A DNA stretch of 64,000 nt from Flagellimonas maritima (lineage in GTDB: Bacteria; Bacteroidota; Bacteroidia; Flavobacteriales; Flavobacteriaceae), in assembly GCF_003269425.1 (NCBI RefSeq), contig NZ_CP030104.1, positions 2,041,501 through 2,105,500 on the forward strand. The letters run 5' to 3'. The position numbers and the translations under genes are program-made. Positions 1 through 64,000 of this stretch are shown here, in pieces (the first letter of the stretch is position 1; each line of letters opens with the position of its first letter). The notes beneath the pieces were generated by a model that saw nothing but the letters and a program-made list of their open reading frames with translations, was not told where the DNA came from and ran no database searches.

Positions 1-619
1 ATTCCCCATCTGTTATTCCTTTCTCAAGGGGGATATCCAAATCGGATATTTCTTTTTTAAACGGATAATTTCCGCTGCCATGCATTGAAAATGTAAAAAC
101 CGAATCGTCATCCTGAAATATTTTAGCCGTACCATTGCCCTGGTGTACATCTAAATCCACAATCAATATTTTTTGTGCCAAACCCTCATTTTGAAGAAAC
201 TTGGCACCAATGGCTTGATCGTTCAGCATGCAGAATGCTTCACCTCGGTTGGAATAAGCATGGTGTGTGCCTCCCGCAATGTTCATGGCTATGCCATGCT
301 CCAAAGCAAATTCACAGCCTTTTATGGTGCCGTCCGCTATAATCCGCTCCCTTTGTACCAGCTCATTACTTAATGGAAAACCTATTTTTCGGGCGGCGCT
401 TGGTTTAATGTCTAGATTGATGAGCTTGTTATAGTATTCCTCTTCATGTGCCGCTAAAATGACAGTATCGTTCGGAGTTCCTGGTTGAAAAAAATTAGCA
501 TCATCACAGGTGCCTTCATGCAACAATTGCTGCGGTAAAAGATCGTATTTGATCATGGGAAAGCGATGACCCTCTGGTAAAGGATGCTTATAAATAGGAT
601 GAAAGGCAATTTTGAGCAT
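1..619 (-). CDS. Histone deacetylase family protein (AcuC/HDAC-like), partial
   Basis: The gene starts at 619 and runs off the left edge, so about 206 codons are visible with no stop. The translation begins MLKIAFHPIYKHPLP and carries the hallmarks of the arginase/deacetylase fold: GGTHHA near residues 116-121 and DLDVHQGNGT near 153-163, whose Asp and His residues bind the catalytic Zn and shape the active site. These enzymes hydrolyse acyl-lysine or related acetyl-amide bonds in the cytoplasm; the bacterial substrate is usually unknown (AcuC acts on acetyl-CoA synthetase in Bacillus). The ATG lies 7 bp after the tex stop, so it is probably co-transcribed with tex. The family call is firm; the substrate is not. 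Confidence 0.9.
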   Translation of the reverse strand, partial: MLKIAFHPIYKHPLPEGHRFPMIKYDLLPQQLLHEGTCDDANFFQPGTPNDTVILAAHEEEYYNKLINLDIKPSAARKIGFPLSNELVQRERIIADGTIKGCEFALEHGIAMNIAGGTHHAYSNRGEAFCMLNDQAIGAKFLQNEGLAQKILIVDLDVHQGNGTAKIFQDDDSVFTFSMHGSGNYPFKKEISDLDIPLEKGITDGE

Positions 620-626
620 TATAAAA

Positions 627-2756
627 TCAATCTTTTTTGTGCAACGCCAATTGAATACGTTTTCTCGGTACATCAACATCCAAAACTTTTACTACGATTT
701 GCTGATGCAAACTGACATGCGCATTTACATCTTTCACAAAAGAATCGGATAGGTTCGAAACATGGATAAGACCACTTTCTTTGATGCCAATATCCACAAA
801 ACACCCAAAATTGGTAATATTGTTGACAATTCCAGGTAACAATTGGCCTTGCTGTAAATCGGTAATTTGCTTGATATTTTGATTGAAGGTGAAAAGCTTT
901 GCTTTTTCCCTACGGTCCAGCCCCGGTCGTTTCAACTCTTCTAGAATATCCTTCAAGGTCGGCATTCCAACGGTGTTCGTGCAATACGATTCTAAATCTA
1001 TCTGTTGTATGACAGCTTCGTTTTGAACAATAGCTGATACCGCTATCCCTTTGTCCTTGGCCATTTTTGAAACAATAGGATAACTTTCAGGATGCACCGC
1101 GGAATCATCCAAAGGATTGATGCCATCTTTTATGCGTAAGAATCCAGCACCCTGCTCAAAGGCTTTACCGCCCAAACGGGGAACTTTTTTAATTTCTTCC
1201 CTGCTCTTAAAGGCACCGTTTTCATTTCTATAAGCGACTATATTTTCGGCAAGTTTAGGTCCAATACCGGATACATAGCTAAGTAAAGGAACGCTAGCGG
1301 TGTTTATGTTCACACCAACAGTGTTTACGCAACTTTCCACGACCGTATTCAACGAAGTTTTGAGTTTTGTCTGATCCACATCGTGCTGGTATTGTCCTAC
1401 ACCGATGGATTTTGCATCTATTTTGACCAATTCCGCCAATGGATCGGCCAAACGGCGACCAATAGAAACCGCTCCCCGTACGGTAACATCGTAATTGGGA
1501 AATTCGTCCCGTGCTATTTTTGAAGCTGAATAAATAGAGGCACCCGCCTCGCTGACCACAAATACTTCAATAGGGTTTTTAAAGGATATTCGCTTTACCA
1601 ATCGTTCCGTTTCGCGCGATGCCGTTCCGTTTCCTATGGCAATAGCTTCAATTTTGTGCGCATCCACCAAAGAACTTATTTTTTTAATGGCATCCGAACT
1701 TTTGTTTTGGGGCGCATGGGGATAAATGGTTTCGTTGTGCTTTAAATCTCCCTGCGCGTCCAGGCAAACCACCTTGCATCCTGTTCTAAAACCAGGGTCT
1801 ATGGCCAAAATTCGCTTCTCGCCCAAAGGCGCACCAAGCAACAATTGTTTTAAGTTCTTGGAAAAAACCTGAATAGCATCGGTATCCGCTTTTTCTTTGG
1901 CATTTCTTAGAAGCTCACTGGACAAGGAAGGGAACAACAATCGTTTGTAAGCATCGGCAATGGCAAATTTAATTTGAACGGTACAGGCATTGTCCGATTT
2001 TATGATGCGCCTCTCCATGTTGTCGAGTGCCCTATCATGATCAATTTCAATTTTTACACGGATAAAACCTTCTTTTTCCGCTCTTAGGATGGCTAAGAAT
2101 CGATGCGAAGGACATCGGTTAAGTGATTCGCTCCAATCAAAATAATCTCGGAATTTTTGGGCTTTTTCGTCATCTTTTTTTGTTTTGACAACCTTTGTAG
2201 TAACCAAGGCATGTCGCTCCAATTGATTTCGTAGTTGGTTGCGGATATCCGTACGTTCATTGATCCATTCTGCTATAATATGGCGAGCACCTTCCAGTGC
2301 ATCATCCTCATTAATGATTTCATTACTGAGATATTTGGAAGCAATAAATTCGATTTCATCGCTTTTTTGGGCCATGATGATTTTTGCCAAAGGTTCAAGC
2401 CCCTGTTTTCTGGCAGTCTCCGCTTTTGTTTTTTTACTTTTTTTAAAGGGAAGGTATATATCTTCCAATGTAGCTAAATCGATGCAGTTCTCAAACTTTC
2501 TTTTTAAGTCGGGAGTGAGTGCCCCTTGTTCGTCAACTGCTTTAATGACGGCCTGCTTTCTCTTTTCAAGTGCCTCAAATTGGGTTTTAAACTTTACGAT
2601 TTCTCCTACTTGTACTTCGTCCAGATTACCCGTACGTTCTTTTCGATATCTGGATATAAAGGGAATGGTACAATCTTCGTTCAATAGTGCAACGGTATTT
2701 TCAATACTTTTTTCTGAAAGATGTGTTTGTTTTAGAATATAGGGGATGAGTTGCAT
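627..2756 (-). CDS. tex: Tex family RNA-binding transcription accessory protein
   Basis: At 709 residues this is close to the usual length of Tex. In order: a helical Tex N-terminal region (about 1-185), an RNase H-fold YqgF-like domain starting near residue 315 with ILAIDPGFRTG, helix-hairpin-helix motifs near 490-550 (YVSGIGPKLAENI), and a C-terminal S1 RNA-binding domain from about 634 (NFGCFVDIG, GLIHVSNLSD). Tex binds nucleic acid and associates with transcribing RNA polymerase; its exact role outside a few model species is unsettled. The ATG at 2756 matches the family N-terminus (MQLIPYILKQ). The deacetylase-like gene follows 7 bp downstream. Confidence 0.95.
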   Translation of the reverse strand: MQLIPYILKQTHLSEKSIENTVALLNEDCTIPFISRYRKERTGNLDEVQVGEIVKFKTQFEALEKRKQAVIKAVDEQGALTPDLKRKFENCIDLATLEDIYLPFKKSKKTKAETARKQGLEPLAKIIMAQKSDEIEFIASKYLSNEIINEDDALEGARHIIAEWINERTDIRNQLRNQLERHALVTTKVVKTKKDDEKAQKFRDYFDWSESLNRCPSHRFLAILRAEKEGFIRVKIEIDHDRALDNMERRIIKSDNACTVQIKFAIADAYKRLLFPSLSSELLRNAKEKADTDAIQVFSKNLKQLLLGAPLGEKRILAIDPGFRTGCKVVCLDAQGDLKHNETIYPHAPQNKSSDAIKKISSLVDAHKIEAIAIGNGTASRETERLVKRISFKNPIEVFVVSEAGASIYSASKIARDEFPNYDVTVRGAVSIGRRLADPLAELVKIDAKSIGVGQYQHDVDQTKLKTSLNTVVESCVNTVGVNINTASVPLLSYVSGIGPKLAENIVAYRNENGAFKSREEIKKVPRLGGKAFEQGAGFLRIKDGINPLDDSAVHPESYPIVSKMAKDKGIAVSAIVQNEAVIQQIDLESYCTNTVGMPTLKDILEELKRPGLDRREKAKLFTFNQNIKQITDLQQGQLLPGIVNNITNFGCFVDIGIKESGLIHVSNLSDSFVKDVNAHVSLHQQIVVKVLDVDVPRKRIQLALHKKD

Positions 2757-3025
2757 GGATTCTTAGTGATGTGTATTTATTCTTTTAGAAATCAGTAGAT
2801 GGTTACCTATTGAAATTTATGGTTTTTCAACAAATGTCAGATTAAAGCTGTCTTTGTCGACAAACAGGCGCAATTGAAACCTACTTTGGACGGACGAACA
2901 GTTCTCGACTGCGCTCGAACCGACAATATTGAATATTTTAAAAATTTGATAATCAATTCATTATAAATTATTTTCAGTACGTATTTATCTACTGAACTCT
3001 ATACTCTTTTTTTGATAGGCTGAAG
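2757..3025. other. Intergenic stretch without a gene
   Basis: No credible coding region or RNA gene is seen on either strand between tex and the GIY-YIG cassette. The only recognisable structure is one hairpin repeat unit at 2901-2920. Confidence 0.6.
2901..2920 (-). repeat. Hairpin repeat unit, short form, solitary
   Basis: Arms GTTC and GAAC are perfectly complementary and enclose TCGACTGCGCTC, the reverse complement of the family core GAGCGCAGTCGA. The core is identical to the two copies bounding the GIY-YIG cassette at 3026-3418. It is inverted relative to the copy at 3026-3050, about 105 bp away. Confidence 0.85.
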
Positions 3026-3050
3026 TGTCATATCGAGCGCAGTCGAGATG
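3026..3050 (+). repeat. Left inverted repeat of GIY-YIG cassette 1
   Basis: Contains core GAGCGCAGTCGA in forward orientation flanked by ATC and GAT. It pairs with 3394-3418 with a single mismatch over 25 bp. Confidence 0.9.
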
Positions 3051-3057
3051 TTGTACA

Positions 3058-3375
3058 CTAATCATCCGGTTGATATTTTGAGTGTGTAGCATTTCGGCAT
3101 TCGGCCAAAATTTTTAGTAGATTGAAATCTCCGCTTGCTAAAGCTAGCTTCTTTTTTGCACTCCATTTTTTGATTTTCTTTTCAAAATAAATTGCTTGTA
3201 TCACATTATTGAATTCTTGTTTGAAAATCAGTTGTACGGGTCTTCTTTTATAAGTAAAGCTTTGTGGTTTCAATCCTTTTTGATGTTCTTCGAATCTTCG
3301 ATTGAAGTCATTGGTGATTCCTGTGTAGGTTGAACCATCGGAACATAACAAGATGTAGACATAATATCTGAACAT
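3058..3375 (-). CDS. Single-domain GIY-YIG endonuclease-like protein
   Basis: The 105-residue product is one GIY-YIG domain of the small UPF0213/URI type. Visible landmarks are VYI near the N-terminus, YTG about ten residues later, ITND, an Arg pair followed by EEH, and a Glu in YFEKKIKKW that fits the metal-binding catalytic position. GIY-YIG domains cut DNA using one divalent metal; the substrates of these stand-alone proteins are mostly unknown. The gene is not part of a housekeeping operon but sits alone between near-identical inverted repeats, and a related gene at 24320-24616 sits in the same arrangement. I infer that it either mobilises or is carried by this repeat family. It could also be an ordinary repair-type nuclease that happens to lie between repeats. 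Confidence 0.9.
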   Translation of the reverse strand: MFRYYVYILLCSDGSTYTGITNDFNRRFEEHQKGLKPQSFTYKRRPVQLIFKQEFNNVIQAIYFEKKIKKWSAKKKLALASGDFNLLKILAECRNATHSKYQPDD

Positions 3376-3393
3376 TCAACTTTTTTCAGCATG

Positions 3394-3418
3394 CATCTCG
3401 ACTGCGCTCGATGTGACA
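3394..3418 (-). repeat. Right inverted repeat of GIY-YIG cassette 1
   Basis: Reverse-orientation copy of the hairpin unit (core TCGACTGCGCTC between CATC and GATG), 20 bp from the metG stop codon. It matches 3026-3050 at 24 of 25 positions when inverted. Confidence 0.9.
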
Positions 3419-3438
3419 TACATATACAATTATTGGAA

Positions 3439-5595
3439 TTAATTTATACCCTCACCATTCCCAACTCCATCCTCATCTGGGTTCACAAATACCAATTTTC
3501 CTTCTTTGTTCTCCGTCATCAAAATCATCCCCTCACTTTCAACCCCACGTAATTTTCTAGGTGCCAGATTTACCAAAACGGTTACTTTTTTGCCTATAAT
3601 TTCTTCAGGTGTAAAACTCTCTGCAATTCCTGAAACAATGGTTAGGGTATCTAAGCCCGTATCCACTTTTAACACTAAAAGTTTATTGGCTTTCGGCATT
3701 TTTTCTGCCGCTATGATGGTGCCTACTCGCATATCCAGCTTCGTAAAGTCATCAAAGGTAATGGTGTCTTTTTGTCTTGCAATTTCTTTTTCCATTTGAC
3801 TTGTGCTGAGCTCTGTCGAAGCATTCGCCTTTTTGGTAGCTTCAAGTTTTGCCAATTGCACTTCAATTTCTTTGTCCTCCACTTTACGGAACAACAATTC
3901 ACTTTTATTGATTTGATGTCCCGATTGGATAAGGGTTTCTTCTTTTTCAATAGTACTCCAAGAAGACTCGAAAGTGTTTTTTGTGCTATTTTCGGTATGG
4001 TCGCTGAGCCTTTCGACTTTGCTCAAGACTGGCGTAGTGGAAGCGATATTGAGTATGTTTTTAAGCTTTTTGGATGTAAACGGCAAAAAAGGTTCGCTCA
4101 AAATTGCTAAACCAGTAGCAATCTGAAGTGCAACGAACATCACTGTTTTGGTACGTTTTTCATCAGTTTTAATGAGCTTCCAAGGCTCTTCATCGGCCAA
4201 ATACTTATTGCCCAATCGCGCCAAGTTCATTAATTCTTGACTTGCTTCCCTAAATCTATAGCGTTCCAGGGAACTGGAAATAAGCGCTGGAAAATTCCGT
4301 AAAGACTTCAGCGTTTCTTTGTCAATATCGTGGAATTCATCTGGGTAAGGAATTGCACCGTCATAATACTTATGGGTCAGAACCGCCACACGATTTATAA
4401 AATTGCCAAAAATGGCAACGAGTTCGTTATTGTTTCTCGCCTGAAAATCCTTCCAAGTAAAATCGTTATCCTTTGTTTCAGGGGCGTTGGCAGTCAATGT
4501 ATAGCGAAGCACATCTTCCATACCTGGAAATTCCTCCAAATACTCGTGTAGCCAAACCGCCCAATTTTTGGATGTTGATAGCTTGTTGCCTTCTAGGTTT
4601 AGAAATTCATTTGCAGGTACATTTTCCGGTAAGATAAAGTCACCATGTGCCTTAAGCATACTTGGAAAGATAATACAGTGAAAAACAATGTTGTCCTTAC
4701 CGATAAAGTGAAGCAGTTTACTCTCTTTATCTTTCCAATAGGGTTCCCAGTCCCTTCCTTCTCTTTGTGCCCATTCCTTTGTTGAAGAGATATATCCAAT
4801 GGGAGCATCGAACCAAACATAGAGCACCTTTCCTTCGCCACCTTCAACAGGTACGGGAATTCCCCAATCCAGATCGCGCGTAACGGCACGTGGCTTTAGA
4901 CCGTCATCTATCCAAGATTTACATTGCCCGTAGACATTGGGTTTCCAATCGTTTTTGTGGCCTTCCAAAATCCATTTTTTTAAAAAATCTTCATAACGGT
5001 CCAATGGTAAAAACCAATGTTTGGTCCTTTTCAATATTGGGATTGCTCCTGTTATCGTAGATTTTGGATTGATTAGATCAGTAGCGTTTAGGGATGAACC
5101 ACAATTTTCGCACTGATCCCCATAAGCCTCTTCATATCCGCATTTTGGACAAGTACCCGTAACAAATCGATCTGCCAAAAACTGCTTGGCTTCATCATCA
5201 TAAAGTTGTTCCGTAACCTCTTCTATAAAATCTCCTTGATGATATAGTTTTTCAAAGAAATCCGATGCGGTTTTATGATGAATTTCTGCCGATGTACGGG
5301 AATAATTATCAAAGGAAATTCCAAAATCAACAAAAGACTTTTTAATAATTTCATGGTACCTGTCAATAATTTCCTTTGGGGTAACGCCTTCTTTTTTGGC
5401 CCTCATGGGGATCGCCACTCCATGTTCATCGCTACCGCAGATAAAAGCTACATCTTTCCCCTGCAATCTTTGGTATCGCGCGTAGATATCCGCAGGGACA
5501 TAAACCCCGGCCAAATGACCAATATGGATGGGGCCATTGGTATAGGGCAGCGCTGCGGTAATGGTATATCTTGATGATGATGAAGTCTGAGACAT
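3439..5595 (-). CDS. metG: Methionyl-tRNA synthetase with C-terminal tRNA-binding domain
   Basis: Charges tRNA-Met with methionine in the cytosol. Class I landmarks are visible: HIGH at residues 24-27, a zinc knuckle with CPKC and CENC pairs near 148-167, and the KMSKS-type loop KLSTSK near 338. A C-terminal EMAPII/Trbp111-like OB fold from about 617 ([14 protein letters not shown]) binds tRNA and mediates dimerisation. The linker between the anticodon-binding helices and the OB fold is unusual: two units of the dispersed hairpin repeat are read in frame (residues about 517-532, [13 protein letters not shown], and 591-598, ASTELSTS). Because they lie in a flexible linker they should not disturb catalysis. 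The gene is monocistronic or nearly so, with GIY-YIG cassette 1 directly downstream. Confidence 0.97.
3802..3825 (+). repeat. Hairpin repeat unit, short form, in frame inside metG
   Basis: Core GAGCTCTGTCGA with arms TGTGCT and AGCATT; only the inner four bases of each arm still pair, so this copy is decayed. It is 24 bp long, exactly eight metG codons. Confidence 0.65.
4000..4047 (+). repeat. Hairpin repeat unit, long form, in frame inside metG
   Basis: A 36-nt interior runs from GAGCCTTTCGACTTTGCTC to GGCGTAGTGGA between arms GTCGCT and AGCGAT; the five inner bases of each arm are perfectly complementary. The 48 bp equal sixteen metG codons. The interior aligns with the two long-form copies inside mfd. 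Confidence 0.85.
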
Positions 5596-5783
5596 GTACT
5601 ATTTAGATTAAGCCTCAAAAATACAGAATTTCATTAGAGTGGTTCTATCCTTTATGTGAAGTAGTTAGTGAATGTACCGACATCGAAAACAGTATTAATT
5701 TTTAGTTGGAAATTTAAATATTCCAAATATTATAAGAATACACTTATAAAAATTGATACCATGAGTACTGGTAATCCTAAAAA

Positions 5784-5921
5784 ATGAAGAAACTTGAGAA
5801 ATTTAAATCCATCTTAAAAGAGGAAAAAGAAGAAATGACCAAAATCTACAAAAACAAAAATCATGAAGTGAAGAAGGCGTTATCTTTTAAAACAGATAAT
5901 AACAAACCCAAGTTGACTTAA
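5784..5921 (+). CDS. Possible small basic protein, 45 residues
   Basis: ATG to TAA reads MKKLEKFKSILKEEKEEM at its N-terminus and is rich in Lys and Glu, likely a single charged helix. I recognise no family. An eight-codon reading frame (5761-5787, MSTGNPKK) ends in a TGA that overlaps this ATG, as in a translationally coupled leader. It lies alone between metG and the DUF1501 gene, pointing toward the latter, and ends just before a hairpin. Low complexity and AT-rich surroundings mean it may be a chance frame. Confidence 0.35.
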   Translation: MKKLEKFKSILKEEKEEMTKIYKNKNHEVKKALSFKTDNNKPKLT

Positions 5922-5931
5922 AAAAAGGAAA

Positions 5932-5983
5932 CCTCCGAATAATGCATTCCTAATTATGGGGTGGGGAGATGCACTATCGGAGG
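5932..5983 (-). terminator. Hairpin terminator downstream of the DUF1501 gene
   Basis: CCTCCGA at 5932-5938 pairs with TCGGAGG at 5977-5983, extended by TGCAT/ATGCA with one bulge and one mismatch. Read on the minus strand the stem is followed by TTTCCTTTTTTT, as expected for a terminator of the gene ending at 6012. Confidence 0.55.
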
Positions 5984-6011
5984 ATTCTGGAATGTTAGTG
6001 TTATACTTTTT

Positions 6012-7724
6012 CTACATTATCATTACGGATTTACTCATTCTCTGGTCCCCGACCTGAATTTGATAAATATATTTTCCAGTAGATAAGCTGTCGCGCATTC
6101 GTTCCCTGATATTAATTTCTGCGGAACCTTCCATCATCATTTCATTGAAAACAGTTCCTACATTTTGACCAAGAATATTATATAGCTGAATATCAACATG
6201 GGCCGCAACGGGCATTTCCAGGTAAATATGGGGGTTTCTTTCAGATGGATAATAGGGTTTGTGGACAATCGTATTCAGTAATTCTGGATTAGGTTCCATG
6301 CTATCAGGACTTGGTGGAGTCTCTGGTAATGTTGGCGGATCATTATCCATGGCTATATCGGGGAAATCCGTGCCACTACAATTGAAGCCGAGATTTACCG
6401 GGGCGTAAGGGTGATTTAATAAATGCTGTTCCACCAATGGAATGGGAACACATAGCCATTCGGCAAGAACCGTAGCATATAGATCCCTAAAATCCATGGT
6501 ATAATCCAAATTTCCACGACTGTTAGGGCTATCCAATGATGGGTGTTCCCCTACAAAAGCACTTCCCTTTAATCCTGACCCAAAAAATAGTGTGGGCGCA
6601 GCTTTTCCATGATCTGTTCCTGTAGAGCCATTTTCAAAAATTCTACGTCCAAATTCAGAGAAAGTCATACTCAATACCTGTTCGTCCTGATTGGTAAAGG
6701 CGATGTCTTCGTAAAAATTGTTTATTGCTATCGAAAGATTTGACATCAATCGTTCGTGAACAAGAGGTTGATTACCGTGGGTATCAAAACCTCCCATGGA
6801 AATCATATATACTTTGGTGCCCAGATTTCCTTTAATCAGTCTGGCCAACAAAGCCAATTGTCTTGCAAAACCGTTCTCTTGGTATTCGACTTGATTTTGT
6901 CCTCTTTCGTATGCTTCGTGTATTTTCCCTGCATATTCGTAGGTTGTATTGGCAACGCCTCTTAAAAATTTAAGTTGGTCACCGTACATACAGTTATCAA
7001 AAGGTGCATTTTCAATATCATAAAAAGACCCGGTTTCGGCAATTTCTTCCAGTTGGTCCACATTATTCGTTACAAAGGCATAGTTGGTCTCTTCACCTTG
7101 AAAGACCAAGTTGGCCAAATTTCCAATTTGAATTGCTGCAGGAGCTTCCGGTGGATTGATTAAATAATTAGGATAAATATTCTCAAAATGCCTTCCCATC
7201 CAGCCTGTATTCAGTCCCGAAAAACCGGTACTGGTTAAATCGGTATTCGCAAAAATATCGGATCCTGTAAAGTGTGACAGACTTTGGCGTTCGTAACCTA
7301 CTCCATGTACCGCTTTAAATTGACCTTCGCCCCAAAGAGGCTCTAAGGCACTCATATACGTAGGTACACCGAAATCATCCGTAAGTTTTAAGACCTTACT
7401 TTCTGGAATGTAGATATTAGGTCTTGCATTGGCATAGGTATCATATTGTTGAATAGGAATAACAGTACTTAATCCATCGTTACCTCCTGAAAGTCTTATT
7501 AAAATAAGAATATTATCAGTTTCAGCTGCTGCAATTGCAGAGGTTAAAGGAGAAGGTCCAGATGCAGTAAGTAAGTTGCTTCCCAAAAACATGGAGCCAG
7601 ACCCGGCTATACCCAAAGCTTGAAGGAAAGAACGTCTGCTCCAGTTTTTATGTTCCAAATCATGGCCTTCGTGTTCTAGGCCTTTATATGGTGTAGTATC
7701 GTGATCGTGATGAGTATCGCACAT
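6012..7724 (-). CDS. DUF1501 domain protein with Tat signal and T9SS type A tail
   Basis: A 570-residue protein. Residues 29-34 read SRRSFL followed by a hydrophobic stretch (ALGIAGSGSMFLG), a twin-arginine signal placed after an acidic, His-rich N-terminus. The middle is the DUF1501 sulfatase/phosphatase-like domain (ILIRLSGGNDGLSTVIPI; SMGGFDTHGNQ; SEFGRRIFENGSTGTDHGKA). The last ~80 residues resemble a T9SS type A sorting domain (HVDIQLYNILGQNV, then LSTGKYIYQIQVGDQRMSKS), so the protein is probably carried to the cell surface. It lies 11 bp after the DUF1800 gene, its usual partner in Bacteroidota and Planctomycetes. The biochemical role of the pair is unknown. Confidence 0.9.
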   Translation of the reverse strand: MCDTHHDHDTTPYKGLEHEGHDLEHKNWSRRSFLQALGIAGSGSMFLGSNLLTASGPSPLTSAIAAAETDNILILIRLSGGNDGLSTVIPIQQYDTYANARPNIYIPESKVLKLTDDFGVPTYMSALEPLWGEGQFKAVHGVGYERQSLSHFTGSDIFANTDLTSTGFSGLNTGWMGRHFENIYPNYLINPPEAPAAIQIGNLANLVFQGEETNYAFVTNNVDQLEEIAETGSFYDIENAPFDNCMYGDQLKFLRGVANTTYEYAGKIHEAYERGQNQVEYQENGFARQLALLARLIKGNLGTKVYMISMGGFDTHGNQPLVHERLMSNLSIAINNFYEDIAFTNQDEQVLSMTFSEFGRRIFENGSTGTDHGKAAPTLFFGSGLKGSAFVGEHPSLDSPNSRGNLDYTMDFRDLYATVLAEWLCVPIPLVEQHLLNHPYAPVNLGFNCSGTDFPDIAMDNDPPTLPETPPSPDSMEPNPELLNTIVHKPYYPSERNPHIYLEMPVAAHVDIQLYNILGQNVGTVFNEMMMEGSAEINIRERMRDSLSTGKYIYQIQVGDQRMSKSVMIM

Positions 7725-7735
7725 AGTAGTAGGGG

Positions 7736-9232
7736 TTATTTAAGTTGAAATTCAGGTTGTCTAGACAAGTGAAGCAAGAGTAAGTACACTTGAACATCCG
7801 TATTCTCAAGTGTCATGTTCCAAGAACCACTTTCAAACATGTTGGTATCCTCAAAAGGTTCTCTAAAAACAGTTATGGCGGCATCGTATTGAGAGTCTTC
7901 CAAAAGTCCTTTTGGAGTTATTTTTTCAATAATGGCCCTAGCTACTACCTCTGGATCATTTTCAGTGTTTCCATTAGCTCCCGTAGCGTTTGTCGCCTCA
8001 ATTCCAAATATCCTGAATTGTTCGTTGTTCGCATTATGGAGATTGCCAAGTAATTCTTCCATGCTCAACCAACGGCCTATAATAAAATTAGTATTGATCC
8101 ATTGCCTGTCCCGTTGCCAACCTGCGACATCAAATGGATCAAAAAGCTCTTGACCTAATAATTCTGTGCTACCATCAACAAACAATAAATTACTATCGTT
8201 GTAAGTAAATCCAGTTTCTTTAAAGAAGTTTAGATATAGGTCATAGGGGCTTTTGATAATGACACCTATAGCGGTTTCATCAAAAAAGTGCTGACTTTTA
8301 AATAATTCTGAAAGTACAGGTGCAATTTCAAAGTTACTGGAAACCATTCTTTGTGCCATGCCTGCAATGATATCCGGAGCATTTCCTCCTTCATCGTTTG
8401 TAGAATCTGGGTGCACAAAAAATTCATATAATTTCTTGCAGATGAAACCTGCAATTAGATCAGCTTTTTGGGTAAAAAGAATATCGATTGTTTCATCGTA
8501 GCCCCAATTACCTGTTTGCCCAAAAATAGTTTTATTGTCGGTATTAAAGTTTTCTGGATTGAAAGTAACCTGTGTACAACCTTCTTCGCCACGTTCCGTA
8601 TATCCAGAAAGTGACTTTGCCGTTTCTATAATATCGTCTTCTGTATAGCCATTGCCTTCACCCAGTGTAAAAAGTTCGTAGAGTTCACGGGCATAATTTT
8701 CATTTGGATTGCTACCCCGGTTCCTTACACCATCCAAATAATAGAGCATAGCGCTGGTCAAACCTATTTCACTTACGAAAGTTCTAAAGTTTCCTAAAGC
8801 ATTTCGCTGTAGACAGTTGATGTAGTAATACAGAAAAGAGCTGCAATTGTAAACATCTAATTCGGTGACAAAATGATTGCTCCAAAAGAAGCTCATTCTA
8901 TCTCTTAGGTTATTGTCCAGTAACGAATTAATATAGGAAAGTTTAAACTCTTCTTGTTGAGCTCGCCTTATCTGTCTGGCCAAGTCGTCATCTTCAGGGT
9001 AATTGGCGTTAGTCCAATCTGCCCATTCCGGTGCAGGAATTACAGGCGCAGCAAGGGCCTGATTTACTAAAGTGTTCACTAAATTACCTGCGGTCTCTCC
9101 AACGGCGGCATTAATTGTCTGTATTGATGCGCTAAAACCCAGTCTTCTGTATAAATGCTCAGCACGGGTTTTATCCATTGGGGTATTGTACTCCGCTAAA
9201 GGTGAGGAATTACAATTGATAAAGTACTCCAT
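7736..9232 (-). CDS. DUF1800 domain protein
   Basis: About 498 residues from the ATG at 9232 (MEYFINCNSSPLAEYNTP). Family features are the N-terminal AEHLYRRLGFSAS, the central DRMSFFWSNHFVTE, ENYARELYELFTLGEGNGYTE near the middle, and the C-terminal VYLLLLHLSRQPEFQLK. The frame stays open to 9376, but those extra 48 residues look non-native (Thr/Asn/Trp-rich, no signal), so the ATG at 9232 is preferred. DUF1800 proteins pair with DUF1501 proteins, here 11 bp downstream, as one operon. No clear signal peptide is seen on this product, whereas its partner has a Tat signal. Function is unknown. Confidence 0.88.
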   Translation of the reverse strand: MEYFINCNSSPLAEYNTPMDKTRAEHLYRRLGFSASIQTINAAVGETAGNLVNTLVNQALAAPVIPAPEWADWTNANYPEDDDLARQIRRAQQEEFKLSYINSLLDNNLRDRMSFFWSNHFVTELDVYNCSSFLYYYINCLQRNALGNFRTFVSEIGLTSAMLYYLDGVRNRGSNPNENYARELYELFTLGEGNGYTEDDIIETAKSLSGYTERGEEGCTQVTFNPENFNTDNKTIFGQTGNWGYDETIDILFTQKADLIAGFICKKLYEFFVHPDSTNDEGGNAPDIIAGMAQRMVSSNFEIAPVLSELFKSQHFFDETAIGVIIKSPYDLYLNFFKETGFTYNDSNLLFVDGSTELLGQELFDPFDVAGWQRDRQWINTNFIIGRWLSMEELLGNLHNANNEQFRIFGIEATNATGANGNTENDPEVVARAIIEKITPKGLLEDSQYDAAITVFREPFEDTNMFESGSWNMTLENTDVQVYLLLLHLSRQPEFQLK

Positions 9233-9400
9233 AACAATGTTTGGGGTTAAGAAAGTCCATAGTTTAGGGGCAACTATATGTTTAGTTGATGTTGGTGTGG
9301 TCCAATTGAGCCAACAAATTACAATGTTAACGTTGTTTTTGCCGTGAACTGTTAAATTTTTCGACGAACTGCACAATTAATTTAATATTTTTCGGGCTTC

Positions 9401-9760
9401 ATGGGAAAACACAATGATTTTGGAAAGCTTGGCGAACAAAAAGCAGTTGATTTTCTGCTTCAAAATGGATATGAAATCTGTTGCAAAAACTACAGGTACT
9501 TAAAAGGTGAAATCGATATTATCGCAATAAAACAAGATATTCTAGCAGTTATTGAAGTAAAATCTAGAAACAATGCATTTTTTGAAGACTTATCAGATAC
9601 CATTAACCAGAAAAAAATTAAGCTCCTCATAGCAGCTGCCAATCAATATATTGAAGAAAATAATCTGGATTTTGAGGTTAGGTTTGATGTAATAACGGTA
9701 ATCAGTGATAAGGGAATGTTTTTTATAGAACATTTGGAAAATGCTTTCTATCATTTTTAA
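9401..9760 (+). CDS. YraN/UPF0102 family endonuclease-like protein
   Basis: A 119-residue protein of the restriction-endonuclease-like fold. It shows the family's GEIDIIA and VIEVKSR, the Asp and the Glu-x-Lys of a PD-(D/E)XK nuclease core, after the N-terminal FGKLGEQKAVDFLLQNGYEI. UPF0102 proteins are widespread and thought to process recombination or repair intermediates, but direct biochemical proof is limited. The ATG at 9401 lies 24 bp from the upstream end of the divergent DUF1800 open frame. The next gene has its own promoter-like sequence, so this may be a single-gene transcript. Confidence 0.93.
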   Translation: MGKHNDFGKLGEQKAVDFLLQNGYEICCKNYRYLKGEIDIIAIKQDILAVIEVKSRNNAFFEDLSDTINQKKIKLLIAAANQYIEENNLDFEVRFDVITVISDKGMFFIEHLENAFYHF

Positions 9761-9764
9761 CCGT

Positions 9765-9795
9765 TTGTTTTATATGTAACAGTATGTTATTTTTG
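9765..9795 (+). promoter_or_regulatory. Bacteroidota-type promoter for the ACT-like gene
   Basis: TTG at 9765-9767 and TATTTTTG (matching TAnnTTTG) at 9788-9795 are separated by 20 bp, fitting the primary sigma consensus of Bacteroidota. It lies 17 bp before the ATG at 9813. Confidence 0.6.
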
Positions 9796-9812
9796 TCTAA
9801 ATCAAAACCTCG

Positions 9813-10472
9813 ATGAAAACGATATCAGCTGTAGTTGAGCATTACATTAAAAAAAAGCCATTTTTGCAAAGCGCACTAGCCCAAGGTATTATTAATCTTA
9901 CCTCACTGTCCAGACAAATCAAACCTGAAATTTCAGATGCATTGGGCAAAAATGTTAAAGATGGTGCGATAGTTATGGCATTAAAACGACTTTCAGATGA
10001 TCTGGAATTTAGGGCAACGCACAAAATTGTAAAGGTTTTAAAAAACATCGGTGAAATTACGGTGCGTTCTTCATTAACGGATTACACCTTTTTGGCATCC
10101 GATACTATTTTACAACAACAAGCCAAACTTTTGGAAGAAGTAAACACCAATCAAGATGTTTTCTATACATCTTCACGGGGAGTGAATGAGATGAATATTG
10201 TCATCAGTAATGTAATGGACGCTATTGTAGAAAAATATTTTAAGCGTGAGCGCTGTACACAAAAAGCTGAAAACCTCTCATCGATTACAGTAAAACTTCC
10301 AGCAGAAAATGTCTCCGTACCCGGAATTTATTATTTTATTTTTCAAAGGCTGGCATGGGAGGGCATAGTGCTTTACGAGGTAATCTCAACTACAAATGAG
10401 TTCACGATTCTGGTCAACGAAGAACAGGTTGATGTGGCTTTTAAAACAATCAAAGATTTGAAGACCTTATAA
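9813..10472 (+). CDS. ACT-like domain protein, possible amino-acid sensor
   Basis: A 219-residue cytoplasmic protein. The first ~75 residues are helical and resemble a winged-helix arrangement (FLQSALAQGIINLTSLSRQI; DGAIVMALKRLSDDL). The last ~60 (SSITVKLPAENVSVPGIYYF, then LYEVISTTNEFTILVNEEQ) have the alternation of an ACT ligand-binding domain like that of aspartate kinases. Homologues in Flavobacteria are often labelled aspartate kinase, but there is no kinase domain: KFGG-type motifs are absent. I infer a regulatory role with an unknown ligand. It follows yraN and has its own promoter candidate. Confidence is good that the gene is real, moderate for the ACT assignment. Confidence 0.7.
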   Translation: MKTISAVVEHYIKKKPFLQSALAQGIINLTSLSRQIKPEISDALGKNVKDGAIVMALKRLSDDLEFRATHKIVKVLKNIGEITVRSSLTDYTFLASDTILQQQAKLLEEVNTNQDVFYTSSRGVNEMNIVISNVMDAIVEKYFKRERCTQKAENLSSITVKLPAENVSVPGIYYFIFQRLAWEGIVLYEVISTTNEFTILVNEEQVDVAFKTIKDLKTL

Positions 10473-10539
10473 GAAGGCAATAAATAGACTAAAGTATTGG
10501 CATTTTCGTTGTTAAAAAGGATATATTTCTGACCAATCA

Positions 10540-12519
10540 ATGAAAAAAAGATTTTTACTTGGTATACTGACACTCTTGCTACTATACATTGGTTATTTAT
10601 TATACATCTTTGTTTTATCTCCCAAGACCAATTTACAGTCCATTTATCTGATTCCAAAGGACGCGGTTTTCGTCATTGAATCTGAAAAACCTGTGGAAAG
10701 CTGGGAGAAAGTAAGTGAAAGTGAAGCTTGGCAACATCTACAAAAAAATGGATACTTTGCCGAATTGACCGAAAATATTCAGAAGGTCGATACCATTTTC
10801 AATAACAACCATAAGCTGTTCGAATTTTTTGATGGGCGTTCACTCTTTATTTCCATTCACATGGTTTCGCCCAAAGATTATGGTATTTTCTATGTGTTGG
10901 ACCTGAAGCGAATCGCTAAATTAAAACTCCTCAAAACGTATTTAAATACCTTGCTCAATGATAACTATACGTTGAGCAAGCGAAATTATCATGATCACGA
11001 AATTCTGGAGATTTATGACCGAAAGAATAAAGAGACCATGTATTTGGCCTTTGTGAAAAACCAGTTGGTAGCTTCATATACCCATACGCTTGTGGAATCA
11101 TCTATAGACCAATATCAAGAACCCGTACTTGGTAGGGATTTGAGTTTTATTGAAATCAATAAAAAGGTAGGTTATGAAGATTTGTTCCGACTCTATCTGC
11201 AATATGATTTTTTGGATGAATATTATAAACGTTTTTCCGATAAGCCCAATGATTGGATCAATAGAATGGAAGAAAACTTCCTTTTTTCGGGATTTAGTTT
11301 TGATTTGGATGATAACAGTACCATCACGGCCAACGGCTTTACAAATCTTGATGTGACGAATCAAAACTATCTAAAGGCGCTCCAAAAATCCGGAACATCT
11401 AAAAGGACAATACCAAAAATTGCTCCAAAACGAACTGCACTGTATGTCAGCTATGGATTTGAAAGCTTCTCGGATTTCTATGAAAATTTTATGATAGTCC
11501 AGCAGGACGATTCAGAACAATTTGATAGCTACAAAGCGGGAATTTCAAAAATCGAAAAGTTTTTAAAAATTGATATCAAGGAAAATTTTGTAAGCTGGAT
11601 AGGGGATGAAATTGCACTGCTTCAAATTCAATCCAGTATTACAAAAGGAAAAAATGAAATGGCTTTGGTACTTAAAACGAACAACAAGGATGACGCAAAA
11701 AGAAACCTGGATTTTGTCTTAAAGCAAATAAGAAAGAAAACACCGGTTAAGTTTAAGGCGGTAGATTATAAAGAACATGAAATCAACTTCCTTTCTATCA
11801 AGGGCTTTTTCAAAATATTGCTAGGAGGTCGCTTTGAGCAGTTTGATAAACCCTATTTTACTACTGTAGAGGATTACGTAGTGTTCAGCAATAATCCCAA
11901 TACGCTAAAAAGTATCATTAATGACTTTACCGACAAAGAAACCCTATCCAATTCAAAAGATTTTCAGGATTTTAATAAAGAGTTCGAAGGGGAGTCCAGT
12001 TTGTTCGTTTACAGTAATATACCTGTTTTGTACAATAACATGTATGATTTGGCAGATGGCAGCACCAGAATACAGTTAAGAAAGAACAAAGATTTTATTG
12101 TCTGTTTTCCGCAGGTAGGTTTTCAACTTACGCCAGAAGATGATTTGTTCGAGAGCCGATTGGTTGTCAATTATCAGGATGTGGAAACGGTCAAAGAAAA
12201 AGCCCAGTTTCAAGAACGTAAGGCTCGGCCAAAACCAAAAACCCAACCATCAAGACAACAAGAGATTACCGAAGCTGTTTTTAATTTAAAACCAATTTAT
12301 CCCACGGACCTGAATGCAAAATCTTTTATAAAAAAGCATGCAAACGGAAAACCTAGGTTCAAGGTTGAACTAAAGGACGGTCTCAAACATGGTCGCTATA
12401 CGGAATTTTATGCCAATGGTGTTGAAAAAATAAAAGGACGTTTTAAAAATGACCAACAAGTCGGTACTTGGCGGTACTACGATGATAAAGAAGAGTTGAT
12501 TCTAAAGAAACGGTTTTAG
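10540..12519 (+). CDS. DUF3352-like membrane-anchored protein with MORN-like tail
   Basis: A 659-residue protein with one N-terminal transmembrane segment (about residues 5-27, LLGILTLLLLYIGYLLYIF), so the bulk lies in the periplasm. The body resembles DUF3352 proteins of Bacteroidota (IYLIPKDAVFVIESEKP near the membrane, with repeated two-layer folds). The last ~65 residues carry YwqK/MORN-type motifs (GLKHGRYTEFYANGVEKIKG, VGTWRYYDD). I know of no characterised function. The gene follows the ACT-like gene by 67 bp and precedes a secreted serine hydrolase by 74 bp, but there is no strong functional link. Confidence 0.75.
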   Translation: MKKRFLLGILTLLLLYIGYLLYIFVLSPKTNLQSIYLIPKDAVFVIESEKPVESWEKVSESEAWQHLQKNGYFAELTENIQKVDTIFNNNHKLFEFFDGRSLFISIHMVSPKDYGIFYVLDLKRIAKLKLLKTYLNTLLNDNYTLSKRNYHDHEILEIYDRKNKETMYLAFVKNQLVASYTHTLVESSIDQYQEPVLGRDLSFIEINKKVGYEDLFRLYLQYDFLDEYYKRFSDKPNDWINRMEENFLFSGFSFDLDDNSTITANGFTNLDVTNQNYLKALQKSGTSKRTIPKIAPKRTALYVSYGFESFSDFYENFMIVQQDDSEQFDSYKAGISKIEKFLKIDIKENFVSWIGDEIALLQIQSSITKGKNEMALVLKTNNKDDAKRNLDFVLKQIRKKTPVKFKAVDYKEHEINFLSIKGFFKILLGGRFEQFDKPYFTTVEDYVVFSNNPNTLKSIINDFTDKETLSNSKDFQDFNKEFEGESSLFVYSNIPVLYNNMYDLADGSTRIQLRKNKDFIVCFPQVGFQLTPEDDLFESRLVVNYQDVETVKEKAQFQERKARPKPKTQPSRQQEITEAVFNLKPIYPTDLNAKSFIKKHANGKPRFKVELKDGLKHGRYTEFYANGVEKIKGRFKNDQQVGTWRYYDDKEELILKKRF

Positions 12520-12593
12520 TATAATTTTTGTAGAACTTCTTGGAATCGACTTTCATTTAGTAACTTGATTTCCCAAACCAAGAGTCACTACAA

Positions 12594-13751
12594 ATGAAAA
12601 AAACCTTCCAAGCGGCAGTAATACTTCTTTTTGTTTTTTCAACCCATTTAGGAATCTGTCAAGATCTCTATTTTCCAGAACGTAACGAAACATGGCAATC
12701 CGCTAAAAAGAATCAATTTTCTTTTGATGAAACCAAGTTGGAGGCAGCAGTAGATTTTGCAAAGGAAAACGAGTATTCCGGTTCCAAGGATTTACGTCAG
12801 GCAATTTTGAAAGGCTTTCAACGCGAACCCTTTCATGAGATTTTAGGACCTACCAAAAAGCGCGGCGGACCAGCAGGTATGATTTTGAAAGATGGATTTC
12901 TTATCACTTCTTGGGGAGATACCAAGCGGGTCGATATGACCTTTAGTGTGACTAAAAGTTTTCTTTCCACGATGGCCGGTTTGGCATTGGATAAAGGACT
13001 TATTTCCAATGTGGATGACAACGTTGGGGATTATATTTGGGACGGTACTTTTGATGGAGAGCACAACAGAAAGATAACATGGGAGCATCTGTTGCAACAG
13101 AATTCAGATTGGTCGGGCGAACTTTGGGGGCTAAAAGATTGGGCGGATAGACCACCAAAAGAAGGTGGCTTGGATGATTGGAAATTCAGAAAACTCAACG
13201 AACCCGGTACGGTTATGGAATACAACGATGTCCGTGTCAATGTGCTTTCCTATTCGCTTACCCATGTTTGGCGCAAGCCTTTGCCCATGGTGCTGAAAGA
13301 TAATTTTATGGACAGGATAAATGCCTCGACAACATGGCGCTGGTATGGTTATGATCATGCCTGGACTGAAATTGACGGGATACAAATGAAGTCCGTTACG
13401 GGTGGCGGACATTCGGGAGCAGGTTTGTTCATCAGCACCGAAGATATGGCACGTTTTGGTTTGGTATTCCTTAATAATGGTAAATGGAAAAAGGAACAAT
13501 TACTAAGTGAGGATTGGATTGCAAAAGCTACTACACCTTCGGTGCCCAATAGCAATTATGGGTATATGTGGTGGTTAAACCAAAAAGGCTCTCGCCATTG
13601 GGAAGGAGTTCCTGAGCATTTGTTTTATGCAGCAGGCTTTGGAGGGAATTTTATCGTGATAGATCAAAAAACGGGTTTGATGTTGGTAACACGTTGGTTG
13701 GAACCCAATAAAATAGGAGAGTTTGTTAAGCTGGTTTATGATGCTTTTTGA
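12594..13751 (+). CDS. Secreted beta-lactamase family serine hydrolase
   Basis: A 385-residue protein with a Sec signal peptide (about 1-22, ending THLGICQ). The class C beta-lactamase/penicillin-binding fold is indicated by SVTK at residues 118-121 (nucleophile Ser118 and Lys121) and YND beginning at Tyr210, the second catalytic motif. The C-terminal region holds GVPEHLFYAAGFGGN in place of the classical KTG strand. Such enzymes hydrolyse esters, amides or D-amino peptides in the periplasm; the substrate cannot be told from sequence, and antibiotic resistance should not be assumed. Confidence 0.9.
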   Translation: MKKTFQAAVILLFVFSTHLGICQDLYFPERNETWQSAKKNQFSFDETKLEAAVDFAKENEYSGSKDLRQAILKGFQREPFHEILGPTKKRGGPAGMILKDGFLITSWGDTKRVDMTFSVTKSFLSTMAGLALDKGLISNVDDNVGDYIWDGTFDGEHNRKITWEHLLQQNSDWSGELWGLKDWADRPPKEGGLDDWKFRKLNEPGTVMEYNDVRVNVLSYSLTHVWRKPLPMVLKDNFMDRINASTTWRWYGYDHAWTEIDGIQMKSVTGGGHSGAGLFISTEDMARFGLVFLNNGKWKKEQLLSEDWIAKATTPSVPNSNYGYMWWLNQKGSRHWEGVPEHLFYAAGFGGNFIVIDQKTGLMLVTRWLEPNKIGEFVKLVYDAF

Positions 13752-13821
13752 TTGCGATAATCGCCCCCGATGCTTTGTATTTAATGTTGATAAATGTTCA
13801 AAGAAAAGAGTGCTAAGTAGT

Positions 13822-14528
13822 CTAATCTTTTAGTTTGATATCGCAAAACCCGAAGGTTATGCTGTTCTTCTTGTCCAAAGGATTGTCATAGTCCCTAAAT
13901 ACCTTTTCGCCTATCTCAAAAGGAACGGGGTTTTTGAAAATGGGACCATCAAAACAGAACGTATGGAATTCCCCGTTTTCGCCACAAGGGTCAACATCTT
14001 TTGGAAGTCTATCAATCAGTTCCAAAGACAATTCTTTCCCCAGAAAAGACATATCTAGCTTTAAAGTATCAATACATATAATAATTGCCTTAAAACCTAC
14101 ATCTATAAATTCATGAATCAACTGTTTGGTATCTATCTTCCATAACGGGAAAATGGCTTTGATTCCGTAAGGCAAAAGCATCTGTTCTCGATATCGCTTT
14201 AAATCTTCCAGAAAAATATCACCAAAAACAGTTTGCGTATATCCCTTAGATTTTAACCACTCTATTTTGCCCATCATCAAACTGTTGTACTCCTCCATAC
14301 TCGGTTTTTCAGGAACTTCAATTATATTTAAAGGTATTCCGATGGCTTCAGCTTGGACCTCCAAAACTTTTCTGTGAAGTCCATGCATGGAGACTCTGTT
14401 ATGATGCTTGTTTAAGGTGGTCAGCAACAGGTCAATTTCCATATTATTTTTCTGTTGGTGATAGTAAAGCGCCAAAGCCGAGTCTTTCCCAGAACTCCAA
14501 TTGAAATAGGTTTTTGTTTTTTGGACAT
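13822..14528 (-). pseudogene. Dph6-like ATP pyrophosphatase with 5' frameshift
   Basis: From about codon 10 onward the product matches Dph6-type (diphthine-ammonia ligase-like) ATP pyrophosphatases: NWSSGKDSALALYY (P-loop SGxKDS), HGLHRKVLEVQAEAIGIPL, GDIFLEDLKRYREQ, GENGEFHTFCFDGPIF. The natural ATG is at 14528 (MSKKQK), but that frame leaves the conserved one just before the P-loop. One extra A in the AAAAA run at about 14511-14515 would join MSKKQK to TYFNWSSGKDS. Without it, translation could start only at a TTG at 14475 (no in-frame ATG before the one at about 14439), losing the ATP-binding loop. Either a true one-base deletion, slippage-dependent expression, or a sequencing error in a homopolymer. 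The rest of the frame is intact, which argues for recent loss or an error. Confidence 0.75.
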
Positions 14529-14560
14529 GGTTTGATTAAGCAAAATATATAATGCTTAGA

Positions 14561-17500
14561 TTAAGATACGGCTTCACGTTTTATAGACAAGGGCTCTAAT
14601 GCCTTCAGGGCCTTTTCCACACTGGTAATTGCTTCAAAAACCAACAGCAATCGCAATCCGTTTCGAGTTTGCTTTTCTTTCAGCTTGCATTGTAGTGGAT
14701 GGCTTTGCACGTATTGCAAAACCCTGGTAAACGTATCTGTTTGATAAAATGGAGATTGTTGGTCGGATAAAAAATAACCGATGAATTTGTTCTTCTTCAG
14801 GATTACTTTTTCCAATCCTATGCTATTTGCAATCCATTTAATACGAACCGAGTTGAACAAATCAACAGCTTCAATGGGCAATTCGCCAAATCGGTCAACC
14901 AGCTCCGCTTCAAACTTGTTCAAGCCTTCTTCGTTTTCAATAGTGTTCAGTTGGGTATATAGATTTAAACGTTCCGTGATGTTATTGATATAGTCATCGG
15001 GAAAAAGCAGTTCAAAATCGGTGTCCAATTGGGTTTCTTTCACAAAGACCTTCGGTTTTTCGCCTTCCACTTCCTCATACAGCTCTTTAAACTCATTTTC
15101 TTTGAGTTCATCAATGGCTTCTGCCAATATTTTCTGATAGGTTTCAAAACCGATTTCATTGATAAATCCACTCTGTTCACCGCCCAATAAATCGCCTGCC
15201 CCACGAATCTCCAAATCTTTCATTGCAATATTGAATCCACTACCAAGCTCGGTAAACTGCTCTAGGGCCTCAATACGTTTTCGGGCATCGGGAGTCATGA
15301 CCTCGAAAGGGGGAGTAATAAAATAACAGAACGCCTTTTTATTGCTTCTTCCCACCCGACCACGCATTTGATGCAGGTCGCTAAGACCAAAATTATTGGC
15401 GTTATGGATAAAAATGGTGTTGGCATTGGTGACATCCAAACCACTTTCAACAATAGTGGTCGAAACCAGCACATCAAACTCTCCGTTCATGAAGGCGAGC
15501 ATTAAGCCTTCCAATTTTTTCCCTTCCATCTGCCCATGACCGATTCCGATTTTGGCATCGGGTACCAATCGCTGGATCATCCCAGCAACTTCTTTAATAT
15601 TTTCAATTCGATTATGGATGAAAAAGACCTGTCCGCCACGTTGGATTTCGTACGAAACCGCATCACGGATAACTTCTTCATTAAAACCAATGACCCTACT
15701 TTCAATAGGGTAACGATTAGGTGGTGGCGTTGTAATTACCGAAAGGTCACGAGCGGCCATCAAACTAAATTGTAGCGTACGGGGAATGGGCGTTGCCGTT
15801 AAGGTCAATACATCTACATTTTCCTTAATGGACTTTAACTTGTCCTTTACCGAAACCCCAAATTTCTGTTCTTCATCAACAATAAGCAGTCCCAAATCCT
15901 TGAATTGTACACTTTTGTTCACCAATTGATGGGTGCCGATGATGATATCGATTTTGCCTTGGGCCAAGCGTTCGTGAATCTCACGTTTTTCTTTCGCAGT
16001 TCTAAATCGGTTGAGGTAATCTACCGTAACGGGCATTTCTTTTAAACGCTCCTTGAATGTTCTGGAATGTTGAAAGGCAAGAATGGTGGTCGGTACCAAA
16101 ACGGCCACCTGTTTTCCATTGTCCACAGCTTTAAAAGCGGCACGAATGGCAACCTCGGTTTTTCCAAATCCAACATCGCCACAAATTAAGCGGTCCATTG
16201 GGCGCTCGCTTTCCATATCTTTTTTTACATCTTGTGTGGATTTTTCTTGGTCGGGCGTATCCTCATAAATAAAAGATGCTTCCAGTTCATGCTGTAAGTA
16301 ACTGTCGGGAGCATACTGGAATCCTTTTTCCAATCGGCGCTTTCCATAGATTTTAATAAGGTCGAAGGCAATTTTCTTGACCCTGCTTTTGGTTTTGTCC
16401 TTTATTTTTTTCCAAGCTCCAGAACCAAGTTTATAGATTTTGGGTGGTGCACCATCCTTTCCATTGAATTTTGAAATCTTGTGGAGTGAGTGAATGCTCA
16501 CGTAGAGAATATCACGCTCACCATACATTAGTTTGATGGCTTCTTGCTTTTTTCCTTCAACGTCTATTTTTTGTAATCCCCCGAACTTACCAATTCCGTG
16601 GTCAATATGGGTAACATAGTCACCAATTTCCAGTTTGTTCAGCTCTTTGAGGGTTATGGCCTGTTTTTTGGCATAGCCGTTTTTAAGATGGAATTTATGG
16701 TAGCGCTCAAAAATTTGGTGGTCCGTATAGCAGACCAATTTTAAATCGTGGTCAATAAATCCTTGGTAGAGTGGAAAAACCAAAGTTTTGTAATGAACAC
16801 TTCGACTACGCTCAGTGTCCAAAACATCCTTATTTTTTTTTTGGTGGCTGACCCTTTCTGCTCCACTCAAGACAGGCATAGTCGAAGCCACGTCATCAAA
16901 AATATCATGGAACCGTTTAGCCTGTTGTTCTGATGCGCAGAAAATGAAGTTTGTAAAACCTGCTTCATGATTCTCATTTAGATTTTCAATGAGCAGGTCG
17001 AATTTCTTATTGAAAGACGGTTGGGGTTTTGTATTGAATATAATTTCGTCACTTCTGCCACGCCGGTCTTGAGCGAAGTCGAAAGGCTCAGTGACCGATT
17101 CCTGCTTTTTTTGGTGGTTGAGCGAAGTCGAAACCACATTGCCCGATACGGACACAGCCGAAGTCCCAATTTCCACCAAACAAAAATCCTTCAATTGTTC
17201 TTTCAATACGCTTGAATTAAGGAACAATTCCTCTGGCTTCAAATGTTTTATGTCTTCGCCGAGTTTTTTAAAACTTTCTTTAGCTTTTTCAAAAAATGAA
17301 TCGACTCGGGCATATACCAAATCCAATCGCTTTGAAAATATGATGGTTTCCGGTGAAATATATTTTAAAAAGCTTTCCCTTGATTCCTGTAAAAATTTAT
17401 TTTCCACATTGGGGATAATTGTAATACGCTTCACCTTTTCCGTGGATAGCTGTGTCTCTACATCAAAAGTTCGAATACTCTCGACTTCATCGCCAAAAAA

Positions 17501-18148
17501 CTCGATACGGTACGGTTCATCATGCGAAAAAGAAAAAACATCCATGATACCCCCACGAACCGAAAACTCACCTGGCTCTGTTACAAAATCCACTCGCTTA
17601 AACTGATATTCAAAAAGTACTTCGTTCAGAAAGTCAAGTGAAAGCGTGTCGCCCAACTTAATTTTCAAAGTGTTTTTATCCAACTCCTTGCGAGTGACCA
17701 CCTTTTCAAAAAGTGCATCAGGATACGTTACGATGACCGCGGGTTTTTTTCTGGAATTGATACGGTTCAATACCTCTGCTCGCAGCAATACATTTGCATT
17801 GTCCGTTTCCTCAATTTGGTAGGGCCGACGATAACTGCCAGGATAAAAGAGCACTTCGTTTTCGCCTATCAACTGTTCTAGGTCGTTTAGGTAATAAGCA
17901 GCCTCTTCTTTGTCGTTCAAAAGTACCAAGAACGGTAATTCACTATTCTTGAAAACGCCTGAAATCAAAAAAGACAAAGCGGAACCAGTAAGGCCTTTTA
18001 GATGGATATGGTGTCTTTTGTTAAGATCAGACTCCTGTGGCCGGTTATTGGATGTAGCCGAAGTCGCTGAAAATTGAGCAATAGCGGATTGCAGTTTTCC
18101 TACTTGGGAAGACTGTTCAAATAATTGTAGCACGGACGATTTGGTCAA
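14561..18148 (-). CDS. mfd: Transcription-repair coupling factor
   Basis: A 1195-residue protein with Mfd order: UvrB-like N-terminal modules (LTGSALSFLISGVFKNSELP; EPGEFSVRGGIMDVFSF), the RNA polymerase-interacting domain near residue 486 (LEIGDYVTHIDHGIGKFGG), a RecG-type translocase with GDVGFGKTEVA near 661 and DEEQ near 756, and a TRCF C-terminal domain from about 1010. Mfd pushes stalled RNA polymerase off lesions and recruits UvrA. Two stretches between the N-terminal modules and the polymerase-interacting domain, residues 338-367 and 420-451, are in-frame composite repeat insertions (VVSTSLNHQKKQES..., DTERSRSV). Both fall in linker regions away from the motor. The insertions share peptides with those in the ligase gene. 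Confidence 0.97.
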   Translation of the reverse strand: MTKSSVLQLFEQSSQVGKLQSAIAQFSATSATSNNRPQESDLNKRHHIHLKGLTGSALSFLISGVFKNSELPFLVLLNDKEEAAYYLNDLEQLIGENEVLFYPGSYRRPYQIEETDNANVLLRAEVLNRINSRKKPAVIVTYPDALFEKVVTRKELDKNTLKIKLGDTLSLDFLNEVLFEYQFKRVDFVTEPGEFSVRGGIMDVFSFSHDEPYRIEFFGDEVESIRTFDVETQLSTEKVKRITIIPNVENKFLQESRESFLKYISPETIIFSKRLDLVYARVDSFFEKAKESFKKLGEDIKHLKPEELFLNSSVLKEQLKDFCLVEIGTSAVSVSGNVVSTSLNHQKKQESVTEPFDFAQDRRGRSDEIIFNTKPQPSFNKKFDLLIENLNENHEAGFTNFIFCASEQQAKRFHDIFDDVASTMPVLSGAERVSHQKKNKDVLDTERSRSVHYKTLVFPLYQGFIDHDLKLVCYTDHQIFERYHKFHLKNGYAKKQAITLKELNKLEIGDYVTHIDHGIGKFGGLQKIDVEGKKQEAIKLMYGERDILYVSIHSLHKISKFNGKDGAPPKIYKLGSGAWKKIKDKTKSRVKKIAFDLIKIYGKRRLEKGFQYAPDSYLQHELEASFIYEDTPDQEKSTQDVKKDMESERPMDRLICGDVGFGKTEVAIRAAFKAVDNGKQVAVLVPTTILAFQHSRTFKERLKEMPVTVDYLNRFRTAKEKREIHERLAQGKIDIIIGTHQLVNKSVQFKDLGLLIVDEEQKFGVSVKDKLKSIKENVDVLTLTATPIPRTLQFSLMAARDLSVITTPPPNRYPIESRVIGFNEEVIRDAVSYEIQRGGQVFFIHNRIENIKEVAGMIQRLVPDAKIGIGHGQMEGKKLEGLMLAFMNGEFDVLVSTTIVESGLDVTNANTIFIHNANNFGLSDLHQMRGRVGRSNKKAFCYFITPPFEVMTPDARKRIEALEQFTELGSGFNIAMKDLEIRGAGDLLGGEQSGFINEIGFETYQKILAEAIDELKENEFKELYEEVEGEKPKVFVKETQLDTDFELLFPDDYINNITERLNLYTQLNTIENEEGLNKFEAELVDRFGELPIEAVDLFNSVRIKWIANSIGLEKVILKKNKFIGYFLSDQQSPFYQTDTFTRVLQYVQSHPLQCKLKEKQTRNGLRLLLVFEAITSVEKALKALEPLSIKREAVS
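16796..16891. repeat. Composite inverted-pair repeat inside mfd, copy 1
   Basis: 96 bp (32 codons). A short unit at 16796-16819 (arms AACACT/AGTGTC, core TCGACTACGCTC) is followed by a 24-bp T-rich spacer and an inverted long unit at 16844-16891 (arms GTGGCT/AGCCAC, 36-nt interior). Coding-strand peptides are VASTMPVLSGAERVSH, QKKNKDVL and DTERSRSV. Confidence 0.88.
17048..17137. repeat. Composite inverted-pair repeat inside mfd, copy 2
   Basis: 90 bp (30 codons). A long unit at 17048-17095 (arms GTCACT/AGTGAC) is followed by an 18-bp T-rich spacer and an inverted short unit at 17114-17137 (arms GTGGTT/AACCAC, core GAGCGAAGTCGA). Arms are perfectly complementary in both units. Coding-strand peptides are VVSTSLNH, QKKQES and [16 protein letters not shown]. 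Confidence 0.9.
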
Positions 18149-18217
18149 TCCAAAATATTTTGGGCAAATATACTATCGATCATGCAGTGATACAATCTAC
18201 GTATCCTCTTTTTTGTA

Positions 18218-19027
18218 TTATCCAATATTCTTTGTTTTTCCGTCTTCCAAAAACTTTTTAAAAGGATTGGTATGCCTATTTTGAAAACCGTGCCAAGCAA
18301 TGACGATAAAAATTACAATGGCGGAGAACAGTGCGGTATACGCTATAGTTTTATATGAATCTTGATGTCTGATAAATATAGCAAACAGTGCCCATATTCC
18401 CACGGTGGCGAATTCCCGCATGTTGCGCTTTAGTACGATTACAACGTTAAGTATTGTTGCGGTCAAAATTAGGATAATAGTCCAACTTACTTCTGATAGA
18501 AAACCTCCATCCCAACCTAATTTTGTTAGATAAGTGGCTATATTGGCAATGGTCGCTACCGATATCCAACCACTGTACAAACAGATGGGCCACCAAACAA
18601 ACGCGATTATGGGCAGGGGTGCATCCCAACGCTCCATATTGGTATTTAAAATTATCTTTATCAATGAGAAAAGGATACCCAGCATGATCAGAACAGATAC
18701 TCCCGTATAATCGTAAACGAAAGCAAATACCCATAGACTATTGAGCAGGTTCGCCATTGCAAACCAATATCCCGTCTGTTCTATGAATATACTCTTCTTG
18801 TCACTAAAAAAGGCTCGTCTGACTTGAAAGATACCATATGCCAAAAGACTCAAGAATATCAATCCCCAAATGGCGAATGCATAACTCGCAGGCGTAAAAA
18901 GATTTTCATACGTACCACTGATCTCTCCAATAGTGGTATTGTTCAACCGTAAGGCTTGTGAGATATAGTTAACGGCAATAACCAGAAGTATTGAAAAAAG
19001 ATTAATAATTGCTAATTTCTTTTTCAT
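18218..19027 (-). CDS. TspO/MBR-like multi-spanning membrane protein
   Basis: About 269 residues from the ATG at 19027 (MKKKLAIINLFS); the frame is open nine codons further but only from a non-ATG start. I count roughly eight hydrophobic segments. Features resembling the tryptophan-rich sensory protein family are FTPASYAFAIWGLIFLSLL in the second segment and FVWWPICLYSGWISVATIAN further on. TspO proteins bind porphyrins or sterol-like ligands, but this longer Bacteroidota branch has no known function. It lies 69 bp upstream of the mfd start on the same strand, so the two may share a transcript. Confidence 0.7.
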   Translation of the reverse strand: MKKKLAIINLFSILLVIAVNYISQALRLNNTTIGEISGTYENLFTPASYAFAIWGLIFLSLLAYGIFQVRRAFFSDKKSIFIEQTGYWFAMANLLNSLWVFAFVYDYTGVSVLIMLGILFSLIKIILNTNMERWDAPLPIIAFVWWPICLYSGWISVATIANIATYLTKLGWDGGFLSEVSWTIILILTATILNVVIVLKRNMREFATVGIWALFAIFIRHQDSYKTIAYTALFSAIVIFIVIAWHGFQNRHTNPFKKFLEDGKTKNIG

Positions 19028-19234
19028 AGTTTTTATTACAAAAATACCGGTCAATCCTCTAAAGTATTATCTTAATTGGTTTAAGCTTTATGCCGAATGG
19101 CTTGAACTTGGTTGCGTTTTATTTTATTCGTGCTATAATTTTATCATTTTGGGCTATTCCTTTTCTTATTAAAATCGCACCTTTAATTATGGATAATTTT
19201 AAATTTTCCAATGCTTCAATCAAAAATGGTCTAG

Positions 19235-20578
19235 ATGGAACAGTTTGATGTATTTGTCATTGGTAGTGGAATAGCTGGACAGACCGTGGCGGAAAAGTGT
19301 GTGAATGGGAATTTGAAGGTAGCCATAGCGGACAAACGTGAATTTGGAGGAACTTGTGCCAACAGGGGATGTGACCCAAAGAAAGTGATGCTCGGTTTTA
19401 TTGAAGTTTTACAACGTGCCAAGAATTTAGAGGGTAAAGGTATTACGGACTTGCCGAAATTGAAATGGCAGAATATCCAAAAATTCAAAAAAAATTTTAC
19501 TGATAATGTTCCTGCTAGTACCGAGAAGAAATTGCGGGAATTGAACATTAAATTATATCATCAATCCCCAAAATTTATAGATGAAAGTACACTATTGGTA
19601 GAAGGCAAAACAATATCCTTCAAAAAAGCTGTTATCGCAACAGGGTATGAGCCTACGCGATTGTCCTTTAAAGGGGCCGAGTATACCATGACTAGCGACA
19701 ATTTCCTTGATTTAAAAAAACTACCCAAGAGTATGGTCTTTATTGGGGCTGGATATGTGGGAATGGAATTCGCCAACATAGCGTCAGCAATGGGTGTTTT
19801 GGTAACGGTTATTGACAAATCGGATAGACCATTGAAAGCTTTTGACAAGGATTTGGTTAATGATTTGGTCATTTCTTGTGAATCCAGGGGAATTAATTTC
19901 ATCTTCAATGCCAATATCGAATCTATTGAAAAGCTTAAAAAGAACCTTCGTATTACGTATACCAAAAATGGAAAAGAAAGGCGCCTAAAATCTAGGACAG
20001 TTTTTAATACTGCAGGCCGAGTGCCAGCAATCGCCGAACTTGACCTTGAAAATGCAAACGTTGATTTCAATGAAAATGGAGTAATTACCAATGAATATCT
20101 TCAAAGTAAATCAAATAGAAGTATTTACTCATGTGGCGATGTATCTGATAAGGGGTTGCCTCTAACACCATTATCAGGCTTGCAAGGATATATTGTAGGT
20201 GATAATATAATTTCCGATAATTCAAAATCAATTAAACTACCCGTAGTTCCATCAGTAGTTTTTACACATCCAAATATTGCATCGGTCGGCTTATCTGAAG
20301 AAGAAGCAAAGCGTAGATACAAAAACGTTGTAGTAGAACACAAGAACTTAAAGGATTGGTTCAACGCAACACATATAAATTCTCCAAAATATGCTTGTAA
20401 GATTATCAGTAACAAAAGAACCGACAAAATCCTAGGGGCCCACATTTTGAGCGAAACTGCTGCTGAAATCATTAATATTTTCGTAATGGCCATCAATCAA
20501 AAAATGACGGTTTATGATATTAAACAAACCATCTTTACCTATCCTTCATGGGGATATGATACAAAAAGTATGGTATAG
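19235..20578 (+). CDS. NAD(P)/FAD-dependent disulfide oxidoreductase family protein
   Basis: A 447-residue flavoprotein of the glutathione reductase/dihydrolipoamide dehydrogenase family. It has an FAD-binding VIGSGIAGQTVAEK at residues 6-19, the redox-active pair in GGTCANRGCDPKK, an NAD(P)-binding FIGAGYVGMEFANIASAMG near 170, a second FAD motif YSCGDVSD, and a C-terminal dimerisation domain. The usual C-terminal HPE/HPT with catalytic His is not obvious (the tail reads FTYPSWGYDTKSM). It is therefore not lipoamide dehydrogenase, glutathione reductase or mercuric reductase by simple rule; the substrate is unknown. It is transcribed alone, divergent from the TspO-like gene. Confidence 0.88.
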   Translation: MEQFDVFVIGSGIAGQTVAEKCVNGNLKVAIADKREFGGTCANRGCDPKKVMLGFIEVLQRAKNLEGKGITDLPKLKWQNIQKFKKNFTDNVPASTEKKLRELNIKLYHQSPKFIDESTLLVEGKTISFKKAVIATGYEPTRLSFKGAEYTMTSDNFLDLKKLPKSMVFIGAGYVGMEFANIASAMGVLVTVIDKSDRPLKAFDKDLVNDLVISCESRGINFIFNANIESIEKLKKNLRITYTKNGKERRLKSRTVFNTAGRVPAIAELDLENANVDFNENGVITNEYLQSKSNRSIYSCGDVSDKGLPLTPLSGLQGYIVGDNIISDNSKSIKLPVVPSVVFTHPNIASVGLSEEEAKRRYKNVVVEHKNLKDWFNATHINSPKYACKIISNKRTDKILGAHILSETAAEIINIFVMAINQKMTVYDIKQTIFTYPSWGYDTKSMV

Positions 20579-20587
20579 ATAAAATTA

Positions 20588-20609
20588 AAGCTGTATTAGT
20601 TTACAGCTT
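20588..20609. terminator. Bidirectional hairpin between convergent genes
   Basis: AAGCTGTA (20588-20595) and TACAGCTT (20602-20609) form an 8-bp perfect stem with a 6-nt loop, flanked by AT-rich sequence. It sits between the ends of the oxidoreductase and pdeM genes. Confidence 0.55.
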
Positions 20610-20627
20610 CTTATATTTAGACGGGTA

Positions 20628-21260
20628 TTAAACTTGTAATACCTCGTTCTCAACAACAACATAAACCTCATCTTCTTCAGTTGGTTCAAGAACATAAGTG
20701 CCCGTGAATTTGCCAAACGCGGGCAAAATCAGTTGTTTTTTTTTCTTGAAAAAGCAGGATAGCTTCAATCGTTGCCTGCCAAAACCTTTCAATCGTATAG
20801 CAGGATGAACGTGCCCACAAAAATTAAAAAACCCATCTTTTTCTTTTGGATGGTGCGTCAACAAAAAACCATCGAATTCCAATTCTTGAAATATCTTGAT
20901 ACCAAGATGTTCAAATTTTTCGGGTGCGATAATGTCATGATTGCCCGCAACTAGAATAATTTCTGCCGGTGTCTTTCCGACCCAATTCTCAAACAATTGC
21001 CATTCTTTATTTAATGAAGAATGAAACAAATCCCCAAGGAAACAGATTTGAAAAGGCTGAAAATAACCCACAATTTCATCCAAGAGCATGAAGTTTTTGT
21101 GGATGGCTTTTTGAGGTACGGCAGCACCAAATTTTCTAAAATGGACAACCTTTCCCAAGTGAACATCACTGATCAATAACATCGATTTCTCTACCCAAAA
21201 AATTCCGCCCAAAGGGTGTAATAGAAATTCTTGACTTTGGATTTTTATCGATTGGGTCAT
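20628..21260 (-). CDS. pdeM: Ligase-associated DNA damage response endonuclease PdeM
   Basis: A 210-residue calcineurin-like phosphoesterase. Metal-binding motifs in order: ISDVHLGK, FLGDLFHSSLNKEW, VAGNHD and GHVHPAI. It belongs to the ligase-associated four-gene set (phosphoesterase, DEXH helicase, ATP-dependent ligase, MBL exonuclease) found together in many bacteria and linked to DNA repair. It is the last gene of the set here. Its ATG lies one base after the stop of a dead ParE/RelE-type toxin gene that separates it from the helicase, so its translation start region now derives from that remnant. Confidence 0.93.
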   Translation of the reverse strand: MTQSIKIQSQEFLLHPLGGIFWVEKSMLLISDVHLGKVVHFRKFGAAVPQKAIHKNFMLLDEIVGYFQPFQICFLGDLFHSSLNKEWQLFENWVGKTPAEIILVAGNHDIIAPEKFEHLGIKIFQELEFDGFLLTHHPKEKDGFFNFCGHVHPAIRLKGFGRQRLKLSCFFKKKKQLILPAFGKFTGTYVLEPTEEDEVYVVVENEVLQV

Positions 21261-21261
21261 A

Positions 21262-21555
21262 TTAAAGCTTTAAGCTAAATGGGTCTTGTCGAGTATCCCA
21301 AATCAAATGAATTATGATTTCCTCTAACTTTAGTTCGTAGAATATTATAAAACGTTTCTTAATCAAAATGTAAATGCTCGGACGGTTTATTTTTATTCCA
21401 AGTAAAGGATGCTGGGACAACAGTTTTATAGCTACATTTATTTCTTTATCAAGTTTGCGACTATTGTTTTTTGAACCATTTCGCTAACAATAGAATTCTA
21501 GGATTTTAGTGAAAACAGCACCTGCTTTGGATGTCCAAAATATTCGTTTAGCCAT
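21262..21555 (-). pseudogene. ParE/RelE-type toxin remnant with in-frame stop
   Basis: Reading from the ATG at 21555 gives MAKRIFWTSKAGAVFTKILE, a TAG at codon 24 (21484-21486), then an uninterrupted frame to the TAA at 21262 (RNGSKNNSRKLDKEINVAIK; SIYILIKKRFIIFYELKLEE; IIHLIWDTRQDPFSL). The pattern, ending in a Trp-Asp-x-Arg-Gln-Asp-Pro motif, is typical of ParE/RelE toxins. The premature stop removes three quarters of the protein, so it is presumably inactive. It overlaps the antitoxin remnant and abuts pdeM. Without the stop it would be 97 residues, a normal length. Confidence 0.85.
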
Positions 21556-21776
21556 TCGGTATTCTTTTTGAAAACAGACTCATTCGTCAAAACCTGATTT
21601 GAGTTATAGTCGGCAATTCTCTCTAAAATTAATTTTTTTTTTGGTTTTATTAAGTTGATATGTTGTAGGATTTGTGTGATTGCTCAACAATTGTTTGAAA
21701 AGAATCAAGGTTTGTTCTTCTTTTATGGAAAGTAGATTTTTTTTATAATTTCATTTTGTAATTCAGAAACACTCAT
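21498..21776 (-). pseudogene. Antitoxin remnant with two homopolymer frameshifts
   Basis: Starts at the ATG at 21776 (MSVSELQNEIIKKI). One A is missing in an A8 run near 21745, shifting to LLSIKEEQTLILFKQLLSNH; one A is extra in an A10 run near 21640, shifting to LILERIADYNSNQVLTNESV. The end overlaps the toxin ATG. Size, order and overlap match the small antitoxins that precede ParE/RelE toxins in Bacteroidota. The assignment rests mainly on the adjacent toxin. Confidence 0.65.
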
Positions 21777-21814
21777 AGCGAAGCTTTTTGTAAAGTTAAA
21801 TAATTTTATAAGGT

Positions 21815-24289
21815 TCACTTCATCAAAATCTTGGTCATTCGCTTAATACGATCGGCCAGTTTTTCGCTGGAGAGCTTTTCACGAAGTCTATCCGTGATAA
21901 TCGGAAAAGAAAACGGCGTAGGTTTCTCACATTGTTTCCAAACAATCTTTTGTTTCGCAATTCTTTCCAATGCAATCCGCAATCGGCCTTCCTCCAATTG
22001 GTGCTCGAACATTTCAGTAAATGCTTGTCTAAACAATAAATTGTCGGCTTCAAAATCTTTAAAAACATCGAACAAGAGTTGTGAACTACTTTGTAGATGT
22101 TTCATTTTAACTCCCTTATTTGGATATCCAGTAAAGACCATTCCACTGATAACCGCGATATCACGAAACTTTCTTCTTGCCATTTCATTGCTGTTCAAAC
22201 TCTTTTGAAGGTCGTCTAGCATATACTCGGTCGTAAATAGATTATTGTCCAATACATTTTGAATATCGATGGGTTTATCAGAAAGCATTTCGAATCCGTA
22301 GTCGTTAAATGCCAACGAACAAGTGATTGGGGAAAGTAAACTGATACGGTAGGAAAGCAGACTGCTCATAGCCTCGTGGACAGCTCTCCCCTCAAAAGGA
22401 TAAAAAATATGATGGTAGCCATCACGGGTCTTAAAGGTTTCTATTAAAAATTCCGAAGGTATTGGTATGATGCTTTCCTTTTCTTGTCTAACAAAAACTG
22501 GCTTTAAGGATTTGAGCTCCTCACTAAGTTTATTTTTAGAAGTTGATTTTGAAGAAGCTACCTTATAGAGTTCCTCGCGCAAGAGTTGGGACATTTGTGA
22601 CGAAAAACTGAGACGCCCTCCTGACCAACTGGGAACCTTGTTTGTGCGTTTTGTAGAATTTCGTACATGGGCCTGCATTCCCTTTATTCGAATAAACTCC
22701 AAATTTCTACCTGCAAATGTAAATACATCGCCCTGTTGTAATTTAGAAACAAAATATTCTTCCATAGTACCGATATATCCTCCTTTTTGATAGCGAACTG
22801 AAATAACCGCATCACCAACTATAGTCCCTATTTGGAGACGGTGTCGCATTGCGATTGCCCTGTTGTTCACTTTAAATCTGCCATCATCCTCTACTTCTAC
22901 TTTTTGATATTCATCGTAAGTCTTTAGACTTTGACTGCCCATAACCAAAAAATTGAGCAACCATTGCCATTCATCTTTAGTTAGCGCTTGGTAACAAAAG
23001 GTTTGTTTAATTTCTGGATAGATCTCTTCGGGATAAAATCCATCGGAGACCGCTAAAGTGGTCAAATACTGCAATAGCGCATCGTAACTGTTCAAATAGG
23101 GCATTCTATCTTCTACTGCCTCTTTTATAACGGCTTGTTGAAGGGCAGAAGCCTCTATGAGTTCCATGGCATGGGTCGGCAAGAAGTAAATTACGCTTTC
23201 CTTTCCAGGACGATGTCCGCTACGCCCCGCACGCTGCAAAAAACGGGCAACACCTTTTGGTCCGCCAATTTGTACCACGGTTTCAACAGGAGCGAAATCT
23301 ACTCCCAAATCAAGGCTGGATGTGCATACCACGGCTTTTAGACTTTCGTTGCGGATGGCCTGCTCTACCCATATACGGGTTTCCTTATTTATGCTACCAT
23401 GATGCATGGCCATTTCACCTGCATATTCAGGATGTTTTTCCAGTATTTTTTGAAACCAGATTTCGCATTGGCTTCTGGTATTTGTAAAAAGTAAAGTTGT
23501 TTTACTACCGTTAATGATCGGTACCACGTCCTCCAGAAGACGAAGCCCTAAATGTCCTCTCCAAGGAAAGGTTTCCATTTCTTTTGGGATGATACTTTTT
23601 ACCGTAATTTTTTTATTGAGCTTAGCTTTCACCAAAACTGAATTTTTTAGTGCTTCTGAGGTTGGGCCGAGCAACACTTCCCTAGCTTGTTCTAAATTCC
23701 CAATAGTGGCCGAGATACCCCAAATGCGTAAATCACTACAGATTGTTTTTAATCGGGACAATCCCAGCTCCATTTGTACGCCACGTTTTGTTCCCAGTAA
23801 CTCATGCCACTCATCAACAACAATCGCCGAGCAATCCTTGAACACTTTTTCATATCCCTTTGATGAAAGCAACAACTGCAAACTTTCAGGTGTTGTAATC
23901 AATAGATCGGGCATATTGGTCTTCTGTCTTGAACGTTCTTTTGTGGAAGTATCTCCCGTTCGAATCCCGACGGTCATCTGAGTGTCCAAATCTAGGGTAA
24001 TTCGCTCTGCGGATTGTTTAATTTCTTGGGATAAGGCACGTAGGGGCGTAATCCATATCGCCTTTAGGCCTTTTTTGTGCTTGGATTTATAATCAGGATT
24101 TTTTTTGATGTAGTTCAGAACAATGGGAAACCAAAGCGCATAAGTTTTTCCGCTACCTGTTGGAGCATTGAGCAAACCATGCTTTCCCTGTAAAAAGGCC
24201 GTCCATGTTTCCTTTTGAAATGCGAAAGGTTTCCAGTGCTGTTGTTGGAACCAGTTTTCGGCAATTTCAAAAAGTTGTTTTCTGTTCAT
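21815..24289 (-). CDS. Ligase-associated DEXH-box DNA helicase (Lhr-like)
   Basis: An 824-residue superfamily 2 helicase. Walker A APTGSGKT is at residues 42-49, the Walker B box is VVDEWHEL, motif III ISATIGN, and the C-terminal RecA domain ends in QRAGRSGHRPGK. A winged-helix and Lhr-core-like region follows. It matches the helicase of the ligase-associated repair set, expected to translocate 3'-5' on single-stranded DNA and feed the nuclease and ligase partners. Its ATG directly abuts the left repeat of GIY-YIG cassette 2, so its leader is element-derived. In intact clusters this gene normally follows the ligase directly. Confidence 0.93.
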   Translation of the reverse strand: MNRKQLFEIAENWFQQQHWKPFAFQKETWTAFLQGKHGLLNAPTGSGKTYALWFPIVLNYIKKNPDYKSKHKKGLKAIWITPLRALSQEIKQSAERITLDLDTQMTVGIRTGDTSTKERSRQKTNMPDLLITTPESLQLLLSSKGYEKVFKDCSAIVVDEWHELLGTKRGVQMELGLSRLKTICSDLRIWGISATIGNLEQAREVLLGPTSEALKNSVLVKAKLNKKITVKSIIPKEMETFPWRGHLGLRLLEDVVPIINGSKTTLLFTNTRSQCEIWFQKILEKHPEYAGEMAMHHGSINKETRIWVEQAIRNESLKAVVCTSSLDLGVDFAPVETVVQIGGPKGVARFLQRAGRSGHRPGKESVIYFLPTHAMELIEASALQQAVIKEAVEDRMPYLNSYDALLQYLTTLAVSDGFYPEEIYPEIKQTFCYQALTKDEWQWLLNFLVMGSQSLKTYDEYQKVEVEDDGRFKVNNRAIAMRHRLQIGTIVGDAVISVRYQKGGYIGTMEEYFVSKLQQGDVFTFAGRNLEFIRIKGMQAHVRNSTKRTNKVPSWSGGRLSFSSQMSQLLREELYKVASSKSTSKNKLSEELKSLKPVFVRQEKESIIPIPSEFLIETFKTRDGYHHIFYPFEGRAVHEAMSSLLSYRISLLSPITCSLAFNDYGFEMLSDKPIDIQNVLDNNLFTTEYMLDDLQKSLNSNEMARRKFRDIAVISGMVFTGYPNKGVKMKHLQSSSQLLFDVFKDFEADNLLFRQAFTEMFEHQLEEGRLRIALERIAKQKIVWKQCEKPTPFSFPIITDRLREKLSSEKLADRIKRMTKILMK

Positions 24290-24311
24290 ATTCCGAGCGC
24301 AGCGAAGGAAT
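24290..24311 (+). repeat. Left inverted repeat of GIY-YIG cassette 2
   Basis: Five-base arms ATTCC/GGAAT around core GAGCGCAGCGAA. Immediately upstream of the helicase ATG. Confidence 0.88.
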
Positions 24312-24319
24312 CTGTTATT

Positions 24320-24616
24320 TTAGTCTGCTTGCCATTCCAAAGATAAATCCTTCCAATCTGGATTTATAGAGGTTATCAAATCTTCTTTTCTTTTTCTATT
24401 GCCTGATTTTAACTGTTTTTCTCTGGCAAATACATCTTTTATCGTATCAAATTCTTCAAAATATACCAATAGATTACAATTATATCTTTTTGTAAACGAA
24501 TTTGAGTATTTACCATTCTTATGTTCACTCGTGCGTCTTCGTAAATCATTGGTTGCCCCAATGTATAGTACGGTTTTATTCTTGTTGGTTAATATATAGC
24601 AATATCCTTTTGTCAT
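24320..24616 (-). CDS. Single-domain GIY-YIG endonuclease-like protein
   Basis: The product from the ATG at 24616 (MTKGYCYILTNKNKTVLYIG) has 98 residues. It shows YCYI and LYIG, the GIY and YIG signatures, then ATNDLRRRTSEH with the conserved Arg and His, and a Glu in FAREKQLKSGNRK for metal binding. The frame is open to an ATG at 24697, but the additional 27 residues precede the conserved domain start and look like translated repeat. It is the second such gene in the window with the same flanking inverted repeats, yet its sequence is only distantly similar to the one at 3058-3375. I infer association with the repeat element; any role in DNA mobility is unproven. Confidence 0.88.
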   Translation of the reverse strand: MTKGYCYILTNKNKTVLYIGATNDLRRRTSEHKNGKYSNSFTKRYNCNLLVYFEEFDTIKDVFAREKQLKSGNRKRKEDLITSINPDWKDLSLEWQAD

Positions 24617-24707
24617 GAAATTACGAGTTAAACGAAGTAATCTGCGTGAAGGGAACGGAAGTTTTTGATTGCTTTCTATTTGAATGGCTTGTTTCAATGT
24701 TTCCGTT

Positions 24708-26393
24708 TCAGGTTTCTTTGTTAAGGGATTCCTTCGCTGTGCTCGGAATCAGTGCCTTCAAATCCTCCAAAGTGTTTGCTTCTTCAATCTTCTTGTCTTT
24801 TCTCCATCTCAATATACGAGGGAATCTGGTAGCCACACCGCTCTTGTGCCTTTTTGATAGCGCAATACCTTCAAATGCAATTTCGAAAACATGGTGGGGT
24901 GTCACACTCCGTACAGGGCCAAAACGTTCAAGCGTATTTTTCTTTATCCAGGCATCCACTTGTCTAAATTCGGCATCGGTCAATCCTGAATATGCTTTGG
25001 CGAAAGTCACCAGTTCTTTTTCCCCACTTTCTTTTTCTTGCCATAACGCAAATGTATAATCGGTAAAGAGGTTACTTCGGCGACCATGGCCGCGCATGGC
25101 ATAGGTGAGCACCGCATCAATGGTCAATGGGTCGACTTTCCATTTCCACCAATCTCCTTTTTTACGTCCTACTTGATAGTGGGATTTGTTTCTTTTTAAC
25201 ATCAATCCTTCGCTTCGCATTTCTCTGGCGCGGTTTCGTTCTTGTGCTACTTCATCCCAAGTATTAAACTGGTGTCGTTCGGAAAGAAGGAGGGGTAGGT
25301 CACTTCGGCTCCGCTCAGTGACCTGATTTGTATTGTTTTGGTGGTTTTGCGTAGCGGAAACCACAGTATTATAAAGGTTTTCCAATAATGCCCTACGCTC
25401 CAAAAACGCTTTGCTTCTAATATCTTGACCTTCCCATTCGAGCAGGTCATATACTTTTAAGACCACAGGAGTTTTTTCTAAAAGTGCTTTAGAAACTGTT
25501 TTTCTGCCAATACGGGTCTGTAAATCATTAAAAGTGCCGATTTCACCATTAGGATAGGGGAGTAATTCCCCATCCAGAACAGTTCCGTTAGGAATTGCTT
25601 TTATGAATTTTCCGAATTCTGGATATTTATCCGTCACCAATTCTTCTCCACGACTCCAAACAAAAATTTCGTTGTTCCTGATGATGACCTGACAACGGAT
25701 GCCGTCCCATTTATGTTCAATGGACCAGTCTTTCACATCTCCTAGTTCTGAAACTTCATTTTCAATCGCATAGGCCAGATAAAATGGATAAGGTTTGGAG
25801 AGATAATCGCTTTCGTTCTCTTTCAGTATTAAATCTTCAAAAGTTATGGTGTTTGGGTCCCAGTTACCCATGAGTTTGTACGCCAATACATCTTCGTCGA
25901 TCTCGGTTGCTTTTGAAAGTGCTTTGGTCATTAGTTTTTGACTGACTCCAATGCGAAATCCGCCCGTAATCAGTTTAGTAAAAACAAAGCGTTCGTAATA
26001 ATTGAGTTGACTCCAGTTTTTGAAGAGATAAGACTTTTTTTCTTCATCGGTCTTTAATTTGAGCCAAATCATTTCTTCCAAAAAGTCAGTCAAGCTTTTG
26101 TCCGTGGATTTTTTTCCTTCTGGGATTATCAGTGCAATGGTCTCCGCCAAATCACCAACAATATGGTAACTTTCCTCGAACAACCATAAGGGAATGTTTG
26201 CCAATTCCGCTGCCCATTCTCTGAGCAAGGTAGTGTTGACGGGACGCGGTGGTCTGCGATGTGAGAGTATCGCAATTGTCCAAATCTTGTCTTTGGCGCC
26301 TGCCTTTTGAAAATAGTCTGCCAAAGCTTGGACTTTTCGGTTGGTCTTGTTGGTACTGTCCAGGGTTTTGATCAGGCTAGCAAAATTTTTCAT
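24708..26393 (-). CDS. ATP-dependent DNA ligase, ligase-associated repair cluster
   Basis: A 561-residue ATP-dependent ligase. The adenylation motif EHKWDGIR places the catalytic lysine at 228; other nucleotidyltransferase motifs (DGELLP, SEGLMLKR, WWKWK) follow in order, with an N-terminal DNA-binding domain and C-terminal OB fold. It seals nicks with ATP and belongs to the PdeM-helicase-ligase-exonuclease set. Two oddities: residues 344-365 (VVSATQNH, QNNTNQ, VTERSRSD) are an in-frame composite repeat inside the adenylation domain, and the last 13 residues (IPSTAKES and on) are encoded by the right repeat of GIY-YIG cassette 2. The start overlaps the exonuclease stop by four bases (ATGA). 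Motifs appear intact, so activity is likely but untested. Confidence 0.94.
   Translation of the reverse strand: MKNFASLIKTLDSTNKTNRKVQALADYFQKAGAKDKIWTIAILSHRRPPRPVNTTLLREWAAELANIPLWLFEESYHIVGDLAETIALIIPEGKKSTDKSLTDFLEEMIWLKLKTDEEKKSYLFKNWSQLNYYERFVFTKLITGGFRIGVSQKLMTKALSKATEIDEDVLAYKLMGNWDPNTITFEDLILKENESDYLSKPYPFYLAYAIENEVSELGDVKDWSIEHKWDGIRCQVIIRNNEIFVWSRGEELVTDKYPEFGKFIKAIPNGTVLDGELLPYPNGEIGTFNDLQTRIGRKTVSKALLEKTPVVLKVYDLLEWEGQDIRSKAFLERRALLENLYNTVVSATQNHQNNTNQVTERSRSDLPLLLSERHQFNTWDEVAQERNRAREMRSEGLMLKRNKSHYQVGRKKGDWWKWKVDPLTIDAVLTYAMRGHGRRSNLFTDYTFALWQEKESGEKELVTFAKAYSGLTDAEFRQVDAWIKKNTLERFGPVRSVTPHHVFEIAFEGIALSKRHKSGVATRFPRILRWRKDKKIEEANTLEDLKALIPSTAKESLNKET
24728..24749 (-). repeat. 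Right inverted repeat of GIY-YIG cassette 2
   Basis: Reverse-orientation copy (core TTCGCTGTGCTC, arms ATTCC/GGAAT) encoding ligase residues from Ile549 (IPSTAKES) close to its C-terminus. Confidence 0.88.
25299..25364. repeat. Composite inverted-pair repeat inside the DNA ligase gene
   Basis: 66 bp (22 codons). Short unit 25299-25322 (arms GTCACT/AGTGAC, core TCGGCTCCGCTC), 18-bp T-rich spacer, inverted short unit 25341-25364 (arms GTGGTT/AACCAC, core TTGCGTAGCGGA). All arms are perfectly complementary. Same order, arms and spacer type as the mfd composites. Confidence 0.9.
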
Positions 26394-27418
26394 TTGACCT
26401 CAATTTTTGAGGTTTCTGAAATATTCATTTCTGCCAGTTCACCTTCGTATTGTGTATTTTCCGTCCTAGCATCGTACCCAAGCTCCCGTAGGTATTTGGA
26501 AAATATTTCGGTATAGCCGTGCGTACAAATAATTTTTTCAGCCCCAGTATCTTTGATGGCGCTCAAAAGTGCCGGCCAATCACAATGATCGCTCAGTACA
26601 AAGCCTTTATCAATTGCACGCCTGCGCCGTGCACCACGGAAGGCCATCCAGCCACTAGCGGAGGCCGTAACATAGGGAACCATTTTACGAATCCAAGTGC
26701 TGCCATGTGCCGAGGGCGGTGCAATGACAATGTTGCCTTTGATATCCTCTTTTTTGGTGTCGCGGGTAATGAGTTCGGTTTCTGGAAAATCAACCAGTGA
26801 GCGTAATACCTGGGTCATGTTCTCAACTGCACCGTGTGTATAGATTTTTCCGATGGATGGATCAAGATGTTTAAGCAATCGTTGTGCTTTTCCCAGAGAG
26901 TATCCAAATAGTACAGAAGTGTTGCCGTCAGCCTTATTCTGGCTCCACCAGTTGTTAATATCCTCAAAAACTTCTTTCTGGGGCGTCCAAAGAAATGCTG
27001 GCAGCCCAAATGTACATTCGGTTATAAAGGTATGGCATTTAACGGTTTCGTAGGGTGTGGCGAGGCCATCATCCTCGGTTTTGTAATCTCCCGTAAAAAC
27101 CCAAACTTCCCCTTTATGTTCTACCCTGATCTGTGACGAGCCAATAATGTGGCCTGCAGGGTGCAAACTGAACTTTACCCCTCTAATCGTAAATGATCTG
27201 CCCCATTCTTTACCTGTAACGTTTATATCACCCAATCTATGTTTTATAATAGGAACGTTACTGTGATGGGTAATATATTTTTTATGCCCCCACCGACTAT
27301 GGTCTGCGTGGCCATGGGAAATAATAGCGTTGTCCACAGGTTTCCAAGGGTCTAGGTATACATTGGCCGCATCACAGTAAATTCCACGATCGGTAAATTG
27401 TAAAAGGGGAATGTTCAT
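26390..27418 (-). CDS. Ligase-associated DNA exonuclease (MBL fold)
   Basis: A 342-residue metallo-beta-lactamase-fold nuclease. The zinc motif HGHADHSRWGH occurs near residue 35, with further metal ligands in LHPAGHIIGSSQIRVE and FTGDYKTEDDG, and a C-terminal DHCDWPALLSAIKDTGAEKI typical of the SNM1/beta-CASP-like group. It is first in the ligase-associated repair operon and expected to trim DNA ends before ligation. Its stop overlaps the ligase start by four bases, indicating translational coupling. Confidence 0.93.
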   Translation of the reverse strand: MNIPLLQFTDRGIYCDAANVYLDPWKPVDNAIISHGHADHSRWGHKKYITHHSNVPIIKHRLGDINVTGKEWGRSFTIRGVKFSLHPAGHIIGSSQIRVEHKGEVWVFTGDYKTEDDGLATPYETVKCHTFITECTFGLPAFLWTPQKEVFEDINNWWSQNKADGNTSVLFGYSLGKAQRLLKHLDPSIGKIYTHGAVENMTQVLRSLVDFPETELITRDTKKEDIKGNIVIAPPSAHGSTWIRKMVPYVTASASGWMAFRGARRRRAIDKGFVLSDHCDWPALLSAIKDTGAEKIICTHGYTEIFSKYLRELGYDARTENTQYEGELAEMNISETSKIEVK

Positions 27419-27580
27419 AGCTGTGTGAATTTACAAATTTTACGGGTAGCCAGCGTTAGCGATAGCGAAGTGCATTAAAAGTGCACAAGGCTTTGTAACG
27501 AATAGCGCGAACCAAAACCAACGATTTGGGAAACGCCAAAATAATGGATATGGGGATTAATCTTTACCTCTAAAAAGAAT

Positions 27581-27588
27581 TATATTTG
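27581..27588 (+). promoter_or_regulatory. Possible -7 promoter element upstream of the TerB-like gene
   Basis: TATATTTG matches TAnnTTTG and lies 18 bp before the ATG at 27607. No clear TTG box is found at the right spacing, so this is tentative. Confidence 0.35.
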
Positions 27589-27606
27589 CGCAACAAATTT
27601 TAACAT

Positions 27607-28029
27607 ATGCCAATTATTGATCTTTACGAGCACGGAGATAAACGAAAAAATCTTGCCCATTTTGCAACGTTAGCTTCTTTGGCTGCTGTTGATGGGGAAG
27701 TAAATCCTAAAGAAAAAGCAATCTTGGATAGGTTTGCCTTTAAATTGGATATTACGGATGCCGAATATAAGGAGGTAATGAAAAAGGAAAATAAGTATCC
27801 TATTGAAACTCCCCATAGTGGTGAAAAAAGATTGAAGCGACTTTTTGAGTTCTTTCAAATGGCATTTGCAGACCACTCCGTAGATGAAGACCAGATGAGA
27901 TTGATCGAGAAATATGCAGTGGCATTGGGCTACCCATCAAAAGATGCAGAAAGAATTATAAAAAAGTCATTTGATATTTTTGAGGGTAAGATATCTTTTG
28001 AGTCCTATCAGTATCTTTTGGACCATTAG
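27607..28029 (+). CDS. TerB-like (tellurite resistance TerB family) protein
   Basis: A 140-residue, all-helical protein. [29 protein letters not shown] near the start and [20 protein letters not shown] later form the two halves of a TerB-like fold, each with the acidic D-G-E or D-x-S-V-D-E turn that binds metal in this superfamily. The name comes from tellurite resistance operons, but isolated copies such as this are general stress or membrane-associated proteins of unknown role. The stop codon overlaps the convergent fbp stop by four bases, so no terminator fits between them. Confidence 0.8.
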
Positions 28030-29033
28030 GCCCTTAATGCCATAAATTCTTCTGCTTTTTCCACCATTTTTTTACTTCCGCAGAAAAAAGGAACTCGTTG
28101 GTGCAGTTCTTTTGGTTTAATGTCCATGATAGGATTGAACCCATCACTGGCTTTTCCGTTGGCCTGTTCCGCCAAAAATGCCATAGGGTTGCACTCGTAG
28201 AGCAAGCGTAGTTTGCCTTCTGAGGCTTTACTGCTTTTTGGGTACAGGTATATACCGCCCTTGATCATGTTTCTGTGAAAATCAGACACCAAAGAGCCTA
28301 TGTATCTGGACGTGTAAGGTCTGTCATCTTCCTCTTCTTGGCAATATTTTATGTAGTCTTTTACGCCTTGTGGAAAATGTATATAGTTGCCCTCGTTCAC
28401 TGAATAGATCTTTCCATTTTCCGGGAATTCCATGTCTGGATGGGAAAGATAAAAAGTTCCCAACGCAGGATTCAACGTAAAACCATTTACGCCATCGCCC
28501 GTAGTGTAAACGAGCATTGTTGAGGTTCCGTAGACAATATAACCTGCGGCGACTTGATTTCGGCCCGGTTGAAGAAAATCTTCAATGGTCACCGGTGTCC
28601 CAACAGGGGTTATTCTTCTATAAATTGAAAAGATGGTCCCAACGGATACATTAACATCAATATTCGAAGAGCCATCCAAAGGGTCGATGAGAACAATGTA
28701 TTTGTTTTGATGTTGCTTATCAAAACTATTGATACTAATAAAATCATCTTCCTCTTCTGAAGCTATTCCGCAAACTATCTCCCGCTTTGAAAGGGTCTGA
28801 ATGAATTTTTCATTGGCCATTACATCCAATTTCTGTTGGTTCTCCCCTTGAATATTGGTATCTCCTGCAGCGCCAATAATATCTACGAGTCCTGCTTTGT
28901 TCACTTCGTGATTCACGACTTTTGCAGCTAATCTAAGGCCATTTAAAAGCCTTGATAATTCTCCTGAAGTGTACTGAAAAGAATCTTGGTTTCCAATAAT
29001 GAACTCTCCAAGGGTCAAGGTTTTCTTATCCAT
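28026..29033 (-). CDS. fbp: Class I fructose-1,6-bisphosphatase
   Basis: A 335-residue enzyme of the class I family, hydrolysing fructose-1,6-bisphosphate to fructose-6-phosphate in gluconeogenesis. Diagnostic motifs are [29 protein letters not shown] (metal- and substrate-binding loop), [21 protein letters not shown] and [18 protein letters not shown]. Length and start ([13 protein letters not shown]) fit. It is convergent with, and overlaps by 4 bp, the TerB-like gene; no operon partners are seen on its strand. Confidence 0.97.
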
Positions 29034-29119
29034 TGTAGGCAGGTGTTTTATTTGCCGACAAATATCGGGTATTTTGTGATACTACATCGTTTTCGCCAAC
29101 GTAAAGTATTTTAAATATA

Positions 29120-29127
29120 TAACTTTG
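29120..29127 (+). promoter_or_regulatory. Possible -7 promoter element for the GNAT-aspartate kinase pair
   Basis: TAACTTTG fits TAnnTTTG, 18 bp before the ATG at 29146. An upstream TTG box is not evident. Confidence 0.35.
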
Positions 29128-29145
29128 AGTTTTATTTGTAACAAT

Positions 29146-29628
29146 ATGGATTATTCAATCAGGGAAGCGCAAAAAGAAGATATGGAACAAGTATTGGAAC
29201 TTGTCCAGGAATTGGCCGATTTTGAAAAAGAGTCCAATGCCGTAGAGGTCACCGAAGCAGATTTGATTAAAGATGGGTTTGGGGACAAAAAACTATTTCA
29301 TTGTTTTGTTGCCGAGAAAAACGATAAGATAATAGGTATTGCATTGGTATACCCAAGATATTCTACATGGAAAGGGCCTGTGATTCATTTGGAAGATTTA
29401 ATAGTTGCCGAGACTATGCGGGGCGGTGGTCTTGGAACGGCTCTTTTGGATGAGGTTGTGAAGTACGGATATAGCCTGGGCGTAAAACGTATCTCTTGGG
29501 AAGTATTGGATTGGAACGAACCCGCAATTAAGTTTTACGAAAAGCAAGGAGCAAAGGTCATGCGGGATTGGGATGTTGTGCAATTGGACGAAAAGGGAAT
29601 AAAAAATTATATGGAAAGTTTGGACTAG
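29146..29628 (+). CDS. GNAT family N-acetyltransferase
   Basis: About 160 residues from the ATG at 29146 (MDYSIREAQKEDMEQVLELV); an in-frame non-ATG start seven codons upstream is less likely. The acetyl-CoA pyrophosphate loop is visible in VAETMRGGGLGTALLDEVV, and the later YSLGVKRISWEVLDWNEPAI with FYEKQGAKVMRDW is typical of the diamine acetyltransferase-like branch. The substrate is not predictable. It precedes the aspartate kinase by 26 bp on the same strand and may be co-transcribed with it. Confidence 0.9.
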   Translation: MDYSIREAQKEDMEQVLELVQELADFEKESNAVEVTEADLIKDGFGDKKLFHCFVAEKNDKIIGIALVYPRYSTWKGPVIHLEDLIVAETMRGGGLGTALLDEVVKYGYSLGVKRISWEVLDWNEPAIKFYEKQGAKVMRDWDVVQLDEKGIKNYMESLD

Positions 29629-29654
29629 ACTTTCCTCGGAATAAATAAAGTCAA

Positions 29655-30905
29655 ATGAGGGTTTTTAAATTTGGTGGCGCGTCTGTCAAAGATGCAGATG
29701 GGGTAAGGAATATTGTAAATGTTCTGCAACAGGTAGGTCATGAAAATACATTGGTCGTAATCTCTGCAATGGGAAAAACTACAAATGCAATGGAAAAAGT
29801 GATTGCTTCTTATTTTGAGAACAAAAAAACAATATCCTCTTCGCTGCAGGAAGTCATTGATTACCATGAAGCCATATTGGCAGATTTGTTCGATACTAAA
29901 AACCATCCTGTATATGGAAGGGTAAAACTTCTTTTTGAGGAAGTAAAGGGCTTTTTGACCTGGAACAAATCACCTAAATATGGGTTTGTCTATGATCAGG
30001 TTGTGGGATATGGCGAGCTGATATCTACAACAATAGTGAGTGAGTACTTTAAAGAAGCGGGTATCCCCAACACGTGGCAAGATGTACGTAATTTAATTAA
30101 AACAGATACTGCTTATAGGGATGCTTCTGTGAACTGGGAACGTACCCAAAATGAGATTTCCACTAGAATCAATATATCGCAATTGAATATTACCCAAGGA
30201 TTTTTGGGAAGCGATGATAACAATTTTACCACAACCCTGGGTCGAGAAGGGTCTGATTATTCTGCCGCTATTTTAGCGTTTTGTCTAAACGCGGATTCGG
30301 TCACGATTTGGAAGGATGTTCCGGGCGTTTTGAATGCGGATCCCAGAAATTTTAAGAAAACACAATTGCTAGATGAAATCTCGTATAGAGAAGCAATAGA
30401 ATTGGCTTTTTATGGAGCTTCGGTAATTCATCCCAAAACCCTACAGCCATTGCAACGGAAGGAAATTCCATTATATGTCAAATCTTTTCTTGACCCCTTA
30501 AAAAATGGAACAAAGGTTGCCAAAGGCAAAGGAATATCTCCAGAAGTGCCGTGTTTTATCGTAAAAAGGAATCAAGTGCTCATCAAACTATCTTCTCTTG
30601 ATTTTTCTTTTATTATGGAGGATAGTATTAGCGAGATATTCAAACTTTTCCATCATCACCGAATGAAAGTAGATTTGATTCAAAATTCTGCGATAAGTTT
30701 TTCTGTTTGTTTGGATAATAAATTTAATGGTCTGGAAGCGATGTTGAATGAATTGAAGCGAAAATTTAAAGTGGTCTGCCATAAAGATGTATCGCTATAC
30801 ACTGTTCGACATTTTGATGATAAATCTGTAAGATCACTTCAAAATGGAGCCTCTGTTCTTGTGGAGCAACGCGGCAAAGAAACTGTTCAGCTTGTTGTAA
30901 AATAA
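29655..30905 (+). CDS. Aspartate kinase (monofunctional)
   Basis: A 416-residue aspartokinase. KFGGASVKDADGVRNIV at the N-terminus binds ATP and aspartate, followed by TTLGREGSDYSAAILAFCL, IWKDVPGVLNADPR and ELAFYGASVIHPKTLQP. The C-terminal ~110 residues hold ACT-like regulatory segments. It makes aspartyl phosphate, the first step toward lysine, threonine, methionine and diaminopimelate. No other pathway genes lie nearby. As many Flavobacteria also have a ThrA-type fusion, this may be the lysine/DAP-dedicated copy (inference). Confidence 0.93.
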   Translation: MRVFKFGGASVKDADGVRNIVNVLQQVGHENTLVVISAMGKTTNAMEKVIASYFENKKTISSSLQEVIDYHEAILADLFDTKNHPVYGRVKLLFEEVKGFLTWNKSPKYGFVYDQVVGYGELISTTIVSEYFKEAGIPNTWQDVRNLIKTDTAYRDASVNWERTQNEISTRINISQLNITQGFLGSDDNNFTTTLGREGSDYSAAILAFCLNADSVTIWKDVPGVLNADPRNFKKTQLLDEISYREAIELAFYGASVIHPKTLQPLQRKEIPLYVKSFLDPLKNGTKVAKGKGISPEVPCFIVKRNQVLIKLSSLDFSFIMEDSISEIFKLFHHHRMKVDLIQNSAISFSVCLDNKFNGLEAMLNELKRKFKVVCHKDVSLYTVRHFDDKSVRSLQNGASVLVEQRGKETVQLVVK

Positions 30906-30978
30906 ATTTAAAATCATTTTAGGGTGAGAACTCAGTTAGGGTATTTTTCTATCTTTACGGTTACCTAATTGATAATCT

Positions 30979-32799
30979 ATGGGGTTGGTTTCTGCGAAAG
31001 AGGTAGCAAAGGTCATTAATCTGGACAAATACGGATTTTTGGGAACTTTTGTGGGATGGCTTTTAATTGTGGCTACCAAAATTAGCTCTATAAATCGGTT
31101 TTATGATGATAACAAAGACTTAGAGGGCACAAAATTCTTGGATGCTATTCTCGAGCATTACGAAATCGATTTTGAGATTCCAGAGGAAGATTTAAAGCGT
31201 CTTCCCAAATCCGGGGCTTATATTACCATAAGCAATCATCCGTTGGGAGGCATAGATGGCGTATTGTTACTTAAACTGATGCTGCAGAAGCGAGAAGATT
31301 TTAAAATCATCGCCAATTTTTTGCTTCATCGTATTGAGCCAATGAAACCTTTTATAATGCCAGTTAATCCTTTTGAGAACCATAAAGATGCCAAAAGTAG
31401 TATTACCGGCTTCAAGAATGCACTTTTGCATTTAAGGGAGGGGCACCCTCTTGGTATTTTCCCTGCTGGCGAAGTTTCAACATATAGGGATGGAAAGTTG
31501 GTTGTTGATAGACCTTGGGAAGAAGCTGCACTTAAATTGATCAAAAAAGCGGAAGTTCCTGTTGTACCTATTTATTTTCATGCCCGCAACAGCCGGCTTT
31601 TTTACAGACTATCCAAATTGAACGATGTCTTTAGAACTGCAAAGTTGCCATCTGAAGTTACTTCACAGAACAAGAGACCTATAAAGGTAAGGGTTGGACA
31701 ACCTATATCGGTGGCTACTCAAAAAGAAGAAAAAACCTTGGAATCTTTTACGGAGCTTTTACGTAAAAAGACCTATTTGCTCGCTAACGCTTTTGAAAAA
31801 GAACGTTTAATAGATAAGGTCCCTTCTACATTAAAAATTCCTAAATCCCCAAAAAAGATTGCGTCCCCTGTAAGTACCGAAGTATTGCAAGGCGAGATAG
31901 AAAAACTAAGAGAAAAAGATTGCCGAATGCTGCAAAGCAAAAACTATGAGGTATATCTGGCACAGAAGAAAGATATGCCCTTTATTTTAAACGAAATTGG
32001 AAGGCAGCGGGAAATAACGTTTAGAGAAGTAGGGGAGGGCACCAATAATGCCATAGATTTGGATGGCTTCGATTCTTACTATCATCATCTCTTTCTTTGG
32101 GACGACGAAGACAAGGCCATAGTTGGTGCTTACCGTATGGGATTAGGTTCTCAAATTTTCAAGAAATATGGTATAGATGGGTTTTATCTTCAAGATTTGT
32201 TCCGTTTTGAACCAGAACTGTACGGGATGATGGAAAAATCCATTGAAATGGGCAGAGCCTATATCGTGAAGGAATATCAACAAAAACCAATGCCTTTGTT
32301 TTTGTTATGGAAAGGTATAGTGCACACTACTTTAAGACATCCCGAGCATAAATATTTGATTGGTGGAGTAAGCATCAGCAATCAGTTTTCCAATTTTTCA
32401 AAGTCTCTAATGATTGAATTCATGAAGTCCAACTATTGGGATCCTTATGTGGCTCAATATGTGCATCCCAAGAAAGAATTTAAGGTGAAACTAAAAGATG
32501 CTGATAAGGAATTTATATTTGACGAGACCCAAGCTGATTTAAATAAATTTGATAAGCTCATTAATGAGGTAGAACCAGGGAGTCTTCGTTTACCAGTATT
32601 AATCAAAAAATATATTAAACAAAACGCAAAGGTTGTTGCCTTTAATGTTGATCCGTTATTTAATAATTCGGTAGATGGGTTAATGTATATTAAAATTGCA
32701 GATTTGCCAGAGGGTACCGTAAAACCGGTTATGGAAGAGTTTCAGGCCGAGCTTGAACAAAAAATGACGGAAGGGAACAATCCTTACGCAACAGATTAA
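30979..32799 (+). CDS. Two-domain acyltransferase, OlsF-like (PlsC + OlsB-type GNAT)
   Basis: A 606-residue fusion. Residues about 60-270 are a PlsC/AGPAT domain with the HX4D motif NHPLGGIDG (His87, Asp92), FPAGEVST and the substrate-binding VPVVPIYFHARN. Residues about 310-500 resemble the hemolysin-like/OlsB N-acyltransferase domain (ILNEIGRQREITFREVGEG, VGAYRMGLGSQIF, LFLLWKGIV). The bifunctional OlsF described in Serratia and Flavobacterium makes ornithine lipids by N- and then O-acylation; this protein has the same two activities joined. I infer a role in amino-acid-containing membrane lipids; the amino acid could be ornithine, glycine or another. Confidence 0.85.
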   Translation: MGLVSAKEVAKVINLDKYGFLGTFVGWLLIVATKISSINRFYDDNKDLEGTKFLDAILEHYEIDFEIPEEDLKRLPKSGAYITISNHPLGGIDGVLLLKLMLQKREDFKIIANFLLHRIEPMKPFIMPVNPFENHKDAKSSITGFKNALLHLREGHPLGIFPAGEVSTYRDGKLVVDRPWEEAALKLIKKAEVPVVPIYFHARNSRLFYRLSKLNDVFRTAKLPSEVTSQNKRPIKVRVGQPISVATQKEEKTLESFTELLRKKTYLLANAFEKERLIDKVPSTLKIPKSPKKIASPVSTEVLQGEIEKLREKDCRMLQSKNYEVYLAQKKDMPFILNEIGRQREITFREVGEGTNNAIDLDGFDSYYHHLFLWDDEDKAIVGAYRMGLGSQIFKKYGIDGFYLQDLFRFEPELYGMMEKSIEMGRAYIVKEYQQKPMPLFLLWKGIVHTTLRHPEHKYLIGGVSISNQFSNFSKSLMIEFMKSNYWDPYVAQYVHPKKEFKVKLKDADKEFIFDETQADLNKFDKLINEVEPGSLRLPVLIKKYIKQNAKVVAFNVDPLFNNSVDGLMYIKIADLPEGTVKPVMEEFQAELEQKMTEGNNPYATD

Positions 32800-32813
32800 A
32801 TGAATGTTGGATT

Positions 32814-33236
32814 TTAATTTAGTAATTCTTCTTTGACAAAGTTTTGACAAAATTCCTTTATTTCATTTCTGGCTTTTAGAAATGCCTTATGTTTTACGTC
32901 ATCTGCACCAACTATTTTTGAAGGGTCAAAAAAATTATGGTGTATCCGCTCTGCATTTTTTGAAGGAATAAAAGGGCAGTTTTCCTTAGCATGGTCACAG
33001 ACAGTAATAATGTAATCCCATTCAATTCCATTATATTCATCCACATGGTTTGAGGTATGCGAGGATATATCGATGTCATCTTCCTTCATTATGGCAACTG
33101 CATCTGGGTTTAATCCGTGTGTTTCAATACCTGCACTATAAATATTTGCCAAGGCATCTTGAAAATAATTTAAATAACCATGTGCCATTTGACTTCTGCA
33201 AGAGTTACCTGTACAAAGTACCAATACGTTTTTCAT
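32814..33236 (-). CDS. arsC: Thioredoxin-coupled arsenate reductase
   Basis: A 140-residue low-molecular-weight phosphatase-fold ArsC. The P-loop is CTGNSCRS with Cys8 and Cys13; the redox cysteines are Cys80 and Cys87 (ITVCDHAKENCPF), the pattern of the thioredoxin-dependent class. It reduces arsenate to arsenite. It is the last of four genes (arsR, DUF6428, GNAT, arsC) on the minus strand, 15 bp after the GNAT gene. The arsenite exporter that normally completes the pathway is not in this window. Confidence 0.95.
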   Translation of the reverse strand: MKNVLVLCTGNSCRSQMAHGYLNYFQDALANIYSAGIETHGLNPDAVAIMKEDDIDISSHTSNHVDEYNGIEWDYIITVCDHAKENCPFIPSKNAERIHHNFFDPSKIVGADDVKHKAFLKARNEIKEFCQNFVKEELLN

Positions 33237-33251
33237 GCTTCAATTTGATTA

Positions 33252-33746
33252 TTAATATGTTCCAACAACTTCACTTCTTTTTTCGAATAGCAAATTATCT
33301 TTCCATTCGCCATTAATTTTGCCAATACGCTCACGCTTGCCTATATAACGAAATCCAGTCTTTTTATGGAGCGCGATGCTGGATTCATTATCTGGGAAGA
33401 TACCAGACTGCAATGTCCAAAATCCTGCTGTTTCACTTTCACTTATAAGTTGTTCCAAAAGCAGTCTCCCCACGCCTTTTCCCTTGCTATTTGAGGCAAC
33501 ATAAACGCTTACCTCACCGACTCCTCCATAAACACACCTGCTTGAGACAGGCGAAAGGGCTGCCCATCCTAAGATTTTGGCACTACTGATGGCAATAATT
33601 CGACATTCTTTTACATGCGCATTATCCCAACTTTCATAGCTAGGGATTTGCTGTTCAAAAGTTGCAAGACCGGTAGCGATTCCTTGTTCGTATATTTGAG
33701 AAACCTGCTTCCAGTCCGAAGCTTTCATTTTACGGGTTTTTATCAT
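33252..33746 (-). CDS. GNAT acetyltransferase of the ArsN/phosphinothricin type
   Basis: A 164-residue GNAT protein. It has the family's start (MIKTRKMKASDWKQVSQIYE, with ATFEQQIPSYESWD), the conserved LSPVSSRCVYGGVGEVSVYV, the CoA loop SKGKGVGRLLLEQL, and FPDNESSIALHKKTGFRYIG. Phosphinothricin acetyltransferases and ArsN1 enzymes share this signature; ArsN1 acetylates organoarsenicals or arsinothricin. Position inside an ars operon favours ArsN, but the true substrate is unknown. It lies 5 bp after DUF6428. Confidence 0.88.
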   Translation of the reverse strand: MIKTRKMKASDWKQVSQIYEQGIATGLATFEQQIPSYESWDNAHVKECRIIAISSAKILGWAALSPVSSRCVYGGVGEVSVYVASNSKGKGVGRLLLEQLISESETAGFWTLQSGIFPDNESSIALHKKTGFRYIGKRERIGKINGEWKDNLLFEKRSEVVGTY

Positions 33747-33751
33747 TTACG

Positions 33752-34252
33752 TTAACAGCAACCGCTATCTGGAGCACAACTGCTTTCTGTTTGATTTACG
33801 GATTCCAAAGTATTGCTTACACCACAAGTATCACGCGCTTTACAATCAGTTTTTTTAATGGACAATTGGATGATTAATGCATCTTTATCAATATTATAAT
33901 CATCAACAAAAAGTTGGGCCGTGTGAAAATTTGGATTACTATATTCAAATTTAATTTCGGCTTCCCTGACCATTGGTTTCATTTTATCCACCCTGTTCAA
34001 AATCTCCATGGCTTTATGAACTTTCATAAAGTCTTGTTTCCCTATCTCATCTGGACTTTCCCACAATTGTACCACGGTTTCTTTCCAGTAGTCCGTTCCA
34101 GCACCACAGTCAACAGCATCTACCGTAATATTTTTTACTTCGGTAATGTGATAGTTTGCTTCAACAAATTTATTTTTTGAATACTCAAAAAGTAGGCTCT
34201 TTTCTTGATTTTGGTTGAGTAATGATAAAAGTTCAGATGTGTTCATGATCAA
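33752..34252 (-). CDS. DUF6428 family protein with cysteine-rich tail (ars operon)
   Basis: A 166-residue soluble protein resembling the DUF6428 proteins found in ars operons of Flavobacteriia. The fold part includes DAVDCGAGTDYWKETVVQLW. The last 31 residues hold six cysteines (DCKARDTCGVS, then SSCAPDSGCC), a likely soft-metal or arsenite-binding tail. It starts with ATG overlapping the arsR stop (ATGA), so the two are translationally coupled. No enzymatic motif is seen. A role in arsenite binding or delivery is inference from context and cysteine content. Confidence 0.82.
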   Translation of the reverse strand: MIMNTSELLSLLNQNQEKSLLFEYSKNKFVEANYHITEVKNITVDAVDCGAGTDYWKETVVQLWESPDEIGKQDFMKVHKAMEILNRVDKMKPMVREAEIKFEYSNPNFHTAQLFVDDYNIDKDALIIQLSIKKTDCKARDTCGVSNTLESVNQTESSCAPDSGCC

Positions 34253-34572
34253 CAGCAGTTATAGTTAATGTTCGTAAAAAAAGTATTGAACGATTGTTGC
34301 AATTCTTCCCATCGTTCTTTATTTATACAGTAACAAAGATTTTTACCTTCAAAAGTACCTTTTAAGAGGCCTATCTTTTTTATTTCGTTCAAGTGCTGGG
34401 ATATAGTAGGTTGTGAAAGTCCAATCACATCGACCAAATCGTTGCATATACAATTTTCTTGTCGGCTTATATATTCTAAAATAGCTATACGTGCAGGATG
34501 TGCCAAAACTTTGGCCACTTGAGCCAGTTCATTTTGAGGTAAAGAAAAAATATGTGTTTTGGATGCGCCCAA
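34249..34572 (-). CDS. arsR: ArsR family arsenic-responsive repressor
   Basis: A 107-residue winged-helix repressor. LAHPARIAILEYIS and LSQPTISQHLNEIKKIGLL are the ArsR signature and recognition helix. CIC at residues 41-43 fits the metal-sensing CxC, and a C-terminal NCC may supply further thiols. The start is TTG at 34572 (read as Met in MGASKTHIF): the frame has a stop two codons upstream, and no in-frame ATG precedes the conserved helices, so TTG is required. It probably represses its own operon from a palindrome at 34591-34602 and is released by arsenite or antimonite. Confidence 0.94.
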   Translation of the reverse strand: MGASKTHIFSLPQNELAQVAKVLAHPARIAILEYISRQENCICNDLVDVIGLSQPTISQHLNEIKKIGLLKGTFEGKNLCYCINKERWEELQQSFNTFFTNINYNCC

Positions 34573-34590
34573 ATTTTATTATTAAAAATT

Positions 34591-34602
34591 ATATTGCAAT
34601 AT
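34591..34602 (-). promoter_or_regulatory. Candidate ArsR operator
   Basis: ATATTGCAATAT is a perfect 12-bp palindrome 19 bp upstream of the arsR start, in AT-rich sequence, the usual type and place of an ArsR-family operator. Confidence 0.5.
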
Positions 34603-34620
34603 TACGATAATACCTTTAAA

Positions 34621-34658
34621 TAAAAAAGCCAGAGTAAAAAACCTCTGGCATTTTTATT
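34621..34658 (-). terminator. Rho-independent terminator after the TM2-domain gene
   Basis: GCCAGAG (34628-34634) pairs with CTCTGGC (34643-34649) around an 8-nt A-rich loop; runs of T follow on the minus strand and runs of A precede. It lies between the TM2 gene stop and the ars operon. Confidence 0.75.
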
Positions 34659-35048
34659 TTAGAACCAAGGTTTTTTTCCTACTTGATAAGTATTATAAAA
34701 TTCCTCATCAGATTTAGTTAGATAGATTATTCCTTCTATTAAACCTACTAAGCCCATAGCTGATGCTCCAATTCCACATGTAAATATTCCAAGAACCAAA
34801 GTAACCGCTATCATGATCAATCCTTCTTTCTGATAGCCCAAAATAAATTTATGAACCCCCAATGAGCCAAGAATAATAGCTAAAATACCCGCAAGCATTT
34901 TTTTATTTTCAGCATTTAGGGTGTCGTTGACACCATCTGAAAACTCATTGGCGGTTTTTTTCGCTTCTTCTTTAAAGTCATTGGTAGAATCTTTTGCTCC
35001 TTCAAAGCCATCTTTGGCCTTATTATCGTCTTTGTTTTCTTCGGACAT
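34659..35048 (-). CDS. TM2 domain-containing membrane protein
   Basis: A 129-residue protein. The first ~50 residues are charged and hydrophilic (DGFEGAKDSTNDFKEEAKKT), then two transmembrane helices with the TM2 signature: MLAGILAIILGSLGVHKFIL, GYQKEGLIMI, and GASAMGLVGLIEGIIYLTKS. TM2 proteins are small inner-membrane proteins of unknown function. It appears monocistronic with a strong terminator downstream. Confidence 0.85.
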   Translation of the reverse strand: MSEENKDDNKAKDGFEGAKDSTNDFKEEAKKTANEFSDGVNDTLNAENKKMLAGILAIILGSLGVHKFILGYQKEGLIMIAVTLVLGIFTCGIGASAMGLVGLIEGIIYLTKSDEEFYNTYQVGKKPWF

Positions 35049-35105
35049 GGTATTAATTAATTTTGTTGGTTGTACATGGTTTAAATTTAAGGAATATTTT
35101 ATTAG

Positions 35106-35492
35106 CTATAGAAATGCTTTATCAACAGGTTCCCAAAGTTCTATTTTGTTCCCTTCCAAATCCATGATCCAGCCAAATTTTCCATACTCATATTCTTCAA
35201 CTTTGCCTATTATGGTTACTCCTTCTTTTTTGAGCGTTTTTAAGAGTTCGGTTAAATTTTCAACCCTAAAGTTCATCATAAATTGTTTATCGCTTGGTTG
35301 AAAATATTCGGTGTTTTCTTTAAGTGGACTCCATTGTGTGGAGCAGGAGCTACCTCTTTTGTCCTTCCACCAAAAGGTGCAGCCATAATCATCCGTGGGC
35401 AAACCCAAATGGTTTTTATACCATTCCTTCAATGCTTTTGGATTTTTTGTTTTGAAGAAAAAACCGCCTAGGCCCGTTACTCTATTTTTCAT
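35106..35492 (-). CDS. VOC family (glyoxalase-like) protein
   Basis: A 128-residue vicinal-oxygen-chelate protein. GGFFFKTKNPKALKEWYKNH and FGWIMDLEGNKIELWEP are the two beta-alpha-beta halves; the final Glu in KIELWEP is the usual metal ligand. Homologues are labelled glyoxalase or bleomycin-resistance-like, but there is no basis to pick a substrate. It lies between a TM2 protein and a DUF1801 protein on the same strand. Confidence 0.88.
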   Translation of the reverse strand: MKNRVTGLGGFFFKTKNPKALKEWYKNHLGLPTDDYGCTFWWKDKRGSSCSTQWSPLKENTEYFQPSDKQFMMNFRVENLTELLKTLKKEGVTIIGKVEEYEYGKFGWIMDLEGNKIELWEPVDKAFL

Positions 35493-35531
35493 TTTAATTC
35501 TACTTTCCTTTTTCCAGAAAATGGAAAAATT

Positions 35532-35987
35532 TTATCTGTTTATGTTCTTTTCGTATAATTTTATCCAATCCTCAACTGTCATTTTCTGACACAGTTGAGC
35601 AATGAGTCCAAAAGGAATATTCTCCATTTTTTTAAACCTGATACAGCTTTTTCCCATATCCAATTTTGCTTTTATATGGTTGGAATATTCGGCCAAGAAC
35701 CAATCCAATAATTTTTTGTCCGCATATATCCCAGAATGATATAGGGACACGTAATGCTTCTGTGAGGCGATATGTATAAATGGTAAGGGCAATTTAGGAT
35801 TACAATGATAACCTTTGGGGTACAAAGAATGGGGCACCACATACCCTATCATATTATAGTTGATACATTCTTCAAATCCTTTAGGTAGGTTTGTATTTAT
35901 TGTACTCCGCAACTTAGAAACTGCTTCCTTGCGTTCTTTGGGCAATTTGCCAATATATTCATCGGGTGTCTTCGCTTCTATGGTCAT
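35532..35987 (-). CDS. DUF1801 domain protein
   Basis: A 151-residue protein of the YdhG/DUF1801 fold. PDEYIGKLPKERKEAVSKLR, ECINYNMIGYVVPHSLYP and the C-terminal GKSCIRFKKMENIPFGLIAQ are characteristic. One branch (Fra/YdhG) acts as an iron chaperone in Bacillus; other members are uncharacterised. It lies 5 bp after the DUF4199 gene and may be co-transcribed. Confidence 0.85.
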   Translation of the reverse strand: MTIEAKTPDEYIGKLPKERKEAVSKLRSTINTNLPKGFEECINYNMIGYVVPHSLYPKGYHCNPKLPLPFIHIASQKHYVSLYHSGIYADKKLLDWFLAEYSNHIKAKLDMGKSCIRFKKMENIPFGLIAQLCQKMTVEDWIKLYEKNINR

Positions 35988-35992
35988 TTTTA

Positions 35993-36499
35993 CTATTTAC
36001 GTTGAAGTGTAAAAGCGGAAATCAAGGAAATTATAAAACCTATTACAAAAACGGTCATTGCCATGAGCGCAAAGGAGAAAAATGGATTGGCAAATAATTC
36101 CTTTTGAGATTCCATTTCTGCCAATTTGGTTTCAAACTCTACCTTTGGAAGAGATGCTTTCATATCTGCTATAGCATGCTCGTAATACTCTGTGGTAAAA
36201 TTTGGATTTATTACTTTAATGTAAAATATATCCAAGACACCAAAAATCAATGCGACTATGAGGCTTATCAATATTCCAACAATAAGCCCTTGCTTAAAAC
36301 TTGCCTTGCCTTGATTCTCTTTGTCCCTAAAATGTTTTATACCAAAATATACAAAACTTAAGGAAAGTATTATGGATATATAACCCAATACTTCCTGCAT
36401 GGAGAATGATAAATCACTCAAAGCGTACCAACTGATCAAAAAAAGCACACTGATGGTAATGGCTCCATAAAGACCGAACTTTAATACTGTTTTCTTCAT
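35993..36499 (-). CDS. DUF4199 family membrane protein
   Basis: A 168-residue inner-membrane protein with about four transmembrane segments: two near the N-terminus (FGLYGAITISVLFLISWYAL and VLGYISIILSLSFVYFGIKH), one after FKQGLIVGILISLIVALIFG, and a last one (FALMAMTVFVIGFIISLISA). The GLIVGILISL segment preceded by SFKQ is typical of DUF4199 proteins, common in Bacteroidota and of unknown function. Confidence 0.85.
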   Translation of the reverse strand: MKKTVLKFGLYGAITISVLFLISWYALSDLSFSMQEVLGYISIILSLSFVYFGIKHFRDKENQGKASFKQGLIVGILISLIVALIFGVLDIFYIKVINPNFTTEYYEHAIADMKASLPKVEFETKLAEMESQKELFANPFFSFALMAMTVFVIGFIISLISAFTLQRK

Positions 36500-36599
36500 C
36501 TTAAATTTATTTAAATGGTTAGTTCAAAAGTACTTATGGGGAGTCATGCTGTATTCATACTAAAGTACTAAAATGATGGTATTTAACTTCCAAAACAAT

Positions 36600-37016
36600 T
36601 TAGAGTGACAGGATTTGTAGTTTTTTTGCTATTTGTATCGCTTGTGTCCTACGTTTGGCCTCTAACTTTACAAGCAGGTTGGATACATGGGTTTTTATGG
36701 TACTTTCCGATACAAAAAGTTGATCTGCAATTTCTTTGTTGGAAAGGCCTTTTGATACCTGAACAAGTACTTCATGTTCACGTTTGCTTATTCCAAGCTG
36801 TTCAATCTTCTTTAAATCTATTGAGGAAGAAGAGAATTTTTCTTCTTGCGATTTCCTTTTGTTGATAAAAAGACCAATGGCAAAGAAGCAGATAGCAATA
36901 ATGGCAATGATTATTTCTATGGAAATATCATTGGAAATATAGGCATACTTGCTTAGTTGAAGAAGTGCAAGCAATGATACTATAAGTGCCGAAAAAACGA
37001 ATACGGTCTTTTTCAC
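36600..37016 (-). CDS. Membrane-anchored LuxR-type HTH regulator
   Basis: A 138-residue protein with two N-terminal transmembrane helices (about residues 6-22 and 33-50), then a LuxR-type DNA-binding domain: LGISKREHEVLVQVSKGLSN, KEIADQLFVSESTIKTHVSN, LLVKLEAKRRTQAIQIAKK. There is no receiver domain. Small membrane-tethered LuxR proteins are frequent in Flavobacteria, and their signals are unknown. The 2-hydroxyacid dehydrogenase gene ends 9 bp upstream on the same strand. Confidence 0.88.
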   Translation of the reverse strand: MKKTVFVFSALIVSLLALLQLSKYAYISNDISIEIIIAIIAICFFAIGLFINKRKSQEEKFSSSSIDLKKIEQLGISKREHEVLVQVSKGLSNKEIADQLFVSESTIKTHVSNLLVKLEAKRRTQAIQIAKKLQILSL

Positions 37017-37025
37017 CCATTAAAT

Positions 37026-37958
37026 TTAACAAAATCCAGCTTTGATTTTATCTACAATGGTCTGTGCCAACTTTTCCTTGCTTTCTGTTGTCCAACCTGC
37101 AACATGGGGCGTCAATAGAACATTTTTGGCTTTTCGTAAATATTTGAAGGCCTTTGGTTTCTGCGCAAACATATTTTCGAACGATTTTTTTTCATATTCC
37201 AACACGTCCAAACCAGCACCAAGAATTTTTTCTGACTTTAATCCATTTACCAAATCGTGGGTTATAACACATTTTCCACGTGCCGTATTCAGAAACCAAA
37301 ATGGTTTGTGAAATTCATTTATAAATCCTGAATTGACCATCCCTATGGTTTTTTCTGTCTGGGGAACATGGAGGCTTACAACATCGGATTTTTGTTTGAA
37401 CTCCATAATCCCTACCTGTCTTGCATTATCATCGCCTACACCGCCTACAATATCATAGCAGATAATGTCCACATCAAAGCCACTGAGTTTTTCGGCAAAA
37501 GCCTTGCCCATATTTCCATAACCGATAATACCAACAGTTTTACCGTTTAATTCAACACCGCGATTACCTTCCCTGTCCCATTTCCCTTTTTTGACCTCCC
37601 TGTTTGCTTTGGTCATTTTGTTCATTAAGGACAGTAACATCCCCAAAGTATGTTCGCCTACGGCATTACGATTTCCTTCTGGTGCCGAAGCTAAAAAGAT
37701 ATCCTTCTGTTTGGCATAACGTGTATCTATATTTTCCAAACCGGCACCTACACGGCCTATAAACTTTAAGTTGGTTGCTTTGTCCAAGAACTGTTGGTCA
37801 ATAGTAAATCTACTTCTTATGATTACGCCATCGTACAAATGTATTTTTTTCTCAATATCGTCTTTTGATGATGTATAGTCTTCGTCATTTTGGAATCCGA
37901 GTTCCGCGAACTGTTCTATAAGCAGTGGATGATTGGTGTCTAGGTGGAGAACTTTCAT
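37026..37958 (-). CDS. 2-hydroxyacid dehydrogenase, phosphoglycerate dehydrogenase-like
   Basis: A 310-residue NAD-dependent D-2-hydroxyacid dehydrogenase. The nucleotide-binding GIIGYGNMGKAFAEKL starts near residue 143; FIGRVGAGLENIDTRYA, LHVPQTEKTIGMVN, FLNTARGKCVI and LLTPHVAGWT carry the catalytic Arg, Glu and His. Such enzymes are usually labelled 3-phosphoglycerate dehydrogenase, but without the C-terminal ACT domain the substrate is uncertain. It follows the cupin gene by 18 bp. Confidence 0.88.
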   Translation of the reverse strand: MKVLHLDTNHPLLIEQFAELGFQNDEDYTSSKDDIEKKIHLYDGVIIRSRFTIDQQFLDKATNLKFIGRVGAGLENIDTRYAKQKDIFLASAPEGNRNAVGEHTLGMLLSLMNKMTKANREVKKGKWDREGNRGVELNGKTVGIIGYGNMGKAFAEKLSGFDVDIICYDIVGGVGDDNARQVGIMEFKQKSDVVSLHVPQTEKTIGMVNSGFINEFHKPFWFLNTARGKCVITHDLVNGLKSEKILGAGLDVLEYEKKSFENMFAQKPKAFKYLRKAKNVLLTPHVAGWTTESKEKLAQTIVDKIKAGFC

Positions 37959-37976
37959 GGCTGTAATCTAAAATTC

Positions 37977-38342
37977 CTAAATTTTGGGATATTCGGTTTG
38001 GGTCATTTCATGCGCTACTTTACCGGTATGTGCAGTATCCTGTTTTTCAAAAAGCAATAAATGGACTTCTTCCCCATTTTTGGTCGAAGGGCAATGCTCC
38101 ACTCCTTTTGGAACTACAATAATCTCACCTTCTTCCACAACTTCGGTTCTATCTCGAAACTTCATGTACAAAGTGCCTTTCAAAACTTGAAAAAGTTCAT
38201 CTTCGCCCTCATGCGAATGCCAAACAAACTCTCCCTGTACTTTGGCAAGGATGACCTGCATGTCATCCACGACCGCAATTTGATGTGGATGCCATTGCTT
38301 GGTGAATTCTGAATGTTTTTGTTTTAGGTTGATAGGCTTCAT
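37977..38342 (-). CDS. Cupin domain protein
   Basis: A 121-residue single-cupin protein. WHSHEGEDELFQVLKGTLYM gives the first metal motif (His-x-His, Glu, with a second Glu) and IIVVPKGVEHCPSTKNGEEV the second (His). It probably binds a divalent metal in the barrel. No substrate can be named. It is 12 bp after mgtE on the same strand and 18 bp before the dehydrogenase, suggesting an operon. Confidence 0.88.
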   Translation of the reverse strand: MKPINLKQKHSEFTKQWHPHQIAVVDDMQVILAKVQGEFVWHSHEGEDELFQVLKGTLYMKFRDRTEVVEEGEIIVVPKGVEHCPSTKNGEEVHLLLFEKQDTAHTGKVAHEMTQTEYPKI

Positions 38343-38354
38343 AACTTTTAGAAT

Positions 38355-39707
38355 TTAAATCCCCAGAATCATTTTGGCAATCAAAAAATAAATCAAGATT
38401 CCAAAAATATCATTGCTAGTTGTAATAAAAGGCCCAGTGGCAATTGCTGGGTCAACGCCACGCTTATGTAAAAATAGCGGGGTAAATGTGCCCACAAAAC
38501 CCGCTACAACAATAACCGCGATCAACGAAATGGAAATTGCCAGTGCTGTCATAAAATCTCCTTTCCAGCCCCAGGTAAAAAGCAATAGTATTACTGCTAA
38601 AATAACTCCGTTTAAAAGTGCCAATACAATTTCCTTTACCAATCTATTGCTTACACTTCCCTTTAAATCATCGTTTGCCAGACCTTGAACAATAATGGCA
38701 CTGGATTGTACACCAACATTTCCTGCCATGGCGGCAATCAAAGGCGTAAAGAGAAAAAGAACGGTGTATTTATTGAACATTTCTTCGAACCCTCCCATAA
38801 TATATGCGGCGGCGGCTCCTCCAAAAAGGCCCAATATAAGCCAGGGCAATCTTGCTCTGGTCAATTCCCAAATACTGTCATCTGCCTCAACATCTTGAGA
38901 GATACCTGCAGCCATCTGGTAGTCTTTATCTGCTTCTTCACGAATCACATCAACAATATCATCGATTGTGATACGCCCAACCAATCGCCCAATTTCGTCG
39001 ACTACGGGAATCGCCTCCAAATCATACTTGGACATTATTTTTGCTACTTCTTCAGATTTTTCATTGACTCCAACATAGTCCACTTTGGGAATATAAATGT
39101 TCTTTATATGGGTTTTTGTGGAAGTTGTAAGCAAATCTTTTAATGATAGCCTACCCTTTAGTTTATCTTCATCATCAACCACATAAATAGAGTGGACCCG
39201 GGTAACATTCTCTGCCTGTGCTCTCATTTCCTTTACACAAGTGAGTACATTCCAATTTTCATTGACCCTCACCAACTCTTTTGCCATAAGGCCTCCTGCT
39301 GAATCCTCATCGTAGCGCAAAAGGTCCACGATATCCTTGGCGTGCTCTCTATCCTCTATTTCCGAGATGACCTCCTGGACGATTTCTTTTGGAAGTTCCC
39401 CAACAATATCTGCGGCATCATCCGTGTCGAGTTCTTTAAGCTCGCCCGCGATTTCTTTTGCGGAAAGATTGTTCAGTACGGCCTCTCGAATATCTTCGTC
39501 CATTTCAGCGATGATATCGGAGGTTTTTTCACTATCCAAGAGCTTGATTAGATAAGTAGCCTCATCAACGGTAAGTTCATCGGCTATCTCTGCAATATCC
39601 GCATAGTGGAACTCCTTCATCAATAACTGAAGGTCAGCGTTCTTCTTTGCCTCTATAAGCTGTTGTATCTCAGCGATTAGCTCATCTGTAAGTTTAAACG
39701 GAGTCAT
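38355..39707 (-). CDS. mgtE: Magnesium transporter MgtE
   Basis: A 450-residue MgtE. The cytoplasmic N domain has repeated acidic helical motifs ([20 protein letters not shown]), two CBS domains follow ([40 protein letters not shown]), then five transmembrane helices with [20 protein letters not shown], the conserved magnesium-pore region. It is a Mg2+-gated channel in the inner membrane, regulated by Mg2+ binding to the N and CBS domains. Its 5' end overlaps the 3' end of rsmA by 14 bp. Confidence 0.95.
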
Positions 39708-40566
39708 TGGCTATTTTCTGTGTTAACGCTATAAAGTCAGGTACGCTCAGTTGTTCTGGACGCTTATCAAATATAGTATCTTCTTTTAGATTATTGGAAA
39801 GGTTGAAGGTTTTAAGACTATTGCGAATAGTCTTCCTTCTTTGGTTGAAAGCGACCTTTACCACTTTGAAAAACAAATGCTCGTCACAGGGTAATTTTAA
39901 AGTTGCCCTTCGGGTTAGTCGCAACACTCCTGATTGTACTTTTGGAGGGGGGTCAAATACTTGTGGATGCACGGTGAAAAGGTATTCCGCTTCATAGAAG
40001 GCCTGTACCAAAACCGATAATATGCCGTAGGTTTTGCTCCCAGGGTTTTCGCAAATACGCTTTGCGACCTCTTTTTGGAACATACCTGAAAATTCTGGAA
40101 TCTGCTGTCTCATTTCCAACATCTTAAAGACAATTTGGCTGGAAATATTATAGGGAAAGTTGCCGGTTATGGCAAATTGTTCATCCCCATAAAGTTGTTT
40201 TAAATCAAACCTTAAAAAGTCTGCTTCAATAATAGCAAAGCGATTATTCTTTTCAAACACTTTTGGATGCTCCAAACGGAAACTATGGTTAAGATAGACT
40301 ATGGATTCTTCGTCGAGATCCATGGCTACTAAATCCAAATTTTTAAGGAGCAGGTATTTGGTAAGCACACCCATGCCCGGACCAATTTCCAAAACATTGG
40401 TATATCCATCGAGGGAAAGCGTATCAGCAATTTGTTTGGCTATATCCTCATCCTTTAAAAAGTGCTGTCCTAGATACTTTTTAGGTTTGACAATGCTCTC
40501 GTCACGCCCATTTTTCTTTTTTTTTGACCAGCTTTCTTCATATCTCTTTTTATTCTTTTTGGCCAC
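39694..40566 (-). CDS. rsmA: 16S rRNA dimethyladenosine transferase RsmA/KsgA
   Basis: A 290-residue methyltransferase that dimethylates two adjacent adenines near the 3' end of 16S rRNA during 30S maturation. [20 protein letters not shown], the SAM-binding [16 protein letters not shown], the catalytic [14 protein letters not shown] and [13 protein letters not shown] are diagnostic. The N-terminus has an extra basic stretch ([20 protein letters not shown]) common in Bacteroidota. It overlaps mgtE by 14 bp, a common flavobacterial pair. Confidence 0.96.
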
Positions 40567-40685
40567 AGCAGTTTTTTTGCAAGTTAATGTGAATTTTACA
40601 CATAGGCCTACGGTCCAGCTCCAAATCGAAATTTTCAGTATTTAAAAATCCGATTATATTTTATAGGGAAATTAGTTTGAAAAAT

Positions 40686-41003
40686 TTAGGGTATTTGCTG
40701 GCTTATTATTTCCAACTCTGTTCTAAAGGCAACAAATTTGTTGGAAAATAATTTTAGAGTATCGCCACGTAATCTCTCCGCATCTTCCTCATAATAGCTT
40801 TCCAAGGTTTTCCTGTCTTTGGAAGTGTACTGAATGGAGTAGGTGATTCCTTCCATATCCTCTTCAACAAGTACTTTGGCCATTTTTGCATGAGAGAACT
40901 TACCTGTCGCCAACATATCCGGAATATGTTTATCACGCATCCAGGATAACCATTTATCATGAACGCTTTCATCTATATTGATGGTGACATTATATATGAG
41001 CAT
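40686..41003 (-). CDS. DUF4286 family protein
   Basis: A 105-residue protein of the dimeric alpha-beta barrel type. MLIYNVTINIDESVHDKWLS, HIPDMLATGKFSHAKMAKVL and YSIQYTSKDRKTLESYYEED match the DUF4286 pattern found across Bacteroidota. Function is unknown. It sits 36 bp after the TPR gene and 119 bp before rsmA on the same strand, an arrangement often kept in the group. Confidence 0.88.
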   Translation of the reverse strand: MLIYNVTINIDESVHDKWLSWMRDKHIPDMLATGKFSHAKMAKVLVEEDMEGITYSIQYTSKDRKTLESYYEEDAERLRGDTLKLFSNKFVAFRTELEIISQQIP

Positions 41004-41039
41004 GTGAGTTTATCTTAAAAAACTAAATGTAAAAAAGAT

Positions 41040-42863
41040 TTAGTTAATAGCATCTCCCCTAAGCATCCTAAAATGCTTTCTGGCCTTTGGAAAATAATAA
41101 CTGTCCTGATAATTGTAAATAATTTTTTCGTACTGGGTTTTTGCTTTTTCTGGTTGGCCGAGAATATTTCTGTACAGTTCGCCCAATGCAAAATGCGCAT
41201 CATCTGCCAGAATTCCATCAGCATAAAACGCTATGATTTTCTTATAATTAAATTCGGCAGCCTCGTATGATTTTTGGGCTTCCAATAATTCTCCTTGTTT
41301 CAAAAGTGCTTCATCTTCAATTTTTTCACCTTTATGATTTTCCAAAATGTCTTCTAGAGTTTCAATTGCTTCCCTATTTTTATTTTGATAGGCCAACAAA
41401 TCGGCCCGTGCATATTTCTTTAGTGCTGTTTGTGTGGAATCTTCAAGGGAATTGTCCGATATCAATAGACTCAATTGCATAGCATCGTTGGCAATCAATT
41501 GCGATGTTGAACCTCTCAATACTTTCAATTGAGTGAGAGCCCAATCAAAATCTCCTTTATAAAAACTGGTCTGGGCCACCTTAAAACGTGCGTCTTGGCC
41601 AAGGACATCATTTTTTAGACTTTTTTGAACCTGGGTAAAGTAGATAAGTGCTTGATTGAACTTTTGATCGTAAACCAAAATATCCCCCAAAGCCAATTTT
41701 ACATAGGCCACGCCCATTCGTCCCAAAGGGAGCACTAAACACTCTTTGAGCATTGCAATTGCAGGTTTTGGATTTTCCTTTTTAAACGTTAGAAAATTTC
41801 CGTAAGCTATTTGTAGCTGCAAAGAGCGACTTTGTACTCCGTATTCCGTGACCAAAGCTTGAAACTTCTTTTCTACGCTTTCCAGCTTTTTTCTATCTGT
41901 TCCTTCAAGTTCAATGTCTATTAAGTGGAGTTGTGCATTTAATTTGGCAACAGGGTTATTGCTATTTTCCACAATATATTCAAATATAGGTATTGCGGAG
42001 GTGTAATTTTTTTCCTCCAGTACAATTTGGCCCAAGTTCTCCAATCTATCGAGGGAGCTTTCTCCAGTGCGCTTATATATTGCCTTTTCTTGGTTAAAAG
42101 CACTATTGTACTGTTTTTGTTGGATAAAGAGCCAACTCAATAACTCATTCCAAAGAACGTCTGGATCTTTTTGCGCTTTTTTAAGCAGTACTTTTTTCAA
42201 TAAAACATTATTAGTGTTTGCAGGATCTTCTGAGATAAAGTCATCAATATTCCTTAATACATTAGATCGTGAGGTCCTACCTTCATAGATTAAATTTAAA
42301 TAGGAACTGTACATTTTTTCAACATCCCCTTTCTCACCATAAATTCGTGCCAATTGAAAATCATAGTTTAAGTCAGGCTTTAGTTCCATGGCTTTGTTAT
42401 AGGCCTGTATGGCATAATCGAGCAGCGCATACTTTTGAAAACGATATCCTACACTGTATCCAAAATTTGGATTCTCATTTATTTTCTGTATTGCTTGCTC
42501 GTAAAATCCCAAGGCTTTTTCGGGCTGGTCCTGTAATGTGTAGTTATAGCCCAGTTCTATAAAAAATGTTGGGAAGGCGTAGGGATCCTCAATTTTTTTT
42601 AGCAGAAATGTTTCGGCATCGGTATACCGCTCCAATTGTTGGTAACTTGCTATAAGACCTTCCGCATAATCCGTTCGCCTTGGGCTTTTAGCCACTAATT
42701 TTTCATAAAAAACCAAGGCTTTTTCATACTCTCCATCATTGAAATACTGCTTGGCCAGGAAATCCTCTTGCGCGCACGTAAAAGTTTGAAATAGGCTATA
42801 TGTAATAAGAAATAGAAAGTATCGCAACGCAATCTTTATTTCAAATATAACGTAGAAAAACAC
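41040..42863 (-). CDS. Secreted tetratricopeptide repeat protein
   Basis: About 600 residues. A Sec signal (YFLFLITYSLFQTFTCAQ) is followed by at least ten TPR-like helical pairs, e.g. QYFNDGEYEKALVFYEKLVA, LGYNYTLQDQPEKALGFYEQ, AKTQYEKIIYNYQDSYYFPK. It is expected in the periplasm or at the outer membrane as a scaffold. The start is uncertain: the frame opens with GTG at 42863; a TTG about twelve codons later gives a cleaner signal peptide. It lies between serS and DUF4286 on the same strand. Function is unknown. Confidence 0.85.
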   Translation of the reverse strand: MFFYVIFEIKIALRYFLFLITYSLFQTFTCAQEDFLAKQYFNDGEYEKALVFYEKLVAKSPRRTDYAEGLIASYQQLERYTDAETFLLKKIEDPYAFPTFFIELGYNYTLQDQPEKALGFYEQAIQKINENPNFGYSVGYRFQKYALLDYAIQAYNKAMELKPDLNYDFQLARIYGEKGDVEKMYSSYLNLIYEGRTSRSNVLRNIDDFISEDPANTNNVLLKKVLLKKAQKDPDVLWNELLSWLFIQQKQYNSAFNQEKAIYKRTGESSLDRLENLGQIVLEEKNYTSAIPIFEYIVENSNNPVAKLNAQLHLIDIELEGTDRKKLESVEKKFQALVTEYGVQSRSLQLQIAYGNFLTFKKENPKPAIAMLKECLVLPLGRMGVAYVKLALGDILVYDQKFNQALIYFTQVQKSLKNDVLGQDARFKVAQTSFYKGDFDWALTQLKVLRGSTSQLIANDAMQLSLLISDNSLEDSTQTALKKYARADLLAYQNKNREAIETLEDILENHKGEKIEDEALLKQGELLEAQKSYEAAEFNYKKIIAFYADGILADDAHFALGELYRNILGQPEKAKTQYEKIIYNYQDSYYFPKARKHFRMLRGDAIN

Positions 42864-42903
42864 GGAATCCTGTTAAGTGAATCCAAATAAATAGTCAGAA
42901 GGT

Positions 42904-44175
42904 TCAGTTGATTATTGAAAAACCGCAATAGGGAACCAATATTTCCGGTATTTTAATGCCCTCTTTAGTTTGATAGTTTTCCAAGATTCCCGCTAAAACA
43001 CGGGGCAGTGCCAAAGAACTGCCATTTAATGTATGGGCCAATTGACTCTTACCGTCCTCGTCTTTGTATCGAAGTTTTAATCGGTTTGCTTGAAAGGCTT
43101 CAAAATTTGATACGGAACTTATTTCGAGCCACCTATCCTGCGCAGTGGAAAAAACTTCAAAATCAAACGTCAGTGCCGCTGTGAAACCTAGATCACCGCC
43201 GCATAGGCGTAATATTCGGTAAGGTAATTTCAATTCCCTAAGAATATTTTTTACATGTTCCGTCATTTCATCCAAAGCTTGGTATGAGTTTTCGGGGCGT
43301 TCAATTCGTACCAATTCCACTTTGTCAAATTGGTGCAGTCTGTTCAAGCCACGAACGTGGGCACCATAGCTTCCGGCCTCTCTTCTAAAGCAAGGAGTAT
43401 ATCCCGTATATTTTATGGGAAAACTTTCTTGGGAAACAATATCGTTTCTGTGCAGATTGGTAATAGGAACCTCGGCGGTTGGAATTAGGTAGAGGTCATC
43501 ATTCTGTACATGATACATTTGTCCCTCTTTGTCGGGCAATTGTCCAGTTCCGTAACCAGAAGCTTCGTTGACCATAAGTGGGAGTTGTACCTCCGTGTAC
43601 CCAGCTTCAGTATTTTTATCCAAAAAGTAGGAAATGAGCGCACGCTGCAATCGGGCCCCTTTTCCTTTATAAATGGGGAAACCCGCTCCCGTAACCTTTA
43701 CGCCAAGCTCAAAATCTATAATATCATATTTTTTTGCCAATTCCCAGTGGGGCAATGCATCTTCATTTAGCTTTGGAATATCTCCTTCCTTAAAAATTTC
43801 CACATTGTCGTCATCGGAATTTCCAGCAGGAACGGATTCATGAGGTATGTTGGGAATTTGGTACAACAATTCTTGAAGTTTAGCAGCAGTAGTATTGAGC
43901 AGTTCGCCCAATTGTTTTGAAGCTTCTTTAAGATCGGTAGTTTGTTCTTTCAGTAGAGTTGCTTCTTTTGCTTTACCGGTTTTAAAAAGTACTCCAATTT
44001 CTTTGGACAGCTTATTGGATTTTGCCAAAGTAGCGTCAAGTTCTGTTTGAATGGCGCGTCTTTTCTCATCTAAATCAATAATTGCCGATAGCAATGGCTC
44101 TGCATCGATATTTCGCTTTTTTAAAGCATTCACTATAATGCTTTTGTCCTCCCTGATTTTATGTAATTGAAGCAT
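42904..44175 (-). CDS. serS: Seryl-tRNA synthetase
   Basis: A 423-residue class II synthetase. The N-terminal coiled-coil arm (about residues 30-100, IIDLDEKRRAIQTELDATLA) contacts the long variable arm of tRNA-Ser. The catalytic domain holds motif 2 (YTPCFRREAGSYG) and motif 3 (LNGSSLALPRVLAGILENYQ). It charges tRNA-Ser in the cytosol. Start at ATG 44175 (MLQLHKIREDKSIIVNALKK) fits the family. It is followed on the same strand by the TPR gene. Confidence 0.97.
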   Translation of the reverse strand: MLQLHKIREDKSIIVNALKKRNIDAEPLLSAIIDLDEKRRAIQTELDATLAKSNKLSKEIGVLFKTGKAKEATLLKEQTTDLKEASKQLGELLNTTAAKLQELLYQIPNIPHESVPAGNSDDDNVEIFKEGDIPKLNEDALPHWELAKKYDIIDFELGVKVTGAGFPIYKGKGARLQRALISYFLDKNTEAGYTEVQLPLMVNEASGYGTGQLPDKEGQMYHVQNDDLYLIPTAEVPITNLHRNDIVSQESFPIKYTGYTPCFRREAGSYGAHVRGLNRLHQFDKVELVRIERPENSYQALDEMTEHVKNILRELKLPYRILRLCGGDLGFTAALTFDFEVFSTAQDRWLEISSVSNFEAFQANRLKLRYKDEDGKSQLAHTLNGSSLALPRVLAGILENYQTKEGIKIPEILVPYCGFSIIN

Positions 44176-44226
44176 GACTTGTTTTGAGCGGCAAATTTAA
44201 GTCAATCCAAGCGAGTTGACCAATAT

Positions 44227-45555
44227 TTAATCTTTTTGTGAGGGTCTTATCCATTCGTTATGTGAAAAATGTTTCCACGGTACGTTGGCCAAGTCTACCT
44301 TGGGATCAACGAACTCATGGTATTTTCCATTATTGATCTTGACCTTTCCTTCAAGAAAAACTTGAATCTCCTCATCTTTTTCGGCATACTCTTTTTTAAG
44401 ATATTGAGCAAATTGCCATGTAAAATCCGGATAGCAAGCTACTTTTCTTTTTTGTTTTTTAGTGAGGTAATCATCTAGCTTTACATAGTTTTCTTCCCCT
44501 GTTTTTTTGCTGACAATTTTAAAACGTGCCGTACCGGAACGGCTTCTTAGCATCATTCGCCAACTCAAGCGATGGCCCTCCTCTGTCCAAAGCACGTCAT
44601 CTGGAATAGTGTAATGTCTGAGCGGAAGTAAGAATTGTATAGTAAAATATAATCCCAAAATTGCCAAAATCCATTTACTGTTTTTTGGAACATGTATGGT
44701 ATTGTCCACAATTACAGTCTTTTTTTTCAGAAAAATATTCCTAATGGTCTGCGGAGGGAAAAAGAATAAAATAAAAGCCAATGACAAGTATGGGAAAATA
44801 CCTATTTGAAATACAATACTATTGAACAGGTGAAAGAATATTGAAAATATAAAGGCTATCTTACGAGTTGGTTTCCAAAGTAACGCGGGAACAATGAGCA
44901 AATCGAACAAAATTCCAAATACGGCTATAATTTTGTGAACCCACTTTTCTTGCAATAAGTCGCCTACAAGAAAATAGTTCTGCTTGGATTTCATTAAGAT
45001 TTCAATTATGCTGAAGTCCAGCCAATCTCCATACAGCTTTGCAACAGATGCATAGGTGTACACAATGAAAAGTTGCAGGATCACCATCCATCTAATCCAG
45101 TTGAACATTGTTGTCGAACGGAAATTTGGATTTTGTTTGGCATCCAAGGAAAAATCCCGATTTGCAGGAAGAAATGCCATTATAAACGCCAAGAGCATTA
45201 ACAAATAGTAGTGGTTGTTGTACGATGTTTTTTGCATAAGATATACGCCTGTCCACATAACGGCAAAAGTGAAAGCGCTCAATCTGTATTTATAGCCCAA
45301 GGCAATCATTAACCCGAGCGTGCCCATTATGGCAAAATAAACGTACATCCAATCACCTGGTAAAGGCTGTAACCATTCAAAACCGATAAATGAAAAAGTA
45401 AATCGGGGCTCGACCAACGTTCTCCTTACCCAACCTGTGATAATTGCTCCATAACATTCGGCACTTATCAGTAAACCGTAAAAAACCCTAAATACAACAA
45501 GTTGGGCATTGTCGATCTTCTTAAAAAGAAATTGGTTAAGCACTTTATTTGGCAA
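44227..45555 (-). CDS. HTTM domain membrane protein (gamma-carboxylase-like)
   Basis: A 442-residue protein with several transmembrane helices (e.g. YYLLMLLAFIMAFLPANRDF, MVILQLFIVYTYASVAKLYG, LSLAFILFFFPPQ) and a soluble C-terminal part. The layout resembles the horizontally transferred transmembrane (HTTM) family related to vitamin K-dependent gamma-glutamyl carboxylase. In bacteria its function is unclear and a vitamin K (menaquinone) dependent reaction is only inferred. The start overlaps the ribF stop by 11 bp, so the two are probably one transcript. Confidence 0.88.
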   Translation of the reverse strand: MPNKVLNQFLFKKIDNAQLVVFRVFYGLLISAECYGAIITGWVRRTLVEPRFTFSFIGFEWLQPLPGDWMYVYFAIMGTLGLMIALGYKYRLSAFTFAVMWTGVYLMQKTSYNNHYYLLMLLAFIMAFLPANRDFSLDAKQNPNFRSTTMFNWIRWMVILQLFIVYTYASVAKLYGDWLDFSIIEILMKSKQNYFLVGDLLQEKWVHKIIAVFGILFDLLIVPALLWKPTRKIAFIFSIFFHLFNSIVFQIGIFPYLSLAFILFFFPPQTIRNIFLKKKTVIVDNTIHVPKNSKWILAILGLYFTIQFLLPLRHYTIPDDVLWTEEGHRLSWRMMLRSRSGTARFKIVSKKTGEENYVKLDDYLTKKQKRKVACYPDFTWQFAQYLKKEYAEKDEEIQVFLEGKVKINNGKYHEFVDPKVDLANVPWKHFSHNEWIRPSQKD

Positions 45556-46474
45556 TTAAGTTTAACGAAGTTTTTTTATCCTTCTTCAATTGTTCTCTAA
45601 GTTCCTCAACGGAATCGAATTTATTCTCATCCCTAATACGATGTAGGATGCCAACTTGTACCTTCTTGTCATAAAGGCTACCTTCAAAATCGAAAAAATT
45701 GATTTCGATGCTTTTTTCTGTTCCGGATACTGTTGGGTTGAAGCCGATGTTCATCATCCCAAAATATTCTCTTTGATCGATGTTGCTCTTAACAACATAA
45801 ACGCCATTTTTTGGAATGAGTTTGTAAGGTTCGGGTATGTGAAGATTCGCTGTCGGAAAACCAAACTGCTTGCCAAGACCCTTTCCTTTTTTTATGATGC
45901 CCGTGAGCATGTAAGCATAATTTAAATAACTATTTGCAGTTAGGATATCACCTGCTAAAAGTGCATTTCTGATTTTTGTTGAACTAACGGACACATCATC
46001 GATTTCTTGCGCGGGTATCTCCTCCACCTCAAAATCCAATGTATTCCCAAAAGCCGTTAAATCCTGTATATTGGCATTACGGTTTCTACCAAACCTATGA
46101 TCATAACCAATGATTATTTTTTTCGTCTTTAGTTTATTGACCAATATATCCCTCACAAATTCGGTAGCTGAAAGTCTGGAAAAGTCTTTTGTAAAAGGAT
46201 GTATGATCAGATAATCCAGCCCCAGGGAATCCATTGTCTGAATCTTTTCATCCAATGTGTTCAATAACTTAATGTTTGTATCTTTTTGCAAGACCATCCT
46301 AGGATGGGGAAAAAAGGTGAGGACGGTTGATTTTAAACCAGCGGTTTTGGCACTATTTATGAGGCGTTCCAATATCTTGCCGTGACCAAGGTGTACCCCA
46401 TCAAAAGTACCAATGGTAACGGCAGTTTGAAATTTGTTGTTTATGAAGTGAGAAATACCTTTGATTGTTTCCAC
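45545..46474 (-). CDS. ribF: Bifunctional riboflavin kinase / FAD synthetase
   Basis: A 309-residue enzyme making FMN and FAD from riboflavin. The N-terminal nucleotidyltransferase has VTIGTFDGVHLGHGKIL (HxGH-type) near residue 19 and VSSTKIRNAL; the C-terminal flavokinase begins near 183 with GKGLGKQFGFPTANLHIPEP, followed by NGVYVVKS and MMNIGFNPTV. Typical length. It overlaps the HTTM gene by 11 bp. The divergent metallopeptidase gene begins 42 bp upstream. Confidence 0.96.
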   Translation of the reverse strand: METIKGISHFINNKFQTAVTIGTFDGVHLGHGKILERLINSAKTAGLKSTVLTFFPHPRMVLQKDTNIKLLNTLDEKIQTMDSLGLDYLIIHPFTKDFSRLSATEFVRDILVNKLKTKKIIIGYDHRFGRNRNANIQDLTAFGNTLDFEVEEIPAQEIDDVSVSSTKIRNALLAGDILTANSYLNYAYMLTGIIKKGKGLGKQFGFPTANLHIPEPYKLIPKNGVYVVKSNIDQREYFGMMNIGFNPTVSGTEKSIEINFFDFEGSLYDKKVQVGILHRIRDENKFDSVEELREQLKKDKKTSLNLIAK

Positions 46475-46497
46475 TAAATCAAGAAAATAAAAAAGGC

Positions 46498-46505
46498 TAT
46501 TTTTG
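46498..46505 (+). promoter_or_regulatory. Possible -7 promoter element for the metallopeptidase
   Basis: TATTTTTG fits TAnnTTTG, 10 bp before the ATG at 46516 and 22 bp before the alternative ATG at 46528. No TTG at a fitting distance. Confidence 0.35.
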
Positions 46506-46515
46506 AATTTGACTT

Positions 46516-49500
46516 ATGCCCTTATCTATGAAAGCTAAATTACATCTTGTTTTCTCAATAACCATATTTTTTGCCTGCTTTTACACTTATGCACAACAAG
46601 GCTATTGGAAATCTACTGAAGCCAGATCAAGTTTTAGAAGTCCTTCAATAAAAAATATAAGTAAAGCAGCGGCAGTTTATACATTGGATAAACAAAGCTT
46701 CTCAAAGAAAATCAATTCTTTTTCCACCTTTAAAAATCAAAGCCAAGTAATTGATCTTCCAGGACATAATGGGAAGGTCATCTCTTTTTCTTTAAAAGAG
46801 ACATCCGTTTTTCATCCGGATTTATCCAAAAAATATCCCAATATAAAGTCATTTTCCGGCTTAAGCCTGGATGGAAAATATAGGGTCAGGCTCAGTAGTT
46901 CGCATAAGGGACTCCAAAGTATGATAATTGATCTTGAAAGTCATCAAACCGTATTTATGGAGCAATTGTCAAATAAAAGTGGCACCTACGTTGTCTATGA
47001 TAAGGGTGCAGGGACCGAGAACAAAAACGGATTTATTTGTGATACCAAGAAAATGGGCGCTATTGTAGGAAAGACAATTAGTCCCTTGGTCAGCGGCCAA
47101 GAGTTGAGAAGGTTTAGAATTGCCGTATCCGCTACAGGGGAGTATACAGAATTTCATGGTGGAACTGTTGCTGATGCCCTAGCAGCAATCAATGCTACAT
47201 TGACGCGTGTAAACGAAGTTTTTGAAACCGATCTAGGAGTTACTTTGGAGTTGGTGGCAAATAACAATCTGATCATTTTTACAAATGCGGCCACAGACCC
47301 TTATAACGGAAATTTGAATGCTCAGGTTCAAAGCACATTGACGACCACAATTGGCGAGGCAAATTATGATGTAGGCCATCTTTTTAATAAAGTTGAACTT
47401 GCTTCACAAAATAATGGGAATGCAGGCTTTATTGGGTCAGTTTGCTCGGATAACAGAAAAGGGAGCGCTTTTTCGTCTACCTCCAATCCAGAAGGGGATA
47501 TATTTGATCTGGATTTTGTCTCACACGAGTTGGGGCATCAATTTGGGGCAAACCACACATGGTCTTTTGACCCTGAGGGAACCGATGTTCAAGCAGAACC
47601 GGCCAGCGGAACCACGATTATGGGTTATGCCGGCATTGCAAGTCCAGGTAATAATGTAGCGCCCAATGGTGATGACTATTTCCACTATAACAGTATTCTA
47701 CAGATTTCCAATTATTTAGAGACTGTAACCTGCGGAGAGACGGTTGCTTTGACTAATTCGCCCCCAGTCGTTACCCCAATGGGAGATTATGTAATTCCAA
47801 AGGGCACTGCTTTTGTTTTGGAAGGAATGGCCACGGACAGTGATATTGATGACACACTCACATATACTTGGGAACAAATTGACAGCGGAATAGTTACGTT
47901 TGATACTTTTGGTCCTGAAAATCCAAGTGGGGCGAACTTTAGATCGTTGCCGCCTACTACAGACCCTTCAAGATATTTTCCAAGATTGTCCCGTGTAGTG
48001 CAAGGGAACCTTGCCCAGACCAATCCACAAATCAATAGTGCTTGGGAAACCATATCTACAATAGAGCGGAATTTGAGCTTTGCTTTTACGGTAAGGGACA
48101 ATGCACTGGAGGGCGGGCAAGTGATTTCCGATTTGCTTGATGTTAAAGTAGTAAACATTGCTGGACCTTTTGTTATGACATCACAAGATTCAAATGAGAC
48201 TTATGAAGCCGGGTCTGTACAACAGGTGACTTGGGATGTTGCCAACACCAATATTCTTCCTGTTGATGCTAAAACAGTCGATATATTTTTATCCGTGGAT
48301 GGTGGCACTACTTTTCCAATTATTCTTGCGGAAGATGTAGTGAATGATGGAATTGAAGATGTTCTAATTCCAGGAAATGCTACCGAAACTGCACGGATTA
48401 TGGTCAAAGCCAGTGATAATGTTTTTTTCGCCGTTAATGCATCTAATTTTAGTATTGAAGAATCTAATGTAGTATTAAATATCCAAGATTTAACTTTTGA
48501 TGTTTGTCAACCAGATGACATCATCATTCCATTTACATACCAGACTTTTGGAGGCTTCAACGAGACCTCAACCTTTTCAGTTGATCTACCGGTAGGTTTA
48601 ACGGCGGCTTTTGTTCCCGCTCAGGCCTCGGCAAATGATACAGATGTTCAATTGACCATTTCCAATACGGATGATGTTGCACCTGCATCATATCCAATCA
48701 CCATTACTTCGACTTCTGTTTCGGTAACAAAGAACCTTCCGTTATCACTTAATATAAGTGACGTAAGTTTTTCTGATGTGGTTTTGTCCACTCCAACAGA
48801 TATGGAAATCAATACCTCTATCAATCCCAGATTAGTATGGGAAGAAAATGAGTTTTACAAGGACTATGATATTGAAATAGCAACAGATAATGGTTTTGTG
48901 GATATAGTGGAATCCGCAACCACACCATTTAATTTTTACCAAAGTCCAACATTACAACCGGAAACAGAATACTTTTGGCACATAAGACCTAAGAACGATT
49001 GCGGCACAGGTACTTTTGGAACACCGTTTAGTTTTACAACTACACAAGTTGATTGCAGGAACGTTAGTTCAAAAACATTGCCTTTAACCATTTCAAACAT
49101 AGGATCACCCACGATAACTTCCACAATTCAGTTCGTTGAGGATTTAAGCATTACCGACATCAATGTAAATTTGGAACTAACGCACACATTTTTACAGGAT
49201 TTGATTATTACGCTCATTTCCCCTTCGGGCACGAGAGTCACATTGGTTTCTGGTGCATGCGGGGATTTAGATAATATCAATGCAGTTTTTGATGATGATG
49301 GAGCAAATATTGTCTGCTCAGCTACCCCTGCAATTTCAGGAACCGTTTCCCCTATAGGCTCACTGGCTTCTCTCGTTGGTGAATCCACTTTTGGGGATTG
49401 GACATTGGAAATTAGGGATACGGCACCAAATGATGGTGGAGCATTGGTTTCGTTTTCCTTGGAAGTATGTGCCGAAGGTGAATTTAGACCGGACGATGAT

Positions 49501-50304
49501 CAAGATGGCGTTTTCGATGACGGTGATGATTTATGTTTGGGAACGCCAATAGGGGCTGAAGTCGATGCTGCCGGTTGTCCCGTGTATAGATTTCCTGCAG
49601 ATAACTTTAGGGTGCAACTACAAAGTGAATCTTGTAGAAACAGTAATGATGGTTCCATTTCCTTAACAGCTTCTGATGATTCAATAACCTACACCGCTAT
49701 TTTAAATGGAGGTGCTACAACACAGAGCATAGATTTTACGGATTCCCATGTCTTTGAAAGTATAAATGCTGGGGACTATTCTTTGTGCATTACGGGAACG
49801 GACGGCATCATTGTCTATGAAGAAGTTTGTTTTGAAATCAAAATCACAGAGCCATCACTTTTAACGGCTTTTACGGCAGTTGAGTCAGGAGTACTCCAAC
49901 TTACGCTTGGTGGGGCCGATTTGTTTACGATAGAATTGAATGGTTTGGTCACACAGACCGAAGCCAGTCAAACACAATTGAACTTAAAAAATGGATTCAA
50001 TACCCTAAAAATATCGACAAGCTTACCTTGCCAAGGAGTTTACGAAGAAACGTTTTTTATTTCATCAGAACCTATTGTTTATCCAAATCCCGTAAACGAG
50101 AGAACTAAGGTTTTTCTCAATGGTTTGACAGGTAATCTTGATATACAGGTGTTTTCTGCAAATGGGCGATTGGTCTTGACAGATAAAAGAGAAATAAACG
50201 GTATAGAACTAGAAATGGATTTTTCCGTATTGTCCACAGGCATTTACTATATGAGCATCCAGAGCAAAGGAACAAATAAGGTCATAAAATTGATTAAAGA
50301 ATGA
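46516..50304 (+). CDS. Secreted reprolysin-like metallopeptidase with T9SS type A tail
   Basis: A 1262-residue multidomain secreted protease. Order: Sec signal (LVFSITIFFACFYTYAQ), propeptide, zinc peptidase with HELGHQFGANH at residues 337-347, a beta-sandwich segment, a fibronectin-like segment, a P/homo B proprotein-convertase domain (VEDLSITDINVNLELTHTFL to FGDWTLEIRDTAPNDGG), a calcium-binding DDDQDGVFDDGDDLC, and a C-terminal sorting domain (VYPNPVNERTKVFLNGLTG to GIYYMSIQSKGTNKVIKLI). The last is removed during T9SS export. An ATG four codons in (46528) is an equally good start. The next gene starts within its stop (ATGA). Confidence 0.93.
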   Translation: MPLSMKAKLHLVFSITIFFACFYTYAQQGYWKSTEARSSFRSPSIKNISKAAAVYTLDKQSFSKKINSFSTFKNQSQVIDLPGHNGKVISFSLKETSVFHPDLSKKYPNIKSFSGLSLDGKYRVRLSSSHKGLQSMIIDLESHQTVFMEQLSNKSGTYVVYDKGAGTENKNGFICDTKKMGAIVGKTISPLVSGQELRRFRIAVSATGEYTEFHGGTVADALAAINATLTRVNEVFETDLGVTLELVANNNLIIFTNAATDPYNGNLNAQVQSTLTTTIGEANYDVGHLFNKVELASQNNGNAGFIGSVCSDNRKGSAFSSTSNPEGDIFDLDFVSHELGHQFGANHTWSFDPEGTDVQAEPASGTTIMGYAGIASPGNNVAPNGDDYFHYNSILQISNYLETVTCGETVALTNSPPVVTPMGDYVIPKGTAFVLEGMATDSDIDDTLTYTWEQIDSGIVTFDTFGPENPSGANFRSLPPTTDPSRYFPRLSRVVQGNLAQTNPQINSAWETISTIERNLSFAFTVRDNALEGGQVISDLLDVKVVNIAGPFVMTSQDSNETYEAGSVQQVTWDVANTNILPVDAKTVDIFLSVDGGTTFPIILAEDVVNDGIEDVLIPGNATETARIMVKASDNVFFAVNASNFSIEESNVVLNIQDLTFDVCQPDDIIIPFTYQTFGGFNETSTFSVDLPVGLTAAFVPAQASANDTDVQLTISNTDDVAPASYPITITSTSVSVTKNLPLSLNISDVSFSDVVLSTPTDMEINTSINPRLVWEENEFYKDYDIEIATDNGFVDIVESATTPFNFYQSPTLQPETEYFWHIRPKNDCGTGTFGTPFSFTTTQVDCRNVSSKTLPLTISNIGSPTITSTIQFVEDLSITDINVNLELTHTFLQDLIITLISPSGTRVTLVSGACGDLDNINAVFDDDGANIVCSATPAISGTVSPIGSLASLVGESTFGDWTLEIRDTAPNDGGALVSFSLEVCAEGEFRPDDDQDGVFDDGDDLCLGTPIGAEVDAAGCPVYRFPADNFRVQLQSESCRNSNDGSISLTASDDSITYTAILNGGATTQSIDFTDSHVFESINAGDYSLCITGTDGIIVYEEVCFEIKITEPSLLTAFTAVESGVLQLTLGGADLFTIELNGLVTQTEASQTQLNLKNGFNTLKISTSLPCQGVYEETFFISSEPIVYPNPVNERTKVFLNGLTGNLDIQVFSANGRLVLTDKREINGIELEMDFSVLSTGIYYMSIQSKGTNKVIKLIKE

Positions 50305-50987
50305 AGCAGGCTATTATAGGTTTATTGTTACTTACGTTTATTTATTCTTGTGGGGGCAATGATGACCCGCCACCAACACCAGCTGTGGCAAACCTTGTTT
50401 TTCCCGAAGAGAATTCGGAATGTACAACGGGGGTCAGCGTTAATGAGACACTAAGCCAAGTGACATTTGAATGGCAATCTTCATTGAATGCCGATACATA
50501 TACATTGCGCGTAGTAAATTTGGAGACCAATATTCCACAGACGATTACTACAGCTTCAACATCTGCAAGTCTGTCCATTGAAAAGGGCACACCTTTTTCA
50601 TGGTCGGTCACATCGCTTAGCTCCAGATCCGATCAAGTTGCTGAAAGCGAGACATGGTTATTTTACAATGCAGGCTCATTAACTACATATGCTCCATTTC
50701 CCGCACAATTGGTAAGTCCAGTATCAGGTTCTACCGTACTAAGAGATATTTCTAATGAGGTCACTTTAGAATGGATCGGGGCGGACGTAGAGAATGATAT
50801 AATTTCTTTTGATGTTTTCTTTTCAAACGAAAACCCACCTATTACTTTGCTTGGGACCACCAGCGCCAATACTATGGAGTTTGATGCAGATGTTGAGTCC
50901 AATACCGTTTATTTTTGGAAGGTGATTACAACGGATTCAGAGGGAAACAGTTCTGAATCAGGAACCTTTGAATTCAAGACATTTTGA
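50301..50987 (+). CDS. Lipoprotein with two fibronectin-like domains
   Basis: A 228-residue lipoprotein. The signal MKQAIIGLLLLTFIYSCGGN has a lipobox with Cys17; two repeats of about 90 residues follow (QVTFEWQSSLNADTYTLRVV and EVTLEWIGADVENDIISFDV), each like a fibronectin type III fold with the same FxWxV or VYFWKV ending. The ATG overlaps the metallopeptidase stop, so the two are made together, possibly as enzyme and surface partner or substrate binder. No named family. Confidence 0.85.
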   Translation: MKQAIIGLLLLTFIYSCGGNDDPPPTPAVANLVFPEENSECTTGVSVNETLSQVTFEWQSSLNADTYTLRVVNLETNIPQTITTASTSASLSIEKGTPFSWSVTSLSSRSDQVAESETWLFYNAGSLTTYAPFPAQLVSPVSGSTVLRDISNEVTLEWIGADVENDIISFDVFFSNENPPITLLGTTSANTMEFDADVESNTVYFWKVITTDSEGNSSESGTFEFKTF

Positions 50988-51617
50988 TCAAGTACCGTTA
51001 AATTGGTTCATGGTATTATTGATGCCTGAAAATACAAACGAACGTATCAAATCACTGGATTTTTGAAGTCGCTCTTTAAGTTGTTTCGTTTCATCCGTAT
51101 TCCATTCCCCTAGTACATAGTCTACTTGCTTTCCTTTCCCAAACTCGGAACCGACCCCAAAACGAAATCGGTTATATTTTGTGGTCTGCAATGTGTTTTG
51201 AATGTCCTTCAAACCGTTGTGTCCACCATCGCTACCTTTTGTTTTTAAACGAATAGAGCCAAAAGAAAGATTGATGTCATCTGTAATGATCAAGGTATTT
51301 TCCAATGGAATCTTTTCTTTTTCCATCCAATACTTTACTGCTTTACCGCTTAAGTTCATATACGTTGATGGCTTTAAGCATAGAATACTTCTGCCTTTAT
51401 GCTTAAAAGTGGCGACGTCACCCAATTTTTGGGTCTCAAACGAAAAACCTTCCTGTTCCGCTAAAAAATCCAGTATTTTGAAACCAACGTTATGTCTTGT
51501 TTCTTCATACTTGGCCCCAATATTCCCTAGACCAACGATTAGGAATTTTCTCATGTTGTCCGTTTCTTGCAATAGCTGTTTATCCGTGCCAAAAAGTACT
51601 TTTATAAATTGAAACAT
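50988..51617 (-). CDS. pth: Peptidyl-tRNA hydrolase
   Basis: Releases tRNA from peptidyl-tRNA that dropped off the ribosome. Family motifs are FLIVGLGNIGAKYEETRHNV (catalytic His in RHN), PSTYMNLSGKAV, TDDINLSFGSIRLK and GSDGGHNGLKDI. The ATG at 51554 (MRKFLIVGLGNIG) gives the classical length of 188 residues; the ATG at 51617 (MFQFIKVLFGTDKQ) adds a short basic leader of a kind often seen in Flavobacteriaceae, and I give that one. The stop nearly abuts the convergent lipoprotein stop. It is downstream of rplY, the frequent rplY-pth pairing, with a terminator between them. Confidence 0.93.
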   Translation of the reverse strand: MFQFIKVLFGTDKQLLQETDNMRKFLIVGLGNIGAKYEETRHNVGFKILDFLAEQEGFSFETQKLGDVATFKHKGRSILCLKPSTYMNLSGKAVKYWMEKEKIPLENTLIITDDINLSFGSIRLKTKGSDGGHNGLKDIQNTLQTTKYNRFRFGVGSEFGKGKQVDYVLGEWNTDETKQLKERLQKSSDLIRSFVFSGINNTMNQFNGT

Positions 51618-51644
51618 AAATAAGTTTCCATTTTCCCAAAAATA

Positions 51645-51692
51645 CAAAAGCATCCCAAAAGTTTACATAACTGTAAAACTGGGATGCTTTTG
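51645..51692 (-). terminator. Rho-independent terminator downstream of rplY
   Basis: CAAAAGCATCCC (51645-51656) is perfectly complementary to GGGATGCTTTTG (51681-51692), with a partly paired loop. It begins 21 bp beyond the rplY stop, so pth is probably expressed mostly from its own or read-through transcription. Confidence 0.8.
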
Positions 51693-51712
51693 AAATCAAT
51701 AATTTCTAAAAA

Positions 51713-52366
51713 CTATTCAGTGGCTTCTGCTTCAGCGGCAGGTGCATCTCCACCTTCAGCTGCTGTTGCTTCGGTTCCTTCTTCTCCTTCTATTTCTTCT
51801 TCTTCCTCATCATCAACAGAAGTTCTAGAAGCTTTCACTTGTACAACTGCGGTACTGTCTGGGTGAAGAATAGTATAGTCGTCATTTAAAAGCGTTTCTA
51901 CTGCGATTGTTCCACCAATTTTAAGTTTTGAAATATCAATGGTTATAAAATCAGGCAATAAGTCCGGTAAGGATTTAATGGAAAGTTTTCTTTTTCTAAA
52001 AAGCAAACGCCCACCATTTCTTACACCGGGTGAATTTCCTTCCAAACGTATTGGAATATCCATGGTAACAGGTTTGTCCTTGAACAACTGATAAAAATCT
52101 ATATGTAAAATCTTATCAGTTACAGGATGAAACTGAATATCCTGCAATACGGCATCAAACTTTTGGCCATCTTCCAACTCAATTACAGCTGTAAATGCAT
52201 TGGGGGTGTACACTAAATGTCTGAACGCTAGTTCATCTGCTGAAAAGTGCAATGGTGTATCCCCTCCGTACAGTACGCAAGGGACCTTTCCAGCATTACG
52301 TAAGGCTTTGGTAGATACCTTGCCCACGCTTTCTCTTTGGGATCCTTTGATAGTAATTGACTTCAT
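51713..52366 (-). CDS. rplY: 50S ribosomal protein L25 / CTC family
   Basis: A 217-residue CTC-type L25 that binds 5S rRNA. It has the N-terminal L25 domain ([40 protein letters not shown]) and the C-terminal TL5 domain ([20 protein letters not shown]). The last 35 residues are acidic and Ala-rich ([20 protein letters not shown]), a low-complexity tail common in this phylum. Upstream on the same strand is prs, a conserved pairing in Bacteroidota. Confidence 0.96.
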
Positions 52367-52458
52367 TATAAATAAAAATTAAAAAATTTAAAATTCAATA
52401 TTGATTTGCTAAGCTTCTTGGCCTGAGTATACCTGCCTGCTGCAGATAGTTTCTAAGG

Positions 52459-53400
52459 CTACATTAAAAATTTTGATGATATGGATGTATTGTGGTGTAC
52501 CCTTTGCATAACATCAGCAAACAAATTGGCACAACCCAATACCTTTATTTTTTTTCTATTGTGTTCAATAGGTATGGAATCTGTTATAATTAATTCCGAA
52601 AGCTGGGAATTTTCAATTTTCTCATAAGCATTTCCAGAGAGTAATCCATGTGTTGTTATGGCCCTTACACTTTTTGCACCACGCTCCATCATAAGGTCTG
52701 CAGCTCTAGTTAGCGTGCCTGCGGTATCTACCATATCGTCTACTAGAACCACGTTCTTTCCATCTACTTCACCAATGAGTTCCATATGTGAAATTACATT
52801 GGCTTTCGCTCGCTGCTTGTAACAAATCACTACATCGCTCTCCAAAGCCCTGGAATATGCGTAAGCTCTTTTGGAGCCTCCCATGTCTGGTGATGCAATG
52901 CATAAATTGTCTAGATTCAATTCCTTCAAATACGGTAAGAATAACGTAGATGCAAATAGATGATCAACAGGTTTTTCGAAAAAACCTTGTATTTGATCCG
53001 CATGAAGATCCATGGTGATAATACGGGTGGCACCAGCAGTTTCCAACATTTTGGCAACAAGTTTTGCCGCTATCGGAACCCGGGGTTTATCTTTTCTATC
53101 TTGTCTGGCCCAGCCAAAATAGGGCATAACTGCTGTAATATGTCTGGCAGAAGCTCTTTTGGCCGCATCTAGCATCAACAACATTTCCATTAAGTTCTCA
53201 GGACCTGGATTTGTGGAGCCTATGATGAAAATACGTGCACCTCTTATAGATTCTTCAAAAGACGGTTGAAATTCACCATCGCTATATCTCGAAAAAAGAA
53301 TTTTTCCCAGATCTGCACCATAAGAGGCTGCTATTTTCTCTCCAAGGATAGTACTTTGGGTACATGCGAAAATTTTTGGTTCTGGAACTTGGTATGGCAT
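52459..53400 (-). CDS. prs: Ribose-phosphate pyrophosphokinase
   Basis: A 313-residue PRPP synthetase, making the precursor of purines, pyrimidines, His and Trp from ribose-5-phosphate and ATP. Diagnostic are FSRYSDGEFQPSFEESIRGA, MPYFGWARQDRKDKPRVPIA, TMDLHADQIQGFF (catalytic His) and the PRPP-binding VVLVDDMVDTAGTLTRAADL. Typical length and start. It is followed by rplY on the same strand. Confidence 0.97.
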   Translation of the reverse strand: MPYQVPEPKIFACTQSTILGEKIAASYGADLGKILFSRYSDGEFQPSFEESIRGARIFIIGSTNPGPENLMEMLLMLDAAKRASARHITAVMPYFGWARQDRKDKPRVPIAAKLVAKMLETAGATRIITMDLHADQIQGFFEKPVDHLFASTLFLPYLKELNLDNLCIASPDMGGSKRAYAYSRALESDVVICYKQRAKANVISHMELIGEVDGKNVVLVDDMVDTAGTLTRAADLMMERGAKSVRAITTHGLLSGNAYEKIENSQLSELIITDSIPIEHNRKKIKVLGCANLFADVMQRVHHNTSISSKFLM

Positions 53401-53499
53401 TACAAACTCTTGTTAGCTAGCTTTTTAAAGTATCTATTTTTTAAAGAGGTGCAAATTTATAAATTAATTCGGGTTGCTAAAGGATTAATACAGGTATTT

Positions 53500-53531
53500 T
53501 TGGTTGTAAATGAAATTATTTTTTAGCTTTG
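53500..53531 (+). promoter_or_regulatory. Bacteroidota-type promoter for tRNA-Leu
   Basis: TTG at 53500-53502 and TAGCTTTG (TAnnTTTG) at 53524-53531 with a 21-bp spacer. Transcription would start shortly before the mature tRNA 5' end at 53550. Confidence 0.7.
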
Positions 53532-53549
53532 CAGTCCCTTAGGAAAAAT

Positions 53550-53631
53550 GCTCGAGTGGCGGAACTGGTAGACGCGCTGGATTCAAAATCCAGTTCTTTC
53601 GGGAGTGTGGGTTCGATTCCCACCTCGAGTA
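53550..53631 (+). tRNA. tRNA-Leu (anticodon CAA)
   Basis: An 82-nt cloverleaf. Acceptor strands GCTCGAG and CTCGAGT pair with one G-U; the anticodon stem CTGGA/TCCAG holds loop TTCAAAA giving anticodon CAA, which reads UUG; the T arm is GTGGG-TTCGATT-CCCAC. The long variable arm between them is typical of tRNA-Leu. CCA is not encoded after discriminator A. The gene stands alone with its own promoter and terminator. Confidence 0.96.
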
Positions 53632-53633
53632 CA

Positions 53634-53676
53634 AAACCTCAACTTTCATAATTGAATTGTTGAGGTTTATTTTTTA
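53634..53676 (+). terminator. Rho-independent terminator for tRNA-Leu
   Basis: AAACCTCAAC (53634-53643) pairs with GTTGAGGTTT (53659-53668), followed by ATTTTTT. The T-tract overlaps the last codons of the convergent gene, so it may serve both strands. Confidence 0.85.
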
Positions 53677-54566
53677 ACACTGATCAAAACCGCTTCGCAA
53701 CTTTTCAGATCTGAGTTTAATACTATTTTATTGGATTTTTTACCATTTGTAATTTCTGCCGAGACCGTATTTGGCGGGGCATCACCCAAATTATGTGCAT
53801 ATAAAAAAAGGTCGTTGGGCTTTTCAGGATCTAATTTTATATCGAATTCCCGCATTTGATAGGTCAAATAATGTTTGGAAACTACAGGGGATCCGTTGAG
53901 ATAAATTGAAACAATATCCCCATCCTGAATACCATGGTCCCAAATCTTAACGGTTATTTCTTCGGTATTGAACTCCAATTCTTTAATGTAGGAAATTTTA
54001 CGTCCATCAAACTCCTGCCTCAGATTATTCTCCATCTTGGACGCTACCTTGGTTTCCGAAAGCTGAATGTTTTTCTTCTCTTTAATATTTTTTCTCTTTC
54101 TTCGCTTTCTGGGTTGGGTTACTATATTGGTCAATTCTTGTTTTCTTTTTCGGTCATCAGATTCCTTGTTCACAATCGAAAAAAAGGGAGTAGCGAATTT
54201 TGCAATATGATATTTATTGTTTGGGAACAGTTCAATGCCCACAACTTGATAGGCATCCCCGGAATTTATATTTTTTGCGAGTTTGATTCCGTTAGCGTAG
54301 CCATTGTTCTTAAATCTTCCCAACTCTTGTACTACCATTTCATTTCTTGCCAAAAAGAAACGTATGGATTGGGTGGTATCCATGTTTTTGGTATTCCATC
54401 GCAATTCAACTAATTCCGGTATTTTCCAAACAGTTGTATTTGAAGGATAATCAATGGTTATGGCAGATTTTACTTGATTCTGATTATTCTGTGCACGGAC
54501 TGTAGCAAAACTAAGAACGAGTATATGAAAAAGTCCTATAAATGCTAAATTGGAAATCGTTTTCAT
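53667..54566 (-). CDS. Secreted protein of unknown function with basic linker
   Basis: A 299-residue protein with a Sec signal (about 1-25, VLSFATVRAQ). Two beta-rich parts, about 33-130 (SAITIDYPSNTTVWKIPELV) and 205-285 (EEITVKIWDHGIQDGDIVSI; LYAHNLGDAPPNTVSAEI), flank a very basic linker (RKRRKRKNIKEKKN) near 155. The second part resembles small secreted beta-sandwich modules of Bacteroidota in which a rod-like surface protein is common. I do not recognise a named family. No T9SS tail is evident. The stop overlaps the tRNA-Leu terminator. Confidence 0.75.
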   Translation of the reverse strand: MKTISNLAFIGLFHILVLSFATVRAQNNQNQVKSAITIDYPSNTTVWKIPELVELRWNTKNMDTTQSIRFFLARNEMVVQELGRFKNNGYANGIKLAKNINSGDAYQVVGIELFPNNKYHIAKFATPFFSIVNKESDDRKRKQELTNIVTQPRKRRKRKNIKEKKNIQLSETKVASKMENNLRQEFDGRKISYIKELEFNTEEITVKIWDHGIQDGDIVSIYLNGSPVVSKHYLTYQMREFDIKLDPEKPNDLFLYAHNLGDAPPNTVSAEITNGKKSNKIVLNSDLKSCEAVLISVKK

Positions 54567-54831
54567 TCTAAACCTTTGTTTATTCGGTGCAATCTAATCA
54601 TGTACAGTGAAGTATCATAATTTGAAGATATGTTTTGAACGGAAATAATTACTTTATATAAATTTTCAGATTATCAAGTATAAATGATTGCTATGTTAGT
54701 GAGAGCTTTCATCGCCAATTCGATGTTTCACAACAAATGATCGATGAAATACAACATATTTTCATTTTAGTCCATGGATGTAGATATGTTTGAGCATTCT
54801 TACAAGTAAGAGCAACCTCATTTCATTGATT

Positions 54832-57800
54832 ATGAACATTCCGTTAACCCACCAAAAAAAAGGAAGTCTTTTCCTGTTTTTTTTGTTTTTGTTCACCTCA
54901 TCTCAATTGTGCTATGCTCAAAACGCCGATTTGGAATTAGAGTTGTTGGTCAGCGATTCTTCACCAGACGTTGGTGATACAGTAACGTTCACGATCAATC
55001 TAAGTAATTTTGGCGATACGGATGCCACTGGGGTCTCTGTTCGAAATTTTGTGCCGGACGGATTTGGAAGTATTGTAGCCATAAGCAATGGTGGAACTTT
55101 TGATTTAGGTACTAGAAATATCATATGGTCAGGTTTGGGAGTTACCTTGGGAGCCAATACTCAGGTACTTACCTTTAATGCAAACGTACTTTCACCAACG
55201 GGTACATCTGGAGAATATGAACATATAGCTGAAGTAACGGCGAGCGACCAAAATGACCCGGATAGCACACCAAATAATGATACCGGAAACCAAAGCGAGG
55301 ATGACGAAGATGCTCTTATTGCAGCACCACAACAGGCAGATTTATCATTGACGAAGATTGTGGTCGACAATAACCTTGCTCCAAATGTTGGTGAGGAAAT
55401 CCGTTTTGAAATAATAGTTTCAAATGACGGCCCTGATGACGCTACAAATGTTTCCGTGGTAGATCAATTACTTTCAGGATTCAACTTTGAGCAGTATAGT
55501 AGTACTTCGGGGAATTATAATCAAGGCACTGGCATTTGGCAGGTTGGAACGGTGGCAAACGGTACTTCTGAAACATTATTAATCGATGTCACCGTAAATT
55601 CAACGGGAAATTTTACAAATACTTCGCAAGTTATCGCTTCTGACGGGTTTGATACTGATTCCACTCCAAGCAACGGTGTTTCCTCAGAAGATGACCAAGA
55701 TGATGTTGCCCTTACTCCCCAGCCAGTAGTGGACATTTCATTGGATATAGATGTGGACAATGCTTCACCGGATGTCAATACCAACGTAATTTTCACATTG
55801 ACAGTTTCAAATAATGGTCCTAGTAATGCAACTTCGGTTGAAGTTACAGATGTGTTGCCTTCAGGATTTACATACATATCAGACGACGGAGCGGGAGATT
55901 ATCTGGATACGACAGGTATCTGGGATGTGGGAACACTTACCAATGGCAGTACGGAAACCTTAAATATTACAGCTTTGGTCAATGCTTCTGGAGATTATGT
56001 AAACGTTGCAGAGGTTACCGGTCATGATCAACAGGACAATGACTCGACTCCTAACAATAATATTCTGGCCGAAGATGATCAAGATAGTGTCTCGATAAAT
56101 CCAACACCCATTGTTGACGTCTCCATATCTAAAATAGCGGATGATTTAACTCCAAATGTAGGGGAGGAGATAGTGTTTACGGTTACCGTGGAGAATGATG
56201 GCCCCAATGATGCTACAAATACAGTGATTACCGATGTTCTACAATCTGGTTATGGATTCGTAAGTGCAGTTCCTTCCATTGGAACTTATGAGCCTTTAAA
56301 TGGATCATGGACGATAGGCAATCTTGGAAACGGAACATCAGAAACACTTGTAATTACTGCTGATGTTCTTGCCACTGGCAATTACTCAAATACTGCCGAG
56401 CTCACAGCCCTAGCAGAAAAAGATATTGATTCTGCACCAGCAAATAATGATAGTACAGAAGATGACCAAGAAACGATACTGCCTGTTCCAATAGCGATTT
56501 CAGATTTAGTTTTACGAAAATCTGTTGATGTATTGAGTCCGTTGGTAGGCGATGAGGTCATTTTCAATATTAGCTTGGCCAACAACGGTCCTAGTAATGT
56601 GACAGGAGTAGAAGTGTTGGACCTTTTACCTTCGGGTTACACCTATGTTTCAAATAGTAGAACTGCAGGTGTCTATGTACCTGCAACGGGGATATGGGAA
56701 TTGAACGGTACTGTCCCCAACGGAACTATAGAAACATTGAATATTGTAGCTAGAGTAAATCCTGCAGGAGATTATTTTAATGTTACTGAAGTATTGTCTT
56801 CCAGCAATTTGGACCCCAACTCTACACCAAACAACAACAATGTATTCGAAAACGATCAAGATAGTGCAGGGACCACACCAATTCCAGCGGCCGATTTATT
56901 ATTGGAGATAACCGTTAATAATGAGTTTCCCGATGTAGGCTCGAACGTAACGTTTACGGTGACCTTGACCAATGAAGGTCCCAGCGATGCTACAGGGGTG
57001 ATTGTTGAAGATACTTTACCCTCAGGATATACCTATGTGTCGGATGATTCAAGTGGAACTTATGATGCAGGTAGTGGAGAATGGAATGTGGGCTCAATTT
57101 TGGGGGGAGATAGTATCGAGCTCAACCTAATTGCACTGGTAAACGCCACTGGAGATTACACCAATGTGGCAGAAGTTATTGCTTCCGTACAAACGGATCC
57201 TGATTCCACCCCTGGTAATGGTATTTTGACTGAAGATGATCAAGATGAACAATCTACAACTCCAAGAACGGTTACTGATATTTCAATATCAAAAACAGCA
57301 GATAATCTAAGCCCTTTGGTAGGAGATCAGTTGGTATTCACCGTTACCGTCAACAATGCAGGTCCAAATGATGCTACTGGACTGGTTATAGAAGATGCTT
57401 TGGGAACGGGGTATAGCTTTATATCGGCTACAGCATCCTCAGGAAATTATGATGCTATTTCAGGAGCTTGGGCTTTACCCGATATTGCCAATGGCACATC
57501 CGAAACATTACAGGTGACTGCTTTGGTAAGACCGAACGGAAATTATACAAACACCGCAGAACTGATTGCCTTGAATACATTTGATCCAGATTCTGCACCC
57601 AACAATAATTTGAATACTGAGGACGACCAAGATACCGTAATTCCTGTTCCAGAGGGATTATCAGACCTGTCTTTGACCAAAACAGTAGATAACCCAACAC
57701 CAAACGTAGGAGATGTAGTTGAATTTACGGTTAACCTTACCAATAGTGGGTCAAGTGATGCTATCGGCGTAGTGGTTACTGACCTCTTACCATCCGGTTA

Positions 57801-58725
57801 CACCTATCAATCACATGTTACAACAGTTGGAACTTACAGTTTCAGAACAGGGATTTGGAATATCAACAGTACCATTTTTAATCAAAATACGGAGACTCTG
57901 GTGATATTGGCAACGGTAAACACGCCGACTGAAAATCCAGATGAATATCTTAATGTAGCTGAAATAACAACAAGCAGTTTCGCTGACCCGGATAGTAATC
58001 CAAACCAAGGAATCGATGTAGATGATTTTTCGGATGGTATTGAGGACGATGATGAAGCTATTGCTTTTGTGACTCCACAAACAACCGATATTTCAATAAC
58101 GAAAACCGTGGATATTGACACGCCAAATATCGGTGATGAAGTAATATTTACGATAACGGCAATCAATCAGGGAAATCTGGTTGCAACCAATATTGGAATA
58201 GAGGACAAATTGCCTCTTGGATATAAATTGATTGCCTCACAAGCCTCAGAAGGAATTTATGACGAAATCTCGGGATTTTGGGAAATGGATAATCTGGAGG
58301 TTTTGGCCACTGCCAATCTTCAACTCACCGTTGAGGTTCTGGATATCAATGACTACTTGAATACTGCAAGCTTATTATTTGTAGATCAGTTGGATGTAGA
58401 TGACACCAACGACTCGGACCAAGCTTTCGTAGAACCTTCGTGTTTGATAGTATATAACGAATTCTCACCCAATGGCGATGGAGTCAACGAATTCTTTAAG
58501 ATTGATTGTATTTCAAGATACCCCAATAATGTACTTCAAATCTACAATCGATGGGGAAATATTGTGTTTGAACAACGCGCTTATAACAACGACTGGGATG
58601 GAATATCAATGGGTCGTTCTACAGTACAGCAAGGTGATTTATTGCCAGTGGGCACGTACTATTATGTGCTGGATCTTGGTGATGGTTCCGAACCAAAAAC
58701 GGATTGGTTATATATAAATCGATAA
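54832..58725 (+). CDS. Nine-repeat DUF11 adhesin-like protein, T9SS type B
   Basis: About 1297 residues from the ATG at 54832; an earlier in-frame TTG is less likely. After a Sec signal (LFLFFLFLFTSSQLCYAQ) come nine DUF11 modules of roughly 120-150 residues, each opening with a D-[LI]-x-[LI] strand and PxVG, then NxGPxDAT and LPSGYTY, and ending in the acidic linker DxDSTPNN...EDDQD, likely calcium-binding. The C-terminal ~90 residues (NEFSPNGDGVNEFFKIDCIS; LPVGTYYYVLDLGDGS) are the gliding-motility-associated type B sorting domain. It should be a long surface fibre exported by T9SS with the PorP/SprF protein next to it. The three genes form one operon, 9 bp and 1 bp apart. Confidence 0.93.
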   Translation: MNIPLTHQKKGSLFLFFLFLFTSSQLCYAQNADLELELLVSDSSPDVGDTVTFTINLSNFGDTDATGVSVRNFVPDGFGSIVAISNGGTFDLGTRNIIWSGLGVTLGANTQVLTFNANVLSPTGTSGEYEHIAEVTASDQNDPDSTPNNDTGNQSEDDEDALIAAPQQADLSLTKIVVDNNLAPNVGEEIRFEIIVSNDGPDDATNVSVVDQLLSGFNFEQYSSTSGNYNQGTGIWQVGTVANGTSETLLIDVTVNSTGNFTNTSQVIASDGFDTDSTPSNGVSSEDDQDDVALTPQPVVDISLDIDVDNASPDVNTNVIFTLTVSNNGPSNATSVEVTDVLPSGFTYISDDGAGDYLDTTGIWDVGTLTNGSTETLNITALVNASGDYVNVAEVTGHDQQDNDSTPNNNILAEDDQDSVSINPTPIVDVSISKIADDLTPNVGEEIVFTVTVENDGPNDATNTVITDVLQSGYGFVSAVPSIGTYEPLNGSWTIGNLGNGTSETLVITADVLATGNYSNTAELTALAEKDIDSAPANNDSTEDDQETILPVPIAISDLVLRKSVDVLSPLVGDEVIFNISLANNGPSNVTGVEVLDLLPSGYTYVSNSRTAGVYVPATGIWELNGTVPNGTIETLNIVARVNPAGDYFNVTEVLSSSNLDPNSTPNNNNVFENDQDSAGTTPIPAADLLLEITVNNEFPDVGSNVTFTVTLTNEGPSDATGVIVEDTLPSGYTYVSDDSSGTYDAGSGEWNVGSILGGDSIELNLIALVNATGDYTNVAEVIASVQTDPDSTPGNGILTEDDQDEQSTTPRTVTDISISKTADNLSPLVGDQLVFTVTVNNAGPNDATGLVIEDALGTGYSFISATASSGNYDAISGAWALPDIANGTSETLQVTALVRPNGNYTNTAELIALNTFDPDSAPNNNLNTEDDQDTVIPVPEGLSDLSLTKTVDNPTPNVGDVVEFTVNLTNSGSSDAIGVVVTDLLPSGYTYQSHVTTVGTYSFRTGIWNINSTIFNQNTETLVILATVNTPTENPDEYLNVAEITTSSFADPDSNPNQGIDVDDFSDGIEDDDEAIAFVTPQTTDISITKTVDIDTPNIGDEVIFTITAINQGNLVATNIGIEDKLPLGYKLIASQASEGIYDEISGFWEMDNLEVLATANLQLTVEVLDINDYLNTASLLFVDQLDVDDTNDSDQAFVEPSCLIVYNEFSPNGDGVNEFFKIDCISRYPNNVLQIYNRWGNIVFEQRAYNNDWDGISMGRSTVQQGDLLPVGTYYYVLDLGDGSEPKTDWLYINR

Positions 58726-58734
58726 GGAAAGGGT

Positions 58735-59682
58735 ATGCGCAAAGTCAATAAAATACAAGAAATAAGATCATGGCTACAATATACCTGCATGTTCATCTTG
58801 TTGTCAGGAATTTTTACTAGCTCTGCACAACAAGATCCGCAATTTACACAGTATATGTACAACACCTTGAGCGTGAATCCAGCATATGCAGGTTCACGTG
58901 GACACCTTACTGCCTTGTTAATACACCGTTCCCAGTGGGTAGGTGTAAATGGTGCACCCACTTCACAAGTGTTGGCAGTGGATGGTCCTATGGGAAATAA
59001 TGTAGGATTGGGTCTCGTTCTTTCACATGATGCTTTGGGGCCTTCTTCAGAGGTTTTTGTGGACGGTAACTTTTCATATACGCTCAAACTGGACGATTCC
59101 AATAGAAAGCTATCTTTTGGTTTAAAAGCAGGAGGAAGACTTTTCAATGTGGATTTTTCAAAAGGATTGGTCGAAAACCCTGATATCGCTTTTCAGAATA
59201 ATGTAGAAAACAAGTTCTTTCCAACTATAGGAGCGGGTGTTTATTATCATACATCCAAAGGTTATTTAGGGCTTGCGGTCCCTAATTTCTTTTCAGAAGA
59301 CCATTACGATGGAGAGGAGCAGGAGATAGCATCAGAACGATTGCATTATTTTTTAATAGGTGGAAAAATTGTTGATGTGACCCCAGATATTAAATTTAAA
59401 CCTGCCTTTTTTGTAAAGTGGGTACCTGGTGCTCCTATAATTGCAGATGTTTCTGCAAATGTGTTGCTAAAAGAAACTTTCAATTTTGGTCTTGCCTATA
59501 GATGGGATGATTCATTTTCAGCGCTGTTGGGACTTCAGATATCTCCTGATTTGAGCGTTGGTTATGCATATGACCTAACTACAACCGATTTAAGGAGTTA
59601 CACGAGCGGTACACACGAAATCTTTTTGCGTTACGAATTCAAAACTGTGGAAAAACGGCTTAAATCACCAAGATTTTACTAA
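58735..59682 (+). CDS. PorP/SprF family T9SS outer membrane protein
   Basis: A 315-residue outer membrane beta-barrel. The mature N-terminus QQDPQFTQYMYNTLSVNPAY and AGSRGHLTALLIHRSQWVGV are the PorP/SprF signature; the rest is alternating beta strands ending RSYTSGTHEIFLRYEF. Proteins of this family are paired with a single T9SS substrate with a type B tail and are needed for its export or attachment (SprF for SprB). Its substrate is therefore probably the preceding DUF11 protein. It begins 9 bp after that gene. Confidence 0.93.
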   Translation: MRKVNKIQEIRSWLQYTCMFILLSGIFTSSAQQDPQFTQYMYNTLSVNPAYAGSRGHLTALLIHRSQWVGVNGAPTSQVLAVDGPMGNNVGLGLVLSHDALGPSSEVFVDGNFSYTLKLDDSNRKLSFGLKAGGRLFNVDFSKGLVENPDIAFQNNVENKFFPTIGAGVYYHTSKGYLGLAVPNFFSEDHYDGEEQEIASERLHYFLIGGKIVDVTPDIKFKPAFFVKWVPGAPIIADVSANVLLKETFNFGLAYRWDDSFSALLGLQISPDLSVGYAYDLTTTDLRSYTSGTHEIFLRYEFKTVEKRLKSPRFY

Positions 59683-59683
59683 G

Positions 59684-61633
59684 ATGGGAATAAAAAAAAT
59701 GTACATAGTCGTACTCTTTTTGTCGCTGGCTTGTTTTTCAAGTGCGCAACTAAAATACAATGATGCGGATACAAACTTTGATAACCTATTGTACGTAAAG
59801 GCTGCAAAACAATATGAAAGTATTTTTCAAAAAGGTGATGATTCCCAACACATACTCCAAAGGCTTGGTGATGCCTACTTTTTTAATACCGATATGGAAA
59901 ATGCGGTCAAATGGTATGGATTGCTTTTTTCCAAGTATGAAAAAAAATTGCAACCTGAATATGGGTTTAGGTATATCCATGCCCTAAAAGGAGTCGGAAA
60001 TTATCGGCTTGCAAAAGCTATCATGAAAATCTACACTAAAAAGTTGGATACTTCGGAATTTACCGTGGCCCAGTTGGAGGATAACGATGACAAGTTGGAT
60101 GAGCTCTTGAACGGACAGCCACAATTTTATATTTCAAATTTGGGAATAAATACGCCCTTGGCAGATTTTGGACCTACGTATTATAAGGACAAAATCGTTT
60201 TTTCCTCAAGCCGTGATTCACTAAGGTTTGAAACCAATGTTTATGAATGGAACAACCAACCTTATCTTGATTTTTTTATGGCGGATACCACAGATTTAGG
60301 GTCTGACTTGGTACAGGTGGTCAATTTTTCAGAAATACTGAACTCCAAATATCATGAAGCGGCTGCTACATTTATTCCAGAGGGCAATATAATTTATTTT
60401 ACCAGAAACAACTATGCCAATAACGATTTGGGCAGGGATGATGAAGGTACAAATCATTTAAAAATATATACGTCCGAATTAAAGGGAGGGGAATGGACTT
60501 TGCCTGAAGAAGTGCCTTTTAATAGTGAAACGTATTCCACAGGGCAACCAGCGTTGAGTCCAGATGGTAAATTTCTATTTTTTGTATCCGATATGCCTGG
60601 AAGCATAGGTGGGACCGATATTTTTATGGTAGAACTGATGAAAGACGGAAGCTTTTCGGAACCTATAAATCTTGGCCCAAAGATTAATACCAGTGGAAGG
60701 GAAATGTTTCCATTTGTCACAGAAGAAAGATTGTACTTTGCTTCAGACGGGCATTTGGGTCTTGGTGGTCTCGATATATTTGAAAGTGAATTGGGTGTAA
60801 ATGGGTTTGGGATTCCAGAAAATCTGGGAAAACCTATCAATAGCAACAAGGATGATTTTGCCTATATCGTAAGGGAATCGACAAATAGAGGTTATTTTTC
60901 TTCCAACAGAAAAGGTGGAAATGGAGATGATGATATTTACTCGTTCCAAAGGATGAAAGAAACCTGCGGACAAACTGTAAAGGGCAGTGTGATAAGAAAA
61001 GCCAATGCACAGCCTATTGTAGATGTAAATGTTATTCTCTTTTCTAAAGATGGAACTGTCTTGGACAGAACAATAACTGATTCCACTGGTGCGTATGGCT
61101 TTGATTTTGAGTTGGACTGTGAAGCAAAACATACTGTAAAAATTAATAAAGAAGGATTTTTGCCGGGAGAAAAGGAATTTTTCACGACAAATGAAAAAGG
61201 TTATACGAAAAACGTTCATTTAGAAATAATCAAAGAACTGAATAATCTCATTGTTAGAGAAAACGGAATTCTTAAAATCAAAATTGACAATATTTATTTT
61301 GATTTGAACGAGGCAAATATTCGCCAAGATGCCGCTCAAGAACTGAATAAAATAGTGGAAGTGATGAAAGAGTATCCAAAAATGATTATAAAGATTGAAG
61401 CGCACACAGATTCCAGAGGAAGTGATCGCTACAACGAAACACTATCCGATAAACGTGCCAAGGCCACAGGAAGCTATATTATCTCTCAAGGAATAGAGGC
61501 AAACCGAATTGAAAGCGCTATAGGTTATGGTGAGAAGACATTATTGAACCAATGTAGCAATGGTGTAAAATGTACCACAGAAGAGCATGATGAAAATCGT
61601 AGATCGGAATTTATAATTACAAAACTAGAATAA
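59684..61633 (+). CDS. PorE-like OmpA family protein (TPR, PD40, CRD, OmpA)
   Basis: A 649-residue cell-envelope protein. Order: signal peptide, TPR-like helices (about 25-120), PD40/WD40-like beta-propeller (about 145-420, e.g. STGQPALSPDGKFLFFVSDM), a carboxypeptidase regulatory-like domain (about 430-510, KGSVIRKANAQPIVDVNVIL) and a C-terminal OmpA domain (IEAHTDSRGSDRYNETLSDK near 571) that binds peptidoglycan. This is the order of PorE of the T9SS in Porphyromonas. It starts one base after the PorP/SprF gene, and flavobacterial genomes carry many such triplets. It probably anchors the export or attachment complex to the cell wall. A strong terminator follows. Confidence 0.92.
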   Translation: MGIKKMYIVVLFLSLACFSSAQLKYNDADTNFDNLLYVKAAKQYESIFQKGDDSQHILQRLGDAYFFNTDMENAVKWYGLLFSKYEKKLQPEYGFRYIHALKGVGNYRLAKAIMKIYTKKLDTSEFTVAQLEDNDDKLDELLNGQPQFYISNLGINTPLADFGPTYYKDKIVFSSSRDSLRFETNVYEWNNQPYLDFFMADTTDLGSDLVQVVNFSEILNSKYHEAAATFIPEGNIIYFTRNNYANNDLGRDDEGTNHLKIYTSELKGGEWTLPEEVPFNSETYSTGQPALSPDGKFLFFVSDMPGSIGGTDIFMVELMKDGSFSEPINLGPKINTSGREMFPFVTEERLYFASDGHLGLGGLDIFESELGVNGFGIPENLGKPINSNKDDFAYIVRESTNRGYFSSNRKGGNGDDDIYSFQRMKETCGQTVKGSVIRKANAQPIVDVNVILFSKDGTVLDRTITDSTGAYGFDFELDCEAKHTVKINKEGFLPGEKEFFTTNEKGYTKNVHLEIIKELNNLIVRENGILKIKIDNIYFDLNEANIRQDAAQELNKIVEVMKEYPKMIIKIEAHTDSRGSDRYNETLSDKRAKATGSYIISQGIEANRIESAIGYGEKTLLNQCSNGVKCTTEEHDENRRSEFIITKLE

Positions 61634-61658
61634 TATACTATCCAAAAAAAGCAATTTA

Positions 61659-61696
61659 AAAACGAAACCCCCAAATTTTATTGGGGGTTTCGTTTT
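61659..61696 (+). terminator. Strong rho-independent terminator of the T9SS operon
   Basis: A perfect 16-bp stem (61659-61674 with 61681-61696; AAAACGAAACCCCCAA against its complement) and a 6-nt loop, the 3' arm ending in TTTT. Lies 25 bp past the stop. Confidence 0.9.
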
Positions 61697-61806
61697 ATAG
61701 GAAAGTTTAATAGTGGGAATTCATGAAAAATTTTACATTTATACTAAACTGTAAAGATTCAGAAAATCGACTTTATCTAAATATTCCGTTTTTTTTGTTA
61801 GGGCAA

Positions 61807-61814
61807 TAATTTTG
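61807..61814 (+). promoter_or_regulatory. Possible -7 promoter element for the DUF7009 gene
   Basis: TAATTTTG fits TAnnTTTG, 43 bp before the GTG start. No TTG at a fitting distance. Confidence 0.35.
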
Positions 61815-61857
61815 ATGAGGGTACATTTTTATTGATATTATAACTAAAGTTGGAAAG

Positions 61858-62223
61858 GTGAAAATAAGGATTAAAGGAAATTCAATTCGATATAGGCTTA
61901 CCCGTACAGAAGTTGAAACTTTTTGTAAAGAAGGAAGCTATGTTGAAAAAACTGACTTTGGCAGCAGTGAGTTTGTATACAAGGTCGTAGCTAAAAAAGG
62001 CATACAAGGTCTGGAGGCGATTTTCAACAATAATACCATAACTCTTTTGTTTCCTTTTGCTGAAACGAAGAAATGGGCCAAAAGCGACAGGATAGGCTAT
62101 GAAGATATTTTTGTTCTTGAAAACGGGAAAGACCTTAAATTGCTCTTAGAAAAGGATTTTGTCTGTATGGATGAAACCATTGAAGATCAATCCGATAATT
62201 ACCCCAATCCCAAAAAAATGTAA
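61858..62223 (+). CDS. DUF7009 family protein
   Basis: A 121-residue cytoplasmic protein beginning with GTG (MKIRIKGNSIRYRLTRTEVE). The C-terminal LLEKDFVCMDETIEDQSDNY is a conserved feature of this small Bacteroidota family, with a Cys followed by an acidic stretch. No enzymatic motif can be named. It is a single gene with no obvious partner, convergent with the response regulator gene. The GTG start is favoured because the domain begins directly there and no ATG is near. Confidence 0.8.
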   Translation: MKIRIKGNSIRYRLTRTEVETFCKEGSYVEKTDFGSSEFVYKVVAKKGIQGLEAIFNNNTITLLFPFAETKKWAKSDRIGYEDIFVLENGKDLKLLLEKDFVCMDETIEDQSDNYPNPKKM

Positions 62224-62265
62224 AGCTTTTAAAGGGATCAGGCAATTTTAAATTTTAAAACAATC

Positions 62266-63018
62266 TTATATCTTTTTCATTGACTCAATAAGTTCATCTT
62301 TTTTTCTAGGAGAGATGCTTACGTGCATGTCATTGCTCATTATGATATATCCGCCATCAGACTTTATATATTTCTTAACCTCTTTTAAATTGATCAAATA
62401 GCTATTGTGAACCCTCATAAACTGTTGTTCTGCCAAAAGATTCTCGTACTCTTTTAAATGTTTGCTCACTAAAAGTGTGCTTGTGTCCCTTAATACAAAA
62501 GACGTATAAGAACCATCTGCTTTACAGAGAACAATATCCTCTATTGCTATGAACTCCATACCCGAAGTTGTTGCCAGACAAATTTTCTCCTGTTTATGGG
62601 ATTCCTTTCCAATACTTTGCATTAATGTCTCTATCTGCTGTCTGTAAATATTGGTGTCCATTCTTTCCCTCGCTTTCTCTACTGCTTGTTTCAGTTCATC
62701 TAGGTCAATAGGTTTTAGTAGATAATCAAGAGAGCTGAACTTTATGGCTTGTATGGCATACTTTTCAAAAGCAGTTGTAAAGATTATTTCGAAATCAGGC
62801 TCTTTTATCTGCTCAAGGACATCAAAACCTACTCCAGTTTGTAGTTCTATATCTAAAAAAACAACATCGGGACTAAAAACGGATAAAACTTTAACCGCCT
62901 CATTGACACTGCTTGCAGTTGCAATTACCTGTACATCTTTACAGAATTCTTCTAGTAATGTTCTTAAAGTTTCCCTGCTTCGCTTTTCATCTTCTACTAT
63001 AACTACTTTTAATATCAT
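62266..63018 (-). CDS. LytTR family response regulator
   Basis: A 250-residue response regulator. The receiver domain (about 1-120) has the acidic pocket VEDEK, phospho-acceptor Asp56 (VVFLDIELQTG) and Lys in LLKPIDLDEL. The C-terminal LytTR DNA-binding domain (about 145-250) has IVLCKADGSYTSFVL, FMRVHNSYLINLKEVKKYIK and SPRKKDELIESMKKI. It should bind direct repeats at target promoters when phosphorylated by the adjacent kinase, whose stop overlaps its ATG. Targets are unknown. Confidence 0.95.
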   Translation of the reverse strand: MILKVVIVEDEKRSRETLRTLLEEFCKDVQVIATASSVNEAVKVLSVFSPDVVFLDIELQTGVGFDVLEQIKEPDFEIIFTTAFEKYAIQAIKFSSLDYLLKPIDLDELKQAVEKARERMDTNIYRQQIETLMQSIGKESHKQEKICLATTSGMEFIAIEDIVLCKADGSYTSFVLRDTSTLLVSKHLKEYENLLAEQQFMRVHNSYLINLKEVKKYIKSDGGYIIMSNDMHVSISPRKKDELIESMKKI

Positions 63019-64000
63019 ACTGTCGGGTTTAATGCATCGATAATCTTTATGGTAACCTTGGTTCCTAAAGGATTATTGTTTTTGTCGTATTTATCAATAA
63101 TCTCAATTGTATTTTTTCTTAGATCAGAGTTGCCGGTAACTTGCAACCTTCTTTTAATTATCTCTATACCTCTTGACGTTTTATGTTTTTTTAAAGTACT
63201 ATTCATTTTATTGGACAAGACTCTACCAATACCATTATCCTCTATTTCACAAATAAGGGTTTCCCCATTTTTACAGAAACTAACAAGAAGATTTTTATCT
63301 CCTTCTTTTTTATTATTGAGGCCATGTATGATCGCATTTTCTATAAAGGGTTGAGTAATCATGAAAGGTATTTCTGTGTCGTTTGTATCTAAATCCTTCG
63401 AAATGCATATTTTATAATTAAAAACACCATTAAAACGAAGCGATTCCAGTTCTAAGTAGGAATTTAATAATTTTATTTCATCCGCTAGCAAAACTTTTTT
63501 CTCAAAAGAACTCTCTAAAATGCCGCGAGATAGTTTTCCAAATTTTGAAAGATATTCTAAAGCAACCATTCTATCGTTCTTTAAGATAAGGTTTTGAATG
63601 GCGCTAAGAGCATTGAAAATAAAATGGGGATTCATTTGAGCTCTTAAAGCGCGGTGCTCTTTTTCAGATACTTCTCTTTTCAGATACAGTTTTTCTTCAT
63701 ATTCCAATTTAATTTTATAAGCTAGACCTAAAGAGAAGATTAAAATTTCTGTAATTGACCCTAAAATCATATAGTATCGATTTTCAAAAAATAAATATCC
63801 GAGTGCTCCCGCCATATAAGAAAAAGACCCGGCCACTATAAAATAGGCTAAAAGATTCTTTGCGTTTTTTGAAAGATATACCATTGCGATAAGGCCCCAA
63901 ATTGTCATAGCCAATCTTTGGAAATCAAGAATATATATGTGAGATTCATAATCGCCCAAAAAGAATACAAATGCATCTAAGAATATAATTCCAAAAAGTA
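63015..64000 (-). CDS. Sensor histidine kinase, 7TM/LytS-type, partial
   Basis: Runs off the right edge: no stop interrupts the frame upstream to 64000, so the true start is outside. The visible part has several transmembrane segments (e.g. FGIIFLDAFVFFLGD; MTIWGLIAMVYLSKN; ITEILIFSLGLAYKI), a short linker, and the His_kinase core RALRAQMNPHFIFNALSAIQ, whose His is the phospho-acceptor. The ATPase has QPFIENAIIHGL and EDNGIGRVLSNK. The membrane part resembles 7TMR-DISM sensors. The kinase overlaps the LytTR regulator by 4 bp, so they form a two-component pair. The input signal is unknown. Confidence 0.9.
   Translation of the reverse strand, partial: LFGIIFLDAFVFFLGDYESHIYILDFQRLAMTIWGLIAMVYLSKNAKNLLAYFIVAGSFSYMAGALGYLFFENRYYMILGSITEILIFSLGLAYKIKLEYEEKLYLKREVSEKEHRALRAQMNPHFIFNALSAIQNLILKNDRMVALEYLSKFGKLSRGILESSFEKKVLLADEIKLLNSYLELESLRFNGVFNYKICISKDLDTNDTEIPFMITQPFIENAIIHGLNNKKEGDKNLLVSFCKNGETLICEIEDNGIGRVLSNKMNSTLKKHKTSRGIEIIKRRLQVTGNSDLRKNTIEIIDKYDKNNNPLGTKVTIKIIDALNPTV

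Follow-up and report, generated by a model that had tools for sequence, protein, structure and literature searches.

The window, i.e., the whole 64,000-nucleotide stretch of Flagellimonas maritima DNA analysed here, contains two small GIY-YIG nuclease genes, each enclosed by inverted repeats (cassettes 1 and 2), and further copies of the cassette 1 repeat, which is of the REP type. The features are as follows.

2903..2925, minus strand: third REP copy, within a ~220-bp repeated element at 2778–3001
3026..3050, plus strand: left REP of cassette 1, tag TGTCA outward
3058..3375, minus strand: GIY-YIG nuclease gene of cassette 1, 105 aa, complete ORF, Pfam PF01541
3394..3418, minus strand: right REP of cassette 1, tag TGTCA outward (TGACA on the plus strand)
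16802..16813, minus strand: untagged REP core inside ORF 14561–18148
17071..17082, plus strand: untagged REP core inside ORF 14561–18148
17120..17131, plus strand: untagged REP core inside ORF 14561–18148
24290..24317, plus strand: GAGCGCAGCGAAGGAATC-type left arm of cassette 2, lacking a clear GTCA tag
24320..24616, minus strand: GIY-YIG nuclease gene of cassette 2, 98 aa from ATG, ORF
24722..24749, minus strand: right arm of cassette 2, lying within the end of the adjacent ORF 24708–26393

The initial annotation had described nearly perfect inverted repeats around a complete 105-residue GIY-YIG gene, and its coordinates proved exact: the arms at 3026–3050 and 3394–3418 are complementary at 24 of 25 positions, with 7 bp between stop codon and arm and 18 bp between arm and start. 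At 40 random window sites of similar geometry, which served as a control for these arms, the best 25-mer match was 16/25. The core of the right REP lies 29 nt from the end of a metG-like ORF. The cassette 1 ORF matched the Pfam GIY-YIG family at 62 bits (cut-off 22.6), and Y6, Y17, G19, R27, H31, and E64, the GIY-YIG residues with a catalytic role in known GIY-YIG enzymes, were invariant in a 14-row alignment (A1).

A second GIY-YIG gene of the same layout had been pointed out 21 kb away. Its inverted arms were confirmed (24290–24317 and 24722–24749, complementary at 25 of 28 positions), but its repeat has no further copies in the genome: the longer pattern CCGAGCNNAGCGAAGGA matched only twice genome-wide, at the two arms themselves, and the cassette 2 repeat as a genome-wide family was left unsupported. 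Altogether, the genome holds eight PF01541 matches, consisting of the two cassettes, three long frames (598, 463, and 461 aa), and three further small genes, the last three showing no REP flanking. One of these three, L034, belongs to a tandem pair of copies of another small GIY-YIG gene, 344 bp apart and without a REP (L033 and L034, G000:C1:972190–972746). The second copy of this pair is interrupted by a stop, and each copy adjoins a tRNA-like fragment (by eye) beside an intact tRNA-Val; the matching terminator-like palindromes on both sides of L034 are explained by its tandem duplication.

Six occurrences of the 12-base core of the cassette 1 repeat, GAGCGnAGTCGA, were counted in the window, where shuffling gave a mean of 0.01; the one-contig genome of 3.77 Mb has 55, compared with two of the reversed pattern. 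The core had been said to recur widely in the window. This held for the number of cores, the third copy at 2903–2925 included, but three of the six lie in coding sequence without a GTCA tag; some REP copies, including those in coding sequence, lack the tag. For the structure of the repeat, 36 of the 55 copies were analysed, namely the six in the window and those of 30 fetched loci. Stem positions 1–4 formed Watson–Crick pairs in 35, 34, 33, and 31 of these copies (shuffle maxima 27, 27, 17, and 21), with two to four kinds of Watson–Crick pair at each position, and from position 5 onward no position of the 36 copies rose above its shuffles. Since the stem varies freely yet stays complementary, the repeat is a hairpin, i.e., a REP. 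GTCA or GTCG was present exactly at −8 in 14 of the 36 copies. Furthermore, the genome has 11 neighbouring core pairs within 100 bp (0.09 expected), and six of these, accounting for 12 of the 55 copies, are in the orientation of the cassette arms (REPIN layout). When folded as DNA, the REPIN of one relative (L211) reached −22 kcal/mol (z −6.4), and each arm of cassette 1 taken alone showed only weak folding (z −1.1 and 0.6).

Two further observations concern the surroundings of these repeats. REP-like cores at 3807–3820, 4012–4025, and 16802–17131 are located within methionyl-tRNA synthetase-like and Mfd-like reading frames (names by eye), where they encode peptides such as VLSKVERL. The ~220-bp element at 2778–3001 has imperfect inverted ends (2786–2820 and 2967–3001, 74%) that surround a REP, and a 77% copy of it is found at G000:C1:562032–562232; it may be a MITE carrying the REP.

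The cassette 1 protein was matched in 96 of 149 Flavobacteriaceae genomes. Inverted repeats within 250 bp of the gene and with a score of at least 14 were found at 22 of 29 fetched loci, a set that excludes the window's own locus, and at 11 of the 38 testable loci among a further 40 fetched, compared with 0/84 sham places. Similarly, a REP-class motif was present on both sides, within 300 bp, at 24/29 and 28/40 loci (sham 0/112). The higher yield of the motif test comes mostly from one of the REP classes defined below, class b, which has shorter exact arms.

The same layout was seen across bacteria. A scan of named GTDB genomes gave at least 578 relatives, and the best 80 of these were analysed, 74 of them with enough flank. 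Among these 74 loci, inverted repeats (score of at least 14) surrounded the gene in 55, compared with 2/367 sham places; ordinary ORFs reached this score in 5 of 172 cases. Hairpins with a (C/T)GTC tag were located on both sides in 53/74 (sham 1/367), outward on both sides in 45/74 (sham 0/367), and on any side in 69/74 (sham 29/367). At 64 of the 74 loci, either inverted repeats or both-side tagged hairpins were detected, and these positives came from 11 named phyla: beta 15/19, gamma 17/19, alpha 8/10, and Pseudomonadota without class 3/3; Myxococcota 4/5, Planctomycetota 3/3, Nitrospirota 3/3, and unplaced 4/4; and single loci from seven more phyla. Chloroflexota stood at 0/1. The remaining 10 of these 74 showed neither feature. 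The tags of the 55 inverted pairs from this set were inward in nine and undecided in five. In Flavobacteriaceae, the nearest REPs were tag-outward on both sides at 17 of 23 loci of class a (defined below). Plasmids also carry the cassette. A protein search matched 32 plasmid records, 14 of which were fetched, and 10 of the 14 loci scored 14 or more (two Shinella, Sinorhizobium, Rhizobium CIAT894, Neorhizobium, Azospirillum, Novosphingobium, two Sphingobium, and Aeromonas). In Planktothrix and Spirosoma, the pairs were weaker and, as read by eye, TGTCA-tagged; no flanking pair was seen in the Rhizobium tumorigenes and Photobacterium loci of the 14 fetched.

Could REPs simply gather around any small gene? 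Most REPs do lie between genes according to the available text of a survey of CGTC-tagged REPs (PMC3733652), and such an intergenic bias, or chance, would place some of them beside a nuclease gene. However, the sham places (2/367) and ordinary ORFs (5/172) fall far below the 55/74 loci from the best 80 of at least 578 relatives, and a separate clade of small GIY-YIG genes in Flavobacteriaceae (L271, L275, L276, and L278), an internal negative control, has no REP class on both sides. These controls, together with the random sites, ruled out chance flanking, as the initial annotation had anticipated in calling a chance association unlikely, and we give the intergenic-bias explanation almost no probability. 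The pairing of arms across loci is a weak control because common CGTCATTCCCGC repeats match between species (95/300 at score 14). It had also been suggested that the link would be incidental if homologues mostly lacked flanking copies; most loci proved to be flanked, both in the named genomes (55/74) and in Flavobacteriaceae (22/29).

The nuclease and its REPs also vary in step. Flavobacteriaceae REPs were assigned by their flanks alone to class a (GAGCGnAGTCGA), class b (TCTCGATAC), or class c (GAGC[CT][TG]GTCGA), and the labels were placed on a tree of 59 nuclease proteins, 10 of the 69 having been left out for stops or short length; this tree is built on few columns and has many open forks. 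The three classes required two changes over the 49 labelled rows, which is the minimum for three states (ten rows carry no label), and class b forms one side of a 19-row branch with a support of 93. Five genomes (G013, G120, G132, G138, and G148) each have both class-a and class-b cassettes, and each cassette is flanked by its own REP; therefore, the host genome does not explain the match between nuclease and REP. The base pair adjoining the core in the class-a stem, either C-G or T-A, changed once over 19 rows, compared with at least four changes in 200 shuffles. In a separate observation within G013:C15, two GIY-YIG genes with identical protein (L255 and L256) lie 1 kb apart in a class-b REP array.

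Similarly, among 63 loci with tagged REPs on both sides, drawn from 90 (the best 80 relatives and 10 plasmid loci), the left and right REPs of one locus differed by a mean of 1.32 bases compared with 3.65 between loci (0/2000 permutations). Protein and REP distances in the 63 loci were correlated with a Mantel r of 0.55, a value uncorrected for host kinship (0/2000 permutations).

REP abundance followed the nuclease as well. A strong nuclease match to cassette 1 (E 1e-30 or better) was found in 26 genomes, and each of these has seven cores or more (median 31.5), compared with 33 of 123 other genomes, the seven-core cut having been chosen after seeing the counts; a rank test of core counts against strong match gave p 3e-11. 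One genome, G080, has 54 REP cores, and its GIY-YIG proteins are one of UvrC size and two long ones, with no small gene. Therefore, REPs can be present without the nuclease. The earlier concern that repeat-bearing genomes might often lack the gene was thus justified in part, by G080 and by the 33/123 genomes that hold at least seven cores without a strong match. REPs without the gene fit repeats that have outlived their enzyme, yet they are a real exception.

Such genomes raise the question of whether another enzyme, e.g., a RAYT, spreads the REPs while the GIY-YIG gene is a passenger. G080, with REPs and no nuclease, would be expected in that case, and the available part of PMC6006769 reports that Bacteroidetes have relatives of RAYT whose repeats are atypical. 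On the other hand, a passenger would hardly match nuclease clade to REP class with the minimum number of changes, and the available text of PMC3733652 describes no transposase gene regularly associated with CGTC repeats. We consider the passenger explanation very improbable. Taken together, the flanking, the matching of REP class to nuclease, and the REP counts make us highly confident that the small GIY-YIG nuclease and the (C/T)GTC-tagged REPs around its gene are partners.

We then compared the cassette sites among relatives of the same genus. At the tex-metG junction (gene names by eye), where cassette 1 resides, 16 of 19 same-genus relatives were compared. Ten of the 16 have an inverted REP pair without the gene; four of these pairs keep both cores by pattern, 33–35 nt apart, and in the other six, one arm or both have decayed or been interrupted. 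No REP pair was present in the other six relatives, one of which has another 1.5-kb insert, also coreless. The right core of the relatives is 25–26 nt from the metG match (five measured); in the window, this distance is 29 nt. Most simply read, a REPIN site at tex-metG was taken over by the gene in this lineage. The arms of cassette 1 differ in sequence from those of the relatives at this junction; therefore, arms may have been converted, or the event may have been more complex.

The cassette 2 junction was comparable in 6 of 19 relatives; in the other 13, no ligase-like gene was found at the neighbouring position. Of the six, three are empty (14–23 bp); a fourth has a related cassette, with a REP visible on just one side, a fifth a class-b REP pair, and the last a different pair tagged with TGTCA. 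Depending on the species, this one helicase–ligase junction (L281, L283, and L285) thus holds a GIY-YIG cassette or REP pairs of two other types, as if it were a hot spot for tagged REPs. At a third, carboxylase site, the cassette is common to 5 of 19 relatives; a further relative has a remnant of the gene there, and others have REP scars. The G153 cassette was absent from all nine relatives examined, seven of which have ~80 bp there and two another insert. In Azospirillum, A. lipoferum has a cassette between sufB and sufC that the four relatives examined lack. A GIY-YIG cassette whose REPs differ from those of A. lipoferum is also located, as read by eye, at this position in Shinella sp. PSBB067 (L078 and L079), and sufB–sufC is a recurrent insertion site. 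No target-site duplication was identified at the Azospirillum sufB–sufC site or at the sites in the genus, where occupancy varies.

A gene with inverted ends, sites that are empty in relatives, and REP pairs that could be deletion derivatives would also be expected of an ordinary insertion sequence or MITE family, in which the REPs would be terminal repeats and the unit would move by cut or copy and paste. However, the genome has 55 REP cores and two cassettes, each end is itself a tagged hairpin, and no target duplication was seen. Furthermore, the joining of strands is not a known activity of GIY-YIG enzymes. An insertion sequence of this kind is, in our judgement, improbable.

What, then, does the nuclease do? 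Its solved relatives by sequence profile are UPF0213 structures, UvrC and, weakly, SLX1. SLX1 is titled a structure-specific endonuclease, which fits recognition of a hairpin or cruciform by the nuclease. A viral scan with a single protein found no relative. In the defence library, neither cassette 1 nor the Aeromonas protein had a padloc match, and cassette 2 had two, both marginal and partial. In the phage library, cassette 1 had no match; cassette 2 and the Aeromonas protein matched weakly, in some cases to homing endonucleases. Ten ortholog pairs of the carboxylase-site cassette had pN/pS values of 0.09–0.23, which indicates purifying selection.

This selection, the sharing of the carboxylase-site cassette by 5 of 19 relatives, and the profile matches to UPF0213, UvrC, and SLX1 are also what a host-serving, structure-specific enzyme (like SLX1 or UvrC/Cho) would show, one that processes REP cruciforms or repairs DNA without spreading REPs. 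A repair role is suggested for small COG2827 proteins, in Caulobacter, in the available part of PMC1839093. On the other hand, related species carry the cassettes at different sites, the REP class tracks the nuclease and not the genome, and a housekeeping enzyme has no need of flanking sites. A host-serving role of this kind is possible, but we think it unlikely. The initial annotation had regarded nuclease and repeat as one selfish system. One system is strongly supported; the word selfish goes further than these data, in which the gene is under purifying selection and one site is common to five related species.

We therefore favour the reading that the nuclease is the dedicated enzyme of its flanking (C/T)GTC-tagged REPs, a counterpart of RAYT that probably spreads them by cutting and repair. 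The nuclease would recognise its own tagged hairpin, either in single-stranded DNA or as an extruded cruciform, and would nick or cut near the tag. Host repair would then copy a REP, a REP pair (REPIN), or occasionally the gene-bearing cassette into place. In contrast to RAYT, GIY-YIG enzymes have no known covalent DNA intermediate; therefore, the spread should be homing-like, by break and repair. For the copying mechanism itself, nicking and templated repair, our confidence is evenly divided. We see a similarly balanced case for a general form of this proposal, namely that small GIY-YIG nucleases across bacteria constitute a second, enzymatically unrelated REP-spreading system, recognising and multiplying tagged REPs and REPINs, with the gene homing into the REPIN spacer.

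The initial annotation had been aware of no formal description of such a system, and we found none: the literature searched, with preprints and most subscription journals outside its scope, contained no paper linking GIY-YIG genes to REPs. The available text of the survey of CGTC-tagged REPs (PMC3733652) reports them in alpha-Proteobacteria, Bacteroidetes, and others, names no associated transposase, and includes repeats of Neisseria (dRS3), Rickettsia, and Wolbachia in the CGTC superfamily; the term GIY-YIG has a count of 0 in it. Term counts likewise gave no mention of GIY-YIG in PMC6006769 or PMC12306157, and the available part of PMC9465073 gives GIY-YIG and RAYT as separate accessory genes, drawing no link there. 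CGTC/TGTC-tagged REPs are widespread, and the published survey left open which enzyme moves them. If our reading is true, the missing enzyme of the CGTC superfamily would be supplied, and REP–enzyme partnerships would have arisen with two unrelated enzymes. A cognate nuclease makes the question of the REP-moving enzyme directly testable. It also suggests a likely role for many genes annotated as "GIY-YIG nuclease family" or "UvrC-like", whose function is now unknown or guessed to be repair.

How does the system compare with those already described? It shares with GIY-YIG homing endonucleases the nuclease domain and a gene placed within its presumed target, here a REP pair, but no intron or intein host gene was seen at the cassettes, which are flanked by repeated hairpins. 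Homing endonucleases cleave site-specifically, and their gene interrupts a target left intact in empty alleles; at tex-metG, four of the ten gene-free REP pairs keep both cores, and the arms of cassette 1 differ from those of the relatives. It shares size and domain with the small UPF0213/COG2827 proteins (PDB 1zg2 and 1ywl), the best solved relatives by sequence; these are named hypothetical proteins in the PDB, and no repeat link was found for them in the literature searched. The available part of PMC1839093 gives the role of small COG2827 endonucleases as unknown, with repair proposed. As in the CGTC-tagged REPs of PMC3733652 (available text), a CGTC or TGTC tag stands unpaired at one end of the palindrome and inverted dimers occur. 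Those REPs occur mostly as inverted dimers, a layout seen here in 12 of the 55 core copies. They have an 8–9-bp stem and a 4–5-nt loop, whereas the window class has a bulged, shorter stem with four covarying pairs next to a conserved core; a proteobacterial REP copy folds with an 8-bp stem, a 4-nt loop, and an unpaired tag, as in CGTC-tagged REPs.

The closest parallel is the RAYT/REPtron, in which TnpA_REP is associated with GTAG-tagged REPs and cuts single-stranded REP at the tag. In the available text of PMC2817692, RAYTs are described by their inverted flanking REPs, by co-evolution with the REPs, and by correlation with REP abundance. The GIY-YIG cassettes resemble them (PMC2817692 and PMC6006769, available parts) in that one small gene is enclosed by two inverted REPs, further REPs, also in inverted pairs, are present at other places of the genome, enzyme and REP co-evolve, and the REP number tracks the presence of the enzyme, with exceptions here such as G080. 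However, the enzyme here is a GIY-YIG nuclease (Pfam PF01541 only), whereas RAYT is an HUH tyrosine (Y1) transposase, and the tag is (C/T)GTC, mostly followed by A, whereas that of RAYT is GTAG. Since the three RAYT traits hold but the enzyme and the tag differ, the system works like a RAYT system but is not one.
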